The notes: generated from the sequence alone by a model not told the origin. Positions 1-64,000 are shown, counted from the first letter of the stretch. The stretch: DNA of 64,000 nucleotides from Thiocystis minor (GCF_016653465.1 NZ_NHSQ01000142.1:1-64000); one strand, 5' to 3'. Numbers and translations are program-made.

Positions 1-64
1 GCTTGTTACGTTCGATCCGGGGATCTTCCAGGGACGCAAAATGCTCAAGAAGGCTGGCTGACAT
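1..64 (-). CDS. ISAs1-family transposase, N-terminal fragment (runs off window)
   Basis: Reading the minus strand from the ATG at 64, the first 21 residues include LLEHFASLEDPRIERNK, which matches from memory the start of ISAs1-family DDE transposases (the LEHF..LEDPR.ERNKLHPL type). The frame is open to the window edge, so only the N-terminus is visible and intactness cannot be judged. The enzyme would cut and join the ends of its own insertion sequence. The matching terminal sequence lies just upstream. Confidence 0.8.
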   Translation of the reverse strand, partial: MSASLLEHFASLEDPRIERNK

Positions 65-141
65 GAGAAACTCCGATAGTCGTTTCTCGCGATCATCCGT
101 CAACTACCCGAAAAACGGAATGTTTAAGCGCGCTCGCCCTG
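1..141 (-). mobile_element. End of an ISAs1-family insertion sequence
   Basis: The 77 bases upstream of the transposase start end, on the minus strand, with CAGGGCGAGCGCGCTTAAAC starting at 141. A terminal CAGGG is typical of ISAs1-family inverted repeats, so 141 is the likely outer end and bases from 142 on are target DNA. The other end lies outside the window, so the partner repeat and target duplication cannot be checked. Confidence 0.6.
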
Positions 142-545
142 GCCATCCAGGCTGGATTCAAGACTAAGACACGCTTCATAATCTTGACTCAGGGTAAATT
201 GACTCCGTGCGCTGCCTAGACATCTTGTGCTTTGCCCCAGTCAATGGACTTGACGGTGTGAAGCCTAGCAAGGATTGGCGCGGGATTCAACCGTCTTGTA
301 CCGCAAAGATCACACTAAACTTACCTAAACGTACCAAAAAACAACAGCCAAACGGACCTGAATGTACCAAAAAAACCACAGCCAAACTGGCTTCAACGTA
401 CCAAAAACATCACAGCCAAACTTTGAACCGGCGCACGCTTTGAGACGCCAGACCGGTGCGTGAACGCGCGACCACGACCAGCCGTCAGCCAGGGCCACGC
501 CATATCCTCCGGGCGGATCGCCCGACAGACTGGACAGAAAAACTC
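142..545. other. Intergenic stretch between the IS end and the first sulfotransferase
   Basis: No convincing gene is seen in these 404 bases. A 78-codon open frame at 207-443 is low-complexity, created by the short repeats at 331-421, and has no recognisable domain. The repeats are the only structured feature. Confidence 0.5.
331..421 (+). repeat. Three-copy 33-34 bp tandem repeat with GTACCAAAAAA...CAGCCAAAC core
   Basis: Cores of 23-24 bases lie at 331-353, 364-387 and 398-421. Each begins GTACCAAAAA and ends CAGCCAAAC, separated by variable 10-base spacers. The period is 33 then 34 bases, so it does not keep a reading frame, which argues against a coding repeat. The function is unknown. 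Confidence 0.75.
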
Positions 546-1220
546 ATGCTGTTGATTTCATTGCATCTACCCAAAACCGCCGGGACCAGTCTGCGCCATG
601 TGCTGGAGCAGCGATTCCAGACGGGTCTGCTTGCCGACTATGCGGATCGTCCGCTCATTACGCCTCGCCCGCATCGCGAGTGGCAGGCGCTGCGGGCCGC
701 GTGGCATCTCCAGCGCACTGGGCTGCCGCCACCGGTGCGCTGCGTCCATGGGCATTTTTTGCCGCTGAAGTATCGCTGGCTGGATTCGGCGCCGGTCTTT
801 GCGACCTGGCTGCGGGATCCCGTGGAGCGGCTGATCTCGCATTATCACTACTGGATGACGGCGACCGATCCCCGTGCTCTGCCGGCTTTGCAGCGGCGGG
901 TGGTCGAGCAGCAGTGGAGCCTGGAGCGATTTTGTCTGAGTCGGGAACTGCGTGATCTCTATCATCAATTTTTGTTTGGCTTTCCGGTGCGCCGATTCGC
1001 GTTTATCGGGCTGGTCGAGCGGATGGAGGCGGACTTCGCGGTATTCGAGCGGCGCTTTCTGGGGGAGGCGGGGCGGCTTGCTTTACCGCAGGTCAACGTC
1101 GGGCGCGCAGCGATCGGGACACGCTATCTCCAGGAGGGGCCGCTGCGCCGTCGCATCGAGGCCTTCCATCGCCGGGACGTTGAGTTGTATCAGGCGGTGG
1201 CGTCCGGGCACCTGCGCTGA
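546..1220 (+). CDS. Sulfotransferase family protein (Sulfotransfer_2 type)
   Basis: A 224-residue protein. HLPKTAGTSLRHVLE near the N-terminus is the P-loop-like 5'-phosphosulfate binding motif of PAPS-dependent sulfotransferases. WLRDPVERLISHYHYW about 70 residues later supplies the Arg and Ser of the 3'-phosphate site. This type transfers sulfate from PAPS to a sugar or glycan. I chose the ATG at 546 because the P-loop strand follows directly. An in-frame GTG at 456 would add 30 low-complexity residues. The gene converges on a GT4 gene 74 bases away, and two more sulfotransferase modules lie in the same island. The acceptor is unknown. Confidence 0.85.
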   Translation: MLLISLHLPKTAGTSLRHVLEQRFQTGLLADYADRPLITPRPHREWQALRAAWHLQRTGLPPPVRCVHGHFLPLKYRWLDSAPVFATWLRDPVERLISHYHYWMTATDPRALPALQRRVVEQQWSLERFCLSRELRDLYHQFLFGFPVRRFAFIGLVERMEADFAVFERRFLGEAGRLALPQVNVGRAAIGTRYLQEGPLRRRIEAFHRRDVELYQAVASGHLR

Positions 1221-1294
1221 GCGGGGGGGGGGCGCCTCGCCGGCGGGACGGGGTCGTTGGTCATGGCCAGCTTGAACTGGCGTTCAAGGGCGGT

Positions 1295-2383
1295 TCAGCG
1301 CGGTGGAATCAGCGTTTGTAGCGCCGCCCAGACCTGCTCGGTCGTGGTCTCCCAACTGAATCGCTGGAGCGTCTGCGGGCGCGCGATGTTTGCACGCAAG
1401 CGACCCTGATGCCGGATCACCTGGGCGAGGGCGTCGGTCAGGGCGGTGACATCGCCGGGTGGCGCCAGATAGCCGTTCTCGTCCGGGGTAATGAGGGCGG
1501 GGATTCCGCCCACCTGCGAGCCCACCACCGGACAGCCGGCGGCGAGTGCCTCAGCCAGCACCATGCCAAAGGATTCCGCGCTCGTGAGGCTCGGCAGCAC
1601 GGTGGCGAGGGCGGAGGCGTACTCATCGCCCAGTTTGCGCCGATCCTGGATCGTGCCCGGAAAGCGCGCGCCGGGATAGGCGCGGCGCGGGATGGCGCCC
1701 ACCGCGATCAGCTCCAGATCCGGCTGCGCGGCGCGCAGCCGACGCCAGGCGCGATACAGCACGTCAAAACCCTTGCCGGGCGCGTCGGCCTTGCCCACGA
1801 ATAACAGATAAGGCGGCGCGTCCGCGCGGCGCTGTCCCCGCGCGATGGCCGCATCGACCCCAGGCGGGGCGTAAAAGACGGGGAGGCGCTCCCATTCGGC
1901 CAGCCAGGGCGAGGCCGCGCGATAGGCGGGGCTGCTGATCAGCAGCGCACTGGCGCGGGCGATGGTACCGCGTCCGATGAGGCGGTAATACAGCTCGCCA
2001 AGCCGGCGCTTGAGCCATGCCGCGCCGGTCACGTCGCTGTGGTAGACCAGACAGACCGGAATTTTCAGCCGTGCGGCGCGGCGCACCGCGACATCGACCA
2101 GACCGGGCACGGTGAAGTGGGCATAGATGACATCGGGGCGCTGCGTATGCAGCAGGCGGTCGATCTGGCGCGGCCAGGCGGGATGATAGCCGCCGCTGAA
2201 GAGACGCCACGGCGGATGCAGGACGCTGGGATCTCCAGCATCGGCATGGAGAAAGGTCAGCTCCAAGCCGCGCTGACGCAGACGCGAGGCGGTTTCATGT
2301 AAATAGCGCTCGGCGCCGCCGACCTGCGGGTCGCCATACTCCGAGACGGTCAGTACTTTCAAGCCGTTTCCCGAAAAACTCAT
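1295..2383 (-). CDS. Glycosyltransferase family 4 (GT4)
   Basis: A 362-residue GT-B fold enzyme. The N-terminal half has GGAERYLHETASRLRQRG, the acceptor-side GG.E motif of GT4 proteins, and the middle has LLFVGKADAPGKGFDVL. The C-terminal half has SAESFGMVLAEALAAGCPVV, the E-x7-E nucleotide-sugar site. It should add a sugar to a lipid-linked or growing glycan on the cytoplasmic face of the membrane. It is the last gene of the minus-strand polysaccharide series and is separated from the next GT4 gene by a 185-base gap that contains a dispersed repeat. Donor and acceptor cannot be told from sequence. Confidence 0.9.
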   Translation of the reverse strand: MSFSGNGLKVLTVSEYGDPQVGGAERYLHETASRLRQRGLELTFLHADAGDPSVLHPPWRLFSGGYHPAWPRQIDRLLHTQRPDVIYAHFTVPGLVDVAVRRAARLKIPVCLVYHSDVTGAAWLKRRLGELYYRLIGRGTIARASALLISSPAYRAASPWLAEWERLPVFYAPPGVDAAIARGQRRADAPPYLLFVGKADAPGKGFDVLYRAWRRLRAAQPDLELIAVGAIPRRAYPGARFPGTIQDRRKLGDEYASALATVLPSLTSAESFGMVLAEALAAGCPVVGSQVGGIPALITPDENGYLAPPGDVTALTDALAQVIRHQGRLRANIARPQTLQRFSWETTTEQVWAALQTLIPPR

Positions 2384-2403
2384 GCCTGGGCGCGCCTTCG
2401 ATC

Positions 2404-2466
2404 GACAGGATTTTTCAGAATGGACAGGGTTTTTAATGAGTTGTTTTTAATCTTGTTCATCCTGTC
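2404..2466. repeat. GACAGGAT-type dispersed repeat
   Basis: The plus strand has GACAGGAT followed by a degenerate GGACAGGG, and then GTTCATCCTGTC, the inverted form, at 2455-2466. A related element with GACAGGATGAACAGGAT is at 40215-40251. Both copies are intergenic. Confidence 0.5.
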
Positions 2467-2568
2467 AAAAATCGGCGCTGGCATGACGGGTGCCGATGGC
2501 GCCTTTGCGGTTCAAAATGCCGGATTTCGGATGATCGTTCCGGCCGCTTGGCATCGCGCCGCTTCCGG

Positions 2569-3843
2569 TCAGTGCGAGACGCCAGTCATCAGCTCATGCA
2601 GACGCGCGGCCCCTGCGGCCCAGGAATACTCCTGCACCGACAGCGGCGATAAATCGAACGACGGATCGAGTGTGCCGTTACGCCAGCGCATCTGGAGTTC
2701 GCGAATGCTGGCGGCGATGGCCGAGGGGTCCGCCGCGACGCCTCGCCCATGGCGCGTGCTTTCCAGAAAGCCGGGCACCGGATCGGTCGGACTGCCCGCG
2801 ATGTGCAGGATCGGACGGCCCGCGCCGAGATATTCGTAGACCTTGCCGGGCACCTGATCGTCCTGACGGTTGCCGACATTCAGCAAGAGGTTGGCACGCC
2901 GTTGCAATGCCAGACAGACCGCGTGCGGACGTTTGCCGAGCAGCGTCACCCGCTCGCCGAGCTGACTCAGGGCGGCAACGAAAGGCCCCATGTCGCCCAC
3001 AAAGATCGTCTGCACGTTTTCCAGTCGAGCCAGCGCCTCGATCAGCGGCCCTGGTTCGCGAAAGCCTTGGTAAAACGTGCCCGTATACAAGAGCACGAAA
3101 CGGTCAGCCGGCCACGCGGGCGCGGGTTCCGTCTCGGTCAGCCGATCGCGATGATCGAAGCCCTGGCGAATCAGGAGCAATTTCTCGGGCGGCACACCAT
3201 GTCGCTCCGTCAGGCGCCAGGCGATGGGCTCGTTGGTCACCAGCAGGGCGTCGGCACGCTTGCAGACGCGACGCTCCAGCGCTCGGTCCAGGGCAACGCG
3301 CCAGCGCGGCGTATAGGGCGCGACCAGCGGATCGGCCAGATCGGCGATCCAGGGAATGCCCCAGTGTCGCTGGGCGCGCAAACCCAGCAGCAAATCGACT
3401 CCAGGCTCGTGCGAGCTGATGACCAGATCGTAGTGACGCTCGGCGTGCAACCGGCGTGCGGCGCGCCACGCGAAGGGCAGCCATTCGGTGCGGACATCGG
3501 GAATCAAGATCTGATCGAGCAGACGTCTTGCCGTTCGGTAGAGGCGCTCGGAGAGGGGTAACATCGGCGCTGGCTCGACTTGCCTGTTCTCGTCCACTGC
3601 GGCGCCTGCCCGTAAACGGGCCGCGAGCCAGCCTGAAAAGCCAATGAAGGGGCCTGGAAAACAGCGGTGGATGCAGACGTGTTTTTCGAAGGTTGGATCA
3701 TACCCCCAGAGGTTACGGAAAGAGGGGGTCAGGACATCGATCTCGACGCCCAGTCTGGCCAGTTCGTTGGCGAGGTAATACCAACGCAAGGACTGTGCGG
3801 CGAGGATGGGCGGGAATTCATAGGCAAAGAGCAGGACTCGCAT
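2569..3843 (-). CDS. Glycosyltransferase family 4 (GT4)
   Basis: The protein is 424 residues from MRVLLFAYEFPPILAAQS, a normal GT4 N-terminal strand and loop. An upstream in-frame start at 3906 would add 21 residues and is less likely. The N-terminal domain contains YDLVISSHEPGVDLLLG. The C-terminal domain has VLLYTGTFYQGFREPGPLI and PGKVYEYLGAGRPILHIAG, the K.YEY.GAG.P nucleotide-sugar loop. It is predicted to transfer an activated sugar during surface-glycan assembly. The gene starts 77 bases after the algJ-like stop codon and is clearly more GC-rich than the acetylation genes upstream, so the composition break falls here. Confidence 0.88.
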   Translation of the reverse strand: MRVLLFAYEFPPILAAQSLRWYYLANELARLGVEIDVLTPSFRNLWGYDPTFEKHVCIHRCFPGPFIGFSGWLAARLRAGAAVDENRQVEPAPMLPLSERLYRTARRLLDQILIPDVRTEWLPFAWRAARRLHAERHYDLVISSHEPGVDLLLGLRAQRHWGIPWIADLADPLVAPYTPRWRVALDRALERRVCKRADALLVTNEPIAWRLTERHGVPPEKLLLIRQGFDHRDRLTETEPAPAWPADRFVLLYTGTFYQGFREPGPLIEALARLENVQTIFVGDMGPFVAALSQLGERVTLLGKRPHAVCLALQRRANLLLNVGNRQDDQVPGKVYEYLGAGRPILHIAGSPTDPVPGFLESTRHGRGVAADPSAIAASIRELQMRWRNGTLDPSFDLSPLSVQEYSWAAGAARLHELMTGVSH

Positions 3844-3920
3844 GAGGAAATTAAACAATTTTATTACAAAAGCCAGCAGAAAAGCGTGGTCACCTGTGGC
3901 GAGCAAAAGATCATTATCTT

Positions 3921-5060
3921 TTACTCAGGAGGCGGCTGCTGGAACCAGTCTGACAAAGAATTCCGCTCAACAGAAGTAATAATAATATAATCTGGCTTGA
4001 ATGTGAGCACCATCTGTGAAAATATTTCTGAGGTTGCCTTATTGTAATGCAATTGAAGTATTTCGCTGAAAGTAGCAGCCATCAAAGGAGATATTTTTGT
4101 TCCAAATGAATCACGTAACCAAAGTAGGCGTGCCTTATTAAGTGCATTCGGTGATTTAACTAATATAGGTTTGGGTGATTCCTTTAATATTAAGTTGTTA
4201 GTCCGCGCCATGCTCTTTTTTGTCTGAAAGTTTATATGTTCGACAAATAAAGGCCGGCCAATATCTATTTTCATTGGCACCTCAATATCGCTTAAAATGT
4301 CCTTCATCCAAAGAAAACCAGCGATATCCCCACCAGGGATATCGCGTCTATCCATAAATCGCACATGATTTGGCGTCAACCACTGAATTCCTAAAAACCC
4401 CGATTTTCTGATCGTTTCCGCCAAATCAAGATAGGCTATCCATGCTCCAAAGCTATTCCAATGCGAATCGGTTCGATAGTAAAGCGACTTGCCATATTGT
4501 GATTTTGCCTCCAATAAAGCAGCTTTATTATCGATATAAATCGCTGGATTAACCCGTTCACGAAGCTTGTTTGTTGCATGATCTGCCACTGGCTTTGCCC
4601 ATTGGGGGAGATATTCAGGATAGATGGTGCTTTTGTCAGAAGCCAATTGGATGCGATACAATTTTACCCCGTTTTTTTTGAGCCAGAGCCACCAACTAGT
4701 GGTGTTAACTGCAATGCGGTTAATTTTGACAAGATTATCTTTCGTTGCCGATATTCTTTTAACTGTTATTGATTTGGCATAAGCGTCACCGAGAAAAAGC
4801 CAGCCCTCTCGGCCAATAACAAACTGCTTTGGGCTGATTGAGATCCCAAAATAATAACCTATTTTACCTAGCCATGGCATTAAAAAATCAATATTATAAA
4901 AACCCTTTCCTTGCCACATCTTGCTCTCTTTAAGCGTTGCGCTTGTCTCCTTTTTGCTGTATTTGACGACGTTTAAAGTCGCCAATGAAAAATTTAATGC
5001 TGGCACGACCATGATCGCAAAGCCAGTAATAAAAAAGAAAGCAATAACAGATCTTTTCAT
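3921..5060 (-). CDS. AlgJ/AlgX-like SGNH-fold polysaccharide O-acetyltransferase
   Basis: A 379-residue protein with an N-terminal membrane anchor (residues 5-27). It carries GREGWLFLGD, then YYRTDSHWNSFGAW with the Asp-x-His pair of the AlgJ/AlgX family, and LLWLRDSFGTKI with the catalytic Ser. In alginate biosynthesis such proteins act in the periplasm and transfer acetyl groups brought across by AlgI. The next gene upstream, ending 10 bases away, is an AlgI-type MBOAT protein, so the two form an acetylation pair. Codon use is AT-rich compared with the rest of the window, suggesting acquisition by transfer. The substrate is probably not alginate, since no alginate polymerase genes are present here. 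Confidence 0.85.
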   Translation of the reverse strand: MKRSVIAFFFITGFAIMVVPALNFSLATLNVVKYSKKETSATLKESKMWQGKGFYNIDFLMPWLGKIGYYFGISISPKQFVIGREGWLFLGDAYAKSITVKRISATKDNLVKINRIAVNTTSWWLWLKKNGVKLYRIQLASDKSTIYPEYLPQWAKPVADHATNKLRERVNPAIYIDNKAALLEAKSQYGKSLYYRTDSHWNSFGAWIAYLDLAETIRKSGFLGIQWLTPNHVRFMDRRDIPGGDIAGFLWMKDILSDIEVPMKIDIGRPLFVEHINFQTKKSMARTNNLILKESPKPILVKSPNALNKARLLWLRDSFGTKISPLMAATFSEILQLHYNKATSEIFSQMVLTFKPDYIIITSVERNSLSDWFQQPPPE

Positions 5061-5069
5061 GCGCCAAAC

Positions 5070-6572
5070 TCAAAAATTAAAATAAAGAAAAACGGTGCTA
5101 GTGGAAATCATCATTACATAAAAGGCGGCACTAAAAAGCAACGAGCAAGCTATTAGCTTAGCTGTTCGACGACTAGGCATTCTCATAAATTCCTGAGAAT
5201 TCATCTGTGAAATTATAATAAATGCTATTGTAATAGCGACGTAGCTTGGCAAATTAGCGGCTATTCCGCTTGGCAACAAAAAAGTTAGCTTGTCTATCAA
5301 TATCCCACCCCAAGCCAATCGCTCTGTAGGAATAATATTTACTGGAAAGTGTAGGATGGAATGCAGGTCTAGCATGCCAGTTAGCACTCGTAAAGCATCG
5401 GTCATCGATTCCGCGCGAAAAAAAATCCAAGTAGTATTAATAAAAAGAAAAGTAACTAACCAGGCCAGCCAGTTCGGCAACCGTCCTCCCATTTTTCTCC
5501 ATATCCTATGTATAATCAACGCAAATCCATGCAGCGACCCCCAGATGACAAACATCCAGCTAGCCCCGTGCCAAAGTCCACCTAACACGAAGGTAACAAA
5601 AAGATTGACATAAACTCGCCCAGTAGAACGGCGGTTTCCGCCCAATGGTATATATAAATAATCTTTAAGATAGCGGCTTAAGGTCATATGCCAGCGGTGC
5701 CAAAAGTCTTGGATATCCAAAGCTTTATATGGCGAATTAAAATTCAGCGGTAGCCAGATATTGAATAGTAATGCGGAGCCGATGGCCATGTCGCAATAGC
5801 CGCTGAAGTCGAAGTAAAGTTGAAAGGTATAAGATAAACTCGTTGCCCAAGCACTAAAAAAATCTAGATTACTATTACTATCGAAACCTAAATTAGCCCA
5901 AACCGCAAAGGTATCAGCGATAACTACTTTTTTAAAAAAACCGATACTGAAAATAAAAAAACCAGCAAAAAGATGTCGATAACGGATAGCCAACGTCCAC
6001 TTTGATTCAAATTGAGACATCATCTCTTTGTGATGAAGAATAGGCCCCGCAATTAAATGAGGGAAAAAAGTAACAAAAAGCATGTAATTTGTTAAGTTAT
6101 ATTCTTTTACTTTTCCTTGATAGCTGTCTACTAAATAAGCGATTTGTGTGAATGTAAAAAAACTCACACCTAACGGCAAAATAATATTTTGCAATTGCAC
6201 GTTTAAAGCAAAAGCTGTGCTCAGGTTATCCAGAAAAAAATTGGCATATTTATAATACCCTAGTAATCCAAGATTTGCCGCGATGCCAAAAGTTAGCAGT
6301 GTAGTTCGTGATAATTTTGGCTGTAGCGTTGAAATACCCTTATGAGCCATAGAGGGATCCGTCGCCAACACTGTACCGACTCCAAAATTAAATAAGATAG
6401 AACCTATTAGCAGCGGCAAATAAGCGATATTCCAGTACCCATAAAAGAAAAAACTCATGGCGACTAACCATATTTTAGCCGCAGGCACCATGCGATAATG
6501 GTTAAGCAAAAAGTAACCAAAAAAAGAGATTGGAAGAAAAATAAGAATGAATTCTGGGGAGCTGAAAATCAT
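5070..6572 (-). CDS. AlgI-type MBOAT O-acyltransferase
   Basis: A 500-residue multi-pass membrane protein of usual AlgI length. FHxxxH-like elements are absent, but the MBOAT core is clear: SYTFQLYFDFSGYCDMAIG, QDFWHRWHMTLSRYLKDY and VLGGLWHGASWMFVIWG with the invariant His. Family members take acetyl groups from a cytoplasmic donor and pass them across the membrane to a periplasmic transferase, here the adjacent AlgJ/AlgX-like protein. The start at 6572 gives the typical MIFSSPEFILIFLP N-terminus. The gene is AT-rich like its neighbours. Confidence 0.93.
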   Translation of the reverse strand: MIFSSPEFILIFLPISFFGYFLLNHYRMVPAAKIWLVAMSFFFYGYWNIAYLPLLIGSILFNFGVGTVLATDPSMAHKGISTLQPKLSRTTLLTFGIAANLGLLGYYKYANFFLDNLSTAFALNVQLQNIILPLGVSFFTFTQIAYLVDSYQGKVKEYNLTNYMLFVTFFPHLIAGPILHHKEMMSQFESKWTLAIRYRHLFAGFFIFSIGFFKKVVIADTFAVWANLGFDSNSNLDFFSAWATSLSYTFQLYFDFSGYCDMAIGSALLFNIWLPLNFNSPYKALDIQDFWHRWHMTLSRYLKDYLYIPLGGNRRSTGRVYVNLFVTFVLGGLWHGASWMFVIWGSLHGFALIIHRIWRKMGGRLPNWLAWLVTFLFINTTWIFFRAESMTDALRVLTGMLDLHSILHFPVNIIPTERLAWGGILIDKLTFLLPSGIAANLPSYVAITIAFIIISQMNSQEFMRMPSRRTAKLIACSLLFSAAFYVMMISTSTVFLYFNF

Positions 6573-6637
6573 CTAAAGATTATCCAAAATTGTTTTCCGA
6601 AAGCGTGGGCAGATTCGTTTTGAGGTTTAGGCAGCAT

Positions 6638-7816
6638 CTAACGCGCACGTAAAAACAAGACCCCGCGAACAAATTTCAATAGAGGACGTTCAAGGAATAA
6701 ATGAAAAAGCCAGCCACTAATAACGGCAATGACGCTTATGACGACAAAGAAAATCGCTATTGAAAACCCGTTATCAACTGTTACATGCTTCCTCAATATG
6801 AATATCAGGCCAAGCAGCAGGGGGTAATGAATTAGATAAATAGAATATGATGCATCGCCAAGTGAGGTGAGAATTTTTCTGTTCTGAATAAATGATTCAG
6901 CCCTATTCGATAGCGTAAAAAAAATCAACAGTGCGCCAGCGAGACCAAAACCAAAAAGCGGAATCCAATGAGTAAAATTTATAATTCCGCCGCCCCACAC
7001 CGCTAATGCCGTTGCGGAAAACAGGATAAGTCCCAATGTCCCAAGACTCCAAGCAAACCACTCTCGCCTGACAGTCTCAATATTTCGCATATGAATGAGC
7101 ATATAAGCGGTAAGCATGCCAATCCAGAAAAGAATGACATATTTACTGAAAACATAACGCGGGATAACGGGTATTTTAATCGAAAAAAACTGGGTCAATA
7201 AGACGCCTATTAGCCATAAGGATAATGCGAGGACGCCTAGCTTTCGGTTCAATATAAGGATAGAAAAAATAAAGTAAAAAAAAACTTCCATGGAAAGGGT
7301 CCAGCTGACGGGATTAATAAATTTCGGTGGCGGAAAAAATAAGTTAAGGTTCTGATAGATGAGCGTCGGCGTTATGTGTATCGGCATTATATTGATAACG
7401 AAAAGATACCAGAGCGAAATTAAAGTAAGCACTAGCCAATAATTCGGATAGATGCGTGAAAAACGCTTCTTTAAATAAGAAATTAACTTGGATGGACGGC
7501 CAATGTCATGATAATGAATGGTCACAATAATAAATCCACTCAACACAAAAAAAATATGAACTCCGGAAAAACCGAATAAAAAAAATCGGTTAAAAGGAGC
7601 CAAATTAAATTTGGAAGAACACAGCATAGTGGCGTGGAACAGAACAACTAAAATCGCCGCGACCCCGCGCAGAATCTGAATTGTATAAAGTTTATCCCCT
7701 CCCATTTTTGCATTGACTTGATTGTCCTTGACGCTTTGGCTGTCAATGTGGCTACCATCGACTTTGGTGAGCAGTCTTTTTTTATAATCATGATTTAATT
7801 CACAACTTGAATTCAT
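6638..7816 (-). CDS. Acyltransferase family 3 membrane protein (OafA/NodX type)
   Basis: About ten hydrophobic segments follow ILRGVAAILVVLFHATML, the Acyl_transf_3 start with the conserved R and H. SGVHIFFVLSGFIIV and KRFSRIYPNYWLVL come next, and SLGDASYSIYLIHYPLLL near the C-terminus is typical. It acylates sugars of surface glycans at the inner membrane. The frame is open further upstream into wecB (to 7990), but that extension reads as shadow sequence of wecB. I use the ATG at 7816; the ATG at 7705, closer to the first helix, is also possible. It is a second, independent acylation function besides AlgI/AlgJ. Confidence 0.87.
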   Translation of the reverse strand: MNSSCELNHDYKKRLLTKVDGSHIDSQSVKDNQVNAKMGGDKLYTIQILRGVAAILVVLFHATMLCSSKFNLAPFNRFFLFGFSGVHIFFVLSGFIIVTIHYHDIGRPSKLISYLKKRFSRIYPNYWLVLTLISLWYLFVINIMPIHITPTLIYQNLNLFFPPPKFINPVSWTLSMEVFFYFIFSILILNRKLGVLALSLWLIGVLLTQFFSIKIPVIPRYVFSKYVILFWIGMLTAYMLIHMRNIETVRREWFAWSLGTLGLILFSATALAVWGGGIINFTHWIPLFGFGLAGALLIFFTLSNRAESFIQNRKILTSLGDASYSIYLIHYPLLLGLIFILRKHVTVDNGFSIAIFFVVISVIAVISGWLFHLFLERPLLKFVRGVLFLRAR

Positions 7817-7850
7817 CGCGGTATCAACAAAATTGGACGAGAAGTAGTAG

Positions 7851-8951
7851 TCAAACAAACGAGGTGCGTAAAATTTCGCAAATCCGCGCGGCGGCCTTGC
7901 CGTCACCATAGGGCGACACGCCGCGCGCCATGGCGCGGTAGGCATCGGCATCATCGAGTAACCGCAGTGACTCCCGCACGATGGCGTCAAAGTCAGGCCC
8001 GACGAGTTTGACCACGCCTTCCGTTACCGCTTCCGGCCGCTCGGTCTCGCGCCGGAGCACCAGCACGGGTTTACCCAAGGCCGGCGCCTCTTCCTGCACG
8101 CCGCCGGAATCGCTCAAAATGAAGTGCGCCCGCTTCATCGCCGCGACAAACGGCAGATAATCCAGCGGCTCGCAGAGCTGGATGCGCGGATGACCGCCAA
8201 GCAGAGCGCAGGCGATTTCTTTCACGTTCGGATTGGGATGCACCGGATAGAGAAAGGTCACATCCTCGCGACGGTCAGCCAGATGACGGATGGCGCGGCA
8301 GATCTGTGCGAACGGCTCGCCGAAATTCTCGCGTCGATGCGCCGTCACCAGCACCAAACGCTGTCCCGACGGGATCGCGGGGGCGACGTCGTCGCAGCGT
8401 TCGGCAATATCGAGCAATGCGTCGATCACCGTGTTGCCGGTCACGAAGATCGCGTCTTCCGGCAGTGTCTCGGCTAACAGATTGCGTCGCGCCGACTCGG
8501 TCGGCGCAAAATGCCAGCGGGCGAGATTGCCGGCCACGATTCGGTTCATTTCCTCCGGAAAGGGATTGAACAGATCGCCGGTACGCAACCCGGCCTCCAC
8601 ATGACCGAAGGGGATGCGACGGTAGAAGGCCGCCAGCGCGGCGACCATCACCGTCGTCGTGTCGCCTTGAGCGAGAACGGCATCCGGCGCTTCGTCCTCG
8701 AAACAGGCGTCGAGGGCCGTCATCAGGCGCGCGGTCAGCGCCGGTAGGGTTTGATTGGGGCGCATGACATCGAGATCGATGTCGGGCACGATATCAAAGA
8801 GCGACAATACCTGATCCAGCATCTGTCGATGCTGGGCCGTGGCCAGTACGCGCACATTCACCCATGACGCTGCCTTCAATGCCAGGATGACCGGGGCCAT
8901 CTTGATGGCTTCCGGGCGGGTGCCGACGATGCAGAGAATCTTCTTTTTCAT
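7851..8951 (-). CDS. wecB: UDP-N-acetylglucosamine 2-epimerase, non-hydrolysing
   Basis: A 366-residue enzyme of standard length. It interconverts UDP-GlcNAc and UDP-ManNAc in the cytoplasm. Signatures are VGTRPEAIKMAPVI at the N-terminus, GDTTTVMVAALAAFYRRIPF, GHVEAGLRTGD, HRRENFGEPF and SDSGGVQEEAPALGKPVLVL. It is GC-rich, unlike the acyltransferase downstream and the sulfotransferase upstream. This suggests the island was assembled from pieces of different origin. No wecC (UDP-ManNAc dehydrogenase) is seen nearby, so the product may be used directly as ManNAc or oxidised by an enzyme encoded elsewhere. Confidence 0.95.
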   Translation of the reverse strand: MKKKILCIVGTRPEAIKMAPVILALKAASWVNVRVLATAQHRQMLDQVLSLFDIVPDIDLDVMRPNQTLPALTARLMTALDACFEDEAPDAVLAQGDTTTVMVAALAAFYRRIPFGHVEAGLRTGDLFNPFPEEMNRIVAGNLARWHFAPTESARRNLLAETLPEDAIFVTGNTVIDALLDIAERCDDVAPAIPSGQRLVLVTAHRRENFGEPFAQICRAIRHLADRREDVTFLYPVHPNPNVKEIACALLGGHPRIQLCEPLDYLPFVAAMKRAHFILSDSGGVQEEAPALGKPVLVLRRETERPEAVTEGVVKLVGPDFDAIVRESLRLLDDADAYRAMARGVSPYGDGKAAARICEILRTSFV

Positions 8952-9081
8952 GTGTGATTCTTAAATTTGCAACAGTAGAGACAGCCAGGATGAGTCAATG
9001 CCATTTGGCGACAGGAGTATGATCTTTTTCGCAGCGTCAATGTAAACCGTTTTAGTTACAAATGCGGCGAGAAAAGTCTGT

Positions 9082-9867
9082 TCAGATATAGTGATATTTC
9101 TCCATATATTCTGATGCGGAATTCAGCACATGGCTATTTTCTTGCGGCGTTAAATTCTGCTTCCATCTTGCTACAGATCTTTCGTTGAAATTAAACTGGG
9201 ATGTGTCATTTGGATTATGAAAATCAAAACCTTGCTTGTTTATAATAAGCTCTCGAAAATTATCGTCGATTTCTAGATCAAGCCAATCCATAATCGCTTC
9301 GAGTTTATCCATGTAGTCTTGAACGATATCTTCATAGCGAAGTGTGTAGATTCGAGAATGGTCGGTTGATTCGCAAAATTTTTCGTAATCATTAGCAATC
9401 TTACTCCATATCTTAAACGCTTCGTCCATGCCGCAGTCGTTCATTTTAATGATTGAACATATGGTATCCCGCGGGTCTCTCACGATATATACATATAATG
9501 AGTTTGGGTAAAGTCTTTCAAGAAATGGCAAGCATGCATTATGGTGAGGATGCTTGTCTCCCCAGTAACGTACATTATGACGATTTTCTGATTCACAGAT
9601 CTTTTGATAGAAAGAATTAATGATGCTTTTAGCTGCCTGCGCTAATTGTTCTGACCAGAGTTCCTGATATTCTTTTCCATAATAAATACCTGATTTTACT
9701 CCGTGTTTTGTGTTTTTGATGATGTGGTCAAATAAAAGAAAAGCTGCTGTTTCATAAGTTTGCACGATACCTGTATGGGTGTTTAAAAGCCGGGCAAGCA
9801 TCGTCGTTCCGCTACGCGGAACACCAAGAATAAACAGTGGGCGTGCATTTTCTAAGGCGTCCGACAT
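9082..9867 (-). CDS. Sulfotransferase family protein (Sulfotransfer_3 type)
   Basis: A 261-residue cytoplasmic protein. LFILGVPRSGTTMLARLLN at residues 12-30 is the PAPS 5'-phosphosulfate loop, and VYIVRDPRDTICSIIKM at about 130 contributes the 3'-phosphate-binding Arg and Ser. LRYEDIV follows, as usual for the family. It is AT-rich and lies between the trimodular sulfotransferase-glycosyltransferase gene and wecB on the same strand. It probably sulfates a sugar in the same glycan, but which one cannot be told. Confidence 0.88.
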   Translation of the reverse strand: MSDALENARPLFILGVPRSGTTMLARLLNTHTGIVQTYETAAFLLFDHIIKNTKHGVKSGIYYGKEYQELWSEQLAQAAKSIINSFYQKICESENRHNVRYWGDKHPHHNACLPFLERLYPNSLYVYIVRDPRDTICSIIKMNDCGMDEAFKIWSKIANDYEKFCESTDHSRIYTLRYEDIVQDYMDKLEAIMDWLDLEIDDNFRELIINKQGFDFHNPNDTSQFNFNERSVARWKQNLTPQENSHVLNSASEYMEKYHYI

Positions 9868-9944
9868 CTCAAATCCCCATCATGTTGTAAACTCCGGGAA
9901 AGCCGGAGTGTCTAGCAAGATTATGATTTAAAGCGAATCATCCT

Positions 9945-12900
9945 TTATGATTCATGTGCATGAGGAGTCCATTCCCCCCATTTTTTTTCATAGTAAGCTT
10001 GGTTTGTTTTCCAAATATCGTGATATTCACCCGTTTCAATCAGTTTCTTGAATGCCGCCTGACCAAAGTGGTGAACAAAAGAATCCTTAGCGCACACGAC
10101 ACGATACCCAAGCTGCTTGATCCGATTGCTGTAATCGTCATCTTCAAACATACCGATGCCAAACGTCTCGTCCAGGAAACCGACTTGATCATAGACATCC
10201 CGACGCATCACGACACAGAACATCGCGAGCATGCCGATATCGAATGCCTGTCCCGCATGCGTGCGCATGTGGTCCACTGCGAAATGTTCCATTTCATCCA
10301 TCGTCAGATAGGGGACATCAATTTTCGCTTCATTTCCAACGAAGTTGGTCACAGGGCCAACCAGGCCGATCTTGCTATCTCGTAAATGTCTAAGCAGCGG
10401 TGCAAGCCAGCCGCGTGGCGTGACGGTATCGTTATTGAGCAGCACAAGGTAATCACCGGTCGCGATCGCCAATCCCTGATTGTTTGCTGCCGCGAAGCCT
10501 CGATTCTGATTGTTGAGGATCACCTTGATATGATCGTGACGTTCCTGCAGATATTGCAGATAACCAGACGTGCCATCTCGTGAATCGTTATCCACGACGA
10601 TGATTTCGTAATTTGGATAAGTGGTGTTGCGCAATAGTCTTTCGAGACAAAGCTGGCTCAATTCCAGATTTTTATAGGTGATGATAATGATGCTGACACG
10701 CGGGTATGCCTGGTTGATCGCATCCGATGTGGATGCGTAGCGATGTCGCCAATCGTTTGTGCGGGCGAGTTCGATGCGGCGCTGACGCAAGGCCGGGCTA
10801 TTCTCCGCCAATGCGCACCGGATTTGCTCGACGAAGGTTTCGGGTCGATCCGCAAAATACAGATAGTCCTTATAAATATCTAATTCTTTGAGAGGAACAG
10901 AGACGACTGGTTTGCCCGCGCTGACATATTCATAAAACTTCACCGGATCTACGGCGTGGGTAACCTGACTTAGCCGAAATGGAACCAGGCAAACATCAAA
11001 GTGGTACAAATACTTCGGCATGTCCGTATAAGGCCGGCGGCCTAGCAGATGCACGTTTGGCAGGTCGTCTAAACCTTCGAGGTTTGTCACAAAGACATCC
11101 CCGATTAAAACGAAATGGCAGTCGGGGAGCGCCCTCGCTGCCGCGGCCATCAGACCCAGATCGACCCATTCCGCAAGCGCACCATAGAAGCCGACGATAG
11201 GATGAGCAAGGTCGCCAAGGATGCGATTGGGTTGGCTGTGCTGTCGAAAAAAATCAAAATCCACGCCATTGCGAACCAGGACACAGCGCGGATTATTAAC
11301 ACGCCATTTTTCCTCAAGCAGAGCGGCGGTCACCGTCACGATATCGCTTTTTCGCACGAGTTCGATTTCGGCGTCGAGCAGCGGCTTGCCAATACCCGGA
11401 AAATCCTCCCACTCATCCATGCAGTCGTACAGCACGCGCCAATCCCACGACTCGCGCAGGCGTAGCACGAGTGGCGCCCAGAATGCCAGATGCACATGGC
11501 AGACCGCATCGACAATGCCAAAAGCATCACGCAGGCGACCGAGAGATTGCGCAAACAAATCGGTATTTGCGGTATCGAGTACAGTCGAATAACGATCTGC
11601 TAGATTGTGGGCCATCAATTCGACTTCATAGATGCGCTCCGCCACCAGGGTTGCGCGAAAACCCTGAGCATCATCCGGTGCGAGGCCGCGTGAAGCGATG
11701 ACATAGAAAACCCGATGCCCATGACGTGCGAACTGGGCGGCAAGCTGCTGCGGCCGCTGATAACGTGCATCCCAGTCGATATTAGCAAAGCAGATCAGAT
11801 CGTAGGATGTCAGATTGGATCTGTCTGAATCCGCGATCCCTGCGATGGATGTAGCGGGAACGAATTCGGTTGCCGGCAACATGGTGGATCTTGGCAGCAT
11901 GTCCCAGGTTCGGGCATTCTTGGTCCAATCTTGAAAATAGCGAAGCAGGTTTTGAATATGCTCTGCACCGAGCACTACGCGTCGCCGCCAAAGCAGTTTC
12001 TCGACGAAAGAAACTGAGCGATGACCTAAGCGCCAACGCCATGACCGCAGGGTCGCGGTAAAGCAGCGGTCAATTTCATCCAGCCAGCTTGTCAACAATT
12101 TTAACTCGCCGGACAGAAATGTAATCTCTCCGTCTTTGGCGACTTCATTCGCATAGAGTTGTCGCAGTTGCGCATTCAATGCGGTGATTTGCTGCGCGAT
12201 CGCCTCGATCTCGTTCTGTTTGATGTTTAGCGCCAATTGGTGTTGAGCAGACGCTTGCGCGGACTCGTGTTGAGTCATCTCCAAACGCTGCTGGGTATCG
12301 CTAAACGCCTGCTGGCTGATTTCCATCTCAGTGGTGAGTGCGGCGATCTGCTCGCCCTTGGCATTTTCGGCCACCCGGGTTTCATGCAGTTGGGCGGTGA
12401 GGTCGGCGAGTTTGGCGGTGAGCGCCGCGATCTGCTCACCCTTAGCATTTTCGGCCACCCGGGTTTCATGCAGTTGGGCGGTGAGGTCGGCGAGTTTGGC
12501 GGTGAGCGCCGCGATCTGCTCACCCTTGGCATTTTCGGCCGCTCGGGTTTCATGCAGTTGGGCGGTGAGGTCGGCGAGTTTGGCGGTGAGCGCCGCGATC
12601 TGCTCACCCTTGGCATTTTCGGCCGCTCGGGTTTCATGCAGTTGAGCGGTGAGGTCGGCGAGCTGGGTCTCTCGCGTTGCCAGGTTTGCGGTCAATCCCG
12701 CCGCTTCGCCCCGCGCTGCGTCCAACTGTTGCCGCAAGTCGTCAACCGCCATGCGGCCAGTCTCGATCTCAAGCTGCAAGGACTGCGCATGTTCTTGAGC
12801 GCGGCTCAACGTCTCGCGCGCCTGGGCCTCATGCTCATGCTGACGCCGATAGTCATGAAGAACTTCGGTTGCTCCCGCCGACAGTTTGGGAATGGTCTGC

Positions 12901-13649
12901 CAGTCGAGCGCGGAGCCGTCCTCCATGGCATTTGCCAAATGACGCTGCGAAAGATTCAAGATGCCATCGGCATCCTCAAGACTCGCGCGTTGATGCTGCA
13001 AACGGCTTTCCACGAAGGCACCAATCTCGCGCTCCGACGGCATGCGCAAACCAACCACATCGGTCAGGCACAAGCGTTCGTACAGATCTCGCAGCGTTGC
13101 GATGGGATCCTGGATGAGCCGCGCATAGGAGATCCCGATGCGCGGTAAACCTCGGGAGACGGTCAGGGCGGCAAGCGTGTATTGCTCCCATAAGGCGACG
13201 CCTCTCATCAGGGATACGCCATCTCGTGCCTGCAACGACTGGGCGATCTCCAGCGGCGAACGATGCGGCAGCACGCATACGGGGACTTCAAGCAGGGGGC
13301 GCCAAACCGGTAGCGTCAGGCACAGGCGCGGATCCTTGAGTACCCAGGGTCGACGAGCGTCCATCTGAAAAACGACCTGCTTCGCCTGTGTACGAAGCGC
13401 ATCGATTTCGGCCTGCCGCTCTAGCTTAACCGGCGAGAAGTCCGCCACATCGTCCCAAGTGCAATCAACAGACGCCAGCAGACCGTCGTTCAGCTGCGAG
13501 ACATCCGTCCGCTCCCAGAATCCCTTCTCGTTGTCGGTCGCCGGTCCACCGATGAGGTGCGCCGGACCGATCTCGGCACCCATCATGGTAATCAGGCGCG
13601 TGATGGCGGAAGTGCCGGAGCGATGCATGCCGAGTACGATGATCTGCAT
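9945..13649 (-). CDS. Trimodular sulfotransferase / coiled coil / GT4 / GT2 fusion protein
   Basis: A 1234-residue protein. Residues 1-245 form a sulfotransferase: GMHRSGTSAITRLI is the PAPS loop and LPHRSPLEIAQSLQ the 3'-phosphate motif. Residues about 265-520 are coiled coil, including four near-identical 28-residue repeats at 330-441. Residues about 615-955 are a GT4-like GT-B domain (YQRPQQLAAQFARHGHRVFY; DPVKFYEYVSAGKPVVSVP). Residues 985-1215 are a GT2 domain (VSIIIITYKNLELSQLCLERL; LLNNDTVTP; GIGMFEDDDYSNRIKQ). Two sugar-adding modules and one sulfating module on a rigid rod suggest ordered building of a sulfated glycan on the cytoplasmic face. The end of the reading frame is AT-rich while the N-terminal part is GC-rich. 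Confidence 0.9.
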   Translation of the reverse strand: MQIIVLGMHRSGTSAITRLITMMGAEIGPAHLIGGPATDNEKGFWERTDVSQLNDGLLASVDCTWDDVADFSPVKLERQAEIDALRTQAKQVVFQMDARRPWVLKDPRLCLTLPVWRPLLEVPVCVLPHRSPLEIAQSLQARDGVSLMRGVALWEQYTLAALTVSRGLPRIGISYARLIQDPIATLRDLYERLCLTDVVGLRMPSEREIGAFVESRLQHQRASLEDADGILNLSQRHLANAMEDGSALDWQTIPKLSAGATEVLHDYRRQHEHEAQARETLSRAQEHAQSLQLEIETGRMAVDDLRQQLDAARGEAAGLTANLATRETQLADLTAQLHETRAAENAKGEQIAALTAKLADLTAQLHETRAAENAKGEQIAALTAKLADLTAQLHETRVAENAKGEQIAALTAKLADLTAQLHETRVAENAKGEQIAALTTEMEISQQAFSDTQQRLEMTQHESAQASAQHQLALNIKQNEIEAIAQQITALNAQLRQLYANEVAKDGEITFLSGELKLLTSWLDEIDRCFTATLRSWRWRLGHRSVSFVEKLLWRRRVVLGAEHIQNLLRYFQDWTKNARTWDMLPRSTMLPATEFVPATSIAGIADSDRSNLTSYDLICFANIDWDARYQRPQQLAAQFARHGHRVFYVIASRGLAPDDAQGFRATLVAERIYEVELMAHNLADRYSTVLDTANTDLFAQSLGRLRDAFGIVDAVCHVHLAFWAPLVLRLRESWDWRVLYDCMDEWEDFPGIGKPLLDAEIELVRKSDIVTVTAALLEEKWRVNNPRCVLVRNGVDFDFFRQHSQPNRILGDLAHPIVGFYGALAEWVDLGLMAAAARALPDCHFVLIGDVFVTNLEGLDDLPNVHLLGRRPYTDMPKYLYHFDVCLVPFRLSQVTHAVDPVKFYEYVSAGKPVVSVPLKELDIYKDYLYFADRPETFVEQIRCALAENSPALRQRRIELARTNDWRHRYASTSDAINQAYPRVSIIIITYKNLELSQLCLERLLRNTTYPNYEIIVVDNDSRDGTSGYLQYLQERHDHIKVILNNQNRGFAAANNQGLAIATGDYLVLLNNDTVTPRGWLAPLLRHLRDSKIGLVGPVTNFVGNEAKIDVPYLTMDEMEHFAVDHMRTHAGQAFDIGMLAMFCVVMRRDVYDQVGFLDETFGIGMFEDDDYSNRIKQLGYRVVCAKDSFVHHFGQAAFKKLIETGEYHDIWKTNQAYYEKKWGEWTPHAHES
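12327..12662 (-). repeat. Four tandem 84 bp in-frame repeats (coiled-coil rod)
   Basis: Four copies of 84 bases lie head to tail inside the fusion gene. Each encodes the 28-residue unit starting LADLTAQLHETR and ending GEQIAALTA, which is four heptads. Copies differ by A or V at position 13, plus end effects in the last copy. Near-identity at DNA level suggests recent duplication and a copy number that could change by recombination. Confidence 0.95.
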
Positions 13650-14079
13650 AAGTCTACCTTGTCATAATTCCTGGTGGCGGTCGGTCGTGACGATCGACAT
13701 GACCGCCTCGCAGTCACTTGAGTAAAAACGCCGCCTTCCGACAAAACCAGCGTTTTGTCAGCGACGTGTTTGGTCAATGCTTATCTGGCGAGTCCGTCAG
13801 CTCTGCGGCGCGGACAATTGGCTGTCAACATGGCTAACGAACGACAGGGCGATCAAGATCAACATCAGCCGTTTTACCGCGACAGATCAAGGCGAATCGA
13901 TCCAGTGGGGTCGTAAACGAAGCGGCGCCTCCCGGCATTCTACCAACCATCAGGCGGTATCCGCCACTGCCACTGACCCGGCAGCTCTAAACGATTCCTG
14001 CCCCGACGATGTCATGCTACCATCCGCAAAATTTTTAAGCGGCCAATAGTCGCCGCGTGTTCAGGTATTCCACTAAGAG
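13650..14079. other. Divergent intergenic region between the fusion gene and wzm
   Basis: These 430 bases separate the minus-strand glycan genes from the plus-strand exporter genes, so promoters for both should lie here. I see no convincing gene: a 90-codon frame at 13777-14049 has no recognisable features. A small dyad, GGCGG-TAT-CCGCC, lies near 13956-13968. GGCGGTA resembles the start of the ops/JUMPstart element but the rest does not match. Confidence 0.45.
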
Positions 14080-14898
14080 ATGAACGATTGCGTGACCGCT
14101 ACCGCTCGACCGGACGGACAGACGAAGTGGCATCTCATCGATCCCCGCATGATCGATCTCATCCTCTACAAGACCTATGCCGACCTGCGCGCCGAGGCCG
14201 CCAAGACCTATATCAATTACCTCTGGTGGGTGATCGACCCTATCCTCTCCATGCTGGTGTTCTATCTGGTATTTGGCCTGATCTTCCAGCGTGGTGGCGA
14301 GGGCTTCGTCCCCTTTCTGCTCGTCGGTTTGGTGATCTGGAATTGGTATAAGCAGACGCTCTCGCATGCCGGCAACTCGATCCTCGCTGGCAAAGGTCTG
14401 ATGAATCAGGTGCATGTGCCAAAACTGGTGTTTCCGACAGTGACCCTGCTCACGGATCTCACCAAATTTGGCTTTGTGTTTGTCCTGTTGCTGATCTTTC
14501 TCTGGCTGTCAGGCGATGGGATTGGTCGCGCCTATCTCGCCTTGCCCCTCGTCCTGGCGGTGCAATTGCTCTTCAGCGTGGCGCTGGCCTTTCTCCTCGC
14601 CGCCGTGGTGCCCTATCTCCCCGACCTCAAATTCCTGGTGGAGAATCTGCTGCAACTGCAATTCTTTGCCTCGGGTGTCTTCTTCTCGACGGACGACATT
14701 TCCGAACGCTACCAGTTCTGGTTCTATCTCAACCCCATGGCGAGTCTGATTCACGATTACCGCAACATTCTGCTCCACAACGAGTGGCCGGCCTGGGGGC
14801 GCTTGTCGTTTATCGCCCTGCTGTCGCTCGCCTTGCTGACCCTGGTCGTGAAGCTGATTCAGAGGCATGACCGCGACTACCCCCGAGTGGTCCGCTGA
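14080..14898 (+). CDS. wzm: ABC-2 type polysaccharide exporter permease (Wzm-like)
   Basis: A 272-residue inner-membrane protein with about six helices. YADLRAEAAKTYINYLWWVIDPILSMLVF is cut here to its recognisable core KTYINYLWWVIDPILSM, typical of ABC-2 polysaccharide permeases (Wzm/KpsM/TagG type). LNPMASLIHDYRNILL is the conserved C-terminal loop. It should form the channel that moves the finished lipid-linked glycan to the periplasm. The ATPase gene begins at its stop codon. This is the transport half of the divergent island. Confidence 0.92.
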   Translation: MNDCVTATARPDGQTKWHLIDPRMIDLILYKTYADLRAEAAKTYINYLWWVIDPILSMLVFYLVFGLIFQRGGEGFVPFLLVGLVIWNWYKQTLSHAGNSILAGKGLMNQVHVPKLVFPTVTLLTDLTKFGFVFVLLLIFLWLSGDGIGRAYLALPLVLAVQLLFSVALAFLLAAVVPYLPDLKFLVENLLQLQFFASGVFFSTDDISERYQFWFYLNPMASLIHDYRNILLHNEWPAWGRLSFIALLSLALLTLVVKLIQRHDRDYPRVVR

Positions 14899-14899
14899 G

Positions 14900-15643
14900 A
14901 TGACCGCGACAGAGATCATCCCGCTCTTATCGCTGGACCGGGTCGGCCTGGCCTTTGGCCAGGGTCGCCTCGGCTTCGGTCGCGCCACCCCCTTCTGGGT
15001 TCTGAAAGACGTCAGTTTCGATCTCCGCCACGGCGAGACGCTGGGCGTCATCGGTCGCAACGCGGCTGGCAAGAGTACCTTGCTTCGGTTGTTGGCGGGC
15101 ATTATCACGCATGATCGCGGCGTCTTGACGAATCACGGTTACACGGCGGTCTTGCTGTCATTACAAACTGGATTCGTGCCGCATTTGACTGGACGTCAGA
15201 ATGCCATTCTCAGCGGTTTGCTGTTGGGTTTGCGGCGTCGTGAGATCGAATCCCGAATGGAACATATCATTGAGTTCTCTGAACTGGGTGGCTTTATCGA
15301 TCAGCCCTTGACCACCTATTCCTCAGGGATGCGGGCCAGATTGGGATTTTCCGTGGCTTATCAGCTCGACCCTGACATTCTGCTGATCGACGAGACGCTC
15401 GGCGTCGGAGACGAAGAATTCAAAGTCAAGTCCGCGAATGCAATGCGCGAGCGTATTCGCTCGGACAAGACCATTGTTTTGGTTTCGCACAACGCGGGGA
15501 CCATTCGGGAGCTATGTGATCGGGCAATCTGGATCGAAGAAGGGGTCACGCGCCTGGTGGGTTCTGTGGAAGACGTGGCCGCGGCCTATCATGCGGAGCT
15601 GAATCGCCGAAAAGTCGATCATGTCTCTGGTGTGCGCGCATAA
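14900..15643 (+). CDS. wzt: ABC polysaccharide exporter ATPase (Wzt-like)
   Basis: A 247-residue ATPase. GVIGRNAAGKSTLLRLLAG is Walker A (with Ala in place of the usual Gly), YSSGMRARLGFSVA is the ABC signature, and ILLIDETLGVGDEEF is Walker B. It powers export by the adjacent permease. The ATG at 14900 follows the permease stop (14896-14898) by one base. An in-frame ATG at 14867 would overlap the permease by 32 bases and cannot be excluded. The protein ends soon after the ATPase core and lacks the C-terminal carbohydrate-binding domain of O-antigen Wzt proteins that read the chain end, so it is closer to the KpsT/TagH layout. Confidence 0.92.
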   Translation: MTATEIIPLLSLDRVGLAFGQGRLGFGRATPFWVLKDVSFDLRHGETLGVIGRNAAGKSTLLRLLAGIITHDRGVLTNHGYTAVLLSLQTGFVPHLTGRQNAILSGLLLGLRRREIESRMEHIIEFSELGGFIDQPLTTYSSGMRARLGFSVAYQLDPDILLIDETLGVGDEEFKVKSANAMRERIRSDKTIVLVSHNAGTIRELCDRAIWIEEGVTRLVGSVEDVAAAYHAELNRRKVDHVSGVRA

Positions 15644-15662
15644 GTAGCTGTTTGGAAAGCCG

Positions 15663-17288
15663 ATGACCCAACGCTTAACCCTTGTGCTTTTGACGATGCT
15701 GACGGCAACTCAGGCGCCAGCCCAGAGTACCTACCTTGCCGCAACCTGCACCGATGTCTGTCTCTACGGCGCGACCAGCAACGGGGCTAACTGCACGCTC
15801 TGGGACGCCGCCGTCGGCGATTGGGTCAGGAACCCCACGGACGGTCCGGGCGAGCTGCACAATCGGGCGCGCCATTACGCCACGGTTCTGCATCGGTGGA
15901 TGCTGCCCGCCGGGGGCGTGATGAGTACTCGGTTCACCGATGCGTCGCTGACCGAGGTCGCGGACTATGGCGGCCGACGCGATTCGGCCATCTGGACCGG
16001 CGCCTATCTGGCCTCCGAGGCGCTGCGGTTTCTGTCCACGGGCGCCCCGGATGCCGCGCGTTCCATCGACGAGACGGTCGCGACCCTGCACCGTTGGTGG
16101 AGGATTCCGGGAGACCCTGGTTATCTCGCCCGCTATGCCGCGCCCGCAGATAGCCCGGCGCCGGTGCAGGCGATCTTGAGCGCGGACGATCCGGAAGTCC
16201 ATCGGGAGGTTCCGTTCGAGGATGCGCTCTGGCATTGGCGCGGCAATATCAGCCGCGATCAGTATCAGGGCGTGCTGCTCGGCTACTCGCTGGCCTATCA
16301 GGCCACCAGTAACCCCGAGGTTCGCGAGACCATTCGTCAGGATGTGGTGGAGTTCGTCGAACAACTGATGAGCGGCGAGCGCAGGCCGGTGCGGATCAGC
16401 GTTAACGGCCGTGCAACGACGCGGGAAGTCAGCATTCCTTATGCGGTGTTCAGCACGGCCGACGCACCCGACGGCATTCCGTCGCTGACGTTCCAGACCG
16501 ACCCCTTCTCCGCCGCCGGAGAAGGGGTGCTCTTTTTCGCGCCCAACGCCACCGATCTGCTGAATCAAATCTTTGGTTTCAGCCCCTTCCCCAGTCTCCC
16601 GCAACCGACACAGGCGATCCAACTGGCCGCGATCTTCCGGGTCGCGCTCCAGGTGACCGACGACGTTCCGGCCTACGCCAGCCGGCGCCAGGCGATCGCC
16701 GAGCATTACGAGCGCAAGGTCGGCGCATGGCTGGAGATCGCCACGGGCTGGCGGAATACGAACCGCTGCGACGAAGGCTATTTTGGGCTCAATATCGGCT
16801 TTATGCCGCTGTTCAACTGGGTTCGGCTGGAAACCGATCCGGTGCGTCAGGAGCGCTTGCGGCAGGAGGTTTTGCGCGATGCGCTGTGGGCCGAGGTGGC
16901 GGAGCACAAGAATGTGTTTTTTGCGCTGATCTATGGTTCGCAGGCGCCGCTGGAAGACGATGTGCCGGCGGTGCTCGATGAGCATGTGGCGCAACTGGCG
17001 CTGTTTCCGACCGCGCCCAACTGGGCGTTGCCGCGGGATTTGCGGGGGATCTATCCGGAAAGCACCCAATGTCCAGGGATTTCGGCCGTTGCCGTGAATG
17101 TGGACGAACGGGTTCCCGCGACTTTCGTATGGGAGCGCAACCCCTGGAAGCTCTACGATCCGGGGACACCGAACCAGATGTATCCCGGAATCGATTATCT
17201 GCTGGCGTACTGGATGGGCCGGTTTTACGGTTTCATCGAGGATGACGCGACCGGCACCTGTCTGTGGTGGTCAGAGGCCGGGACTTGA
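15663..17288 (+). CDS. Secreted protein of unknown function, probable alpha/alpha-toroid fold
   Basis: A 541-residue protein with a signal peptide (hydrophobic residues 5-20, AQA-like cleavage after APAQ). The repeated pattern of paired helices with motifs such as SAIWTGAYLASEALRFL, HRWWRIPGDPGYLAR and NISRDQYQGVLLGYSLAY resembles (alpha/alpha)6-toroid glycan-active enzymes. I cannot assign a family or name catalytic residues. It starts 20 bases after wzt on the same strand with GGAAAG upstream. A co-transcribed periplasmic or outer-surface role in trimming or handling the exported glycan is therefore plausible, but that is inference. Confidence 0.7.
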   Translation: MTQRLTLVLLTMLTATQAPAQSTYLAATCTDVCLYGATSNGANCTLWDAAVGDWVRNPTDGPGELHNRARHYATVLHRWMLPAGGVMSTRFTDASLTEVADYGGRRDSAIWTGAYLASEALRFLSTGAPDAARSIDETVATLHRWWRIPGDPGYLARYAAPADSPAPVQAILSADDPEVHREVPFEDALWHWRGNISRDQYQGVLLGYSLAYQATSNPEVRETIRQDVVEFVEQLMSGERRPVRISVNGRATTREVSIPYAVFSTADAPDGIPSLTFQTDPFSAAGEGVLFFAPNATDLLNQIFGFSPFPSLPQPTQAIQLAAIFRVALQVTDDVPAYASRRQAIAEHYERKVGAWLEIATGWRNTNRCDEGYFGLNIGFMPLFNWVRLETDPVRQERLRQEVLRDALWAEVAEHKNVFFALIYGSQAPLEDDVPAVLDEHVAQLALFPTAPNWALPRDLRGIYPESTQCPGISAVAVNVDERVPATFVWERNPWKLYDPGTPNQMYPGIDYLLAYWMGRFYGFIEDDATGTCLWWSEAGT

Positions 17289-17449
17289 CGTCGCTGCGAG
17301 GGTCCGAAGCGATGGCGGCGAGGACGGCGAGTTTGCCTCCAAGGTTCGCGAACGACATCGAGGCGTCGGACGCCGACAGCGAGCGCCAGTTGAGGTCGAA
17401 GCAGGAAACAATTGCGGGCCGGGAGCGCGGCGGATCGCCGGCAGTCCGT

Positions 17450-17474
17450 CCGGGCGGCAATGAAAGCCGCCCGG
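17450..17474 (+). terminator. Strong hairpin between convergent genes
   Basis: CCGGGCGGC at 17450-17458 pairs perfectly with GCCGCCCGG at 17466-17474 around a 7-base loop. It lies between the end of the secreted-protein gene and the end of the convergent MurE-like gene. No T-tract follows on either strand, so intrinsic termination is likely but not certain. Confidence 0.5.
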
Positions 17475-17550
17475 TCCAGTCTCAAACAGCCGCATTTGCT
17501 GGCCTTGGACGCGACGCTGGAGCGGATTTCACGGCATTGAACCGCATCGC

Positions 17551-18993
17551 TTATGCAGCCCAACCGAGCCGTTTCAGATTGCGCTCCACCTCGTCCTGAT
17601 CGCTGTAATACGACTTGTGTCCGTCGCGGTCGAGATACCGTTCGTGTCCCTTGCCCGCGATCAGGGCCACCCAGGCTTCGTCCGTCGGGCGTTCCGCCAG
17701 CCAGTCGAACAGATGCGCGACCGCTTGTGGTCGCTCGACGATGACCTCCACGCCGTCCGTCGGCATGCCGGTTAGAATGTCCGCGATGATGCGTTCGGGG
17801 GCCTCGGTGCGCGGGTTGTCCGAGGTCACGATGCAGTGGTCGGACTGGCGCGCGACGGCGGCGCCCATCAGCGGGCGTTTACTGCGATCGCGGTCGCCGC
17901 CGCAGCCGAACAGGGTCAGGATGCGGGCCTGCGGGAAGCCGTCGCGGATGGCGGTCAGGATGGTGTCCAGCGCATCCGGGGTATGGGCGAAGTCGATGAC
18001 GATGGTCCGGTTGCCGATGGTCCGGCACTCGAAGCGCCCGTCCACGGGGCTCAGGTGTCGCCAGTCGGTACGCTCGCCGAGGCCGAGCACGCCGTCCGCC
18101 AGGGCGGTGGCGAGCGCATAATTCCGACGGTTGTGTTCGAGCGCGAGAAACGGCTTGGCCGCGATGGCGTCCGGCTCCAGGTTCGCTGGCGCCAGAACCT
18201 CGATCTGCACGCGCGACAGCCCCGCGTCCCGAAGCTGGCGGGCCACGGCCGGACTGCTGCAATAGAGTCGCCCGCCGTCCTGGATCAGGTCGAGAATGCG
18301 CGTCTTGGCGTTAAAATAGGACGACTCGTCGTGGTGATAGTCGAGATGGTCCTGGGTGAAGTTGGTCCACCCGGCGTTCTGAAGCGGGATGCCGTCGGCG
18401 CGTCCCTGGTCCAGTGCGTGACTGCTGATCTCCATGACCACGACATCGCAGCGGTCTTGTTGGGCGTGCAGCAGGCGACGCAGTTCGATCTGGGGCGGCG
18501 AGGTGAATCCGGTCTCCACCAGCCGTTCGCCGTTGCGAAAAAGCCCCAGGGTTCCGATGGAGAGCACCCGCTGGCCGTGGGCCGCGAGGATCGACTCCAG
18601 ATATTTGACGGTGGTGGTCTTGCCGTTGGTTCCGGTGACCCCGATGAACCGCAGTCGGTGTGTCTCCAACGGATAGCAGAGGTCGCAGAACTGCCCGACC
18701 ACACGGGGCCAGTCGTCGGGTCGGGTCACATAGATGGCGGTGTCCGGCAGGCGCTTGAAGCAATCGAGCGGGCGGTTGGTGACCAGCACCGAAAAGGCAC
18801 CATCGGCCAGATAGCGGCGGTAGAGTTCGTCATCGCTGCGTCCATCGTCGAAGCGCTGGAAAAAGAGGATCGAGCCGGCATCGCAGGCGTCCGCGCGCCA
18901 CTGGATGTTGGTGAGCGCGTGCCGCGTCGCCGGCGCGCGCCGCCAGGCGAAATCCAGAGTATCCAGCAGTTGGGAGAGCGGGTCGGTTGGCAT
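17551..18993 (-). CDS. MurE-like Mur ligase (UDP-MurNAc-tripeptide synthetase family)
   Basis: A 480-residue ATP-dependent amino-acid ligase. GVTGTNGKTTTVKYLESIL is the ATP loop. EISSHALDQGR, HLDYHHDESSYFNAK (carbamylated-Lys region) and TSDNPRTEAPERII follow. DNPR is the meso-diaminopimelate recognition motif of Gram-negative MurE. The first ~100 residues are unusual: the expected T.DSR..PGD.F motif is replaced by IQWRADACDAGSILFF. The gene also stands alone, outside a dcw cluster. It could be the working MurE or a paralogue with a different UDP-sugar or peptide acceptor. The ATG at 18993 is preferred over one at 19035, which would run into the divergent gene. Confidence 0.75.
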   Translation of the reverse strand: MPTDPLSQLLDTLDFAWRRAPATRHALTNIQWRADACDAGSILFFQRFDDGRSDDELYRRYLADGAFSVLVTNRPLDCFKRLPDTAIYVTRPDDWPRVVGQFCDLCYPLETHRLRFIGVTGTNGKTTTVKYLESILAAHGQRVLSIGTLGLFRNGERLVETGFTSPPQIELRRLLHAQQDRCDVVVMEISSHALDQGRADGIPLQNAGWTNFTQDHLDYHHDESSYFNAKTRILDLIQDGGRLYCSSPAVARQLRDAGLSRVQIEVLAPANLEPDAIAAKPFLALEHNRRNYALATALADGVLGLGERTDWRHLSPVDGRFECRTIGNRTIVIDFAHTPDALDTILTAIRDGFPQARILTLFGCGGDRDRSKRPLMGAAVARQSDHCIVTSDNPRTEAPERIIADILTGMPTDGVEVIVERPQAVAHLFDWLAERPTDEAWVALIAGKGHERYLDRDGHKSYYSDQDEVERNLKRLGWAA

Positions 18994-19027
18994 GGTGGCG
19001 GATGTCGGATCAGTGAGGAGAGGGTGC

Positions 19028-19504
19028 ATGTACATTCTCGCCGAGGAAGGCGTGATCGTCGAACTTTTGGGCCGTTTTGGGCTGAGCTATCGAATGATCG
19101 ATGCCGGGAGTCCTATCCCCGGCTCCTATTGGGGCGATCCCGAGGCCGGGCTGGTTGGCGATCGGCTCTATGCGCTCCCCACGACGCCGCTGCATTCGAT
19201 CCTGCATGAAGCCTGTCACTGGATCTGCATGGATCAACGCCGTCGCGACACACTGCAGACGGATGCGGGGGGCGACGATGCCGAGGAGAACGCGGTCTGT
19301 TATCTGCAACTGCTGCTGGCCGACGCCATCCCCGGTGTCGGGCACGAGCGTCTGTGCGCGGATATGGATGCATGGGGTTATAGCTTCCGGCTGGGATCGG
19401 CGCTGGCCTGGTTCGAGCGGGATGCCGCGGACGCGCGCGACTGGCTGCTCGGAGAGGGGTTGATCGACCCAGACAATTGCCCGACCTGGCGGGTGCGTCC
19501 TTGA
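19028..19504 (+). CDS. Small protein with HExxH motif, putative metal-binding hydrolase
   Basis: The product is 158 residues. SILHEACHWICMDQ contains HEACH, an HExxH zinc motif, and DDAEENAVCYLQLLLAD about 30 residues later could supply the third Glu ligand as in gluzincin-type folds. There is no signal peptide, so it is probably cytoplasmic. GGAGAGG lies just before the ATG at 19028, which decides the start; the frame is open further upstream but overlaps the divergent Mur ligase. The two genes share a 34-base divergent promoter region. No family name can be given. Confidence 0.65.
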   Translation: MYILAEEGVIVELLGRFGLSYRMIDAGSPIPGSYWGDPEAGLVGDRLYALPTTPLHSILHEACHWICMDQRRRDTLQTDAGGDDAEENAVCYLQLLLADAIPGVGHERLCADMDAWGYSFRLGSALAWFERDAADARDWLLGEGLIDPDNCPTWRVRP

Positions 19505-19567
19505 TGTCTCGCGCACTATACTTCGTGGGTCGGCCTCATTCTGTCACGACACTCGCGGGAGTTCTCC

Positions 19568-20128
19568 ATGCGCAAGATTTCACTGACAACCGTCGCCCTG
19601 ATCGCCATCCTGCCTACCCTGTCCTTCGCCTGGACGTCCTATCCTGGCTACCCGGTTCCCAATGGCCGGCCGCTCGGGGCGCCCTTCGGTCCGATGGCCC
19701 CCGGCGATCCGGGCGCTTGGCCCGTCATGCCCCCTAGCCCATTCGGCGCCCTGGCGCCCAGGGACAGAGAGAGCCGTCAGGTTCCGCCCACCAGCCGGAT
19801 GCGGATCGCGCGTCAGTCGACCAATGACGCCTATCTGATCGACATCGCGCTGGAGAACATCGATCCCGAGCGGGTTGAGATCCGGCCGGCGGGCCGGGGT
19901 CTGGCGATTTCCTACAGCACCCAGATGCAGACCAGCGAGGAAGAAACCCTGCCCCGTGGCGAGGGATTCCGGCGGAGTTACCAGGTTTCGCGTGGTTCGG
20001 CGAGTCGCCGCATTGCACTGCCACCGGATGCCGATCTGGCCAACCTGTCCCGCGAGGTTAGCGATAACCGCATCCGGCTGCGGATCCCGCGCGCGCTGGG
20101 TGGGCGCTGGCCGTCACCCATCCGCTAA
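19568..20128 (+). CDS. Exported Hsp20/alpha-crystallin-like protein
   Basis: A 186-residue protein beginning MRKISLTTVALIAILPTLSFA, a clear signal peptide. A proline- and glycine-rich linker (residues 22-75) follows, then an alpha-crystallin-like domain: YLIDIALENIDPERVEIRP, YQVSRGSASRRIALPP and ENRIRLRIPR-like NRIRLRIPR. Small heat-shock proteins hold unfolded proteins, normally in the cytoplasm; an exported version would act in the periplasm or envelope. The IxI-like tail is absent. GGGAG precedes the ATG. It is followed by a SnoaL-like gene and mtaB on the same strand. Confidence 0.75.
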   Translation: MRKISLTTVALIAILPTLSFAWTSYPGYPVPNGRPLGAPFGPMAPGDPGAWPVMPPSPFGALAPRDRESRQVPPTSRMRIARQSTNDAYLIDIALENIDPERVEIRPAGRGLAISYSTQMQTSEEETLPRGEGFRRSYQVSRGSASRRIALPPDADLANLSREVSDNRIRLRIPRALGGRWPSPIR

Positions 20129-20187
20129 GTCGGACGCCGCCGCGTCCAGAGTCATCCCACGAAATCAGCGTCGAGGAATCCCAACGC

Positions 20188-20607
20188 ATGCACTATGAAA
20201 CCCCACAGGATGCCGAGGACGCTTATTACGACGCGCTCGAGGCGGGCGACGCGGTGGCCATGGACGAGGTCTGGGAGGCGTCCGACAAGATCGCCTGTCT
20301 GTTGCCCATGACCCCGCTGGCTACCGGGCCGGAGGTCCGGCGTTTATGGCGCGCCGTCTTCGAGCAGGGCGCCCGGTTCGAGATCGAGGTGCGACACCAT
20401 CTCTGGATCGAAAACGGCGACCTCGCGATTCATCTGATCGAGGAACGCACCGGCGCCCAGCACGACGGATCACCGCTGCCGGCCATCTACGGAACCAATG
20501 TATTCCGTCTCGGCCCCGATGGCTGGCGTCTCCTGCTGCACCAGAACTCGCCGGCGCCGCTCCCGCCGTCGGGCGCGGCGTCCAGCCAGCGCACGGCGCT
20601 TGCCTGA
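20188..20607 (+). CDS. SnoaL/NTF2-fold protein
   Basis: A 139-residue protein. The pattern AEDAYYDALEAGDAVAMDEVWEASDKIACLLP, given here by its ends, with LIEERTG and NVFRLGPDGWRLLLHQNSP at the C-terminus is typical of SnoaL-like/DUF4440 cone-shaped proteins. These can be small enzymes or ligand-binding proteins, so the exact role is not predictable. GAGGA before the ATG supports the start. The gene lies 15 bases before mtaB. Confidence 0.75.
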   Translation: MHYETPQDAEDAYYDALEAGDAVAMDEVWEASDKIACLLPMTPLATGPEVRRLWRAVFEQGARFEIEVRHHLWIENGDLAIHLIEERTGAQHDGSPLPAIYGTNVFRLGPDGWRLLLHQNSPAPLPPSGAASSQRTALA

Positions 20608-20622
20608 GTCGGGCGCGGCTGA

Positions 20623-21918
20623 ATGCGCGTCAAGCTCCTGTCGCTGGGCTGTCGTCTCAACGAGGCGGAATCGGAAGACTGGGCCGACCGCTTTCAAGCG
20701 CAGGGATGTCAGGTCGTCGGCGACGAGGATCCGGCCGACCTGATCGTGATCAATACCTGCGCCGTCACCCAACAGGCGGTGCGCAAATCGCGCCAAATCC
20801 TGCGCCGCAGCCATCGCGTCAATCCAGGGGCGCGGCTGATCGTCAGCGGCTGCCTGGCCGCGCTGGAGGCGGAGTCGCTAGCGGGGGAGGGCGTCGATCT
20901 GGTGGTTGGCAACCAGGACAAGGATCGACTGGTCGAGATTGCGCTCGACGCACTCGCCATCCCGTCCATGCCGGAACTGGCGATCACCAATGACGCCAGT
21001 CCGCTGTTCACTCGCGGTCGTCAGCGCGCCTTCGTCAAGGTTCAGGATGGCTGCCGCTATCGCTGCACATTCTGCATTACGACACAGGCGCGCGGCGAGG
21101 AGCGTAGTCGTCCCGTCAGCGAGGCGGTCGCGGCGATCACTCGTCTGCACCGTGCTGGTCTCCAGGAAGTCGTGCTGACCGGCGTGCATCTGGGCGGTTA
21201 CGGGAGCGACACGGACGGCGATCTGGCCGCGCTGGTGAGCAGGATCCTCGCCGAGACCGAGATTCCGCGTCTGCGTCTGGGATCGCTGGAACCCTGGGAT
21301 CTGCCAGATGACTTCTGGGGGCTGTTCGCCGATGCGCGGCTCATGCCCCATCTGCATTTGCCGCTGCAAAGCGGCTCCGATCATGTGCTGCGGCGCATGG
21401 CCCGCCGCTGCAAGACTGACGAATTCGCCCGGCTGGTTGCACGGGGCCGCGCCCTGATCCCGGATCTCAACATCACGACCGACATCATCGTCGGCTTTCC
21501 GGGCGAGGATGTGGACGACTGGCGGCGCACCCTGGCGTTCGCCGAGGTGATGCGGTTCGGACATATCCATGTCTTCAGCTACTCGCCACGGGCGGGAACC
21601 CTGGCGGCCACGCTGCCGGATCAGGTGGATGCGGGGACGAAACGACAGCGCTGTCAGGACTTGCAGGCGCTCGCGGTCCGGATGAAAGGGGAGATTCTGC
21701 GCGCACAGATCGGCAAACGGGCACGAGTGCTCTGCGAAGGGCCGGACGATGGTGAGCGGCGCGAAAGCCGTTTCGGCTATACGCCCAACTATCTGCCGGT
21801 GCATGTCGTGGCGGACGCCCCCGGAGTGACAGGCAATCGACTGATCGATGTCACCCTGACCGGTCTTGCCGCAAGCGGCGATGCCATGGTGGGTCAGCCA
21901 GTCCGCCGCCCGGAGTAA
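20623..21918 (+). CDS. mtaB: tRNA (N6-threonylcarbamoyladenosine(37)-C2)-methylthiotransferase MtaB
   Basis: A 431-residue radical-SAM enzyme that adds a methylthio group to ct6A/t6A at tRNA position 37. The N-terminal MTTase domain has its three cluster cysteines in SLGCRLNEAESE, INTCAVT and VSGCLAA. The radical-SAM motif is DGCRYRCTFCITTQARGEERS with C-x3-C-x2-C. LHLPLQSGSDHVLRRMARR is another family signature. A short TRAM-like region ends the protein. The initiating ATG has little visible ribosome-binding sequence, so translation may be coupled to the gene before it. Confidence 0.9.
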   Translation: MRVKLLSLGCRLNEAESEDWADRFQAQGCQVVGDEDPADLIVINTCAVTQQAVRKSRQILRRSHRVNPGARLIVSGCLAALEAESLAGEGVDLVVGNQDKDRLVEIALDALAIPSMPELAITNDASPLFTRGRQRAFVKVQDGCRYRCTFCITTQARGEERSRPVSEAVAAITRLHRAGLQEVVLTGVHLGGYGSDTDGDLAALVSRILAETEIPRLRLGSLEPWDLPDDFWGLFADARLMPHLHLPLQSGSDHVLRRMARRCKTDEFARLVARGRALIPDLNITTDIIVGFPGEDVDDWRRTLAFAEVMRFGHIHVFSYSPRAGTLAATLPDQVDAGTKRQRCQDLQALAVRMKGEILRAQIGKRARVLCEGPDDGERRESRFGYTPNYLPVHVVADAPGVTGNRLIDVTLTGLAASGDAMVGQPVRRPE

Positions 21919-21996
21919 ACCGCGTTCGCTCCGACGGTCATACGCGCGGGCCAGCCGGGTCGACCGCTTGAAATGACGCAATCCATGCTCTTGTCG

Positions 21997-22551
21997 TTAG
22001 AGTCCGCTCTCGATCCGCGCCTCGCGCGCACGGTCCAACTCGGTCGCGATATAGTTCAGCGAAATCCCCAGCTCACGGGTCCAGGAGAGTTCGATACGCC
22101 AGGCCGGGGAGGGTTGCCACTGGTGCACCGCGCGTCCGTCGCCGCGGCGAATCGAGGCAAGGCGCGCGGCCGGGGTCTCGGCATACTCTGGGAACTGACT
22201 CTGGTCTTCGCCCGGGCCATATTTCTCGCGCAGCAGGCGATAGGTGTCGTCAAAGCGAAGCTGGGTCGAGACCCCGTAGGCGCGCACCACCTTGTAAATG
22301 CGCTTGGCAAAGGCCAGCACATAGAGCTGATTGTCGCCGTCGGGAAACACCAGAGCCAGACTGTCCGCCACGTTCCGATAGACCGCGGGGGCTGGCGCGG
22401 TTTGCAGCAGAGGGGTGACATCGCCGCCCAGACAGTAACGGTCGAACACCAGCTTGAGGCATGGGTCGTCCGCCAGGGCGGGCCCGGCGAGCAGGAGCAA
22501 CCCGATCGTCAGCGCAACCGCAGCGCCCCGCGCACCCGATGTTCCAGCCAT
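21997..22551 (-). CDS. Secreted protein of unknown function
   Basis: A 184-residue protein with a hydrophobic signal segment AAVALTIGLLLLAGPALA. Two cysteines, in DDPCLKLVFDRYCLGGD, sit just after it and probably form a disulfide. No family is recognised. GAGG precedes the ATG. It starts 25 bases after the murI stop on the same strand, so the two are probably co-transcribed; nothing in the sequence links it to peptidoglycan. Confidence 0.65.
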   Translation of the reverse strand: MAGTSGARGAAVALTIGLLLLAGPALADDPCLKLVFDRYCLGGDVTPLLQTAPAPAVYRNVADSLALVFPDGDNQLYVLAFAKRIYKVVRAYGVSTQLRFDDTYRLLREKYGPGEDQSQFPEYAETPAARLASIRRGDGRAVHQWQPSPAWRIELSWTRELGISLNYIATELDRAREARIESGL

Positions 22552-22576
22552 GACGTCGCGCCTCGCGTGGTGATCT

Positions 22577-23404
22577 CTAGAGAGAATAACCCATCACGTT
22601 CTTCCGGGCGCCGGTATCGAACGGCTCCAGCACGATATCCGTCCGCCAGAGTCGGGCGATCAGCCCCTGGGTCGCCATTGGATCCCCGCTGGTCCAGAAG
22701 CGCTCGCGGCCGATCCGATCCGCGGGCGCCAGCAAGCCGGCCTCGGTCAGGCGTCGCCGCACCTGACGGGCGACCGCCGCCCCCGAATCCAGCACCGCGA
22801 CGTCCGGACCGGCCAGTTCCTCGATCAAGGGCGTCAAATGCGGATAGTGGGTACAGCCCAGTACCAGGGTGTCGGCTCCGCGCGCCAGCAGCGGCAGGAG
22901 AAACCCGGTGAGCAGGGTCCGGGTCGGCTCGCCGTCGAGGTCGCCGGACTCCACCCGCTCCACCAGACCGGGACAGGGTTGCGGCAGGATTCGGGTGCTC
23001 AGGTCGATCCGGCCCAGCAACTCCGCGAAGGTTTGGCTGGCAAGCGTCTGGCGGGTGGCCAGGACGCCCACCACACCGGAGCGCGTGCGCTCCACCGCCG
23101 GCTTGACCGCCGGCTCCATGGCCACGATGGGGATCGGATAGCGGCTGCGCAGCACTTTGGCCGCGGCGCCGGTCGCCGTGTTACAGGCCACCACGACCGT
23201 CTTGGCGCCTTGATCAAGCAGGAACTCGGTAATGGTCACCGCGCGCGACTCGATGGCCGCCAGCGGCTTGTCGCCATAGGGCGCATGGCCGCAATCCGCC
23301 ACGTAGAACAGATCCTCGTGGGGCAATTCGCGACGGATCTCGCGCAGCACCGAGAGCCCCCCGACGCCGGAATCGAAAACGCCGATAGGTTGACGAGGGT
23401 TCAT
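22577..23404 (-). CDS. murI: Glutamate racemase
   Basis: A 275-residue cytoplasmic enzyme making D-glutamate for peptidoglycan. GVFDSGVGGLSVLREI at the N-terminus, TVVVACNTATGAA with the first catalytic Cys, and LVLGCTHYPHL with the second are all present. The frame is open upstream to 23506, but family members begin about eight residues before the GVFDSG motif, which fits the ATG at 23404. Confidence 0.95.
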   Translation of the reverse strand: MNPRQPIGVFDSGVGGLSVLREIRRELPHEDLFYVADCGHAPYGDKPLAAIESRAVTITEFLLDQGAKTVVVACNTATGAAAKVLRSRYPIPIVAMEPAVKPAVERTRSGVVGVLATRQTLASQTFAELLGRIDLSTRILPQPCPGLVERVESGDLDGEPTRTLLTGFLLPLLARGADTLVLGCTHYPHLTPLIEELAGPDVAVLDSGAAVARQVRRRLTEAGLLAPADRIGRERFWTSGDPMATQGLIARLWRTDIVLEPFDTGARKNVMGYSL

Positions 23405-23630
23405 GGCACTCTCCGGGTCATGGCGATCGGCGGCGGGACGGCCCGCTTGAAGCGAGCAGAAACCACTCGCGGGACAGGGTCCGGCATGTCTGATCAATCC
23501 GTCCAAAAACCGGGCAGTCTATGACCCGTTGGCGGGGCTGACAATGCGTGGGTCGCCAGCGCGCGGCTGGATTCGATCCCGGACATGGCCTAGCCTAGTG
23601 CAACTGTGCGAAAGTCCAAGACCGTCTCAG

Positions 23631-23725
<95 letters not shown>

Positions 23726-23805
23726 GGAGGCTCCGGTCTCGGAACTTGAGCAGCGAAGCACGAGCGACCTATCACAGATCTTCCAGCCACACAGGAAATC
23801 CAACC

Positions 23806-25296
23806 ATGCGTAAACTCCTGGGCGCGCTTGCGCTCCTCGCCACCGGTACTGTCCAGGCCGCAATCCCCGCCACGCCCGTGATGACGGTCTACGAATTCAA
23901 TGGCCCACTGGAGGTGCCGTATTTCAATGCCGGCGATCTGTCCCGCGCGGGAACCCTGACCCAGGGCACCTCGCTGATCCCCTGTCTGCCGATCCGCGAT
24001 GGCAAGCCACTGACGGATCAAAGCGGAACGCCCTATGTCGGCTTCGAGACCGTGGTGGATCCGCGCCAGGCGTCCCGCGCGTCGACCGAGGTCTTCAAGC
24101 GCACGGTTGCCGAGCGCAAGGCGCTCAAGGTCAAGAACCACCACTGTCCGGCGGGCGCTCGGCATGTCATCGGCATTCGCGATCTCTACGCACTGGAGAA
24201 GGCACCGTCCTTCGATCCGCCCCGCGCGGGCGGTGGACGCGCGGAGTCGGGCGTCAGCGAACTGGACCGCATCGTGCGCGCCTTCCATGCCTCCAGCGAC
24301 TGCGAGGGGGCGAATGTCAAACTGACGGGTCGGCGTCCCGCTTTAAAGCGCGCCTGGGACGACTTCATCCGCGATCATCAGGATTTGGGCTCGCCGACCA
24401 CGCTCGCCCGCGCCAAGCATCTGGATTATGTCATGCGCACGGCGATCTACGAGGGCCACCTGGGGCGCGGCTGCAATGCCTATGGCGCCTGCGAACGCAA
24501 CATCATCGCACTCTCCATCCGTAACCGCGCCGTCGGGCAGTGCCGGAAGAATCAGGGCTGCGGCTTTCCGGGCGATTTTCAGGGTGCCGCGTCGTCGGTT
24601 TCGCAGTACAACATCTGGGACGAATACCTGACCCAGATCTCGGGTCTGACCTCCTGTTTTCTCCGCCCGGATCTGGCCAGCGATGACCGCTACGCCAAGC
24701 TCCAGGCGATGTACGCCCAGAGTCTGCCCGATGTCGAGCGGATTCTGTTTGGCGACGATGCCGATTTGCGAGCGGTGTTCCCGAACAATTCGCTGACCGA
24801 CCTCACGTCCATGCGTCACTACTATCACGCGCCGGCCATGGGCAAATGTTTCCCGAACCATGACCGGGTGGAATACATGTCCGGCGCGGTGGCCCGCAAG
24901 GGCGACGATTTCGCGCTGATCGCCAATACCCGTATCCAGGTTGGCACCAAATCCGCGGACGGCTATGCCTTCGAGGAGTTTCGCTTCGAGGAGGCGCCGG
25001 ACCGGGATCTCGTGCGGATCGAGAACAACTACCCCGGTTTCCGGGTCGATGCCCGCAAGGTCTCGCTGCGCGCGCCGGGATCCTGCCCGGCCTACGGCAT
25101 CCCGAGCGGCTGCCGCTCGGGGGCGGTCGGGCGTTATCGCAAAACCCCGAACTGGCTGAGCGACGGCAAGCCACTGGGCATGACCTGCAGGCTCTCCAAT
25201 CGGGGCGAATCCTGCCGGGACGAAGGCACGACGAACACGGTGGAAGTCGGCGGGGTCTGCGACAAGGAAATGCGACCGGTCGCCGGGGTGCGCTGA
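23806..25296 (+). CDS. Secreted cysteine-rich protein of unknown function
   Basis: A 496-residue protein starting MRKLLGALALLATGTVQA, a clear signal peptide; the frame is open upstream to 23746 but that would bury the signal. Fourteen cysteines occur in the mature part, several in pairs (GCNAYGAC, CRKNQGC, CPAYGIPSGC), which indicates an oxidised, disulfide-rich periplasmic or extracellular protein. AGGA lies upstream. No family is recognised. Together with the DsbD and TlpA-like genes in this window it suggests active periplasmic thiol chemistry, though nothing links them directly. Confidence 0.7.
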   Translation: MRKLLGALALLATGTVQAAIPATPVMTVYEFNGPLEVPYFNAGDLSRAGTLTQGTSLIPCLPIRDGKPLTDQSGTPYVGFETVVDPRQASRASTEVFKRTVAERKALKVKNHHCPAGARHVIGIRDLYALEKAPSFDPPRAGGGRAESGVSELDRIVRAFHASSDCEGANVKLTGRRPALKRAWDDFIRDHQDLGSPTTLARAKHLDYVMRTAIYEGHLGRGCNAYGACERNIIALSIRNRAVGQCRKNQGCGFPGDFQGAASSVSQYNIWDEYLTQISGLTSCFLRPDLASDDRYAKLQAMYAQSLPDVERILFGDDADLRAVFPNNSLTDLTSMRHYYHAPAMGKCFPNHDRVEYMSGAVARKGDDFALIANTRIQVGTKSADGYAFEEFRFEEAPDRDLVRIENNYPGFRVDARKVSLRAPGSCPAYGIPSGCRSGAVGRYRKTPNWLSDGKPLGMTCRLSNRGESCRDEGTTNTVEVGGVCDKEMRPVAGVR

Positions 25297-25333
25297 GTCC
25301 CTGAACCTGGAAAGCGCAGTCGACCGCAAAAAC

Positions 25334-25348
25334 TGGCGCGTATTGTGC
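25334..25348 (+). promoter_or_regulatory. Candidate sigma-54 (RpoN) promoter of cowN
   Basis: TGGCGCGTATTGTGC has GG and GC separated by exactly ten bases, matching the -24/-12 consensus TGGCACG-N4-TTGCW with two differences. It is 165 bases upstream of the cowN start on the same strand. Nitrogen-fixation genes are commonly transcribed by RpoN with NifA. No TGT-N10-ACA site was found upstream of it. An 11-base direct repeat CCGATTGATCT lies downstream at 25396 and 25441. Confidence 0.55.
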
Positions 25349-25460
25349 CTTTATTCCATCAAGTGCCCCGTCAACGTGATGCCGGGGCCATCTATCCGAT
25401 TGATCTCTATATAGAAGCTGATCATCGCGACGAACGTCCGCCGATTGATCTTCACGCCGC

Positions 25461-25488
25461 ATTGCGGCAATTGTCGACTGTCCGACAG
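25461..25488 (+). promoter_or_regulatory. Paired dyads upstream of cowN, TGTCG-N6-CGACA
   Basis: ATTGC-G-GCAAT at 25461-25471 is followed by TGTCG-ACTGTC-CGACA at 25472-25487. The second fits both the NifA pattern TGT-N10-ACA and, from memory, the CooA pattern TGTCA-N6-CGACA for the CO-sensing CRP-family regulator. It is only 26 bases before the start codon and downstream of the sigma-54 match, which is a poor position for an activator site. A repressor site or RNA hairpin is possible. Confidence 0.4.
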
Positions 25489-25513
25489 AACCACATGCCA
25501 TGAGGTATCAAAG

Positions 25514-25804
25514 GTGTCGTGTCCCGTGGAAAAAACCGACCGCTACATCAGTTTCGATGGCATCGCCTGTGACGAGCATGCCCGGCGCATCGTCCTCTCG
25601 ATCCGGGAGTGCATTGGCGATGCCGCCCGGCCGTCGCCTTGGCAGTCCTATTTCGAGACCAAATTGATCGAGTCGGAACGAAGGGGTCATGACGAGCTGT
25701 ATTTCGTGGGAAGTCAGGTCAACGCGATCCGCGAGTTGTTCGAGCAGTATGGACGCGAGGAGGCACTGGACTTGCTGGAGCGAGTCGAGGAGGAGTGCTG
25801 TTAA
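25514..25804 (+). CDS. cowN: N2-fixation sustaining protein CowN
   Basis: The product is 96 residues, the usual CowN size. [18 protein letters not shown] at the N-terminus and [19 protein letters not shown] then EEECC at the C-terminus match the family closely. CowN protects nitrogenase from inhibition by carbon monoxide and allows N2-dependent growth in its presence. I chose the GTG at 25514 because GAGG lies eight bases before it; a GTG at 25526 is the alternative. An ATG at 25445 would add residues absent from the family. The gene stands alone, without nif genes in the window, and its last four bases overlap the end of convergent lipB. Confidence 0.92.
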
Positions 25805-26523
25805 CGCGCGTCCGGCGGGTCGTACTCGGCCTGTTCGCGTTGCCCTGAAGGCCGAAGAGCCGAGTGCAACTCGGCGATCCCAGGAGGGGCTAGGAGGCAT
25901 CCGAGGATTTCTGTCAGCGCCCGGCCCGCGTCGGCGACCGTGATCCCTGGAACCAGATCCGAGACCTGCGCGATGGCGAGCCCGGCGTAACCGCAGGGGT
26001 TGATGCGTCGGAAGGGTTCGAGATCCATCGCGACATTCAGGGCCAGCCCGTGATAGCTGCATCCGTGGCGGATCCGCAGGCCAAGCGAGGCGATCTTGGC
26101 ATTCGCCACATAAACGCCGGGCGCATTGGGGCGGCGCGCCGCGGCGACCCCATAGGCGTCGAGCAGATCGATGACGCCTTGCTCCAGCAGGTTTACCAAC
26201 CGCTTGACGCCGAGACCGGTCCGCCGCAGATCGAGCAGCGGATAGACGATCAACTGTCCGGGGCCGTGATAGGTCACTTGTCCGCCCCGATCCGACTGGA
26301 CGACCGGAATCGCGCCCGGCGCCAGGATGTGCTCCAGGCGGCCGGCCTGACCCAGGGTGAAGACAGGCGGATGTTCGAGCAGCCAGACCTCGTCGCGGGT
26401 GTCCTCGCGGCGGGCATCGGTCCAGTCGCGCATCGCGGCGAGCGTGGCCGGGTAATCCTGAAGACCGGGCAGGCGGCGGACCCGAAAGGGAGGCTCGCGC
26501 AGGGTAGGGCGGTCGTCGCTCAC
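25801..26523 (-). CDS. lipB: Octanoyl-[acyl-carrier-protein]:protein N-octanoyltransferase
   Basis: A 240-residue enzyme that moves octanoyl groups from ACP to lipoyl domains, the first step of lipoate synthesis. [20 protein letters not shown] is the family signature. [11 protein letters not shown] carries the conserved Lys, and [13 protein letters not shown] the active Cys. The start overlaps the end of ybeD by four bases (ATGA), showing translational coupling. It is the last gene of the minus-strand envelope block. lipA is not adjacent. Confidence 0.95.
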
Positions 26524-26789
26524 AGCGCCCAGACCACTAGTTCATGCGCGGTCAACTCTCGATAGATGGCGTCGAGCTGAGGTTTTCCGTGCGCCTCGAT
26601 GGTGACGGTCACGCTGATCCATTTGCCGCCCCGGCTGGGTCGGATCGAGACGGCCGTTTCGTCGAAACCGGGCGCGTGCCGGCGGACGATCTCGATCACC
26701 GCGGACTCCAGGCCGCGGTCGGCCGGGCCCATCGCCTTGATCGGGAAGCTGCAAGGGAACGAGAACAAGGTTTCCTGAGGGTCGGACAT
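26520..26789 (-). CDS. ybeD: YbeD/DUF493 family protein
   Basis: An 89-residue protein with the DUF493 pattern: [18 protein letters not shown], then [20 protein letters not shown] and a closing [14 protein letters not shown]. YbeD of E. coli sits in the same dacA-ybeD-lipB order; its molecular role is not settled, although an ACT-like regulatory fold is known. The start at 26789 fits the family; the frame is open to 26873. Confidence 0.92.
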
Positions 26790-26818
26790 GGCCGATGCGC
26801 GGGGATCGTTCGATTGCG

Positions 26819-27976
26819 TCAATGAAGAAGACTGTCGACCAGCTTCAGAATGCTGTCGACGAATTTGCGCCACAGGTTGCCCTCGGCGACTTCCTGGAGC
26901 GCGACCAGAGGAACCCGTGCGATCTCCGTATCGCCCTGTGCGACCACGATGTCGCCCACTTGCGCGCCCTGGGCGATCGGGGCGATGAAATCGGAGGTCT
27001 TTTCCAGCCGTGCGTCGAGCTTGTCGTAGGCGCCGCGCGGAATGGTCGCGAAGACATCCGTGGCGGGACCGACCGGCAGGTTTTCAAGATTGCCGTACCA
27101 GGCGCGAATCGACTCGATCGGCTGATTGGCCGGATAGAGACGATGACTCTCGTAAAACCGGAATCCGTAGTTCAGCAGGGCCAGACTTGCCTCGGCGCGC
27201 GCCTTGGGCGTCGCCGATCCCATGACCACCGAAATCAGGCGCATGTCCTCGCGCTTGGCCGATCCCACCAGACAGTAACCGGCGGCCTTGGTATAGCCGG
27301 TCTTGACGCCGTCGGCGCTGGCGTCGCGCGCAAGCAGCGGGTTGCGGTTCTGCTGCGTGATGTTGTTGTAGACGAATTCCCGATTGCTGTACCAGGCGTA
27401 ATACTCGGGGAACTCTCTGATCAGGGCCAGCGTGACACGCGCCATGTCGCGGGCGGTGGTGTAGAGTTCCGGATCGGGGAGTCCGTTGGGATTGGTGAAA
27501 TGACTGTCGGCCATGCCCAGCCGCCTGGCATGATCGTTCATCAGGTTGGCGAAGGCGTCGACACTGCCGGCGGCATGCTCGGCCAGCGCTACCGCGGCAT
27601 CGTTGCCGGACTGGATGATCATGCCCTTGAGCAGATCCTCCAGGGCGACCTGTTTGCCGACCTCGATGAACATCTTCGAGCCGCCCGTCCGCCAAGCTTT
27701 CTCGCTGATCATGACCTGGTCGGTCAGCTTGATCTTGCCGCCGGCGAGTTCGCGAAACACCACATAGGCGGTCATGATCTTGGTCAGACTTGCCGGTTCC
27801 AGACGCTCGTCGGCATTTTGCTCGATCAGGGTCTTGCCGCTGTTGAAATCGATCAGCAGATAGCCCTTGGCCGCAAGTTCGGGAGGAGCCGGAATCGGCG
27901 GCTGCGCGGTCGCCGACGAGAGCGGCAAGGCACACAGAAAAAACCACAGGAACAAGATCGGGGAGGCTGACTTCAT
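26819..27976 (-). CDS. dacA: D-alanyl-D-alanine carboxypeptidase (PBP5/6 family)
   Basis: A 385-residue periplasmic enzyme that removes the terminal D-Ala of peptidoglycan stem peptides. It starts with a signal peptide (FLWFFLCALPLSSATA). ASLTKIMTAYVVF holds the SxxK nucleophile, QSGNDAAVALAEHAAGS the SxN motif, and DGVKTGYTKAAGYC the KTG motif. The C-terminal domain ends in an amphipathic helix (FVDSILKLVDSLLH) that anchors PBP5 proteins to the membrane. It lies between rlpA and ybeD on the same strand. Confidence 0.96.
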   Translation of the reverse strand: MKSASPILFLWFFLCALPLSSATAQPPIPAPPELAAKGYLLIDFNSGKTLIEQNADERLEPASLTKIMTAYVVFRELAGGKIKLTDQVMISEKAWRTGGSKMFIEVGKQVALEDLLKGMIIQSGNDAAVALAEHAAGSVDAFANLMNDHARRLGMADSHFTNPNGLPDPELYTTARDMARVTLALIREFPEYYAWYSNREFVYNNITQQNRNPLLARDASADGVKTGYTKAAGYCLVGSAKREDMRLISVVMGSATPKARAEASLALLNYGFRFYESHRLYPANQPIESIRAWYGNLENLPVGPATDVFATIPRGAYDKLDARLEKTSDFIAPIAQGAQVGDIVVAQGDTEIARVPLVALQEVAEGNLWRKFVDSILKLVDSLLH

Positions 27977-28056
27977 GAGGGGTCCGGGGCTTGGGGGATG
28001 GCGGGGTTGGAGCGAAGTCTATTCTAACCCCCCATCCCCGGATTTGGCACCCCGGA

Positions 28057-29085
28057 TCAGTTCGTCACCCGTTGCGGACGGTCCACGCCAAGCGCTACGA
28101 GCTGCCGCGTCAGTCGGTCGGCGTCCTGTTCGGAGGCTAGCGGACCGATTCTGACCTTGTAGAGCGCTGCGCCGCCGGTCTCCGGAGTCAGGATTCGGAT
28201 GGGATCGTGCCCTAACTGGCCATTCAAACGTTCGCGCAGTCGCTCGGCGTTGCGCGGATCGCCGAAGGCGCCGATCTGGAGATACAGCGTTTCGCCATGG
28301 CCGGGGGGTTGCTCGCGGGATGCGACTGTCGCGACGGGTCGCGGTGCGTCCCCGAGGGCGGGCGCCGGCGGGGATGTCGAGTTGCCTCTCGCCATCCGCG
28401 TGGGCGCGCGCTCGGGATGCGCGGGCGGACCGGATGGAGCGACAGCGCGGGCAATCCTGGCGTTGGCCTTGCCCGAGGACGCGAGAAATGGGCCGGGGTC
28501 CGATTTCGGACGCTTCGGATCGATGGCGCGCACCTCAACCATTGCCGTTCCCGTCTTGACGACGCCCAGCTTGACGGCCGCGGTATGGGACAGATCGATG
28601 AGACGCGGACCATGAAAGGGGCCGCGGTCATTGATCCTGATCACGATGCTGCGCCCATTTTCGATGTTGGTCACCCGCGCATAGGTCGGCAGCGGCAGGG
28701 TCTTGTGCGCCGCGCTCATGGCGTGCATGTCGTAGATCTCGCCCGAGCTGGTCTTGCGCCCATGGAATGGCTTGCCGTACCAGGATGCCAGTCCGCGCTC
28801 CACATAGCCGCGGCTGCTCCGCTGGGTGCGGTAACGCTTGCCGAAGACCACGTAGGACTCGGGATTTCCGGACTTGGACAGGGGTTCGACACGCGGCACC
28901 GCGTCCGGAATGCGGGCGATGCGCGGGGGAATGTCGTCACCGTCCGGTCGGTCGACCTGGCTGGCACAACCGGAGAGCAGCGCGAGAAGCAGCAGGATCC
29001 CCATCCAGACGACCGTTGCGCCTGCTGATGCGGCGGGCCGAATGTCGGCCATCCGCGTGGTCGAGAGGCGCTTGTCTGTTCGCAT
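28057..29085 (-). CDS. rlpA: Septal ring lytic transglycosylase / lipoprotein RlpA
   Basis: The protein is 342 residues. LLLLALLSGCAS is a lipobox. The double-psi beta-barrel domain is clear in ASWYGKPFHGRKTSSGE and VIRINDRGPFHGPRLIDLS, with the catalytic Asp and nearby residues of RlpA. The C-terminal ~75 residues form a SPOR domain (YLQIGAFGDPRNAERLRERL) that binds glycan strands lacking stem peptides. The ATG at 29085 has GGAG ten bases before it; 29121 is open but less likely and would overlap mltB. The gene follows mltB by 32 bases. Confidence 0.92.
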   Translation of the reverse strand: MRTDKRLSTTRMADIRPAASAGATVVWMGILLLLALLSGCASQVDRPDGDDIPPRIARIPDAVPRVEPLSKSGNPESYVVFGKRYRTQRSSRGYVERGLASWYGKPFHGRKTSSGEIYDMHAMSAAHKTLPLPTYARVTNIENGRSIVIRINDRGPFHGPRLIDLSHTAAVKLGVVKTGTAMVEVRAIDPKRPKSDPGPFLASSGKANARIARAVAPSGPPAHPERAPTRMARGNSTSPPAPALGDAPRPVATVASREQPPGHGETLYLQIGAFGDPRNAERLRERLNGQLGHDPIRILTPETGGAALYKVRIGPLASEQDADRLTRQLVALGVDRPQRVTN

Positions 29086-29117
29086 ATTGCAGTGTCTCCA
29101 AACGATCGCGCGCTCAA

Positions 29118-30110
29118 TCACCGCTCGCCGACATGGCGCGCCCGGATCTCCTCGCTCAACTGAAGGACCGCCATGGCGTAGAGGTTGCTGTGGTTGTAGC
29201 GCGTGATGACATAGAAATTGTCGAGACCGATCCAGTATTCGTCGGTCGGTCCAGCGAGCCGGATCAAGCTCGCCGGGGTTGATGGAGCGATGGACGCGCG
29301 CCAGTCGATGCCGGCGTCGCGCCAGTCGCCCGCCGTGCGGTTGGGCTTGAGCGGCGTGTTCTCGGCGATGTCGAGGCCGTCGGGAAGGCTGGCCGTGAGT
29401 TCGGCCGGGAAGGCGACCGGCTCGCCGGGCCGCCAGCCGTGGAGTTTGAAATAGTTGGCAACACTGCCGATGACATCCGGGTCGCTGTGCCAGAGGTCAC
29501 GCCGTCCGTCGCCGTCGAAATCCACCGCGTAAGCGCGGTAACTGGAGGAAATGAATTGGGGTTTTCCGAGCGCCCCGGCATAGGAGCCCAGGATTTTGCC
29601 GGGGTCGAGCCCTTCCTCGCGGCTCAGGAGCAGGAAGGATTCCAACTCGCCGCGAAAGAAATCCGCCCGCTTGGGATAGGAGAAGCCCAGGGTCGTCAGC
29701 GCATCCAGCACCCGATGGGCGCCCAGGTGACGTCCGTAGCTGGTTTCGACTCCGAGGATGGCGACGACGATCTCGGGCGGGACACCGAAGAGGGTCTCGG
29801 CGCGCGTCAGGGTCTCGGCATGGTCGCGCCAGAAGGCGACACCGGCGTCGATCCGCTCCGGGGTGTGGAAGAGTGCTCGGTAATCGCGCCAGGATTTGTC
29901 CTCGTAGGGACGATTCATGGCGTCGACGATTGTTTGCCGGTAGCGCGCGGTCTCCAGCAGGGTCTGGAGCGCGACAGGGTCGAAGCCATGACGTTCGGTC
30001 ATCCCGGCGATGAACCGCTGGACGCCCGCGCGATCCTCGTCCGGCGCCGCTGCGACTGGACTCAAGAAAAGGGCCACGGCAAGCGCGGCAAGGAGGCGAG
30101 CGACGGGCAT
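29118..30110 (-). CDS. mltB: Membrane-bound lytic murein transglycosylase B
   Basis: A 330-residue enzyme cutting glycan strands to 1,6-anhydro-MurNAc ends. VVAILGVETSYGRHLG contains the catalytic Glu, and GAHRVLDALTTLGFSYPKR and GALGKPQFISSSYRAYAVDFDGDG, cited by their ends, are MltB-specific. The N-terminus MPVARLLAALAVALFLSPVAA is a signal peptide without a lipobox Cys, so the protein is probably soluble in the periplasm, unlike E. coli MltB. The frame extends upstream to 30251, but the signal peptide fixes the start at 30110. A 487-base repeat-rich gap separates it from rodA. Confidence 0.93.
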   Translation of the reverse strand: MPVARLLAALAVALFLSPVAAAPDEDRAGVQRFIAGMTERHGFDPVALQTLLETARYRQTIVDAMNRPYEDKSWRDYRALFHTPERIDAGVAFWRDHAETLTRAETLFGVPPEIVVAILGVETSYGRHLGAHRVLDALTTLGFSYPKRADFFRGELESFLLLSREEGLDPGKILGSYAGALGKPQFISSSYRAYAVDFDGDGRRDLWHSDPDVIGSVANYFKLHGWRPGEPVAFPAELTASLPDGLDIAENTPLKPNRTAGDWRDAGIDWRASIAPSTPASLIRLAGPTDEYWIGLDNFYVITRYNHSNLYAMAVLQLSEEIRARHVGER

Positions 30111-30279
30111 AGGGCGCAGCCATCGGCCATAAATGCGATAAATGACATTCAGTATAGGCCATAACAGCCTAAACGAAAAGCGGTTTGGTATTTCCAACCG
30201 GCGGCCTTTTGGCAAACTTGGAACCTGGAGCAGACGGAAAATCGGCAGCAACTTTCCAGGACATCAGCCCGTCTTGTTT

Positions 30280-30356
30280 CTGCCAACTGCCAACTGCCAA
30301 CTGCCAACTGCCAACTGCCAACTGCCAACTGCCAACTGCCAACTGCCAACTGCCAA
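30280..30356 (+). repeat. (CTGCCAA)11 heptanucleotide tandem array
   Basis: Eleven perfect copies of the 7-base unit CTGCCAA run without interruption for 77 bases. It is intergenic. Perfect copies suggest recent expansion by slippage, so copy number is likely to vary between strains. Confidence 0.97.
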
Positions 30357-30448
30357 CTTATAGTCAATGCCTTCCAATCACGACCAGCGTAATGGGAGCG
30401 CGAATCAAACCAATGCACGACGGTTTGGAACGGGGCATCCGCGATGAT

Positions 30449-30510
30449 CGTTGTCGTTGTCGTTGTCGTTGTCGTTATTCGATTCGACAACGACAACGAC
30501 AACGACAACG
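30449..30510. repeat. Perfect 26 bp hexamer hairpin (CGTTGT)4 / (CGACAA)4
   Basis: The left arm at 30449-30474 and the right arm at 30485-30510 are exact reverse complements built of hexamer units, around a 10-base loop TTATTCGATT. It is the cleaner relative of the element at 23631-23725 and could fold into a long cruciform or RNA stem. Confidence 0.95.
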
Positions 30511-30530
30511 AAAGCAAGAACGACGAAAGC

Positions 30531-30554
30531 GCGACGGGGTATTCACCCCGTCGC
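30531..30554. repeat. REP-like palindrome, GCGACGGGGT arms
   Basis: GCGACGGGGT pairs with ACCCCGTCGC around a 4-base ATTC loop. The central 20 bases are identical, in inverse orientation, to those of the palindrome at 40261-40288. It lies just 43 bases beyond the rodA stop and may also act as a terminator. Confidence 0.8.
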
Positions 30555-30597
30555 AAGGTTTTCCGAACACTGGGAATTCGTCATTCCCAAAATCGCC

Positions 30598-31734
30598 TTA
30601 AGGACGCACGGGCTTTTTATGCGTCTCGACCGCCATGATCATGCCGAATCCGATCATCAGGGTCACCATCGAGGTGCCGCCGTAACTGATCAGCGGCAGC
30701 GGAACCCCTACCACCGGCAGCAAACCCGTCACCATGCCGGTGTTCACGAAGACATAGACGAAGAACACGAGGATCAACCCGCCCGCCAGCAGACGGCCAT
30801 AGTTATCGCGCGCGCGGGCCACGATCACGAGTCCGCGCAGGATGATGAAGAGATAAAGCGCCAGCAGCGCCAGGATGCCGGCGAAGCCGAATTCCTCGCC
30901 GATCACCGCGAAGATGAAGTCGGTATGACGCTCAGGTAGGAATTCGAGATGGGACTGGGTGCCGTTGAGCCAGCCCTTACCGGAGATGCCGCCCGAGCCG
31001 ATCGCGATCTGCGATTGGATGATGTGATAGCCGGTGCCAAGCGGATCCGATTCGGGATCGAGAAAGGTCAACACCCGCGCGCGTTGATAGTCGTGCATGA
31101 AGAGCCAGACGACCGGGGCGATGGCGGCCACCACGCTCGCCAGCGCCAGGATCATCCACCAGCTCAATCCCGCGACGAAGAGCACCAGTGCCCCGGCGCT
31201 GGCGACCAGGAGCGAGGTTCCCAGATCCGGCTGCTTGGCGATCAGCAGCACGGGGATCAGGGTCAGGATGATCGCCAGCAGGATCCACCCTGGCCGCGGT
31301 GGCAGCGGGCGGATGGACAGCAGCCAGGCGGCGGCCATGGGGACGGCGAGTTTCAGCAGTTCCGAGGGCTGAAACCGCACCACGCCAAGGTCGAGCCAGC
31401 GTTGGGCGCCCTTGCCGATGTCGCCGAACAGGAGCACGGCGACCAACATGGCGACTCCGAGCAGATAGAGCGCGAAGGACCAGCGGCGCAGGATCAGCGG
31501 CGGCACCTGGGCGATGGCAAACATCAGCACGAAGGCGATCCCCATCCGCGCGAGTTGGCGCTCGACGATGAGCGGGTTCCGATCGCCGGCGCTGTAGACC
31601 ACCAGCAGGCCAAAACCGCACAGGGCCAGGAGCGCGAGCAAGAGCGGGGCATCGAGGTGGATCCGTTGCAACAGACCGAGCTTCGCGGTTTCCGCGTCCT
31701 GATCGAGTCTCGCGGAGATCGTCTTAGTCGCCAT
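30598..31734 (-). CDS. rodA: Rod-shape peptidoglycan polymerase RodA
   Basis: A 378-residue SEDS-family membrane protein that polymerises lipid II into glycan strands for lateral wall growth. It has about ten helices. VVYSAGDRNPLIVERQLARM, NTGMVTGLLPVVGVPLPLIS and YGGTSMVTLMIGFGMIMAVE, near the C-terminus, are the FtsW/RodA/SpoVE signatures. The ATG at 31734 overlaps the mrdA stop by 11 bases, so it is coupled to its partner PBP2. The longer frame to 31845 is inside mrdA. Confidence 0.96.
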   Translation of the reverse strand: MATKTISARLDQDAETAKLGLLQRIHLDAPLLLALLALCGFGLLVVYSAGDRNPLIVERQLARMGIAFVLMFAIAQVPPLILRRWSFALYLLGVAMLVAVLLFGDIGKGAQRWLDLGVVRFQPSELLKLAVPMAAAWLLSIRPLPPRPGWILLAIILTLIPVLLIAKQPDLGTSLLVASAGALVLFVAGLSWWMILALASVVAAIAPVVWLFMHDYQRARVLTFLDPESDPLGTGYHIIQSQIAIGSGGISGKGWLNGTQSHLEFLPERHTDFIFAVIGEEFGFAGILALLALYLFIILRGLVIVARARDNYGRLLAGGLILVFFVYVFVNTGMVTGLLPVVGVPLPLISYGGTSMVTLMIGFGMIMAVETHKKPVRP

Positions 31735-33607
31735 CGCTGCCGCCATCGCCGGTCGCGTCCGTAGGGAGGAGCGTGGATCCGCCCAGATAGACATCCATGA
31801 CGCGGCGCGCGACCGGCGCGGCGTCCGAGCCGCCATGACCGCCATTCTCGACCAGCACGGCCACGGCGATGCGCGGATCCTCCACCGGGGCGAAGGCGAC
31901 GAAGAGCGCGTGATCGCGCATGCGCTCGGGGATTTTCGCGGCGTTATAGGTCTGCTTCTGCCCGATGGTGAAGACCTGGGAGGTGCCGGTCTTGCCGGCG
32001 ATGCGGTAGTCCGGGCTACGGATCCGCTTGGCCGTGCCGCGCGGGCTTTCCACGACCTGACTCATGGCGTCGATCACGTTGTCCCAATAGCGCGCATCGC
32101 CGACCTCCACGTCACGCGACACCCGCGGGAACTCGCTCTCCGTGTCCGCGCCTGGGAAGCGGCTGGCGCGTGCCAGCCGGGGTTGGATGAAATGCCCCCG
32201 ATTCGCCATGGTCGCCGTGGCCGCCGCCAGTTGCAGCGGGGTCGCGAGGAAGGAGCCCTGACCGATGCCGACGATCAGGGTCTCGCCCGGATACCAGGGC
32301 TGTTTGCGCACCCGTTGTTTCCACTCGCGCGAGGGCAGCAATCCGGGGAGTTCGCCGGCGACATCGACCCCGGTGCGCGCGCCAAAGCCGAATTGACTCA
32401 GGAATCCATGCAGCCGGTCGATGCCCATCTGGTTGGCCAGCGAATAAAAATAGACATCGCAGGACTCCACGATGGCCCGCTCCAGATTCACCGTGCCGTG
32501 CCCGCCCTTGCGCCAGCAGCGAAAGCGGTGGCTTTGGCCGGGCAGTGAAAAGGCGCCGGAGCAGTGCGTGGTTTTGCGGGCGGTGGTGAAGCCGGTCGCC
32601 AGTCCGCCCAGGGCGATGAAGGGTTTGACGGTGGAACCCGGTGGGTACTGGCCACGCGCGGCGCGATCGAACAGCGGTTTGTCGATGGAGTGCAGCAGGG
32701 CGTTGTAATCCGTCTGACTGATCCCCTCGACGAACAGATTCGGGTTATAGCTCGGCTTGCTGACCATCGCCAGCACGCCGCCATCGCGCGGGTCGATGGC
32801 GACGACGGCGCCGCGCCGCTCGCCCAAGGCGTTGATCGCCTCCTGCTGCAGGGCCATGTCGAGATACAGCGACAGATCCTGGCCCGGCGTGGGAGGGGTG
32901 CTCTCCAGCGTGCGTAGGATGCGTCCGCGTGCGTTGACCTCGACCTGTTGATAGCCGACCCGTCCATGCAGCACATCCTCATGGGCCTTCTCCAGACCGC
33001 CCTTGCCGATGAAATGGGTGCCGGCGTAATTGCTGGTGTCGATCAAGGTCATTTCGCGCTCGTTGATCCGGCCCACATACCCCAGCACATGCGCGGTGGA
33101 TTCGCCGAGCGGATAGGTTCGGATCAGTTCGGCGCGAACATCGACGGCGGGAAAACGATGACCGTCCACCGCGAAGCGCGCGACCTCCTCGGGGGTCATG
33201 TTGAGCCGAATTGGCACCCCCTGAAAACGCATCCGCTGACGCTTGAGACGCTCGAAGCGGGCGCGGTCGTTGGCATCGATCGGCACCAGCCGCGCCAGTT
33301 CGTCGATGGTCCCCGCCAGATCCGCGACCTTTTCGATCGTGATCTCCAGCGAAAAGGTCGGATGATTGTCGGCCAGCACCACGCCACTGGCATCGTAGAT
33401 CAGACCGCGCGACGGCGGGACGGGCTGGACTTTCACCCGGTTGTCCTTGGAGAGGACCGAGAAGTGATCATGACGATCCACTTGCAGGTGGAGCAGACGC
33501 AACGCGAGCAGGCACAGGCCGATGAGCACCAATACCCCCGCCACCAGCGCGCGCGTGGCGACGAGCCGTTGCTCGCGCCGGCGGTCCTCGAAACTCGTCA
33601 GACGCAT
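31724..33607 (-). CDS. mrdA: Penicillin-binding protein 2 (peptidoglycan transpeptidase)
   Basis: A 627-residue class B PBP that crosslinks wall made by RodA. One N-terminal helix (ALVAGVLVLIGLCLLALRLL) anchors it in the inner membrane. The PBP dimerisation domain follows, with PPSRGLIYDASGVVLADN. The transpeptidase has YPPGSTVKPFIALGG (SxxK), ESCDVYFYSLA (SxD, the PBP2-type second motif) and RIAGKTGTSQV-like IAGKTGTSQV (KTG). It lies between mreD and rodA in the usual order. Confidence 0.96.
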   Translation of the reverse strand: MRLTSFEDRRREQRLVATRALVAGVLVLIGLCLLALRLLHLQVDRHDHFSVLSKDNRVKVQPVPPSRGLIYDASGVVLADNHPTFSLEITIEKVADLAGTIDELARLVPIDANDRARFERLKRQRMRFQGVPIRLNMTPEEVARFAVDGHRFPAVDVRAELIRTYPLGESTAHVLGYVGRINEREMTLIDTSNYAGTHFIGKGGLEKAHEDVLHGRVGYQQVEVNARGRILRTLESTPPTPGQDLSLYLDMALQQEAINALGERRGAVVAIDPRDGGVLAMVSKPSYNPNLFVEGISQTDYNALLHSIDKPLFDRAARGQYPPGSTVKPFIALGGLATGFTTARKTTHCSGAFSLPGQSHRFRCWRKGGHGTVNLERAIVESCDVYFYSLANQMGIDRLHGFLSQFGFGARTGVDVAGELPGLLPSREWKQRVRKQPWYPGETLIVGIGQGSFLATPLQLAAATATMANRGHFIQPRLARASRFPGADTESEFPRVSRDVEVGDARYWDNVIDAMSQVVESPRGTAKRIRSPDYRIAGKTGTSQVFTIGQKQTYNAAKIPERMRDHALFVAFAPVEDPRIAVAVLVENGGHGGSDAAPVARRVMDVYLGGSTLLPTDATGDGGSDGD

Positions 33608-33637
33608 CGGCGTTGATTCCAGCGCGGGCGCATCCGT

Positions 33638-34126
33638 TCAGTCCGTCCCCATGCGTCGCTCGACCTGGGTCAGGGCGGCAGAGAGCCAGGGCCAGATCAG
33701 CAGGCCAATGAAGGTCGGAACCCAATAGCTCAGGGTCGGCATGGGTTGACCGGTGGCGCCGAGGATCCAAAGGGTGAGCAGACGTTCGGCCAGCAGCAGC
33801 ACCCACACGAAGAAACTCTGCTGCCAGAGCGGGAAAAGACGGATCCGCGCATGCAGTTTCACCGCCACATAGGCCACCAGAGACAGCCCTAATGCCTGTT
33901 GACCAAGGACGGAGGCGGTCAGTACGTCGAGCATCAATCCGGTTCCGAACCCCCAGAACACGCCCACCCGCTCGGGCAGGGTCAGGCACCAGAAGAGGAG
34001 GGTCAGGGTAACCCATTGCGGGCGGAAGTCCTCCAATCCGGCGGGCATTGGCACAATCGTCAGGAACATGGCGAGCGCCAGGCTCGACAGAACCATCCAC
34101 AGACCCCGGCGCTCAGTCTCGCTCAT
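33638..34126 (-). CDS. mreD: Rod-shape-determining protein MreD
   Basis: A 162-residue inner-membrane protein with about five helices. MPAGLEDFRPQWVTLTLLFW matches the usual MreD start (P...RP.W..L.L.YW), and GLMLDVLTASVLGQQALGLS matches its middle. It works with MreB, MreC, RodA and PBP2 in the elongasome. The ATG at 34126 overlaps mreC by 14 bases, and upstream residues to 34222 belong to mreC sequence. Confidence 0.93.
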   Translation of the reverse strand: MSETERRGLWMVLSSLALAMFLTIVPMPAGLEDFRPQWVTLTLLFWCLTLPERVGVFWGFGTGLMLDVLTASVLGQQALGLSLVAYVAVKLHARIRLFPLWQQSFFVWVLLLAERLLTLWILGATGQPMPTLSYWVPTFIGLLIWPWLSAALTQVERRMGTD

Positions 34127-35033
34127 GGCGATACAAAGGCTTGAGCGCGTCGGCGGCCAGCGTGGCGTGGTCCGGTTTCGCGCCCATGGACCAAACCAAT
34201 AGAACCTCTCGGCTGCGGTCAAGTCGCGCAGTCGGTTCCGCGATGACCGTCGTGAAAGGGTTGTCAGGATCCTGACGCACCGTCTTGACCCGCGCGACCG
34301 GATAGCCCGACGGAAACCGCTCGTCCATTCCGGAAGTCACCAGCAGGTCGCCCACGCGAATATCCGCGTTTTTCGGAATATAGAGCAATTCGAGTTCCTG
34401 GCTCGGCCCCTTCCCGGCGGCGATGGTGCGCAGACCATTGCGGTTGACCTCCACCGGCAGCGAGTGATTGGCGTCGGTGATCAGCAGCACTGTGGACGAA
34501 AAGGGATTGGCGCGGATCACCTGACCCATCACGGCCTCGGCATCTAGGACCGGCTGGCCGGCAAAGACGCCGGAATTGGTGCCCTTGTTGATCATCACCT
34601 GCTGGCTGGAAGGGGCAAGATCCACGGCCAGAATCTCCGCGATCAGGACGCGTTCGCCGACCTCGAAGGAGGAGCCAAGCAGGTCGCGCAGACGCATATT
34701 TTCCGCCCGCAGCGATTCGAATTGTTGCAGGCGCCCCTTAAGAACCAGATTTTCATGTTGCAGGTTTTCGTTCGAAAGCCTGAGTTGCGCCTCGCCGACG
34801 AGCCGTTCCTGCGCCTCGCGTGCCAGTTGTGCCGGCAGATTGGCCGCGAACTGCAAAGGATAGATCGCCACCTCGATCACTGAGCGCACCGTGTCCAGGT
34901 AATGGTAGCGATGGTCGGCGACAATCAGCCCGATCGCCAGAATCTCCGCCAGGATCACCCGGAAGGTTGGCGAGGGTCCATGGACAAACAGTGGTTTGAT
35001 GGTGGCGTTCCTCGGCAAGATCCCGGATGGCAT
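34113..35033 (-). CDS. mreC: Rod-shape-determining protein MreC
   Basis: A 306-residue protein with one N-terminal helix (VILAEILAIGLIVADHR), a coiled coil (REAQERLVGEAQLRLSNENL region) and a beta-rich periplasmic domain. VMINKGTNSGVFAGQPVLD and LLYIPKNADIRVGDLLVTSG are family signatures. MreC links cytoplasmic MreB to PBP2 in the periplasm. The start is uncertain: the family usually begins shortly before KPLF..GPS, which allows the ATG at 35033, an ATG at 35096 or a TTG at 35018. Confidence 0.93.
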   Translation of the reverse strand: MPSGILPRNATIKPLFVHGPSPTFRVILAEILAIGLIVADHRYHYLDTVRSVIEVAIYPLQFAANLPAQLAREAQERLVGEAQLRLSNENLQHENLVLKGRLQQFESLRAENMRLRDLLGSSFEVGERVLIAEILAVDLAPSSQQVMINKGTNSGVFAGQPVLDAEAVMGQVIRANPFSSTVLLITDANHSLPVEVNRNGLRTIAAGKGPSQELELLYIPKNADIRVGDLLVTSGMDERFPSGYPVARVKTVRQDPDNPFTTVIAEPTARLDRSREVLLVWSMGAKPDHATLAADALKPLYRHERD

Positions 35034-35107
35034 CGATCTCTTGGTGCTGGACAGATTGCCAGGCCGACGCAAAGCGGTTTCGGCGGCAAGATTCATCGCG
35101 CGCGCAG

Positions 35108-36229
<1,122 letters not shown>

Positions 36230-36405
36230 TCAGGAATCAAATCCAAAGGGTAATTGGGCGGCTAATCTAGCAATGCAGGCGAGGATCGGCAAGGTATTGG
36301 GGGAGACCGTTCCCAATGACAGGCATCCCGGATCCGCCGAGGCGAGTTCCACCACCCACGCCCCTATGCTATTTTGCGGGACTTTCAGCCAACGCTAGGA
36401 TCGCC

Positions 36406-36692
36406 ATGTCACTGGATCGTTCCGACATCGAAAAGATCGCGCATCTGGCGCGGCTCGCCATCGCCCCCGAACAGACCGAGCGCTACGCCGCCGATCTCTC
36501 CAACATTCTCGATCTGGTCGCCCGGATGGACGCCGCCGACACCGAGGGCGTCGAACCCATGGCGCACCCGCTCCACATGACACAGCGGCTGCGGCCGGAC
36601 GACGCCACCGAGCCCGACCGGCGCGCCCTGTTTCAGGCCATCGCCCCGCTGACCGAGGGCGGGCTCTATCTGGTTCCGAAGGTCATCGAATA

Positions 36693-36693
<1 letters not shown>
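36406..36693 (+). CDS. gatC: Asp-tRNA(Asn)/Glu-tRNA(Gln) amidotransferase subunit C
   Basis: A 95-residue subunit that stabilises GatA in the transamidosome. [13 protein letters not shown] at the start, [26 protein letters not shown], cited by its ends, and LVPKVIE at the end are family hallmarks. AGGA lies upstream of the ATG at 36406. The stop codon overlaps the gatA start by one base (TAATG). Confidence 0.95.
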
Positions 36694-38147
<1,454 letters not shown>

Positions 38148-38183
38148 GTATCGAGCCATGTCCATTGCCGACGGGAAAGCCTG

Positions 38184-40175
38184 ATGTCTCATCATTGGCG
38201 CAGGCCGGCAGCGATGCACTGGCGTCTCGGTCTGTTGGTGTTGCTCGCGACCGGCGCCTTGATTCTGTCGTCATTGCCGGCGCGTGCGCGCGAGGCCGTG
38301 ACCCTGCAACTGAAGTGGACCCATTGCTTTCAGTTCGCCGGTTATTACGCCGCGCAGGAACAGGGGTATTACCGCGAAGCCGGACTCGATGTGCGGTTCG
38401 AGGAAGGTCTGCCAGGGGTCGATGTGGTCGGACGGGTAGTGTCGGGCCAGGCGGACTATGGCGTTGGCACCAGTAGCCTGCTGCTCGCCCGCGCCGCCGG
38501 AAAACCCGTGGTGGCGCTCGCGGTGATTTTGCAGCATTCGCCGCTCGTGCTGATCGCTCGCCAACGGCAGGCGGCGCAAAGCATTCACGATCTCGTCGGC
38601 AAACGCGTGATGATCGAGCCCGACGCCGATGAAATCCTGGCCTATCTCAAGCGCGAGGGCATTCCTCCCGAGCGTTTGATTCAGCTCGATCACAGCTTTG
38701 AGATCCAGGATCTGATCGACGGTCGGATCGACGCCCTGACCGCCTATCTGTCGAACGAGCCCGAACTGCTCGACCGTCTGCACGTCCCCTATCAAATGTA
38801 TACGCCACGCTCGGTCGGGATCGATTTCTACGCCGACAATCTGTTCACCTCGGAGCGGGAACTCCAGGCCCATCCCGAGCGGGTCCGCGCGTTTCGCGCG
38901 GCGAGTCTGCGGGGCTGGGAGTATGCGCTGGCGCATCCCGAGGACATCATCGAGCTGATTCTGACGAAATACGCCGGGCGCGACACGCGCGAGCACTACG
39001 CCTTCGAGGCCGTGCAACTGCGTCCGCTGATTCGCGCGGACCTGATCGAAATCGGTTACATGCACCCAGGGCGTTGGGCGCACATGGCCGAGACCTACGC
39101 CGAGATCGGCTTGTTACCTGCCACGGTCTCTCTCACGGGGTTTCTTTATGACCCCCACCCCGAGGCGGATCTCACCGGGCTCTACCTGATTCTTGCGACG
39201 GCCCTGGGGTTCGCGGGTGTCGTTGGTGGCGTGACGCTCTCTATTGGCCGCGTCAACCGGCGGTTGCGCCGCAGCCTGAGCGACCTCCAACAGGCCAACG
39301 GCCGCCTGGCGGTGTTATCGACGGCCATCGAACAAAGCCCAGCCTCTGTCGTGATTACCGGACCGAACACCGTCATCCAGTATGTCAATCCGGCATTCGT
39401 GAAGATCACCGGCTATTCGGTCGCCGAAGCGATCGGCCAAACCCCCAGGATTCTGAAATCGGGGTTAACCGAGCCGGCGACGTTTCGGGAGATGTGGAGC
39501 CATCTGCAAGGCGGCGAGCCGTGGAGCGGCGAACTGATCAATCGTCGCAAATCGGGAGAGGTCTACTGGGAAGAAGCCCATGTCGCCCCGATCAAAGACC
39601 GCACGGGTCAAACCACCCACTACGTCGCGGTGAAGCTCGACATTACCGAGCGCAAACACGCCCACCAGCAATTGGATTATCTGGCGCACCACGATGCGAT
39701 GACCCATCTGCCCAACCGCATCCTGTTCTTTGAGCGCGTCGCGCAAACGCTGACGCTGGCCAAGCGGAACCGGACCAAGTTCGCCCTGCTGTTGATCGAC
39801 CTCGACAAATTCAAGCCGATCAATGACACCCACGGCCATGCCGTTGGAGATCTGGTCTTGCTGGAAACCGCCAAGCGCCTGTCCGGTAGTGTGCGGGAAT
39901 CGGACACGGTCGGTCGGATCGGCGGGGATGAGTTCGTGGTGTTGTTGCCCCATATCGGCAGCGCGGATCATGCGACCATCGTCGCCAACAAGATTCGCCA
40001 GGCGCTGAAGCAGCCGTTGACCGTCGCCGAGACCACGCTCTTCATTTCGTCGAGTATTGGCATCGCGGTCTATCCGGAGCACGGCCAGGACCAACTCGCA
40101 TTGACCACGCATGCCGACAGTGCCATGTACGCCGCCAAGGCGAGCGGTCGGGACAAAGTCAAGGTATTTAGGTGA
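38184..40175 (+). CDS. Diguanylate cyclase with periplasmic NMT1/THI5-like sensor and PAS domain
   Basis: A 663-residue membrane protein. Signal segment is residues 14-36. Residues about 38-295 form an NMT1/THI5 (SsuA-like) solute-binding domain: LQLKWTHCFQFAGYYAAQEQ and GYYREAGLDVRF. A helix lies near residues 333-353. A PAS domain follows (about 370-490: SPASVVITGPNTVIQYVNPA and ITERKHA). Last comes a GGDEF domain with an intact active site (RIGGDEFVVLLP) and DLDKFKPINDTHGHAVGD. It should make cyclic di-GMP in response to a small periplasmic ligand, possibly a pyrimidine- or thiamine-related compound given the fold; the ligand is a guess. No EAL domain is present. Confidence 0.9.
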   Translation: MSHHWRRPAAMHWRLGLLVLLATGALILSSLPARAREAVTLQLKWTHCFQFAGYYAAQEQGYYREAGLDVRFEEGLPGVDVVGRVVSGQADYGVGTSSLLLARAAGKPVVALAVILQHSPLVLIARQRQAAQSIHDLVGKRVMIEPDADEILAYLKREGIPPERLIQLDHSFEIQDLIDGRIDALTAYLSNEPELLDRLHVPYQMYTPRSVGIDFYADNLFTSERELQAHPERVRAFRAASLRGWEYALAHPEDIIELILTKYAGRDTREHYAFEAVQLRPLIRADLIEIGYMHPGRWAHMAETYAEIGLLPATVSLTGFLYDPHPEADLTGLYLILATALGFAGVVGGVTLSIGRVNRRLRRSLSDLQQANGRLAVLSTAIEQSPASVVITGPNTVIQYVNPAFVKITGYSVAEAIGQTPRILKSGLTEPATFREMWSHLQGGEPWSGELINRRKSGEVYWEEAHVAPIKDRTGQTTHYVAVKLDITERKHAHQQLDYLAHHDAMTHLPNRILFFERVAQTLTLAKRNRTKFALLLIDLDKFKPINDTHGHAVGDLVLLETAKRLSGSVRESDTVGRIGGDEFVVLLPHIGSADHATIVANKIRQALKQPLTVAETTLFISSSIGIAVYPEHGQDQLALTTHADSAMYAAKASGRDKVKVFR

Positions 40176-40214
40176 TTTCCAGGAAACCTTGTCCCCGTGA
40201 TCCGCCCGGTCATA

Positions 40215-40251
40215 GACAGGATGAACAGGATTTCGCAAGATTGACAGGATG
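40215..40251 (+). repeat. GACAGGAT-type dispersed repeat
   Basis: GACAGGATGAACAGGATTT is followed by a further TTGACAGGATG. It is related to the degenerate element at 2404-2466 and lies between the diguanylate cyclase gene and a GACGGGGT palindrome. Confidence 0.6.
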
Positions 40252-40260
40252 TTGAAACGT

Positions 40261-40288
40261 GCGTGACGGGGTGAATACCCCGTCACGC
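40261..40288 (+). repeat. REP-like palindrome, GCGTGACGGGGT arms
   Basis: A 12-bp perfect stem (GCGTGACGGGGT with its complement) closes a GAAT loop. It shares its central 20 bases, inverted, with the element at 30531-30554. It lies 86 bases downstream of the cyclase stop and could end its transcript, though no T-tract follows. Confidence 0.85.
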
Positions 40289-40394
40289 TCCGGAATTCAT
40301 ACAAGACCGGGATAAACAGCGTGAAACCCAGCGAATCGCGGCGTCGCTGCTGAGTTGCGCGCTGACTCAACCCAGCCCGCGGCGCTGACGTGAT

Positions 40395-40622
40395 TTAGCG
40401 GCGGACGCCGATGCGGTTCACGCCGCCATTCCAATTGCCGGGCTTTGGAGCGACCACTGCGCGGGCTACGGGGGCCACGACCACCGGCGCGACGGGTACG
40501 CCGGGGCGCACCACGCAGCCCTTCGGTACACCCGCGGTTTTGCAGTACACGACAGCGTTAGCGGGCGCGACGACGAACGTCAAGGTGAGAGCAAGGGCGG
40601 GAAAGAGAATGAAGCGGTTCAT
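40395..40622 (-). CDS. Small secreted protein of unknown function
   Basis: A 75-residue protein with a clear signal peptide (MNRFILFPALALTLTF ending ANA). The short mature part has two cysteines (YCKTAGVPKGC) and a Val/Pro/Ala-rich low-complexity stretch. AGGAG lies six bases before the ATG at 40622, which is chosen over two ATGs just upstream. No family is recognised. Confidence 0.6.
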   Translation of the reverse strand: MNRFILFPALALTLTFVVAPANAVVYCKTAGVPKGCVVRPGVPVAPVVVAPVARAVVAPKPGNWNGGVNRIGVRR

Positions 40623-40637
40623 CATTGACTCCTGCAA

Positions 40638-40977
40638 GCGAGAGGTTATCGTCGTATCGGATAGCGGTCGGGAAATCCCGACCGCTGTGATTGGATACCT
40701 TCAGCCTCCAACATGCAACCCGCTTTGCAACGTCGAATCCGCAAGAGAGCCCCATCGGTCCGGTCGGTTAGAACATTGGAGATAGCCGTCCGGCCCCTGG
40801 CGCACGTCGCGCACCCGGCTGTGCCGATGGTCAGCTTCTCCTCGCCGATCACGTGTTCTCCATCGAGATCGATGCGGCGGATCTGGCCAAATTTGAGCGA
40901 ACCGCTGAAGAGATCGCCCTTCCAGTGCGGGTGGTTTCATGGATTGACTCCTCGTGTCGCGTCACGATCCGGGACGA
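40638..40977. other. Intergenic stretch with a possible gene remnant
   Basis: No complete gene is convincing in these 340 bases. On the plus strand a GTG at 40853 begins FSIEIDAADLAKFERTAEEI, which loosely recalls the start of phage tail or virion-morphogenesis proteins. The frame then runs into the convergent DUF971 gene and degenerates. It may be a decayed fragment. Confidence 0.25.
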
Positions 40978-41412
40978 TCAAACCGCCGTGGTGCCGGCGG
41001 GCAACTCGGAAGGCGCCTCGCCCCGCGCCTTGAGTTCGTCGAAGGGATCTGGTTCGCGTCGGACATAGCCGACATCCCTGAGCTTGGTCAGATACTCGAA
41101 CCACAACGGCTGCCAGGCACGCCCGAGCTTGTAGAGATACTGCCAGTCATAGAGGCCGGAGTTGTGCCCGTCGTCAAAAAAGAGCTTGATCGCGTACTGG
41201 CCGACCGGCTGGATATCCGTGATTTTTACCCGCTCCTTGCCGACCTGGAGCTTGGCCGTCGCGGGCGAGTGGCCGCGCACCTCCGCCGATGGCGAATAGA
41301 CCCGCAGGTATTCGCATGGCAGACGGAACCGGGCGCCATCGTTGAAGGCAAGCTCCAGCACCCCGGATTGCTGGTGCAGATTGATCTCGGTGGGGAGTGG
41401 ATGTTGGTCCAT
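40978..41412 (-). CDS. DUF971 (GBBH-like N-terminal domain) protein
   Basis: A 144-residue protein. The pattern LELAFNDGARFRLPCEYLRVYSPSAEVRGH, cited by its ends, then ITDIQPVGQYAIKLFFDDGH and SGLYDWQYLYKLG is the DUF971 signature, a small domain also found at the N-terminus of gamma-butyrobetaine hydroxylases and often near iron-sulfur assembly genes. Its role is not settled. The C-terminal 25 residues are loosely conserved. It lies 218 bases downstream of hemH on the same strand. Confidence 0.85.
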   Translation of the reverse strand: MDQHPLPTEINLHQQSGVLELAFNDGARFRLPCEYLRVYSPSAEVRGHSPATAKLQVGKERVKITDIQPVGQYAIKLFFDDGHNSGLYDWQYLYKLGRAWQPLWFEYLTKLRDVGYVRREPDPFDELKARGEAPSELPAGTTAV

Positions 41413-41541
41413 GAGCGGGTTTTATCGCAAACCGTGAGTATTTGTCAGACTACAAGTGGGACTCCCCAGGGCCGACTGCAAGACGGCGGTCATCCCCGGC
41501 CAAGGGGCGCGATCGTCAAGGCGGGCGGGTTGGTTGGTCTC

Positions 41542-41570
41542 GTAGAGACAAGGCATTGCCTTGTCTCTAC
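41542..41570. repeat. GTAGAGACAAGG palindrome
   Basis: A 29-base near-perfect palindrome: GTAGAGACAAGGCA, one T, then its exact complement. A sequence relative lies at 52939-52966. It sits between hemH and the DUF971 gene, both on the minus strand, and may end the hemH transcript. Confidence 0.85.
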
Positions 41571-41630
41571 ACCGTCGCCGACAACGCCATCCGTACTGCC
41601 TGATCAGGCGGCATCAGCCGGGTAGATCGT

Positions 41631-42731
41631 TCAGTCCGCCGCGCCCATGCCCCGCGCCCGCTCGACCCGCTGGGCGAGTTCGTCCGTCCCGACCGCCGGG
41701 CCGGTCAACTCTGGCCAACCGCAACTGTGGCGCGCGATCAGATCGGCCAGCATCTCCAGATGATCGGGGTTGTCGTTCAGACAGGGGATGTAGCTGTAGT
41801 CCTGGCCGCCCGCGTCGAGAAAGAGATGCCGGTTCTCTTCGTCGATCTCCTCGATGGTCTCCAGACAGTCCGCCGAGAACCCCGGCGAGAGCACCTGTAC
41901 CGATTTCACGCCCGCCGCGCCCCAGTCCTTGAGGGTCGTGTCCGTATAGGGCTTGAGCCACTCCTGTTTCCCCAGGCGCGACTGAAACGAGAGAAACCAA
42001 CGCTCGCGCGCCAGCTCAAGCCGCTCGGCGACCAGTCGCGCGGTCTTTTGGCACTGACAATGATAGGGATCGCCCTGCTCGAAATAGTCCTTGGGGATGC
42101 CATGGAAGGAAAACAGCAGTCGCTCCGGTTCGCCGTGCTCGGCCCAGTGTACGCGGATACTGGCCGCCAGCGCGTCGAGATAACCGGGCTCGTCGTGATA
42201 CTGGTTGATGAAGCGCAGTTCCGGCAGCCAGCGCCAGCGGGAGAGTTCGCGCGTGACGCCATCGAAGGCCGACCCCGTGGTGGAGCCGGAATACTGCGGA
42301 TAGAGCGGAAACACCAGGACGCGACGGGCATTGGCCTGTCGCAACTCGGCCAGGGCCGAGGGGATGGATGGGTTGCCATAGCGCATCCCCAGGGCGACCT
42401 TGACCGGTCCCGGAAAACGCTCGGTCAGCAGACCCTGAAGCGCGCTAGCCTGGCGTCGAGCGATGGCGAGCAGCGGCGAGCCGTCGGCGGTCCAGACGGA
42501 TTGATAGGCTTTGGCGGAGCGCGCCGGACGGGTGCGCAGGATGACGCCATGCAGGATCAGCCACCAGGGCAGCCGTGCCATCTCCACCACGCGCGCATCC
42601 CAGAGGAATTCGGCCAGATAGCGGCGCACGTCGGGCACGTCGGGCGTGTCCGGAGTACCGAGATTGGTCAGGAGAACCCCCAGGCATTCCGGGGTGTCGT
42701 GGCGGTAATCGGGTGTGTTGACGAAGGTCAT
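41631..42731 (-). CDS. hemH: Ferrochelatase
   Basis: A 366-residue enzyme that inserts Fe2+ into protoporphyrin IX. GVLLTNLGTPDTPDVPDVRR, VALGMRYGNPSIPSAL and LLFSFHGIPKDYFEQGDPYH (with the catalytic His) are family signatures. VQVLSPGFSADCLETIEEID contains the active-site Glu. The start overlaps the end of the hemerythrin-like gene by four bases, so translation is coupled. Heme is needed in quantity by a photosynthetic or respiratory bacterium. Confidence 0.97.
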   Translation of the reverse strand: MTFVNTPDYRHDTPECLGVLLTNLGTPDTPDVPDVRRYLAEFLWDARVVEMARLPWWLILHGVILRTRPARSAKAYQSVWTADGSPLLAIARRQASALQGLLTERFPGPVKVALGMRYGNPSIPSALAELRQANARRVLVFPLYPQYSGSTTGSAFDGVTRELSRWRWLPELRFINQYHDEPGYLDALAASIRVHWAEHGEPERLLFSFHGIPKDYFEQGDPYHCQCQKTARLVAERLELARERWFLSFQSRLGKQEWLKPYTDTTLKDWGAAGVKSVQVLSPGFSADCLETIEEIDEENRHLFLDAGGQDYSYIPCLNDNPDHLEMLADLIARHSCGWPELTGPAVGTDELAQRVERARGMGAAD

Positions 42732-43291
42732 CCAGTGGTCTCGGATTCGGCCTGTTCGGACAGGTAACGATAGAGCGCCCGGAAGCGCACCGGGTCCGGG
42801 GTGCCGAACAGCGGGTCTTCAACGGTCGGAGCCTGCGCGGCGAGCGACTCCCAATCCCCGTCGTCGAGCCTTTGCAGGGCAAGCGGATAGGCGTCGCTAT
42901 CCTCCATCATCATGTGCGTGCGCAGGCTGGCGACCAGCTCGCGGCCATCCGCCTCGACATCTTCGCGCAGCAGGACTTCCTCGTTGAGGATGCCGTTGAG
43001 CGACTGGCGAAAACGCTTGCAGACCTGGCTCAATCCGGGATGCTGGCGCATCAGCAGTTCGAACAGTTCGGGCTGCGTCACGCCTTTGTCGAGGGCACGC
43101 TGAAACACCAGATCCTCGGTCGGGTGATGGACGATGTCGGCATAGCTGTCGAGATATTCGAGCATCTCGTTCATCAGGTCGTAATCGGGCTCGGCGCCTT
43201 CATGGAAGCGATCGAGCAGACCATCGAACAGCGCGAGAAGCTGTGTCTGCCGGGCGTGGTCTTGCGTAAGTCGTTGCATCAACGCATGCAT
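42728..43291 (-). CDS. Hemerythrin HHE-domain protein
   Basis: A 187-residue four-helix protein. QDHARQTQLLALFD, YADIVHHPTEDLVF, MRQHPGL and RTHMMMEDSDAYP place His and Glu ligands where a di-iron centre would sit. Such proteins bind O2, NO or iron, or repair iron-sulfur clusters. The ATG at 43291 has a GAGGAAAAGG upstream. Coupling to hemH suggests a link to iron supply or protection of heme synthesis; this is inference. Confidence 0.85.
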   Translation of the reverse strand: MHALMQRLTQDHARQTQLLALFDGLLDRFHEGAEPDYDLMNEMLEYLDSYADIVHHPTEDLVFQRALDKGVTQPELFELLMRQHPGLSQVCKRFRQSLNGILNEEVLLREDVEADGRELVASLRTHMMMEDSDAYPLALQRLDDGDWESLAAQAPTVEDPLFGTPDPVRFRALYRYLSEQAESETTG

Positions 43292-43336
43292 GGGCCTTTT
43301 CCTCAGAAGGGCAAGTGCCAATAGTTGGATATGCCA

Positions 43337-45043
43337 TCATCGCGACCGTTTCCAAGCGGCGATCCAGCGCCAGACGCCCCCTTCGCGCTGGCTCTGGCCG
43401 GTGGCAACGTAACGCAGCGCATGGATGTTCCGCAACAGCCAGTCCATGCGCCAGCGCGCCTCCTCGCGACCGCAGAAGAGCAGTCGGTCGCCTTCGCCCA
43501 GCCGTTCCTCCGGTCCCGGCAGCAGAATAAATACCTCGTTGCGGACCAATAGCAGGGGCAGCGCCGGCAGTCGGTTCGCGCGCTCGCGGGGGTCGCGCAG
43601 CAGGGTGTCCAGGGTGACGCTCAAGCCGCGATCCTCGGCTTCGCAGAGTGCCGGCGTCTGTTTTGCATTGATGCCGAACTCCCAGACATAGGGCATGCGC
43701 TCGTCGGCCAGCGCAACGATTCGGCTCACCAGCTCGCAGGCCCAGGTCTCCTCCTGAAACCGCGCCAGGTTGGAGAAATCCGCCAGCAACGGATTGACCA
43801 GCCGAACCCGGATGCGGTTCGCGATGATGGCGCTGGGGTGCATGATCGCATGTGCGCCGACCCGATCGAACAATTCCTGATTATCCAGATGATTTTCGCG
43901 GGCGATCACGAAGAGGTCGGGTTTCAGGGTCAGCGCGGTCATGACGATGGAGAGATTGTCGGCGTCGTGATCGGTCCCGGCCACCAGTCCCACCGCCCGT
44001 TCGATCTCCGCCTGTTCCAGGGTCACCGCCTCGGTGCCGCGTCCATGGACGACGCCCTCCGCCGGAATGCCGGTCTTGTGCGGCGCGGCCTCGATGACCG
44101 CGATCGTCAATCCCTGCTCCTTGAGATACTTGTACATCGCCTTACCGAAACGGCCGTATCCGCAGATGATCCAGTGTCCCGTGTTCGGCGGATACAAGGG
44201 CTCGGTCAGCGCCTCGTCCCCGGCCCCGGACAGCCAGTTGAGGAGGAGCGTCAGGCAGGGCGCCTGGATGGCCACGGCAATATAGAGCGCGAAGATGTCG
44301 AAGGGGTCATAGATATGATCGGTGCCGAAGGAGGCCATGTTGGCCTCGATCTCGTGCGAATCGGCGCGGCAGATGACCTTGACCTTGGGCCGCAGCAGTT
44401 TCGCCGCGATGGCGATCTTGAGATTCGCCTCGTTGACATTGGTGAGCGCCACCACGCCCTGACACATCGGGTGCTTCAGGCCAGCGGCCTCCAGCGTACT
44501 GGGGCTGCGCGCGTCCGCGCAGAGTGCGGGCACATATTCGCGATGATTGTCGAGCTGGAGCAGATTGATCCGATCAGGATCGATGTCGACGACCACTGCA
44601 TGACGATGACGATCGGTGAAGGCGCGCACCAGCGCGCCGCCGGTCTGGCCATAGCCGCAGACCAGGTAGAAGGGGGCGTGCATGCGCCGCACGCGATTGC
44701 GAAAACGCCGCTCCAGGATGGCGCGCTGGAAGGCGCTGTCCTGCAACAGCGCGATCAGCGTCCCGATGGCGTAGATCCACACCGCGACGGTGAAAAAAAC
44801 CGAGACGGAGACCCACAGGCGCTGGGCGTCGGTGAAGGCATTCGGCAGTTCGCCGAAGCCGATCGTCGTCGACATGTAGCTGACGAAATAGAAGGCATGA
44901 AACAGGCTTGTCGTCGTCGGGCGGCCAGCGGCGTCCTGGGCCGGAATCAGCGCCAGCACCGCCATCGCCAGCGCATAGACGACGATCAGGGTCAGCAGCG
45001 GCGCGCGCATGCGCCGCAGGATGAGAAAGATGATCGTATCCAT
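43337..45043 (-). CDS. Potassium-channel-like protein with two TrkA-N (RCK) domains
   Basis: A 568-residue protein. Two helices flank a pore loop at about residue 50-66: MSTTIGFGELP, where TIGFGE replaces the usual TVGYGD filter. Then come two Rossmann TrkA-N domains, at about 123-270 (YLVCGYGQTGGALVRAF) and 288-430 (WIICGYGRFGKAMYKYL), and a TrkA-C-like end. It probably gates K+ (or another cation) flux in response to NAD(H) or nucleotides. The filter changes may alter selectivity. It follows a DUF6394-like membrane gene by 12 bases. Confidence 0.87.
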   Translation of the reverse strand: MDTIIFLILRRMRAPLLTLIVVYALAMAVLALIPAQDAAGRPTTTSLFHAFYFVSYMSTTIGFGELPNAFTDAQRLWVSVSVFFTVAVWIYAIGTLIALLQDSAFQRAILERRFRNRVRRMHAPFYLVCGYGQTGGALVRAFTDRHRHAVVVDIDPDRINLLQLDNHREYVPALCADARSPSTLEAAGLKHPMCQGVVALTNVNEANLKIAIAAKLLRPKVKVICRADSHEIEANMASFGTDHIYDPFDIFALYIAVAIQAPCLTLLLNWLSGAGDEALTEPLYPPNTGHWIICGYGRFGKAMYKYLKEQGLTIAVIEAAPHKTGIPAEGVVHGRGTEAVTLEQAEIERAVGLVAGTDHDADNLSIVMTALTLKPDLFVIARENHLDNQELFDRVGAHAIMHPSAIIANRIRVRLVNPLLADFSNLARFQEETWACELVSRIVALADERMPYVWEFGINAKQTPALCEAEDRGLSVTLDTLLRDPRERANRLPALPLLLVRNEVFILLPGPEERLGEGDRLLFCGREEARWRMDWLLRNIHALRYVATGQSQREGGVWRWIAAWKRSR

Positions 45044-45055
45044 GCCGGACGCGGT

Positions 45056-45439
45056 TCAGCGGCGCAGCATCAGGGTCTCGATCATCAGCAGGATGACGGA
45101 GACCACATTGGCGATCATGGCCCCGCCGGCGAGCGAGACGATGCTGGCCATGACCGAGGGAGTCATGCCCGCTTCCGTGACATGGACCGCGATGGTCCAG
45201 ACCAGGGTCGCGGCCAGCAGTTGCAGCATGGCGACCAGGCTGGTGGCGATCAGCACGGCGCCAATCTGGGTACGATCGCCGAACTTGAGGATGGTCGCGA
45301 TCAGGTTGACCACTACGACGGCGAACAGCTCCCAGGCATGGTGGTGGTCTGGGTTGTCGATCTCGCCGACGAAAAACCCGAAATTCAGGGTCAGGGCAAG
45401 CACGATGAAAAAGCCGAAGACGACCTTCTCTGGATTCAT
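45056..45439 (-). CDS. Integral membrane protein, DUF6394-like
   Basis: A 127-residue protein with about four helices starting MNPEKVVFGFFIVLALTLNF. FAVVVVNLIATILKFGDRTQ and GAVLIATSLVAMLQLLAA resemble, from memory, DUF6394 proteins that accompany TrkA-N channels. The function is unknown; its position next to the channel gene suggests a partner subunit. The ATG at 45439 is preferred to one at 45466 that lengthens the polar N-terminus. Confidence 0.7.
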   Translation of the reverse strand: MNPEKVVFGFFIVLALTLNFGFFVGEIDNPDHHHAWELFAVVVVNLIATILKFGDRTQIGAVLIATSLVAMLQLLAATLVWTIAVHVTEAGMTPSVMASIVSLAGGAMIANVVSVILLMIETLMLRR

Positions 45440-45598
45440 GGGGCGGACTCCCGGGCGATGGGACAAGGATGTTCGGCGCTATTGTCGCGGGTTGCGGGCA
45501 AAAGGCAATCGATTGGCTACAGATCCTCTGCCCGGTTCGGGTTATGCTCCCCACTTTCGTCAATGGCGCCCGATCGCCCATCGTCCCCGTACTCAGCC

Positions 45599-45928
45599 AT
45601 GCCGCAGCCCGCCGACCTGATCCGTCTCTCCGAACTTCCTCATGACACCCCGGCGCGTCTGGCCGAGATCCGCGGTGGGCGTCATCTGACCCGTCGTCTG
45701 ATGGCGTTGGGATTGCGGCAGGGCAGTCTGCTTCATATTGTGCAGCACCGCAGCCAGGGTTTGGTGCTGGCGAGCGGCGAGGCGCGGATTGCCGTGGGCA
45801 CCGGGATCGCCGACAAGCTCTGGGTGGCGCTTGGCGCCACCAAGCCGGAGGGCGATCCGACGACGTTGTCCGCTCCCCTCGATGGCGCGGCGGATCTGAA
45901 CCGTATCGACCCGCAACCGGGACAGTAA
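45599..45928 (+). CDS. feoA: Ferrous iron transport protein A
   Basis: A 109-residue SH3-like protein with IRLSELPHDTPARLAEIRGG, RRLMALGLRQGSLLHIVQH and GEARIAVGTGIADKLWV. It regulates FeoB from the cytoplasm and lies 7 bases before it. The ~30-residue C-terminal tail is longer than usual. No clear Fur box is visible in the 159 bases upstream. Confidence 0.9.
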   Translation: MPQPADLIRLSELPHDTPARLAEIRGGRHLTRRLMALGLRQGSLLHIVQHRSQGLVLASGEARIAVGTGIADKLWVALGATKPEGDPTTLSAPLDGAADLNRIDPQPGQ

Positions 45929-45935
45929 CCACACG

Positions 45936-48284
45936 ATGAGCATCGTCTCCAAGCGCCCCGATTCGTCGGTGACCCCGCGCCCGCTCACCGTGGCGCTGGG
46001 CGGCAATCCCAACTGCGGCAAGTCCGCGCTCTTCAATGCGCTCACTGGCATCCGCCAGACCACGGGCAACTGGCCGGGCGTGACGGTGGAGCGCAAGGAA
46101 GGCGCGCTGGAACTGGATGGCCGACGGGTGCGGGTGATCGATCTGCCGGGGATCTATTCCCTGGATGCCAACTCGCTCGACGAGGTGGTCACGCGCGATT
46201 ATCTGCTCAGTCGCGAGGCCGATCTCATTGTCAATGTCGTGGATGCGGGCAACCTGGAGCGCAATCTCTATCTGAGCGTGCAGTTGCTGGAGATGGGCGT
46301 ACCGATCGTGGTGGCGCTCAACATGATGGACGTGGCCCGCAAGCGCGGCACGCGGATCGATGCCGGCCAGTTGTCCGCCGCGCTCGGATGTCCGGTGGTG
46401 CCGGTGGTGGCGGTCACCAAGGAGGGGTTGACCGAGTTGCAGGCGCGTCTGCTGGCGGTGGCCGAGGGACGCGAGCCGGCGGGTCTGGCGCTGGCGCACG
46501 GTGACTGTGTCGAGGAGGCGGTCACCGCTCTGCTGCCCTTGCTGACCGATGTCTCCGACCGGGCCAATGCGCGCTGGCTGGCCCTGAAGCTGCTGGAGTC
46601 CGATCCGATCGCCGAGCAGGCGGTCGGGGCCGAGGCGCTGGCGCGCGCGGCCGACTGCCGCCATCAGATCGCCGAACGCACCGGCGAGGACGCGGACCTG
46701 CATATCGCCGATACCCGTTTCGGTCACGCCCACATGCTGTGCCAGCGGGTGGCGCGTCAGAGCCATCGGGTCGGGCGCACGCTCTCCGACCGCATCGATC
46801 ATGTGGTCTTGAGCCGAAGCTTCGGCATCCCGCTGTTTCTGCTGATGATCTATCTCATGTTTATGTTCACCATGAACATCGGCGGGGCCTTCATCGATGT
46901 CTTCGATCTCGCCGGCCAGGCGTTGTTCGTGGATGGTTTCGGCACCCTGCTCGGGAACCTGAACGCGCCGGACTGGCTGATCCTGGTGCTGGCCGATGGC
47001 ATCGGCGGCGGTCTTCAGGTCGTGGGCACCTTCGTCCCGATCATCGCGAGTCTCTACATCGTCCTCTCGATCCTGGAGGACAGCGGCTACATGGCGCGCG
47101 CGGCCTTTGTGATGGACCGCTTCATGCGCTCCATCGGGCTGCCGGGCAAGGCGTTCGTGCCGTTGATCGTGGGCTTCGGCTGCAACGTCCCGGCGGTGAT
47201 GGCGACCCGCACGCTGGAGAACGAGCGCGAGCGCAAGCTGACCATCCTGATGAATCCCTTCATGTCCTGCGGCGCGCGCCTGCCGGTCTATGCGCTCTTC
47301 GCCGCCGCCTTCTTCCCGCACTCGGGTCAGAATCTGGTGTTCGCGCTCTATCTGACCGGCATCGCCGTGGCCCTGCTCTCCGGTCTGGCGATGAAGCATA
47401 CCCTTTTGAAAGGCGAGAGCGCGGGTCTGCTGATGGAGCTTCCGCCCTATCATCTGCCCACGGTCAAGGGCGTGCTGCTGCGCACCTGGGACAGGGTGAA
47501 GCTCTTTCTGCGCGAGGCCGGCAAGGTGATCGTGCTGATGGTGCTGGTGCTCAACGTGCTCGACACTGTCGGCAGCGACCTGAGTCTGGGCAACCAGGAC
47601 AGCGACCGCTCCATCCTGGCCGCCGCGAGCCGTGCCGCCACCCCGCTGTTCGCGCCCATGGGCATCCGCGAGGACAACTGGCCGGCAGTGCTGGGCGTCT
47701 TCTCCGGCGTGCTGGCCAAGGAGGTCATCGTCGGCACGCTGGATTCGCTTTATGGCCGGCTGGCCACCGAGGACGCGACCGCGCGACTGCTCCCTGGACA
47801 GGCGCCGCCGCAACCCGAACCCTTCGATCTCTGGCGCGATCTGGGCCGGGCGGGCGCCTCGGTGGGCGAGAATCTATCGGCGCTTGGCGCGCGTCTGCTC
47901 GATCCGCTCGGGCTCGATGTCGGGGATCTGAGCGATGCCGACACCGCCGCCGCGCAACAGGGCGTGCAGAGCGGTACCTTCGGCGCCATGGCCGCGCGCT
48001 TCGACGGCCAGGCGGGAGCCTTCGCCTATCTGCTGTTCGTGCTGCTGTATTTTCCCTGTGTCGCGACCATCGGGGCCATCGTGCGCGAGGCGGGCACGGC
48101 CTGGGCGGTCTTCGTCGGCTTCTGGACCACCGGGGTCGCCTTTCTGACCGCGACCATCTTCTATCAGGCGGCGATCTTTGAGCGCGCCCCGCTGGTGTCG
48201 AGTCTCTGGGTCGGCGGCGGACTGGCGCTGTTTGCGGGCGTGCTGGTCGCGCTGCGTCTCTGGGCGCGGGATGTCGATTCTTAA
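45936..48284 (+). CDS. feoB: Ferrous iron transporter B
   Basis: A 782-residue inner-membrane Fe2+ transporter. The N-terminal G domain has GGNPNCGKSALFNALTG (G1), VIDLPGIYSLDANS (G3) and ALNMMDVARKRG (G4). The membrane part has VGFGCNVPAVMATRTLENER and NPFMSCGARLPVYALFAAAF, the Cys-containing Gate motifs. Length is typical. It forms an operon with feoA; downstream come two small unknown genes rather than feoC. Confidence 0.96.
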   Translation: MSIVSKRPDSSVTPRPLTVALGGNPNCGKSALFNALTGIRQTTGNWPGVTVERKEGALELDGRRVRVIDLPGIYSLDANSLDEVVTRDYLLSREADLIVNVVDAGNLERNLYLSVQLLEMGVPIVVALNMMDVARKRGTRIDAGQLSAALGCPVVPVVAVTKEGLTELQARLLAVAEGREPAGLALAHGDCVEEAVTALLPLLTDVSDRANARWLALKLLESDPIAEQAVGAEALARAADCRHQIAERTGEDADLHIADTRFGHAHMLCQRVARQSHRVGRTLSDRIDHVVLSRSFGIPLFLLMIYLMFMFTMNIGGAFIDVFDLAGQALFVDGFGTLLGNLNAPDWLILVLADGIGGGLQVVGTFVPIIASLYIVLSILEDSGYMARAAFVMDRFMRSIGLPGKAFVPLIVGFGCNVPAVMATRTLENERERKLTILMNPFMSCGARLPVYALFAAAFFPHSGQNLVFALYLTGIAVALLSGLAMKHTLLKGESAGLLMELPPYHLPTVKGVLLRTWDRVKLFLREAGKVIVLMVLVLNVLDTVGSDLSLGNQDSDRSILAAASRAATPLFAPMGIREDNWPAVLGVFSGVLAKEVIVGTLDSLYGRLATEDATARLLPGQAPPQPEPFDLWRDLGRAGASVGENLSALGARLLDPLGLDVGDLSDADTAAAQQGVQSGTFGAMAARFDGQAGAFAYLLFVLLYFPCVATIGAIVREAGTAWAVFVGFWTTGVAFLTATIFYQAAIFERAPLVSSLWVGGGLALFAGVLVALRLWARDVDS

Positions 48285-48305
48285 CGCTGAGTCGAGACTC
48301 GCCTG

Positions 48306-48650
48306 ATGACGGCCTTCGAGACCAACGCCGACGACGCCCTTGGCGCTTGGCCGATTTGTGGCCTGGCGCGACGCTTCCCCGCCAAGGATCTGTCGACGCT
48401 GGAGGTGCTGCTACGCGAATATGCCCATCGTCTACCCGGCGATCTTCCGCGCGGCGTTACCTTTGTGCGCGAGGGTGGGCCGGATGACGACTTCTACATG
48501 GCGACCGATGGCAAGGGCGGTTTTTGGTTTCGCGAGGTCGAGCACCAAGGTTCAACTCGCGACGCGATCTGTTCGGCGGTCTGGCGGCGTGCGCGGAACT
48601 CGCGGCATGACGCGCGAAGAGGAATACGCGCTGGAATCCCTCTGGCATGA
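48306..48650 (+). CDS. Hypothetical protein, probably frameshifted near its 3' end
   Basis: A 114-residue frame starting MTAFETNADDALGAWPICGL. Up to about residue 90 it reads as a normal protein (DDDFYMATDGKGGFWFREVE). After that the tail RRARNSRHDARRGIRAGIPL is basic and looks out of frame. In another frame GLAACAELAA followed by a stop at 48608-48610 would give an ATGA overlap with the next gene. A one-base deletion near 48570-48580 would explain this. No family is recognised. Confidence 0.5.
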   Translation: MTAFETNADDALGAWPICGLARRFPAKDLSTLEVLLREYAHRLPGDLPRGVTFVREGGPDDDFYMATDGKGGFWFREVEHQGSTRDAICSAVWRRARNSRHDARRGIRAGIPLA

Positions 48651-49080
48651 AATCTGGCATAACCGGCAGACGGGTAACGCAGGCATCAAGACGCTTGAGC
48701 CGCAACATCCAACTCGGCGATTTGCGGAAACGCTGAATCAAGCCGTCGCCCGGCTAACCTATCCGCGTTTCCTCGAGCGACTTGGAGGAACAGCCAGTCA
48801 TCAGGCTTGGGTGCTTGAGAACGGGTATTCCTATTCGAGAACCGTGCGCCGCTTATGGGCAATTGTTCGCCGCTGCGGGCTTGATCCAGTCGGCGTGGCG
48901 GGTGATTTCGCGGCGATCAATGCGCAAGGAAATCTTTTGTCAGCCACCGACCTGATGGCGAAACAGCTTGCCAAGCGGTCAGGGATTGGCAAGGCCATGA
49001 TTCATGCCGCCCTGGACGCCCTATCGGTGCGCGATGATGCCGCATTCACGGCTTTACTGGACGATATCAAATCATTGTGA
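48607..49080 (+). CDS. Hypothetical protein with HEIWH motif
   Basis: A 157-residue protein beginning MTREEEYALESLWHEIWHNR. HEIWH fits HExxH, but it is close to the N-terminus and no third metal ligand is obvious, so the match may be accidental. The rest is helical (TYPRFLERLGG, LWAIVRRCGLDP, TDLMAKQLAKRSGIGKAMIH). It overlaps the preceding frame by 44 bases. Downstream it overlaps a convergent gene by 79 bases. It has some flavour of phage or plasmid proteins, but no assignment can be made. Confidence 0.5.
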   Translation: MTREEEYALESLWHEIWHNRQTGNAGIKTLEPQHPTRRFAETLNQAVARLTYPRFLERLGGTASHQAWVLENGYSYSRTVRRLWAIVRRCGLDPVGVAGDFAAINAQGNLLSATDLMAKQLAKRSGIGKAMIHAALDALSVRDDAAFTALLDDIKSL

Positions 49081-49286
49081 CAGAACTCAAAGCGCAGATC
49101 GTCGTCCTCGATCCGGCGCGCGTAGGCATCCGCGCGCGCGCCATCCCGGCGCATCGCGAACAACATACTCAATCCCGCCAGCGCGTCGTCTGGTGTCACT
49201 CTCTCCAGATATCGCTCCTTTCCAAACGGCCCCGCCAGAGACCGCAACTCTTCCGGCGTTGGATCGTAGTCAAAAATCGTTTCCAT
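49002..49286 (-). CDS. Small hypothetical protein
   Basis: A 94-residue protein starting METIFDYDPTPEELRSLAG with GAGGG before the ATG at 49286, a good ribosome-binding site. The first 75 residues look protein-like (RRDGARADAYARRIEDDDLR); the C-terminal 20, overlapping the convergent gene, are low-complexity. The function is unknown. It lies divergent to the restriction-modification gene. Confidence 0.55.
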   Translation of the reverse strand: METIFDYDPTPEELRSLAGPFGKERYLERVTPDDALAGLSMLFAMRRDGARADAYARRIEDDDLRFEFCHNDLISSSKAVNAASSRTDRASRAA

Positions 49287-49428
49287 CGTTCGGCCCTCGT
49301 GCCGCGTCAATCGATGTCATCAGTATAGCCCGCCGAGACTCAACCATGCCGCCGCCGCTCTCTCCGTCGCCGCCATCGACCGACCGCGACGATCATCGCC
49401 CGCTTTGCAAGTTTCAGGAAGAACGAAC

Positions 49429-52400
49429 ATGACCGAGCAAGCCGTCGAAGCCTTCATTGCACGTTGGGGAGGCGGCATCAGCCGCGGCGGCAACGAGCGC
49501 GCCAATCTCCAGATGTTCGTGACCGAACTCTGCACCCTGCTCGATTTGCCCCAGCCCGACCCGTCCGGCGCGCAAGTCGGCGATAACGCCTATGTCTTCG
49601 AGCGCAAGCTGATCGAACGCCTGGCCGATGGGGGCCAGACACCGCGCGCGGTCGACTGTTACCGGCGCGCCTGTTTTCTCCTGGAAGGCAAGGACACCGG
49701 CAAGCAAACCGGCAGCGGCGGTTGGGACACCGCCATTGCCAAAGCGCGTCAGCAGGCCGAGAACTATGCGCGCGACCTGCCGCCCGAAGAAGGCCGTCCG
49801 CCCTTCATTCTCGTCGTCGATGTTGGAAAATCCTTCACGCTCTACGCCGAGTTCAGTCGTTCGGGCGGGCGCTATGTCGCCTTCCCCGACGCGCGCCGCC
49901 ACACCATTCGCCTGGAACAACTGCGCGAACCCGAGACCCGCGAGCTGTTGCGTGCCCTCTGGCTCGATCCGCTCAGCCTCGACCCCACCCGCCACGCCGG
50001 CAGGATCACCCGCGCCATCGCCGACCGGCTCGCCACCCTGGCCAAATCGCTCGAAACGGACGGCCAGGCACCCGACGCGGTCGCCGGGTTTCTCATGCGC
50101 TGTCTCTTCACCATGTTCGCCGAGGATGTCGGACTCCTGCCCGAGCGCAGCTTTACCGAACTGCTGGAACGCCTGCAAACCAAGCCCGACTCGTTTTGCC
50201 GCCAACTGCACAGCCTGTGGCAGACCATGAACGCCGGCGGCTTCGCGCCCGCGCTCGACACCGAGGTTCCGCGCTTCAACGGCGGACTCTTCGCCGACGC
50301 CCACGTCATCGCGCTGACCGCGTCGCAGATCGAATTGCTGCTCCAGGCCGCCCGCGCCGACTGGCGCTTTGTCGAACCGGCCATCTTCGGCACCCTTCTG
50401 GAACGCGCCCTCAACCCCCGCGAGCGCCATAAGCTCGGCGCCCACTACACCCCGCGCGCCTATGTCGAGCGGCTGGTTCTGCCCACCGTCATCGAGCCGC
50501 TGCGCGCCGAATGGGCCGAGGTCCAGGCCGCCGCGCTGACCTATCGGCAGCAGCGCAAGATCAAGGAAGCGGTGGCCGAGATCCGCCAGTTCCGCGACCA
50601 GTTATGCCAAATCCGCGTGCTCGACCCCGCCTGCGGGAGCGGCAACTTTCTCTATGTCACCCTCGAACACATGAAGCGTCTCGAAGGCGAGGTGCTGGAA
50701 GTGCTCGGCAGTCTGATGAAAACCGCCTCCTTCGATCTGGAAGGGCTGACCGTCGCGCCGCATCAGTTTCTCGGCCTGGAGATCAACCCGCGCGCCGCCC
50801 GCATCGCCGAGATGGTGCTCTGGATCGGCTATCTGCAATGGCATTTCCGCACCTACGGCCAGGTCAATCCGCCCGAGCCGGTCTTGCGCGATTTCCACAA
50901 CATCGAATGCCGCGACGCCCTGATTGACTATGACGCGGTGGAAGCGGTCACGGATGCCGGCGGCCAGCCGGTGACGCGCTGGGATGGCGTCACGTACAGG
51001 ACCAGCCCGATCACGGGCGAGAAGATCCCGGACGAGACCGCCCAGGTCGCGCAGGTGCGTTATCTCAATCCGCGCAAGGCCGCGTGGCCGCAAGCCGATT
51101 ACATCGTGGGGAATCCGCCGTTTATCGGGGCGTCCACCATGCGCCGCGCGCTCGGCGATGGCTATGTCGATGCGGTCCGCCGCACCTGGCCGGAGGTGCC
51201 GGAGTCGGCGGATTTTGTCATGCACTGGTGGCACATCGCCGCCGAGCGGGTGCGCGCCGGCGAGGTGAGACGCTTTGGCTTCATCACCACCAACTCGATC
51301 CGGCAGACCTTCAATCGGCGGGTGATCGAGCCACATTTGGCGGCCAACAATCCGCTGTCGCTGGTGTTTGCTATTCCCGATCATCCCTGGGTGGACGCGG
51401 CGGATGGCGCGCAGGTGCGAATTGCGATGACAGTGGGAGCGGCGGGCGAGCGGGAAGGGCGTTTGCTTCAGGTGCGCGACGAGATTGGCGGCGATCAGGA
51501 TGAAATCGAGGTCAGATTGCAGGAACGGCAGGGGCGGATGTTTGCCGATTTGAGCATTGGCGCAAACGTTACAGGGGCAGATAGTTTACAAGCCAACTCT
51601 CAATTAACCAGTCGCGGCATTATGCTTTTTGGCGCGGGGTTTATCGTCTCGCAGCAAGAAGCTCAACTAATCGGTCTTGGCTCGGTTACTGGTTTGGAAA
51701 GGCATATTCGCGCCTATCGCAATGGCCGAGATCTGGCCCAGTCGCCCCGTGGTGTGATGGTCATCGATCTGTTCGGATTGACTGCCGACGAAGTGCGCAA
51801 TCATTTCCCGGCGGTCTATCAATGGGTACTGGAGCGGGTCAAACCGGAGCGCGATCAGAACCGCGACAAAGCTATTCGTGAAAACTGGTGGCTTCATGGT
51901 CGCCCACGTCCCGAGTGGCGAGAGTATTCCAAAGGTTTGCGCCGCTACATCGCGACCGTCGAGACCGCCAAGCACCGGACCTTTCAGTTTCTCGACGCGG
52001 CTATCGCACCCGATAACAAGCTCGTCAATATCGCGATTGACGACGCCTGTGTGTTCGGCATCCTGTCGAGCCGCCTGCACATCGCCTGGGCGCTTGCAGC
52101 GGGTAGCCGCCTCGGTGTCGGCAACGATCCGGTCTATGTCAAAACCACCTGCTTCGAGACCTTCCCCTTCCCCGACCCCACGCCCGAGCAACAGGCAACC
52201 ATCCGCGACTTGGCCGAACAACTCGACGCCCACCGCAAGCGCCAGCAGGCCGCCCATCCCGAGCTGACCCTGACCGGGATGTACAACGTGCTGGAGAAAC
52301 TGCGCGCCAGCGCGACGCTGACCGAGAAGGACAAGACCATCCACGCCCAAGGGCTGGTGTCGCTGCTGCGCGAGTTACATGACAACCTTGATCGTGCCGT

Positions 52401-52893
52401 GTTTGCCGCTTACGGCTGGGACGCTCTGGCCGAGCGGCTGGTCGACCGCCCTGGCGCGACCACGCCGCTGCCCGACAAACCGGACGCCCAGAACGAGGCC
52501 GAGGAGGAACTGCTGCGCCGTTTGGTCGAACTCAACGCCGCGCGCGCCGCCGAGGAGGCGCGCGGCCACATCCGCTGGCTGCGCCCCGCCTACCAGAACC
52601 CCAGCGCCCGGAGCGCGCCGGAACAGACCGCCGTCGACCTGCCCCCCGCCACGGACACCGCCGCGCGACCCGCCGCGAAAGCGCGCAAACTCGCCTGGCC
52701 GACCGTCATGCGTGAACAGATCGCCGCCGTGCGCCACACCCTCGGCGACCAGTCCCTGACGCTCGACGCCCTGTCCGCCCGCTTCACGAACCCCGCCAAA
52801 ACCACGCCCCTGATCGTCGAAGTCCTGGCCGCGCTGGAGGAACTGGGCATGGTCGAGCGCGCGGGGGGCGAGCATTACCGGCTGGCGGGTTGA
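49429..52893 (+). CDS. Single-chain restriction-modification enzyme (class I SAM DNA methyltransferase, MmeI/type IIG-like)
   Basis: An 1154-residue protein. The N-terminal domain has [15 protein letters not shown] (Asp76...Glu86-x-Lys88), consistent with a PD-(D/E)xK nuclease site. The methyltransferase core has [15 protein letters not shown] at 337-350, [14 protein letters not shown] at about 397 (motif I, SAM binding) and [12 protein letters not shown] at about 559 (motif IV, NPPF, N6-adenine type). The remaining ~350 residues probably hold target recognition, and a helical C-terminus follows. One polypeptide would therefore methylate and cut DNA. AGGAAG precedes the ATG at 49429. No separate specificity subunit is present. 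Confidence 0.82.
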
Positions 52894-52938
52894 AGCGGGG
52901 CGAACGGGACATTGACGCGGCGGGGCGCGGATGGCGTT

Positions 52939-52966
52939 GTCGAGACAGGGCATGCCCTGTCTCGAC
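52939..52966. repeat. GTCGAGACAGGG palindrome
   Basis: A 28-base perfect palindrome with the 14-base arm GTCGAGACAGGGCA reading the same on both strands up to the centre. It is a sequence relative of the element at 41542-41570. It lies in the 263-base gap between the restriction-modification gene and selO. Confidence 0.88.
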
Positions 52967-53156
52967 GGGCGTTTCCGACATGCTCCCGATTGGCGCTGAT
53001 TCGCCGCTGAGACATCTCCCGTGTCTGGGGGCGAAATCGAGACACGCGAGTTCGGACGCGACATTTCCGCCGCGATTCTTGGACTGCGTTCCATTCGTCA
53101 CCAGATTCGAGTTGAAACCCTTGGGCGCGGCGCGGGATCAGACAGGTTACCCATCG

Positions 53157-54620
53157 ATGACATTCGCCTTTGATAACACCTACGCACGGTTGCCGGACCG
53201 CTTCTATGCCCGGCTTGCGCCGATTCCCGTCGCGCGACCGGACATGGTCAAGCTCAACCTCTCGCTGGCCTCCCGGCTCGGGCTCAATCCGCAGGCGCTG
53301 CAATCGCCCGAGGGTCTGTCCGTGCTCGCCGGCAACCGGATCCCGGAGGGCGCTGAGCCGCTGGCCATGGCCTATGCCGGGCACCAGTTCGGGAATTTTG
53401 TCCCGCAACTCGGCGACGGTCGGGCGATCCTGCTGGGTGAGATTGTCGATCCGGCGGGCGAGCGCTTCGATATCCAGCTCAAGGGTTCCGGGCGCACGCC
53501 TTTTTCGCGCGCGGGCGATGGGCGGGCGTGGCTTGGCCCCGTCCTGCGGGAGTACATCGTCAGCGAGGCCATGCAGGCATTCGGTATCCCGACGACGCGT
53601 TCGCTCGCGGCGGTGACGACGGGCGAGCCGGTCTACCGCGAGAGCGCGCTGCCGGGGGCGGTACTGACTCGCGTGGCGCGTAGTCATGTGCGGGTGGGAA
53701 CCTTCGAATATTTCGCCGCGCGCCAGGACACCGAGGCGCTCAAGTGCCTCGCCGACTATGTCATCGCGCGGCATTACCCCGAGGCGCGGGAGTCGGAGCG
53801 GCCATACCGCGCGCTGCTCGACGCGGTGGTCGTGCGTCAGGCGGATCTCGTCGCGAAATGGCTTGGCGTCGGCTTCATTCACGGTGTGATGAATACTGAT
53901 AATATGTCGATCGTTGGCGAAACGATCGACTATGGCCCCTGTGCCTTCATGGACGCGTACCATCCAGCCACGGTCTACAGTTCGATCGACTATCGGGGGC
54001 GCTATGCCTATGGCAACCAGCCCGGCATTGCCCAGTGGAATCTCGCCCAACTCGCCCAGGCGCTGTTGCCGCTGATCGCCGAGGACGCGGAAAGCGCCCG
54101 CGAGGAAGCCCAAGCGGCGATCGATGCGTTCGGCCAGCGCTTTGAACGCGCCTATCGCGAGTGCTTTCGGGCCAAACTGGGCTGCATGGAGACGCATGAG
54201 GACGATGCGGATCTGCTCGGTTCGTTGTTGCAGGCGATGGCCGAGTCTGGCGCCGACTTCACCAATACCTTTCGCGCCTTGTGCGACGCTGTCGCGGGAA
54301 CGGACGTGCCTGTTCGAGCTCGGCCCGGGGCAGTCGCTCTCCCGGATGTCTGGCTCCGGCGCTGGCGCGCGCGCCTCGCTCGCGAAGAGGTCAGCCCGGT
54401 CGCGCGGGCGGCCCGGATGCGGAACGTCAACCCGGCGGTCATTCCGAGAAATCACCGCGTCGAGGAGGCGCTCGACGCCGCGGTCGAGGGCGACCTGGAG
54501 CCGCTGGAAGCGCTGTTGGATGTGCTTGCCAGCCCCTGGGACGAACGGCCAGAGATGGCATCTTATACGCGGCCGCCTGCACCGCACGAGGTCGTGCAGC
54601 AGACCTTCTGCGGAACCTGA
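53157..54620 (+). CDS. selO: Protein adenylyltransferase SelO (YdiU)
   Basis: A 487-residue pseudokinase-fold enzyme that AMPylates Ser/Thr/Tyr residues of other proteins, with a role in redox stress. [40 protein letters not shown] and [20 protein letters not shown], with the Asn and Asp that bind Mg-ATP, are diagnostic. The protein ends QQTFCGT, with Cys where eukaryotic forms have selenocysteine near the end. The frame is open upstream to 52890, but family members start close to the ATG at 53157. Confidence 0.95.
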
Positions 54621-54721
54621 AGCCCCGTGGCTCGCGATGGCCTTGACCGGGTTTTCTACCCGGATGGGCATGCCGGGCCACTCAATTTGACGAATAGGCT
54701 GCCCGTCCAGGAGTTGCGAAC

Positions 54722-55147
54722 GTGGAATTTTTGAGGACCAATCTGGATCTCGGTGTCATGGGTCTGCTTGGATTCATGAGCTTTGTGATGATGACGTTTG
54801 TCATCGAACGCTATCTCTATTTCGCCCGCGTGGATCTGCGCGCCTTCGATGACCCGGACGACCTTGACCTGATGTTGACCCGTCATCTGACCGTGATCGC
54901 CACCATTGGCGCCAATGCACCCTATGTGGGCCTGCTCGGAACCGTGCTCGGGATCCTGCTCGCCTTCCATGACATCGGGCAGGCAGGCGTCATCGAGACC
55001 GGCACCATGATGATCGGACTGGCCCTGGCGCTCAAAGCCACCGCGCTGGGGCTGGTGGTCGCCATCCCCTCGCTGGTCTTCTATAACGCGCTGTTACGGC
55101 GCACGGACGTGCTCAAGGCCCGCTGGCGTAAGGAGCGGCGCGCATGA
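54722..55147 (+). CDS. exbB: TonB-system proton channel ExbB (type 2)
   Basis: A 141-residue inner-membrane protein with three helices. NAPYVGLLGTVLGILLAFHD and ALKATALGLVVAIPSLVFYN form the MotA/ExbB core. It is shorter than E. coli ExbB and fits the short ExbB type-2 subfamily. Initiation is at a GTG with AGGAG upstream. With ExbD it uses the proton gradient to energise TonB. The stop overlaps the exbD start by four bases. Confidence 0.93.
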   Translation: MEFLRTNLDLGVMGLLGFMSFVMMTFVIERYLYFARVDLRAFDDPDDLDLMLTRHLTVIATIGANAPYVGLLGTVLGILLAFHDIGQAGVIETGTMMIGLALALKATALGLVVAIPSLVFYNALLRRTDVLKARWRKERRA

Positions 55148-55518
55148 AACGCATGGATCAGATCAATGTGATCCCGTTCATCGACATCATGCTGGTGCTG
55201 CTCGCGATCGTCCTGACCACGGCAACCTTCATTCGCGAGGGGCGCCTGGAGATCCGTCTGCCGGAGTCCGCGAGCCAGACCGGGGCGCAGGTTCCGACCG
55301 CCGTCGAAATCGCTATCGATGCGGAGGGCGGGCTCTTTATCGATGCCGCCCCACTCCCGATCGAGGCGATGGGCGCCCGACTCGCGACCCTGGACCGCGC
55401 CACCCCGATCATTCTCCGGGTCGATGCCGCGACGCGTTTCGACCGCTTTGTTGCCGTCGTCGATCAGCTCAAGGCGCGCCAACTCGATCGACTCACGATC
55501 CTCACGCGTAAATCATGA
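55144..55518 (+). CDS. exbD: TonB-system protein ExbD (type 2)
   Basis: A 124-residue protein: a short cytoplasmic start MDQINVIPFIDIMLVLLAIV with the conserved membrane Asp, then a periplasmic domain. The N-terminal motif is the ExbD/TolR hallmark. It is coupled to exbB and tonB by four-base overlaps on both sides. Confidence 0.94.
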   Translation: MKRMDQINVIPFIDIMLVLLAIVLTTATFIREGRLEIRLPESASQTGAQVPTAVEIAIDAEGGLFIDAAPLPIEAMGARLATLDRATPIILRVDAATRFDRFVAVVDQLKARQLDRLTILTRKS

Positions 55519-56492
55519 AGGGCTGTCGGCGCTGCGTCTGGCTCGGGTTGCTGTTCTCGGCCTGCATTCATGCGGCCATCGCCACTGCCCTGCTGCGGGT
55601 CGATGCGCCTGCATCGACCGCGTTGGCGGAGCGCGTCGTGACTCTCGATCTCGCGCTGTTTGGCGACGGCAAAGAGGGCGATCCAGCCGAGCCGATGGCA
55701 GCGCCGGCCGCGCGAGAAACGCCTGAAACGGGGATTGCGCCATCCGATCCAGCTCCCATCCAGGAACAACCTTTCGAGCCAGCGCTGGAACCGGACGTCA
55801 GCCAGGACGAGCGCCCGCTGCCCGATCTGGCGCCGGACGAGAGGGTGGAGCCTGAGCCAACTCCGCCCCTTGCTGTCCGAGCATCGCGCGATCCTCTTGC
55901 GTCAGGCGTGCAGGCAGTCGAAACAACAGCCAGGCTCGAACCAAAGCCGAAGGCTCCGTCACGCCCCCAAGCCTCCGTTAAGTCCAAGCCTAAACCGGTC
56001 GCCAAATCGAAACCGAAACCGAAACCGAAACCGACCGTGAAACCGCCAGTAATGGCCAAAAAATCAGAGCCGATGACCGCCGCCGCCACGCGATCGGGCG
56101 CGACTCGCAATCCGCGTTCCGACTCGGGAGCGGCCGCCGGCGCGGGAAAGTCGGTGCAACCGTCCGGATCGGGAGGGAAAAGCGCCACGGCGGCCAGGGA
56201 TCGGTCGGAACAGGACTATCTGACCGCCCTGCGACAGGCCATCGCGCGCCATCAGAATTATCCGGTGGAGTCCCGGCGCCGTGAGCAAACCGGTATCGCG
56301 ACGGTCGCCTTCGTGATCCGAGCGGATGGACGCATCGACCGGGTCCAACTCGCCCAAGGCTCCGGGCAGCCCGCACTCGACCGCGCCGCGCTGGACGCCC
56401 TGCGCCGACTCGGTCGTTTCAAGCCGATTCCAACCTCGCTCGGTCGCCAATCCTGGCCGCTGCGGGTGCCGATCCGTTTCGATCTGAAATAA
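55515..56492 (+). CDS. tonB: Energy transducer TonB
   Basis: A 325-residue protein. One N-terminal helix (LGLLFSACIHAAIATALL) carries the SxxxH motif that contacts ExbB/ExbD. A long proline- and lysine-rich spacer includes KSKPKPVAKSKPKPKPKPT. The C-terminal domain has YLTALRQAIARHQNYPVESR and GIATVAFVIRADGRIDRVQL. It transmits energy to outer-membrane receptors for iron chelates, corrinoids and the like. No TonB-dependent receptor gene lies in the window. Together with feoAB this makes the region rich in iron uptake. Confidence 0.95.
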   Translation: MKGCRRCVWLGLLFSACIHAAIATALLRVDAPASTALAERVVTLDLALFGDGKEGDPAEPMAAPAARETPETGIAPSDPAPIQEQPFEPALEPDVSQDERPLPDLAPDERVEPEPTPPLAVRASRDPLASGVQAVETTARLEPKPKAPSRPQASVKSKPKPVAKSKPKPKPKPTVKPPVMAKKSEPMTAAATRSGATRNPRSDSGAAAGAGKSVQPSGSGGKSATAARDRSEQDYLTALRQAIARHQNYPVESRRREQTGIATVAFVIRADGRIDRVQLAQGSGQPALDRAALDALRRLGRFKPIPTSLGRQSWPLRVPIRFDLK

Positions 56493-56571
56493 CCCGCAAT
56501 CCCCTGAACCTTCGTTGGGTATATCATTGGTTCAGCATTCGCTGAAAGACTGAATCACGAGGACGAAAACC

Positions 56572-57342
56572 ATGGCATCTCTGAACCTGGACCATCTGCG
56601 ACCCCTGCGCGAGCAACTCGACGGACATGCGATCTACGGCGCCATCGCGCGCGTCGAGGATCTGCGGATCTTCATGCATCACCATGTCTTCTCGGTCTGG
56701 GACTTCATGTCGCTGATCAAGTATCTGCAACGCGCCATCGCCCCGGTCCAGGTGCCCTGGATCCCGAAAGGCGATCCCAGCCTGCGCTATTTCATCAACC
56801 AACTGGTGCTGGAGGAAGAATCGGACACCATCCCGCTCGACGGCGGCCAACTCGGCTATGCCAGCCATTTCGAGTCCTACTGCCAGGCCATGAGCGAGAT
56901 CGGCGCGGACGGCGAGATGCCCTGGCGCTTCCTCAAGCTGGTCGAGGAACAGGGCATCGACCAGGCGCTCTACTCGCCGACCGTGCCCTTGCCCGCCCGT
57001 TATTTTAGCGAGACGACCTTCTGTTTCATCCGCGAGGACAAGCCGCACGAAGTCGCCGCCGCCCTGGCGATCGGCCGCGAAAATCTGATCCCGGCGATGT
57101 TCCGCAAATTCCTCGAACACATGCAAATCAGCGAGACCCAGGCGCCCGCCTTCCATTATTACCTCAACCGGCACATTCATCTGGACGAGGACTTTCATGG
57201 GCCGCTGTCGTTCAAGCTGCTCGAAACCCTCTGCGGCGAGGATCCCGAGCGCATCGCGGAGGCCGAAACGGCCGCGCAGGAGGCGCTCTGCGCGCGGATC
57301 CGCTTCTGGGACGGCGTGCTGGAGGCGATTCGGGCGGGTTAA
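56572..57342 (+). CDS. DUF3050 domain protein (heme-oxygenase-like fold)
   Basis: A 256-residue helical protein. MHHHVFSVWDFMSLIKYLQR, INQLVLEEESD and LNRHIHLDEDFHGPLSFKLL are DUF3050 signatures. The fold is related to heme oxygenase/TenA-like di-iron proteins, and the His and Glu residues (HHH, EEES, RHIHLDE.H) could bind metal. The reaction is not known. GAGGA precedes the ATG. It lies 79 bases after tonB and before a DsrC-like gene. Confidence 0.85.
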   Translation: MASLNLDHLRPLREQLDGHAIYGAIARVEDLRIFMHHHVFSVWDFMSLIKYLQRAIAPVQVPWIPKGDPSLRYFINQLVLEEESDTIPLDGGQLGYASHFESYCQAMSEIGADGEMPWRFLKLVEEQGIDQALYSPTVPLPARYFSETTFCFIREDKPHEVAAALAIGRENLIPAMFRKFLEHMQISETQAPAFHYYLNRHIHLDEDFHGPLSFKLLETLCGEDPERIAEAETAAQEALCARIRFWDGVLEAIRAG

Positions 57343-57434
57343 ACCCCGGTTGATTCGCGATTCCTCGTCTCCACGTTGTAAAAACTGACCAAAAATATCA
57401 ATTATCCCGATCAACGTTCAATGAGGATTCCATC

Positions 57435-57737
57435 ATGACCGCCACCGTCAGCGTTCCGCTCGACAACGAAGGATTTCTGCTTAACCGCGACGACTGGAGC
57501 GAGGAGATCGCCGCCGAACTGGCGCGAACCGACGACTTCGAGATAACCGAACAGGTTATGGCCTTCATTCGCGAGGCACGCGCCATGTATGAGGAAGATG
57601 GCGTGGTGCCGCCGATTCGGATCTTCGCGAAAAAGCAGAAGGTCTCGACTAAGGATCTCTACGATATTTTCAAGAAGGGGCCAATGAAGCTGATCTGCAA
57701 ATGGGGCGGTCTGCCGAAACCCACCGGCTGCGTCTGA
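57435..57737 (+). CDS. DsrC/TusE-family sulfur carrier protein
   Basis: A 100-residue protein. FLLNRDDWSEEIAAELA, FIREARAMYEEDGVVPPIRI and the ending LICKWGGLPKPTGCV identify the family. Both C-terminal cysteines are present, ten residues apart, as in DsrC, which carries sulfur in sulfite reductase-linked metabolism; TusE for tRNA thiolation also has the last one. It stands apart from dsr genes, so it may be a DsrC paralogue with another redox or sulfur-transfer role. GAGG before the ATG supports the start. Confidence 0.9.
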   Translation: MTATVSVPLDNEGFLLNRDDWSEEIAAELARTDDFEITEQVMAFIREARAMYEEDGVVPPIRIFAKKQKVSTKDLYDIFKKGPMKLICKWGGLPKPTGCV

Positions 57738-57782
57738 CACAGCCGACAGGGCTTGGTTGCCCGGACGGCTTCGACAGGCAAT

Positions 57783-57810
57783 GGCGTGGGGACGCCTTGC
57801 CGCCCACGCC
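57783..57810. terminator. Hairpin between convergent dsrC-like and tlpA-like genes
   Basis: GGCGTGGG at 57783-57790 pairs with CCCACGCC at 57803-57810 around a 12-base loop. A 14-base direct repeat ACGCCTTGCCGCCC also overlaps it (57792 and 57806). There is no T-tract, so terminator function is only suggested by position. Confidence 0.35.
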
Positions 57811-57839
57811 TTGCCGCCCCTCCCAAGATCCGCCGCGTG

Positions 57840-58421
57840 TCAGTCCGCGGGCGTTCGTCGATCCCCGTCAGTCTCGATGAGCCCCGCGAGTTGTGCCTCA
57901 AGTTCGTCCGCCGTCACCTCGCCGATCCGACTGAACACTCGTCGCCCGCGCCGATCGAAGATGACGGTAAAGGGGAGTCCCTCGACCCGGTTCCCGAGTC
58001 GTTTCGCCAGGGCGATGGCATCGGCGTCGGCGATCAACAGCGGATAATTGATGGGATCGTCCGCGACGAAGCCTTTGACATCCTCGACACGGTCCACGGC
58101 GATCCCTACGAACTGCACGCCCGATTCATGCAGGGCATTTTGCATGCGAATAAACAGCGGCAGTTCGCGCACGCAGGGCGGACACCAACTGGCCCAGTAG
58201 TTGAGTACCAGAATCTTACCGGCCCAGGCGTTACTGGCGACCAGGTGGCCGTTCAGGTCGGGCAGGCGGAAGTCCGGCAGGGTCTGGATGTCCGTTTCAG
58301 GCTGCTTGCCAAGCCCCTCGATCAGCGGACTTTCGAGCACCCAGCGCTGCCCGAAGATGGCTGCCCCGATGCTGATCCCGCCGGCGAGGAAGGTCACCAT
58401 CATCACCTTGACTGGCTTCAT
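57840..58421 (-). CDS. TlpA-like membrane-anchored thioredoxin
   Basis: A 193-residue protein with an N-terminal helix (VKVMMVTFLAGGISIGAAIF) facing a periplasmic thioredoxin domain. LNYWASWCPPCVRELPLF holds the redox-active WCPPC motif, and GLPFTVIFDRRGR contains the cis-Pro loop. It probably reduces periplasmic disulfides, for example during cytochrome c maturation, receiving electrons from DsbD, whose gene ends four bases into this one. Confidence 0.92.
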   Translation of the reverse strand: MKPVKVMMVTFLAGGISIGAAIFGQRWVLESPLIEGLGKQPETDIQTLPDFRLPDLNGHLVASNAWAGKILVLNYWASWCPPCVRELPLFIRMQNALHESGVQFVGIAVDRVEDVKGFVADDPINYPLLIADADAIALAKRLGNRVEGLPFTVIFDRRGRRVFSRIGEVTADELEAQLAGLIETDGDRRTPAD

Positions 58422-60811
58422 GGCGCGGCCCGGCGCAGGTGCGCCGCAAAGGCCTCGGCGGGCGTGAAGCCAACCAGGCGGTAGCCCTTGCGTTCCTCGC
58501 CCGCCGGATCGAAGAACAGCATGGCCGGCGGTCCGGGGATGCCGAAGCGGCCCTGCATCAACGCCTGATCCTCCGCATCGTTCGCGGTCACGTCGGACTG
58601 GAGCAGCACGAAGCGGCCCATTTCCGCGATCACCGCCGGATCACTGAAGGTATCGCGTTCCATCTCCTTGCAGGAGACGCACCAGTCGGCATAGAAATCG
58701 AGCATGACGGGTTTGCCGGCGGCCCTGGCCGCATTTAGCGCCCGGTCGAGATCCGCGCCGGTCTTGACGCGCTGGAAGGTCGCATGGGCAATCCCGCCGC
58801 CGGGCGGGGTCAGGCCCCGCAACGGCTGGAGCGTGTCCTTGCCCCCGGCGGCGGCGCCCAGCAGCATCAGTGCGCCATAGACGAGCAGAAAGACCCCGAA
58901 CCCTTTCCAGAGCTTGCTCCAGCCGCTTCCGCCGGGCGGCAGATGGGTCAGCGCGCCCAGGTAGACCGCCGAGCAGATCAGGAGCAGACCCCAGAGCAGC
59001 ATGGACACCGCTGGTGGCAGGATGCGTTCGAGCAGCAGGATCGCGACCCCGAGCAGGGCGACGCCGAACACGGCCTTGACGGCCTCCATCCAGGCCCCGG
59101 CGCGGGGCAGCAGCTTGCCGGCCGAGGCACCGATCGCGATGAGCGGCGCGCCCATGCCCATGCTGAGCGCGAACAGGGCGATGCCGCCGAGGACGGCATC
59201 GCCGGTCTGACTGATATAGATGAGCGCGCCGAACAGCGGGGGCGCGACGCAGGGTCCGACGATCAGGGCCGACAGCAGGCCCATGATGGCGACGCCGAGC
59301 AGGGTGCCGCCCTGCTGGCGGTTGCTGATGGTGGCGAGTCTGGATTGCAGGCTCGACGGCAGTTGCAGGTCATAGAAACCGAACATGGAGAGCGCCAGGA
59401 GCACGAAGATCAGCGCGAAGGCGGTCAGAATCCAGGGATTCTGAAAAGCCGCCTGAAGATTGGCGCCGAAGAGCCCGGCCAGCACGCCGACGACGGTATA
59501 GGTGAGCGCCATCGCCAGGACATAGACGAGCGAGAGCGTGAACGCCTTGCGGGTGGTCATGGGCGTGCCGGGCGAGGTCGCGGCGTGGCCGGCGATGATG
59601 CCGGACAGGATCGGGATCATCGGGAAAACGCAGGGCGTGAAGGCCAGCAACAGACCGAACCCGAAGAAGACCGCGACGATGGCCCAGAGATTGCCGCCCG
59701 CGAGGACCGAGGCGATTCGATCCTGTTCGGACACCGGCTCGGCGGCCGGATCGGGGTCGGGCGCGGAGACTGGCTCGAACGACTGGAGCCCGGTCGACCG
59801 CGCGACGGTGTTCAGCGCTTCCGGCAGGTTGAGCGTGATCCGCTGAGTTTGCGGCGGGTAGCAGATACCGATGTCGGCGCAGCCCTGGTATTTGGCGACC
59901 AGCGTGATCTCGGTCGGAGCGGCGGAGCCGCGCAGCAGGGGGACGGCGAGGTCGATCCGGTCGTGATAGACCGCGATATCGCCGAGACTGCCGTCCGGCA
60001 GGATAGAATCCTTCTTGATGTCGCCCGCCGGTCGCTCAAAATCGCCGATGGCGGTTTCGCCGCCGTCCTCCAGTGTGACCTCGACCAGATGCCGATAGAG
60101 ATAGGTTCCGGGCGCGATGTCCCAGGTCAACTGGATCTGGTCGGGAGCGGTCACCTCGGCGAGGAAGCGAAAGGCATCCTCGGCGGCGAGGATCTCGTCC
60201 TCCGTCTCGAAAGCCAGCGATTGTCCGAGGTTGAGGTTGGCCGGCATGTCCGCGGATCGCGGGAGGGCGCGGGGGCTGGCGGAGGGGAGCGAGGCGCTGC
60301 GTTCGGGCAGATCCAGCAGCAGCGTCTGGCGATGCGGCGGATAGCAGAGTCCCGCATCCGCGCAGCCCTGGGACGTGACCTCCAGGGTCAGGATGTCTTC
60401 CGATCCAGGATCGCGGACGACCGGCAGACGGATCTCGGCCTGGGTGCGATAGATGGACACCTCGCCAAAGAACTCGTCCTGCTTGAGTTCCGATTCGGGC
60501 AGGGTCGGGTTGCCGGTGGAGATCCCGAGCGTATTCGATTGAAAACGGAACTTGCTTGCATAGAGGTAATAGCCGTCGGCGATCTCCCAGCGTACGCGAA
60601 CGGTATCCGGGCCATCCGCCCGACCGGAGACGCGGAAGGCCTGGTCCGGCAGCAGAAAGTCGTCCTGCGCCAGGACGGGAAATCCGGCGCCGATCGCCAG
60701 CAGGACGAAGAGGTACAGACGCTGAACGAGAGGGGCGAGACGCCGTGGCGGAGCGATGCCTTGGGATGCCGGGGGTTCAGTCTCGGAAGTCAGTCTTGCT
60801 TGTCGGTGCAT
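58418..60811 (-). CDS. dsbD: Thiol:disulfide interchange protein DsbD with duplicated N-terminal domain
   Basis: A 797-residue protein, longer than the ~565-residue E. coli DsbD. After a signal segment (LYLFVLLAIGAGFPVLA) come two DsbD alpha domains, at about 51-168 and 205-331. Each has its own Cys pair: QGCADAGLCYPP (Cys150/156) and QGCADIGICYPP (Cys311/317). An eight-helix core follows with FTPCVFPMIPILSG and GPCVAPPLFGALIY, and a C-terminal thioredoxin domain has DFYADWCVSCKEMERDTF. It moves electrons from cytoplasmic thioredoxin to periplasmic partners. The gene is coupled to the TlpA-like gene by a four-base overlap. Confidence 0.95.
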   Translation of the reverse strand: MHRQARLTSETEPPASQGIAPPRRLAPLVQRLYLFVLLAIGAGFPVLAQDDFLLPDQAFRVSGRADGPDTVRVRWEIADGYYLYASKFRFQSNTLGISTGNPTLPESELKQDEFFGEVSIYRTQAEIRLPVVRDPGSEDILTLEVTSQGCADAGLCYPPHRQTLLLDLPERSASLPSASPRALPRSADMPANLNLGQSLAFETEDEILAAEDAFRFLAEVTAPDQIQLTWDIAPGTYLYRHLVEVTLEDGGETAIGDFERPAGDIKKDSILPDGSLGDIAVYHDRIDLAVPLLRGSAAPTEITLVAKYQGCADIGICYPPQTQRITLNLPEALNTVARSTGLQSFEPVSAPDPDPAAEPVSEQDRIASVLAGGNLWAIVAVFFGFGLLLAFTPCVFPMIPILSGIIAGHAATSPGTPMTTRKAFTLSLVYVLAMALTYTVVGVLAGLFGANLQAAFQNPWILTAFALIFVLLALSMFGFYDLQLPSSLQSRLATISNRQQGGTLLGVAIMGLLSALIVGPCVAPPLFGALIYISQTGDAVLGGIALFALSMGMGAPLIAIGASAGKLLPRAGAWMEAVKAVFGVALLGVAILLLERILPPAVSMLLWGLLLICSAVYLGALTHLPPGGSGWSKLWKGFGVFLLVYGALMLLGAAAGGKDTLQPLRGLTPPGGGIAHATFQRVKTGADLDRALNAARAAGKPVMLDFYADWCVSCKEMERDTFSDPAVIAEMGRFVLLQSDVTANDAEDQALMQGRFGIPGPPAMLFFDPAGEERKGYRLVGFTPAEAFAAHLRRAAP

Positions 60812-61119
60812 GTGGTTACCCAGCTCAAGTAGTCGTCTAATCCTTCGGTGATCGGGACTGCGATCATCTCCGGTACCTCATAGGGATGCAACTGACGCAG
60901 CCGCTCGATGAGTGGCTCGACGCGCTCCCGGACGGTTTTGATCAGCAGTAGAACCTCGGACTCGCGTTGCAGCTCGCCCTGCCAGCGGTAAACGGACGTG
61001 ATGCCGGGGAGCAGGCTGACGCAGGCAGCAAGCCGCTCCTCGACCAGTCGCTCGGCGAGTCCGAGCGCCGTCTCCCGATCGGGACAGGCGCAGAATAACA
61101 GGCGGTGATGCGCATTCAT
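60790..61119 (-). CDS. cutA: Divalent-cation tolerance protein CutA
   Basis: A 109-residue trimer-forming protein. FCACPDRETALGLAERLVEE and CVSLLPGITSVYRWQGELQR with EVLLLIKT and LHPYEVPEMIAVPITEGLDD are the CutA1 hallmarks. Family members bind copper and affect metal tolerance, though the mechanism is debated. The ATG at 61119 fits the family; an upstream frame to 61200 does not. Its end overlaps the dsbD start by 22 bases, as in other proteobacteria where cutA and dsbD are neighbours. Confidence 0.94.
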   Translation of the reverse strand: MNAHHRLLFCACPDRETALGLAERLVEERLAACVSLLPGITSVYRWQGELQRESEVLLLIKTVRERVEPLIERLRQLHPYEVPEMIAVPITEGLDDYLSWVTTCTDKQD

Positions 61120-61245
61120 CTGTGGGTTTATTCCGTGAATGGTTCTGGTTTGGCATAGTCTGTATGCTTTAGTAGATCGGCGCGGATTCGCTCGCCTCAA
61201 TGCCGGTCGCGCCGGTCGCGGTTTACCTTTCTGGAGAACGCCATC

Positions 61246-61668
61246 GTGCTATTTTTTCTCATCATTCTGATTGGACTGCCGCTGATCGAGATCTATTTTC
61301 TGATCCAGGTCGGCTCCGAAATCGGCGCGCTGCCCACCATCGGGCTCGCGATTCTGACCGCCGTCATCGGCACCCTGCTGGTGCGCCATCAGGGTTTCGG
61401 CGTGCTTCTGCGCGTGCGCGAGATGCTGGACCGGGGCGAGGCGCCCGCGCTCGCAATGATGGACGGCGCACTCTTGCTGATGGCCGGTTTCTTCCTGCTG
61501 CTGCCTGGGTTTCTCACCGACAGTATCGGGTTTCTACTCTTGATCCCGCCGCTGCGGGGATGGATGATCGGCCGTTATATCGACCTGATTCCGGTGTCTC
61601 GCCAGCCGCCTGGAGATCGGAGCGAGCGTCCGCGAATTATCGAGGGGGATTATCGACGCGATGATTAG
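61246..61668 (+). CDS. fxsA: FxsA family membrane protein
   Basis: A 140-residue inner-membrane protein with helices at about 2-20, 28-45 and 70-95. LIEIYFLIQVGSEIGALPTI, LVRHQGFGVL and LPGFLTDSIGFLLLIPPLR are the FxsA signatures. In E. coli its overproduction relieves phage T7 exclusion by the F plasmid; its normal function is unknown. Initiation is at GTG with GGAG upstream. It is divergent from cutA across 126 bases. Confidence 0.92.
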   Translation: MLFFLIILIGLPLIEIYFLIQVGSEIGALPTIGLAILTAVIGTLLVRHQGFGVLLRVREMLDRGEAPALAMMDGALLLMAGFFLLLPGFLTDSIGFLLLIPPLRGWMIGRYIDLIPVSRQPPGDRSERPRIIEGDYRRDD

Positions 61669-61802
61669 GTGCGCGCGATCCGCTATGATGCTTATCATCT
61701 GAGATTGTCGTTTGAGACCCTCGAACAGTGAATCGCTCGCATCGACCATTCGCGTCCATTTTCGTTGCAAGGCCATGGCATGCGCGGCCGGTTGCGCTTG
61801 CG

Positions 61803-63107
61803 ATGGCGGTTTCTCGATGGCTGTTGCCAGGCCTGTTTCTATTGCTGGCTGGCTGTGGCGCCTTGCAACCGGTCGCCACCGAGAACGCGGCGGCGAGCGA
61901 GACGCGAGAAGGCGTGGCGAGGCGCTCCCCAATGCCCCTGCCGCAGGCCCCTCGGGTGTTGAACGACGGCGATCGGTCCGCTCAAGTGGCGGAGTTGCCG
62001 AGCGAGCCTGGCGCGGTCTCTACGCTTTATAGTCAAGATCCGCTCCGTCTCCGTCAGGAAGTGGCGGACGTCTGCGGCAGGTCACGCACGGTTGGCAATC
62101 GCTATTTTTTGCGATCCCTGGTCGCCGATCTCTATTTTTCGGGGGTTGATCCAGCCGCCGGAACCGAGGCGATGCTGCTTGGCAATTGCGGGACGCTGAC
62201 CGATATCCTGACTGAAATGGTAGCGCGTGGCGGGGCGGCCAGCGTCGATCCGATTGTCGCTCGCGCCCGCGCCATCCATGGACCCGGCGCCGCGCGCAAA
62301 ATCCAGTCCGCGGCAAGGGCCGGGCTTACCCGTCATTCCAGCATGACGGAGTCGGAGTCCGACGCGCCCCGCGAAGAACGCCTCTCCTACGGGATGCTCT
62401 ATTTCCCGTCCACCGGCGACTTCTCCCGGCTCGATAGCGCGATGGCGCTGAATCGACTCTACGAGGATGCCATCCCCGGTTATGGGCTGTATACCTTTGT
62501 CCTGCTCGGACAGGGTTTCATCAACCCTTCGGAGAGCGCCGCCGTGCGCTATCGCGAACTCTTTCGGGTGATCGAGACCTATGTCTCCACGACGGATGAA
62601 GACCCCGCCGGACCGAGCGCCGAAACCCCCGCCTTGCTGGTTCCGATCAATGCCGAAAAGATCGGCCGTCCCCTGAGCGAGCAGGTCGCCGTCGATCTGT
62701 CGGATCATATGCGCCGCCATCTTGGACAGTCCCTGCGTCGCGAGGGCCAAGCCCGTTTGGCGGCGACGCTGGACACAGGGGCCGGACCCTTCCTGATTTC
62801 GACCCTTGAGCCGCGCTTTACGCCAACCGATCAAGAGGCGCCCAGGCTGGTGGCGGACCTGTCCACGATTGGAGTCGAATACATCTATGGCATCGTCGAT
62901 GCCTATGATCGTCCCATTCCGCCCGAAGCGAGCGGGCGGGTCGAGAGTCTGCTCCTGATCCGCGATCGCTTGCTCGGGATTCCAATGAGTCCGGTCATCA
63001 CGTCGGATCTCAAGACAAAAATCCAAAGCGCCTGGGTCTTTATGATCGGGCGTTTCGCTGGCGAGCCCGCGGGAGACCGGGTGACGCGCGCGCCGTCCCT
63101 CACTTAA
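61803..63107 (+). CDS. Lipoprotein of unknown function
   Basis: A 434-residue protein starting MAVSRWLLPGLFLLLAGCGA, a classical lipoprotein signal with lipobox LAGC. An in-frame GTG at 61728 would add 25 residues before the signal and is less likely, although neither start has a clear ribosome-binding site. The mature part contains GYGLYTFVLLGQGFIN and EYIYGIVDAYDRPIPP, with no domain I can name. It is probably attached to the inner or outer membrane facing the periplasm. A membrane-protein gene follows after 59 bases on the same strand. Confidence 0.7.
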   Translation: MAVSRWLLPGLFLLLAGCGALQPVATENAAASETREGVARRSPMPLPQAPRVLNDGDRSAQVAELPSEPGAVSTLYSQDPLRLRQEVADVCGRSRTVGNRYFLRSLVADLYFSGVDPAAGTEAMLLGNCGTLTDILTEMVARGGAASVDPIVARARAIHGPGAARKIQSAARAGLTRHSSMTESESDAPREERLSYGMLYFPSTGDFSRLDSAMALNRLYEDAIPGYGLYTFVLLGQGFINPSESAAVRYRELFRVIETYVSTTDEDPAGPSAETPALLVPINAEKIGRPLSEQVAVDLSDHMRRHLGQSLRREGQARLAATLDTGAGPFLISTLEPRFTPTDQEAPRLVADLSTIGVEYIYGIVDAYDRPIPPEASGRVESLLLIRDRLLGIPMSPVITSDLKTKIQSAWVFMIGRFAGEPAGDRVTRAPSLT

Positions 63108-63166
63108 GCATCCTGGCCGTTCCGGTCCGGCAATCGAGCGCCAGAAGGAGGCGATCCGAGCCATTC

Positions 63167-63781
63167 ATGAACATCATTCCCGACAGTCTCGGCAGTTTTA
63201 TCCGGTTTCTGATCGGCATCCTGCTCCTGCAGGGCGTCACCCTGCTCCTGGCCTATACCGCGCTCAAGACCGATTGGTCGGTCACCTGGCCGCTGTTCGC
63301 CCTTCTCGGCGGGGCGATCGGGGTGCTGGTGGCGTTCTGGTTCAACACCATCGTCTACGCGGATCGGCATCGCGCGGTCTCGCGTCTCAGCGAGCGTTTT
63401 TCCAAGGAGCGCGAAAAGATCCGCGTCAAGGCCGAGCAGCAGCGGGCCAAGGACGGGCGTTCCAACGAACGCCTCGCGGCCAAGGCGCGCAACCGCGCCT
63501 CGGCGGGCATGAGTCTGAAGACCGGGGTGGTGGTCGGAGGGACGGTCGGTCTGGGCGTGGCCATGATGGTCGCTCAATTCATGACCCTGGGCCTGATTAC
63601 GCTCACCGCCGCCGGCGGGGCCGCGCTGGGCTACACGGTTCGGGTGCGTCAGGAAAAGATGATCAATGCCAAGCGGTTGGCCGCCGAGGAGCGCGCCTAC
63701 CGGGCGCTCGAGGTCGAACCGGCGACGCACATTCTGCCGCGTCGCCGCCCGAAGAATCACGACGATCTCCAGGACCAATGA
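63167..63781 (+). CDS. Membrane protein of unknown function
   Basis: A 204-residue protein. Two helices (about 11-33 and 42-64) are followed by a charged helical stretch (FSKEREKIRVKAEQQRAKDG), a glycine-rich second pair of helices at about 116-155 (GVVVGGTVGLGVAMMV, GLITLTAAGGAALGYTV) and a basic tail. No family is recognised. The start is preceded by a weak GGAG further upstream. It ends 10 bases before a VOC-family gene. Confidence 0.65.
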   Translation: MNIIPDSLGSFIRFLIGILLLQGVTLLLAYTALKTDWSVTWPLFALLGGAIGVLVAFWFNTIVYADRHRAVSRLSERFSKEREKIRVKAEQQRAKDGRSNERLAAKARNRASAGMSLKTGVVVGGTVGLGVAMMVAQFMTLGLITLTAAGGAALGYTVRVRQEKMINAKRLAAEERAYRALEVEPATHILPRRRPKNHDDLQDQ

Positions 63782-63791
63782 GGACGATACC

Positions 63792-64000
63792 ATGGGCGAG
63801 ATGATGACCTACCCACCCGGAACCTTCTGCTGGGTCGACCTGGCGACCAACGCGCCGGAGTCGGCCAAGGCGTTTTACAGCGCCATTTTTGGCTGGACCG
63901 CGCGGGATGTCCCGACCGACTACGAGATCCCTTACACGCATCTGTTCAGCGGCGGCAAGCTCGCCTGCGCGCTCTACGAGATGGCGCCGGAGCAGGGCGC
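63792..64000 (+). CDS. VOC (glyoxalase/bleomycin-resistance) family protein, 5' part
   Basis: The first 69 residues are visible before the window ends. PPGTFCWVDLATNAPESAKA and FYSAIFGWTARDVPTDYEI match the start of two-domain VOC proteins of the glyoxalase-like type. Such proteins bind a metal between paired beta-alpha-beta modules; the reaction varies and cannot be named from this fragment. Confidence 0.85.
   Translation, partial: MGEMMTYPPGTFCWVDLATNAPESAKAFYSAIFGWTARDVPTDYEIPYTHLFSGGKLACALYEMAPEQG

Follow-up and report, generated by a model that had tools for sequence, protein, structure and literature searches.

One gene in the 64,000-nucleotide stretch of Thiocystis minor DNA analyzed here (the window) joins a predicted sulfotransferase, a coiled-coil rod, a GT4 glycosyltransferase, and a GT2 glycosyltransferase in a single polypeptide. 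The protein is probably the dual-glycosyltransferase polymerase of a Wzm/Wzt-dependent surface polysaccharide, with built-in length control and a sulfotransferase that acts as a terminator placing one sulfate on each chain. In the mechanism proposed, the C-terminal GT4 and GT2 domains, working at the inner membrane face, would alternately add two sugars to a lipid-linked chain, while the rod would hold the sulfotransferase, at the N-terminus, a constant distance away. Only chains reaching the sulfotransferase would be sulfated, at the nonreducing end, and this end sulfation would halt growth, giving one sulfate per chain and making the coil a ruler. A broader proposal, which we find slightly easier to doubt than to accept, is that bacteria use terminal sulfation to stop chain growth at a length measured by a ruler. 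Sulfotransferase and coil would form a portable module, interchangeable with methyltransferase caps, that sets the length of ABC-exported chains even where Wzt bears no CBM, and the rod would lengthen or shorten as four-heptad DNA repeats are gained or lost.

The gene and the parts of its product lie as follows, with residue conservation given for 28 sequences:

9945..13649, minus strand: gene, sulfotransferase-coiled coil-GT4-GT2, 1,234 aa (stop codon 9945-9947; full-length ortholog L029)
12915..13649, minus strand: sulfotransferase domain, residues 1-245 (PF13469 6e-5, below cut-off; AF2 pLDDT 94.6; fold matches)
13608..13631, minus strand: PAPS 5'-phosphosulfate loop GMHRSGTS, residues 7-14 (G7, G12, and S14 invariant; M8, H9, R10, S11, and T13 nearly invariant)
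13512..13535, minus strand: DNEKGFWE motif, residues 39-46 (N40 and G43 invariant; W45 and E46 at least 90%)
13326..13337, minus strand: KDPR motif, residues 105-108 (all four at least 90%)
13236..13262, minus strand: 3'-phosphate-binding R130-x-P-x5-S138 (R130 invariant; P132 and S138 at least 90%)
12147..12878, minus strand: coiled-coil rod, residues 258-501 (modeled helices 258-370 and 376-501; heptad scan)
12333..12662, minus strand: 84-bp tandem repeat within the rod, 3.9 copies, 96% matches, unit LADLTAQLHETRAAENAKGEQIAALTAK, equal to four heptads
11904..12119, minus strand: helical linker, residues 511-582, with SWRWRLG motif and amphipathic helix 562-582 (conserved in L029 and L049)
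10734..11801, minus strand: GT4 (GT-B fold) domain, residues 617-972 (PF13692, Glyco_trans_1_4, 1.2e-9; fold model)
9948..10712, minus strand: GT2 (GT-A fold) domain, residues 980-1234 (PF00535, Glycos_transf_2, 5e-30; fold model)

The minus-strand frame is open from an ATG at 13649 to the stop codon at 9945, which bears out the unbroken 1,234-residue frame reported, with no strand given, in a preliminary description of this DNA. Pfam searches and structure prediction, both proposed there, recovered the four parts it had read in one polypeptide, with the sulfotransferase Pfam score below cut-off. The PAPS loop was found at residue 7, as described, and the 3'-phosphate motif placed near residue 128 corresponds to R130 through S138; the long coiled coil appeared as two long model helices with a heptad pattern, and both glycosyltransferase domains were backed by Pfam matches and folds. 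An architecture search across genomes, also proposed, showed that the order recurs, giving three proteins with the full arrangement: that of the window, L029 from Competibacteraceae (63% identical overall, 66% in the sulfotransferase, and 79-80% in GT4/GT2), and L010/L049 from G044, a genome in the same family as the window (63% in the sulfotransferase, 36% in GT4, and 48% in GT2). Because L029 and L010/L049 share the order in one frame, a frameshift or assembly chimera was ruled out. Third-position GC steps from 0.71 in the sulfotransferase to 0.57 in GT4 and 0.53 in GT2, but the recent join that this step might suggest was given no weight, since the equivalent join in L029 lacks it.

Fold and PAPS motifs together identify residues 1 to 245 as a predicted PAPS-dependent sulfotransferase. 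The window copy scores 23.8 bits against Pfam Sulfotransfer_3 (PF13469), where the curated cut-off is 27, and relatives exceed that cut-off (L049, 32.1; L051, 28.3; L053, 27.3; L052, 31.9; L043, 38.6); a chance match was ruled out by these scores and by the fold. The closest solved structures to the AF2 model are TPST1/2 (Z 15.3), the olefin synthase sulfotransferase (15.2), and the CurM sulfotransferase (14.4), and heparan 3-O sulfotransferase (3-OST) is also matched, all with Z of 11 to 15. A P-loop kinase was rejected, as the loop has no GK[ST] and dephospho-CoA and shikimate kinases came up only further down the Foldseek results, at E about 0.05. Within the conserved DNEKGFWE motif, E46 is a candidate catalytic base. 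An APS kinase, for making PAPS, is encoded elsewhere in the genome. That the domain is inactive, or acts on some other target such as a primer, lipid, or protein, leaving a scaffolded polymerase, is very improbable: the subthreshold Pfam score of the window copy speaks for it, but the PAPS loop, KDPR, and R130/S138 are kept in 90 to 100% of the 28 relatives, and the fold matches active sulfotransferases. PAPS-binding residues, whose absence had been raised earlier as the case against a sulfotransferase, are thus present and conserved in a domain with a predicted sulfotransferase fold.

At the other end of the protein, the GT4 domain most closely resembles the folds of MshA, GumK, and BshA and has a conserved PVKxYEYxSxGKPV motif. 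Its best named relative is TuaH, at a score far under the cut-off (98.6 versus 550 bits). The GT2 domain has GalNAc-T-like folds, with NND and FEDDDY conserved.

Heptad scanning and the model agree that an extended coiled coil stands between the putative chain-end enzyme and the polymerase glycosyltransferases. The heptad pattern covers residues 255 to 451 and 471 to 538, and pLDDT in the rod block is mostly 74 to 86. The monomer model breaks the coil at residues 371 to 375, so the rod may fold as a hairpin. As a straight parallel coil, its 244 residues at 0.149 nm each would span about 36 nm. Each 84-bp repeat encodes a 28-residue unit, and most differences between units fall at third codon positions. 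An 84-bp repeat, unrelated in sequence to that of the window, is also present in the coil of the L029 ortholog. Both sets of repeats preserve the heptad register and are of separate origin; the rod therefore changes in length by whole heptads. This fits a ruler with length steps of four heptads, although coil repeats alone are no proof of measuring. Between rod and GT4, the linker helices are modeled at low confidence. The amphipathic helix at residues 562 to 582, near the base of the coil, is a candidate membrane contact; its hydrophobic moment is 0.66 near residue 565, a value that globular segments of the same protein equal.

The genes around the polymerase include a transporter pair and further polysaccharide functions:

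14080..14898, plus strand: Wzm-type ABC-2 permease, divergent from the gene (PF01061 2.7e-11)
14867..15643, plus strand: Wzt-type ATPase, 258 aa, without a C-terminal CBM (nearest NCBIfam, galactan export Wzt)
9082..9867, minus strand: second, free-standing sulfotransferase (PF13469 2e-32; 58% identical gene in the L029 cluster)
7851..8951, minus strand: WecB-type UDP-GlcNAc 2-epimerase (PF02350 1e-116)
6638..7990, minus strand: acyltransferase 3 (PF01757 4e-30; TTG start overlaps WecB)
5070..6572, minus strand: MBOAT O-acyltransferase (PF03062 4e-34)
3921..5060, minus strand: AlgX-like SGNH protein (PF16822 3e-13)
2569..3906, minus strand: GT4 glycosyltransferase (relatives in L029, 49%, and L050, 58%)
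1295..2383, minus strand: GT4 glycosyltransferase (relative in L050, 56%)

The wzm and wzt genes lie divergently upstream, and the second sulfotransferase, WecB, acyltransferase 3, MBOAT, AlgX-like, and two GT4 genes lie downstream on the same strand as the polymerase gene. The preliminary description had passed over the neighboring Wzm/Wzt and the free-standing sulfotransferase gene, as well as the 84-bp repeat of 3.9 copies. The presence of WecB points to ManNAc, or a derivative of it, in the proposed polymer, and the true start of acyltransferase 3 probably lies further in. GC content is 0.39 to 0.52 in most 2-kb windows at about 4 to 11 kb and 0.61 to 0.67 in most of the remainder; low GC is usual for imported surface-polysaccharide clusters. 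Around the L029 gene are wzm, wzt, a second sulfotransferase (58%), wecB (73%), and one GT4 (49%).

Wzm and/or Wzt adjoin the gene in the window and at nine other loci (L029, L049, L051, L053, L042, L043, L085, L087, and L088), which places it in ABC-transporter-dependent polysaccharide assembly. No transporter was seen in the flanks examined of the remaining large sulfotransferase proteins, several of 1,500 to 2,600 aa, and the association is therefore frequent, not universal. A Pfam search of the window Wzt for a CBM (Wzt_C) gave no match, nor did a Pfam search for a hidden CBM in the 541-aa open reading frame behind wzt, whose product is probably exported, given its signal-peptide-like start. 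The Wzt proteins of six relatives (L029, L049, L053, L085, L087, and L043) likewise have no CBM, and Wzt_C is present only in L042, L051, and L088.

The missing end-reading CBM in these seven Wzt proteins counts against termination, since in all reviewed terminated systems the CBM of Wzt reads the chain end (PMC11231755). In the CBM-less group, either the cap is recognized by other means or, as in Klebsiella O1/O2, export does not depend on it. For this reason the protein is not filed in the WbbB/WbdD class, and it most likely works like a member of it. The same seven transporters would suit a merely decorative terminal sulfate, with chain length governed, as in Klebsiella O1/O2, by the coupling between synthesis and export; in O1, Wzt is likewise without a CBM and the end cap, a terminal pyruvate, is decorative (PMC11231755). 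This alternative is distinctly unlikely, given that a long coil with register-keeping repeats is the stated marker of ruler systems (PMC11231755).

How the sulfotransferase domain is distributed bears on what it does at the chain. Among 369 sampled genomes of the class, 9 carry it (E of 1e-35 or less), the window's own included, always in frames of 1,090 to 1,681 aa. In seven loci it is attached to other glycosyltransferase combinations beside Wzm and/or Wzt (L051, L053, L042, L043, L085, L087, and L088). Conversely, a homologous GT4-GT2 cassette, about 38 to 53% identical, carries an N-terminal methyltransferase in four proteins (L030, L034, L036, and L090); a scan of L030, L034, and L036 detected a coil in L030 and L036 and none in L034. 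Five more proteins have the cassette with little N-terminal to it (L032, L033, L089, L091, and L092). By analogy with known systems, the methyltransferases on this cassette are putative terminators.

Phylogenies of the two parts disagree. In the cassette tree, L036, which is of the methyltransferase type, joins the window protein and L029 (99/97), and L049 falls with cassettes from Azospirillum and Paraburkholderia (100/99). An AU test rejected the three sulfotransferase-type cassettes as one clade (p-AU 1.1e-44), so cap and polymerase have different histories and sulfotransferase and methyltransferase caps have been swapped on one cassette; the tree gives no direction for the exchange. In the sulfotransferase tree, by contrast, the window, L029, and L049 domains form a group with support of 94/80, which does not reach the starred level. 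This group is nested in a clade of six (100/100), and the remaining members of that clade are joined to different glycosyltransferase combinations. Because the sulfotransferase domains group while their cassettes do not, the cap is a portable module. Separate histories are expected of an interchangeable end cap and are hard to square with an enzyme adapted to a single repeat unit.

These results also weigh on the mechanism first suggested for this protein, in which the sulfotransferase would act on internal repeats during polymerization, two sugars and one sulfate per repeat, with the coil a mere tether. Every activity does sit in one chain, Wzt lacks the CBM needed for reading a cap, and bacterial capsules with sulfated repeats are known, such as that of Cobetia marina with Rha2S (PMC11766843). 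The notion of a spacer-bearing polymerase that adds two sugars is supported. Sulfation of each repeat is nevertheless unlikely: in sequence, the coil widely separates the sulfotransferase from the glycosyltransferases, and the long rod would keep it away from growing repeats; in other bacteria a methyltransferase holds its position on the same polymerase cassette; one sulfotransferase clade serves polymerases with differing glycosyltransferase sets; the neighboring free-standing sulfotransferase, conserved in L029, could do such work; and characterized proteins that share the layout have a distal enzyme that caps each chain a single time (PMC11231755).

Chain-end sulfation is favored here by two precedents. 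In Klebsiella pneumoniae O12, O7, and O4 and Escherichia coli O9a, the terminator sits at the far end of the coil and the polymerase at or near the membrane end, and only chains reaching the terminator are capped; coiled coils of this WbbB/ORF6-O7/WbdD class act as rulers, and methyltransferases are among its known terminators (PMC11231755). In animals, HNK-1 sulfotransferase ends the matriglycan made by LARGE1, a sulfate stop for a dual-glycosyltransferase polymerase (PMC10955480). From this layout and this sulfate stop, the sulfotransferase is held to cap the chain once.

If this is true, sulfate would be added to Kdo, methyl, and methyl-phosphate among the groups that terminate surface polysaccharide chains in bacteria, in parallel with the terminal sulfation of animal matriglycan. 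A sulfotransferase domain heading a long glycosyltransferase protein would then point to a single charged group at the end of each chain rather than a sulfated polymer, and sulfated-polysaccharide gene clusters would be read differently, for example, in granular-sludge Competibacteraceae, the source of L029. The 84-bp repeats would be a directly editable ruler.

The preliminary description did not class this order of domains among described architectures. The layout of cap enzyme, coiled coil, and two polymerase glycosyltransferases is in fact known; the sulfotransferase as cap is new as far as found, none having been described in that position in the literature searched, which left out most subscription journals. 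The proteins of methyltransferase-coil-GT4-GT2 type from Acidobacteriota, Anaerolineaceae, and Paraburkholderia (L030, L036, and L090, and also L034, in which the scan found no coil), among which no characterized member was found, share the homologous GT4-GT2 cassette and carry a methyltransferase where the window protein has a sulfotransferase. LARGE1 and HNK-1 sulfotransferase are alike in working, with a terminal sulfate that ends the product of a dual-glycosyltransferase polymerase (PMC10955480), but they are separate Golgi proteins with other glycosyltransferase families, and homology is not claimed. In E. coli O9a WbdD, too, the cap enzyme sits at the distal tip of a coil, and this coil measures chain length, but the cap is methyl-phosphate and the polymerase, WbdA, is a separate protein. 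K. pneumoniae O7 ORF6 (methyltransferase-kinase, CBM, coiled coil, GT2, GT2) has the same order of cap, coil, and two glycosyltransferases (PMC11231755), with other cap chemistry; a kinase or CBM domain was not found in the window protein, and one of its glycosyltransferases is a GT4. K. pneumoniae O12 WbbB consists of a GT99 Kdo transferase, a coiled coil, and two polymerase glycosyltransferases, GT102 and GT103. The window protein differs in its sulfotransferase cap, its GT4 and GT2 domains, and its CBM-less Wzt, and like WbbB it is a single protein of a Wzm/Wzt pathway with an N-terminal chain-end enzyme, a central coil, and two C-terminal glycosyltransferases (PMC11231755).

Immediately downstream of the gene for the 1234-residue fused polymerase lies the second sulfotransferase gene of the cluster, and acylation-type genes and an ORF behind wzt also belong to the window:

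window 3921-7990 (-), three consecutive acylation-type genes (AlgX-like, MBOAT and acyltransferase 3)
window 9082-9867 (-), free-standing Sulfotransfer_3 enzyme
window 15663-17288 (+), 541-aa ORF directly after wzt, with a start resembling a signal peptide

The free-standing Sulfotransfer_3 gene is also present in the Competibacteraceae ortholog locus (58% conserved), and its product is a candidate enzyme for sulfation of the repeat units or of some other site. The run of acylation-type genes suggests that the polymer carries O-acetylation or other acyl decoration. Searches of Pfam and NCBIfam with the 541-aa ORF returned zero matches; on the opposite strand it is overlapped by an ORF of 464 aa.

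Relatives of the polymerase domains and of the Wzm/Wzt transporter occur in other arrangements:

L086:6413-11269 (+), 1619-aa protein with a sulfotransferase of the fused polymerase's type at residues 431-653
L031:4678-10662 (+), 1995-aa protein with the GT4-GT2 cassette, Deltaproteobacteria/Myxococcota MAG
L092:5200-9908 (+), separate 638-aa GT4-GT2 cassette protein and overlapping 931-aa GT2/GT4 protein, Azospirillum argentinense
L049:7021-10580 (+), Wzm, then two Wzt-like ATPase genes, genome G044
L032:2977-4641 and L033:2827-4614 (-), Wzt ATPase with methyltransferase domain, Acidobacteriota

Because the sulfotransferase of L086 is central, preceded by a GT4-like domain, this type is not always N-terminal. 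In L031, an additional GT2-like match (about 442-620) lies N-terminal to the cassette, and the A. argentinense pair represents a split version of the architecture. The Wzm and two Wzt-like genes of G044 precede its fused polymerase. In the Acidobacteriota clusters the cassette is bare, and the methyltransferase domain occupies the place of the CBM in other Wzt proteins.
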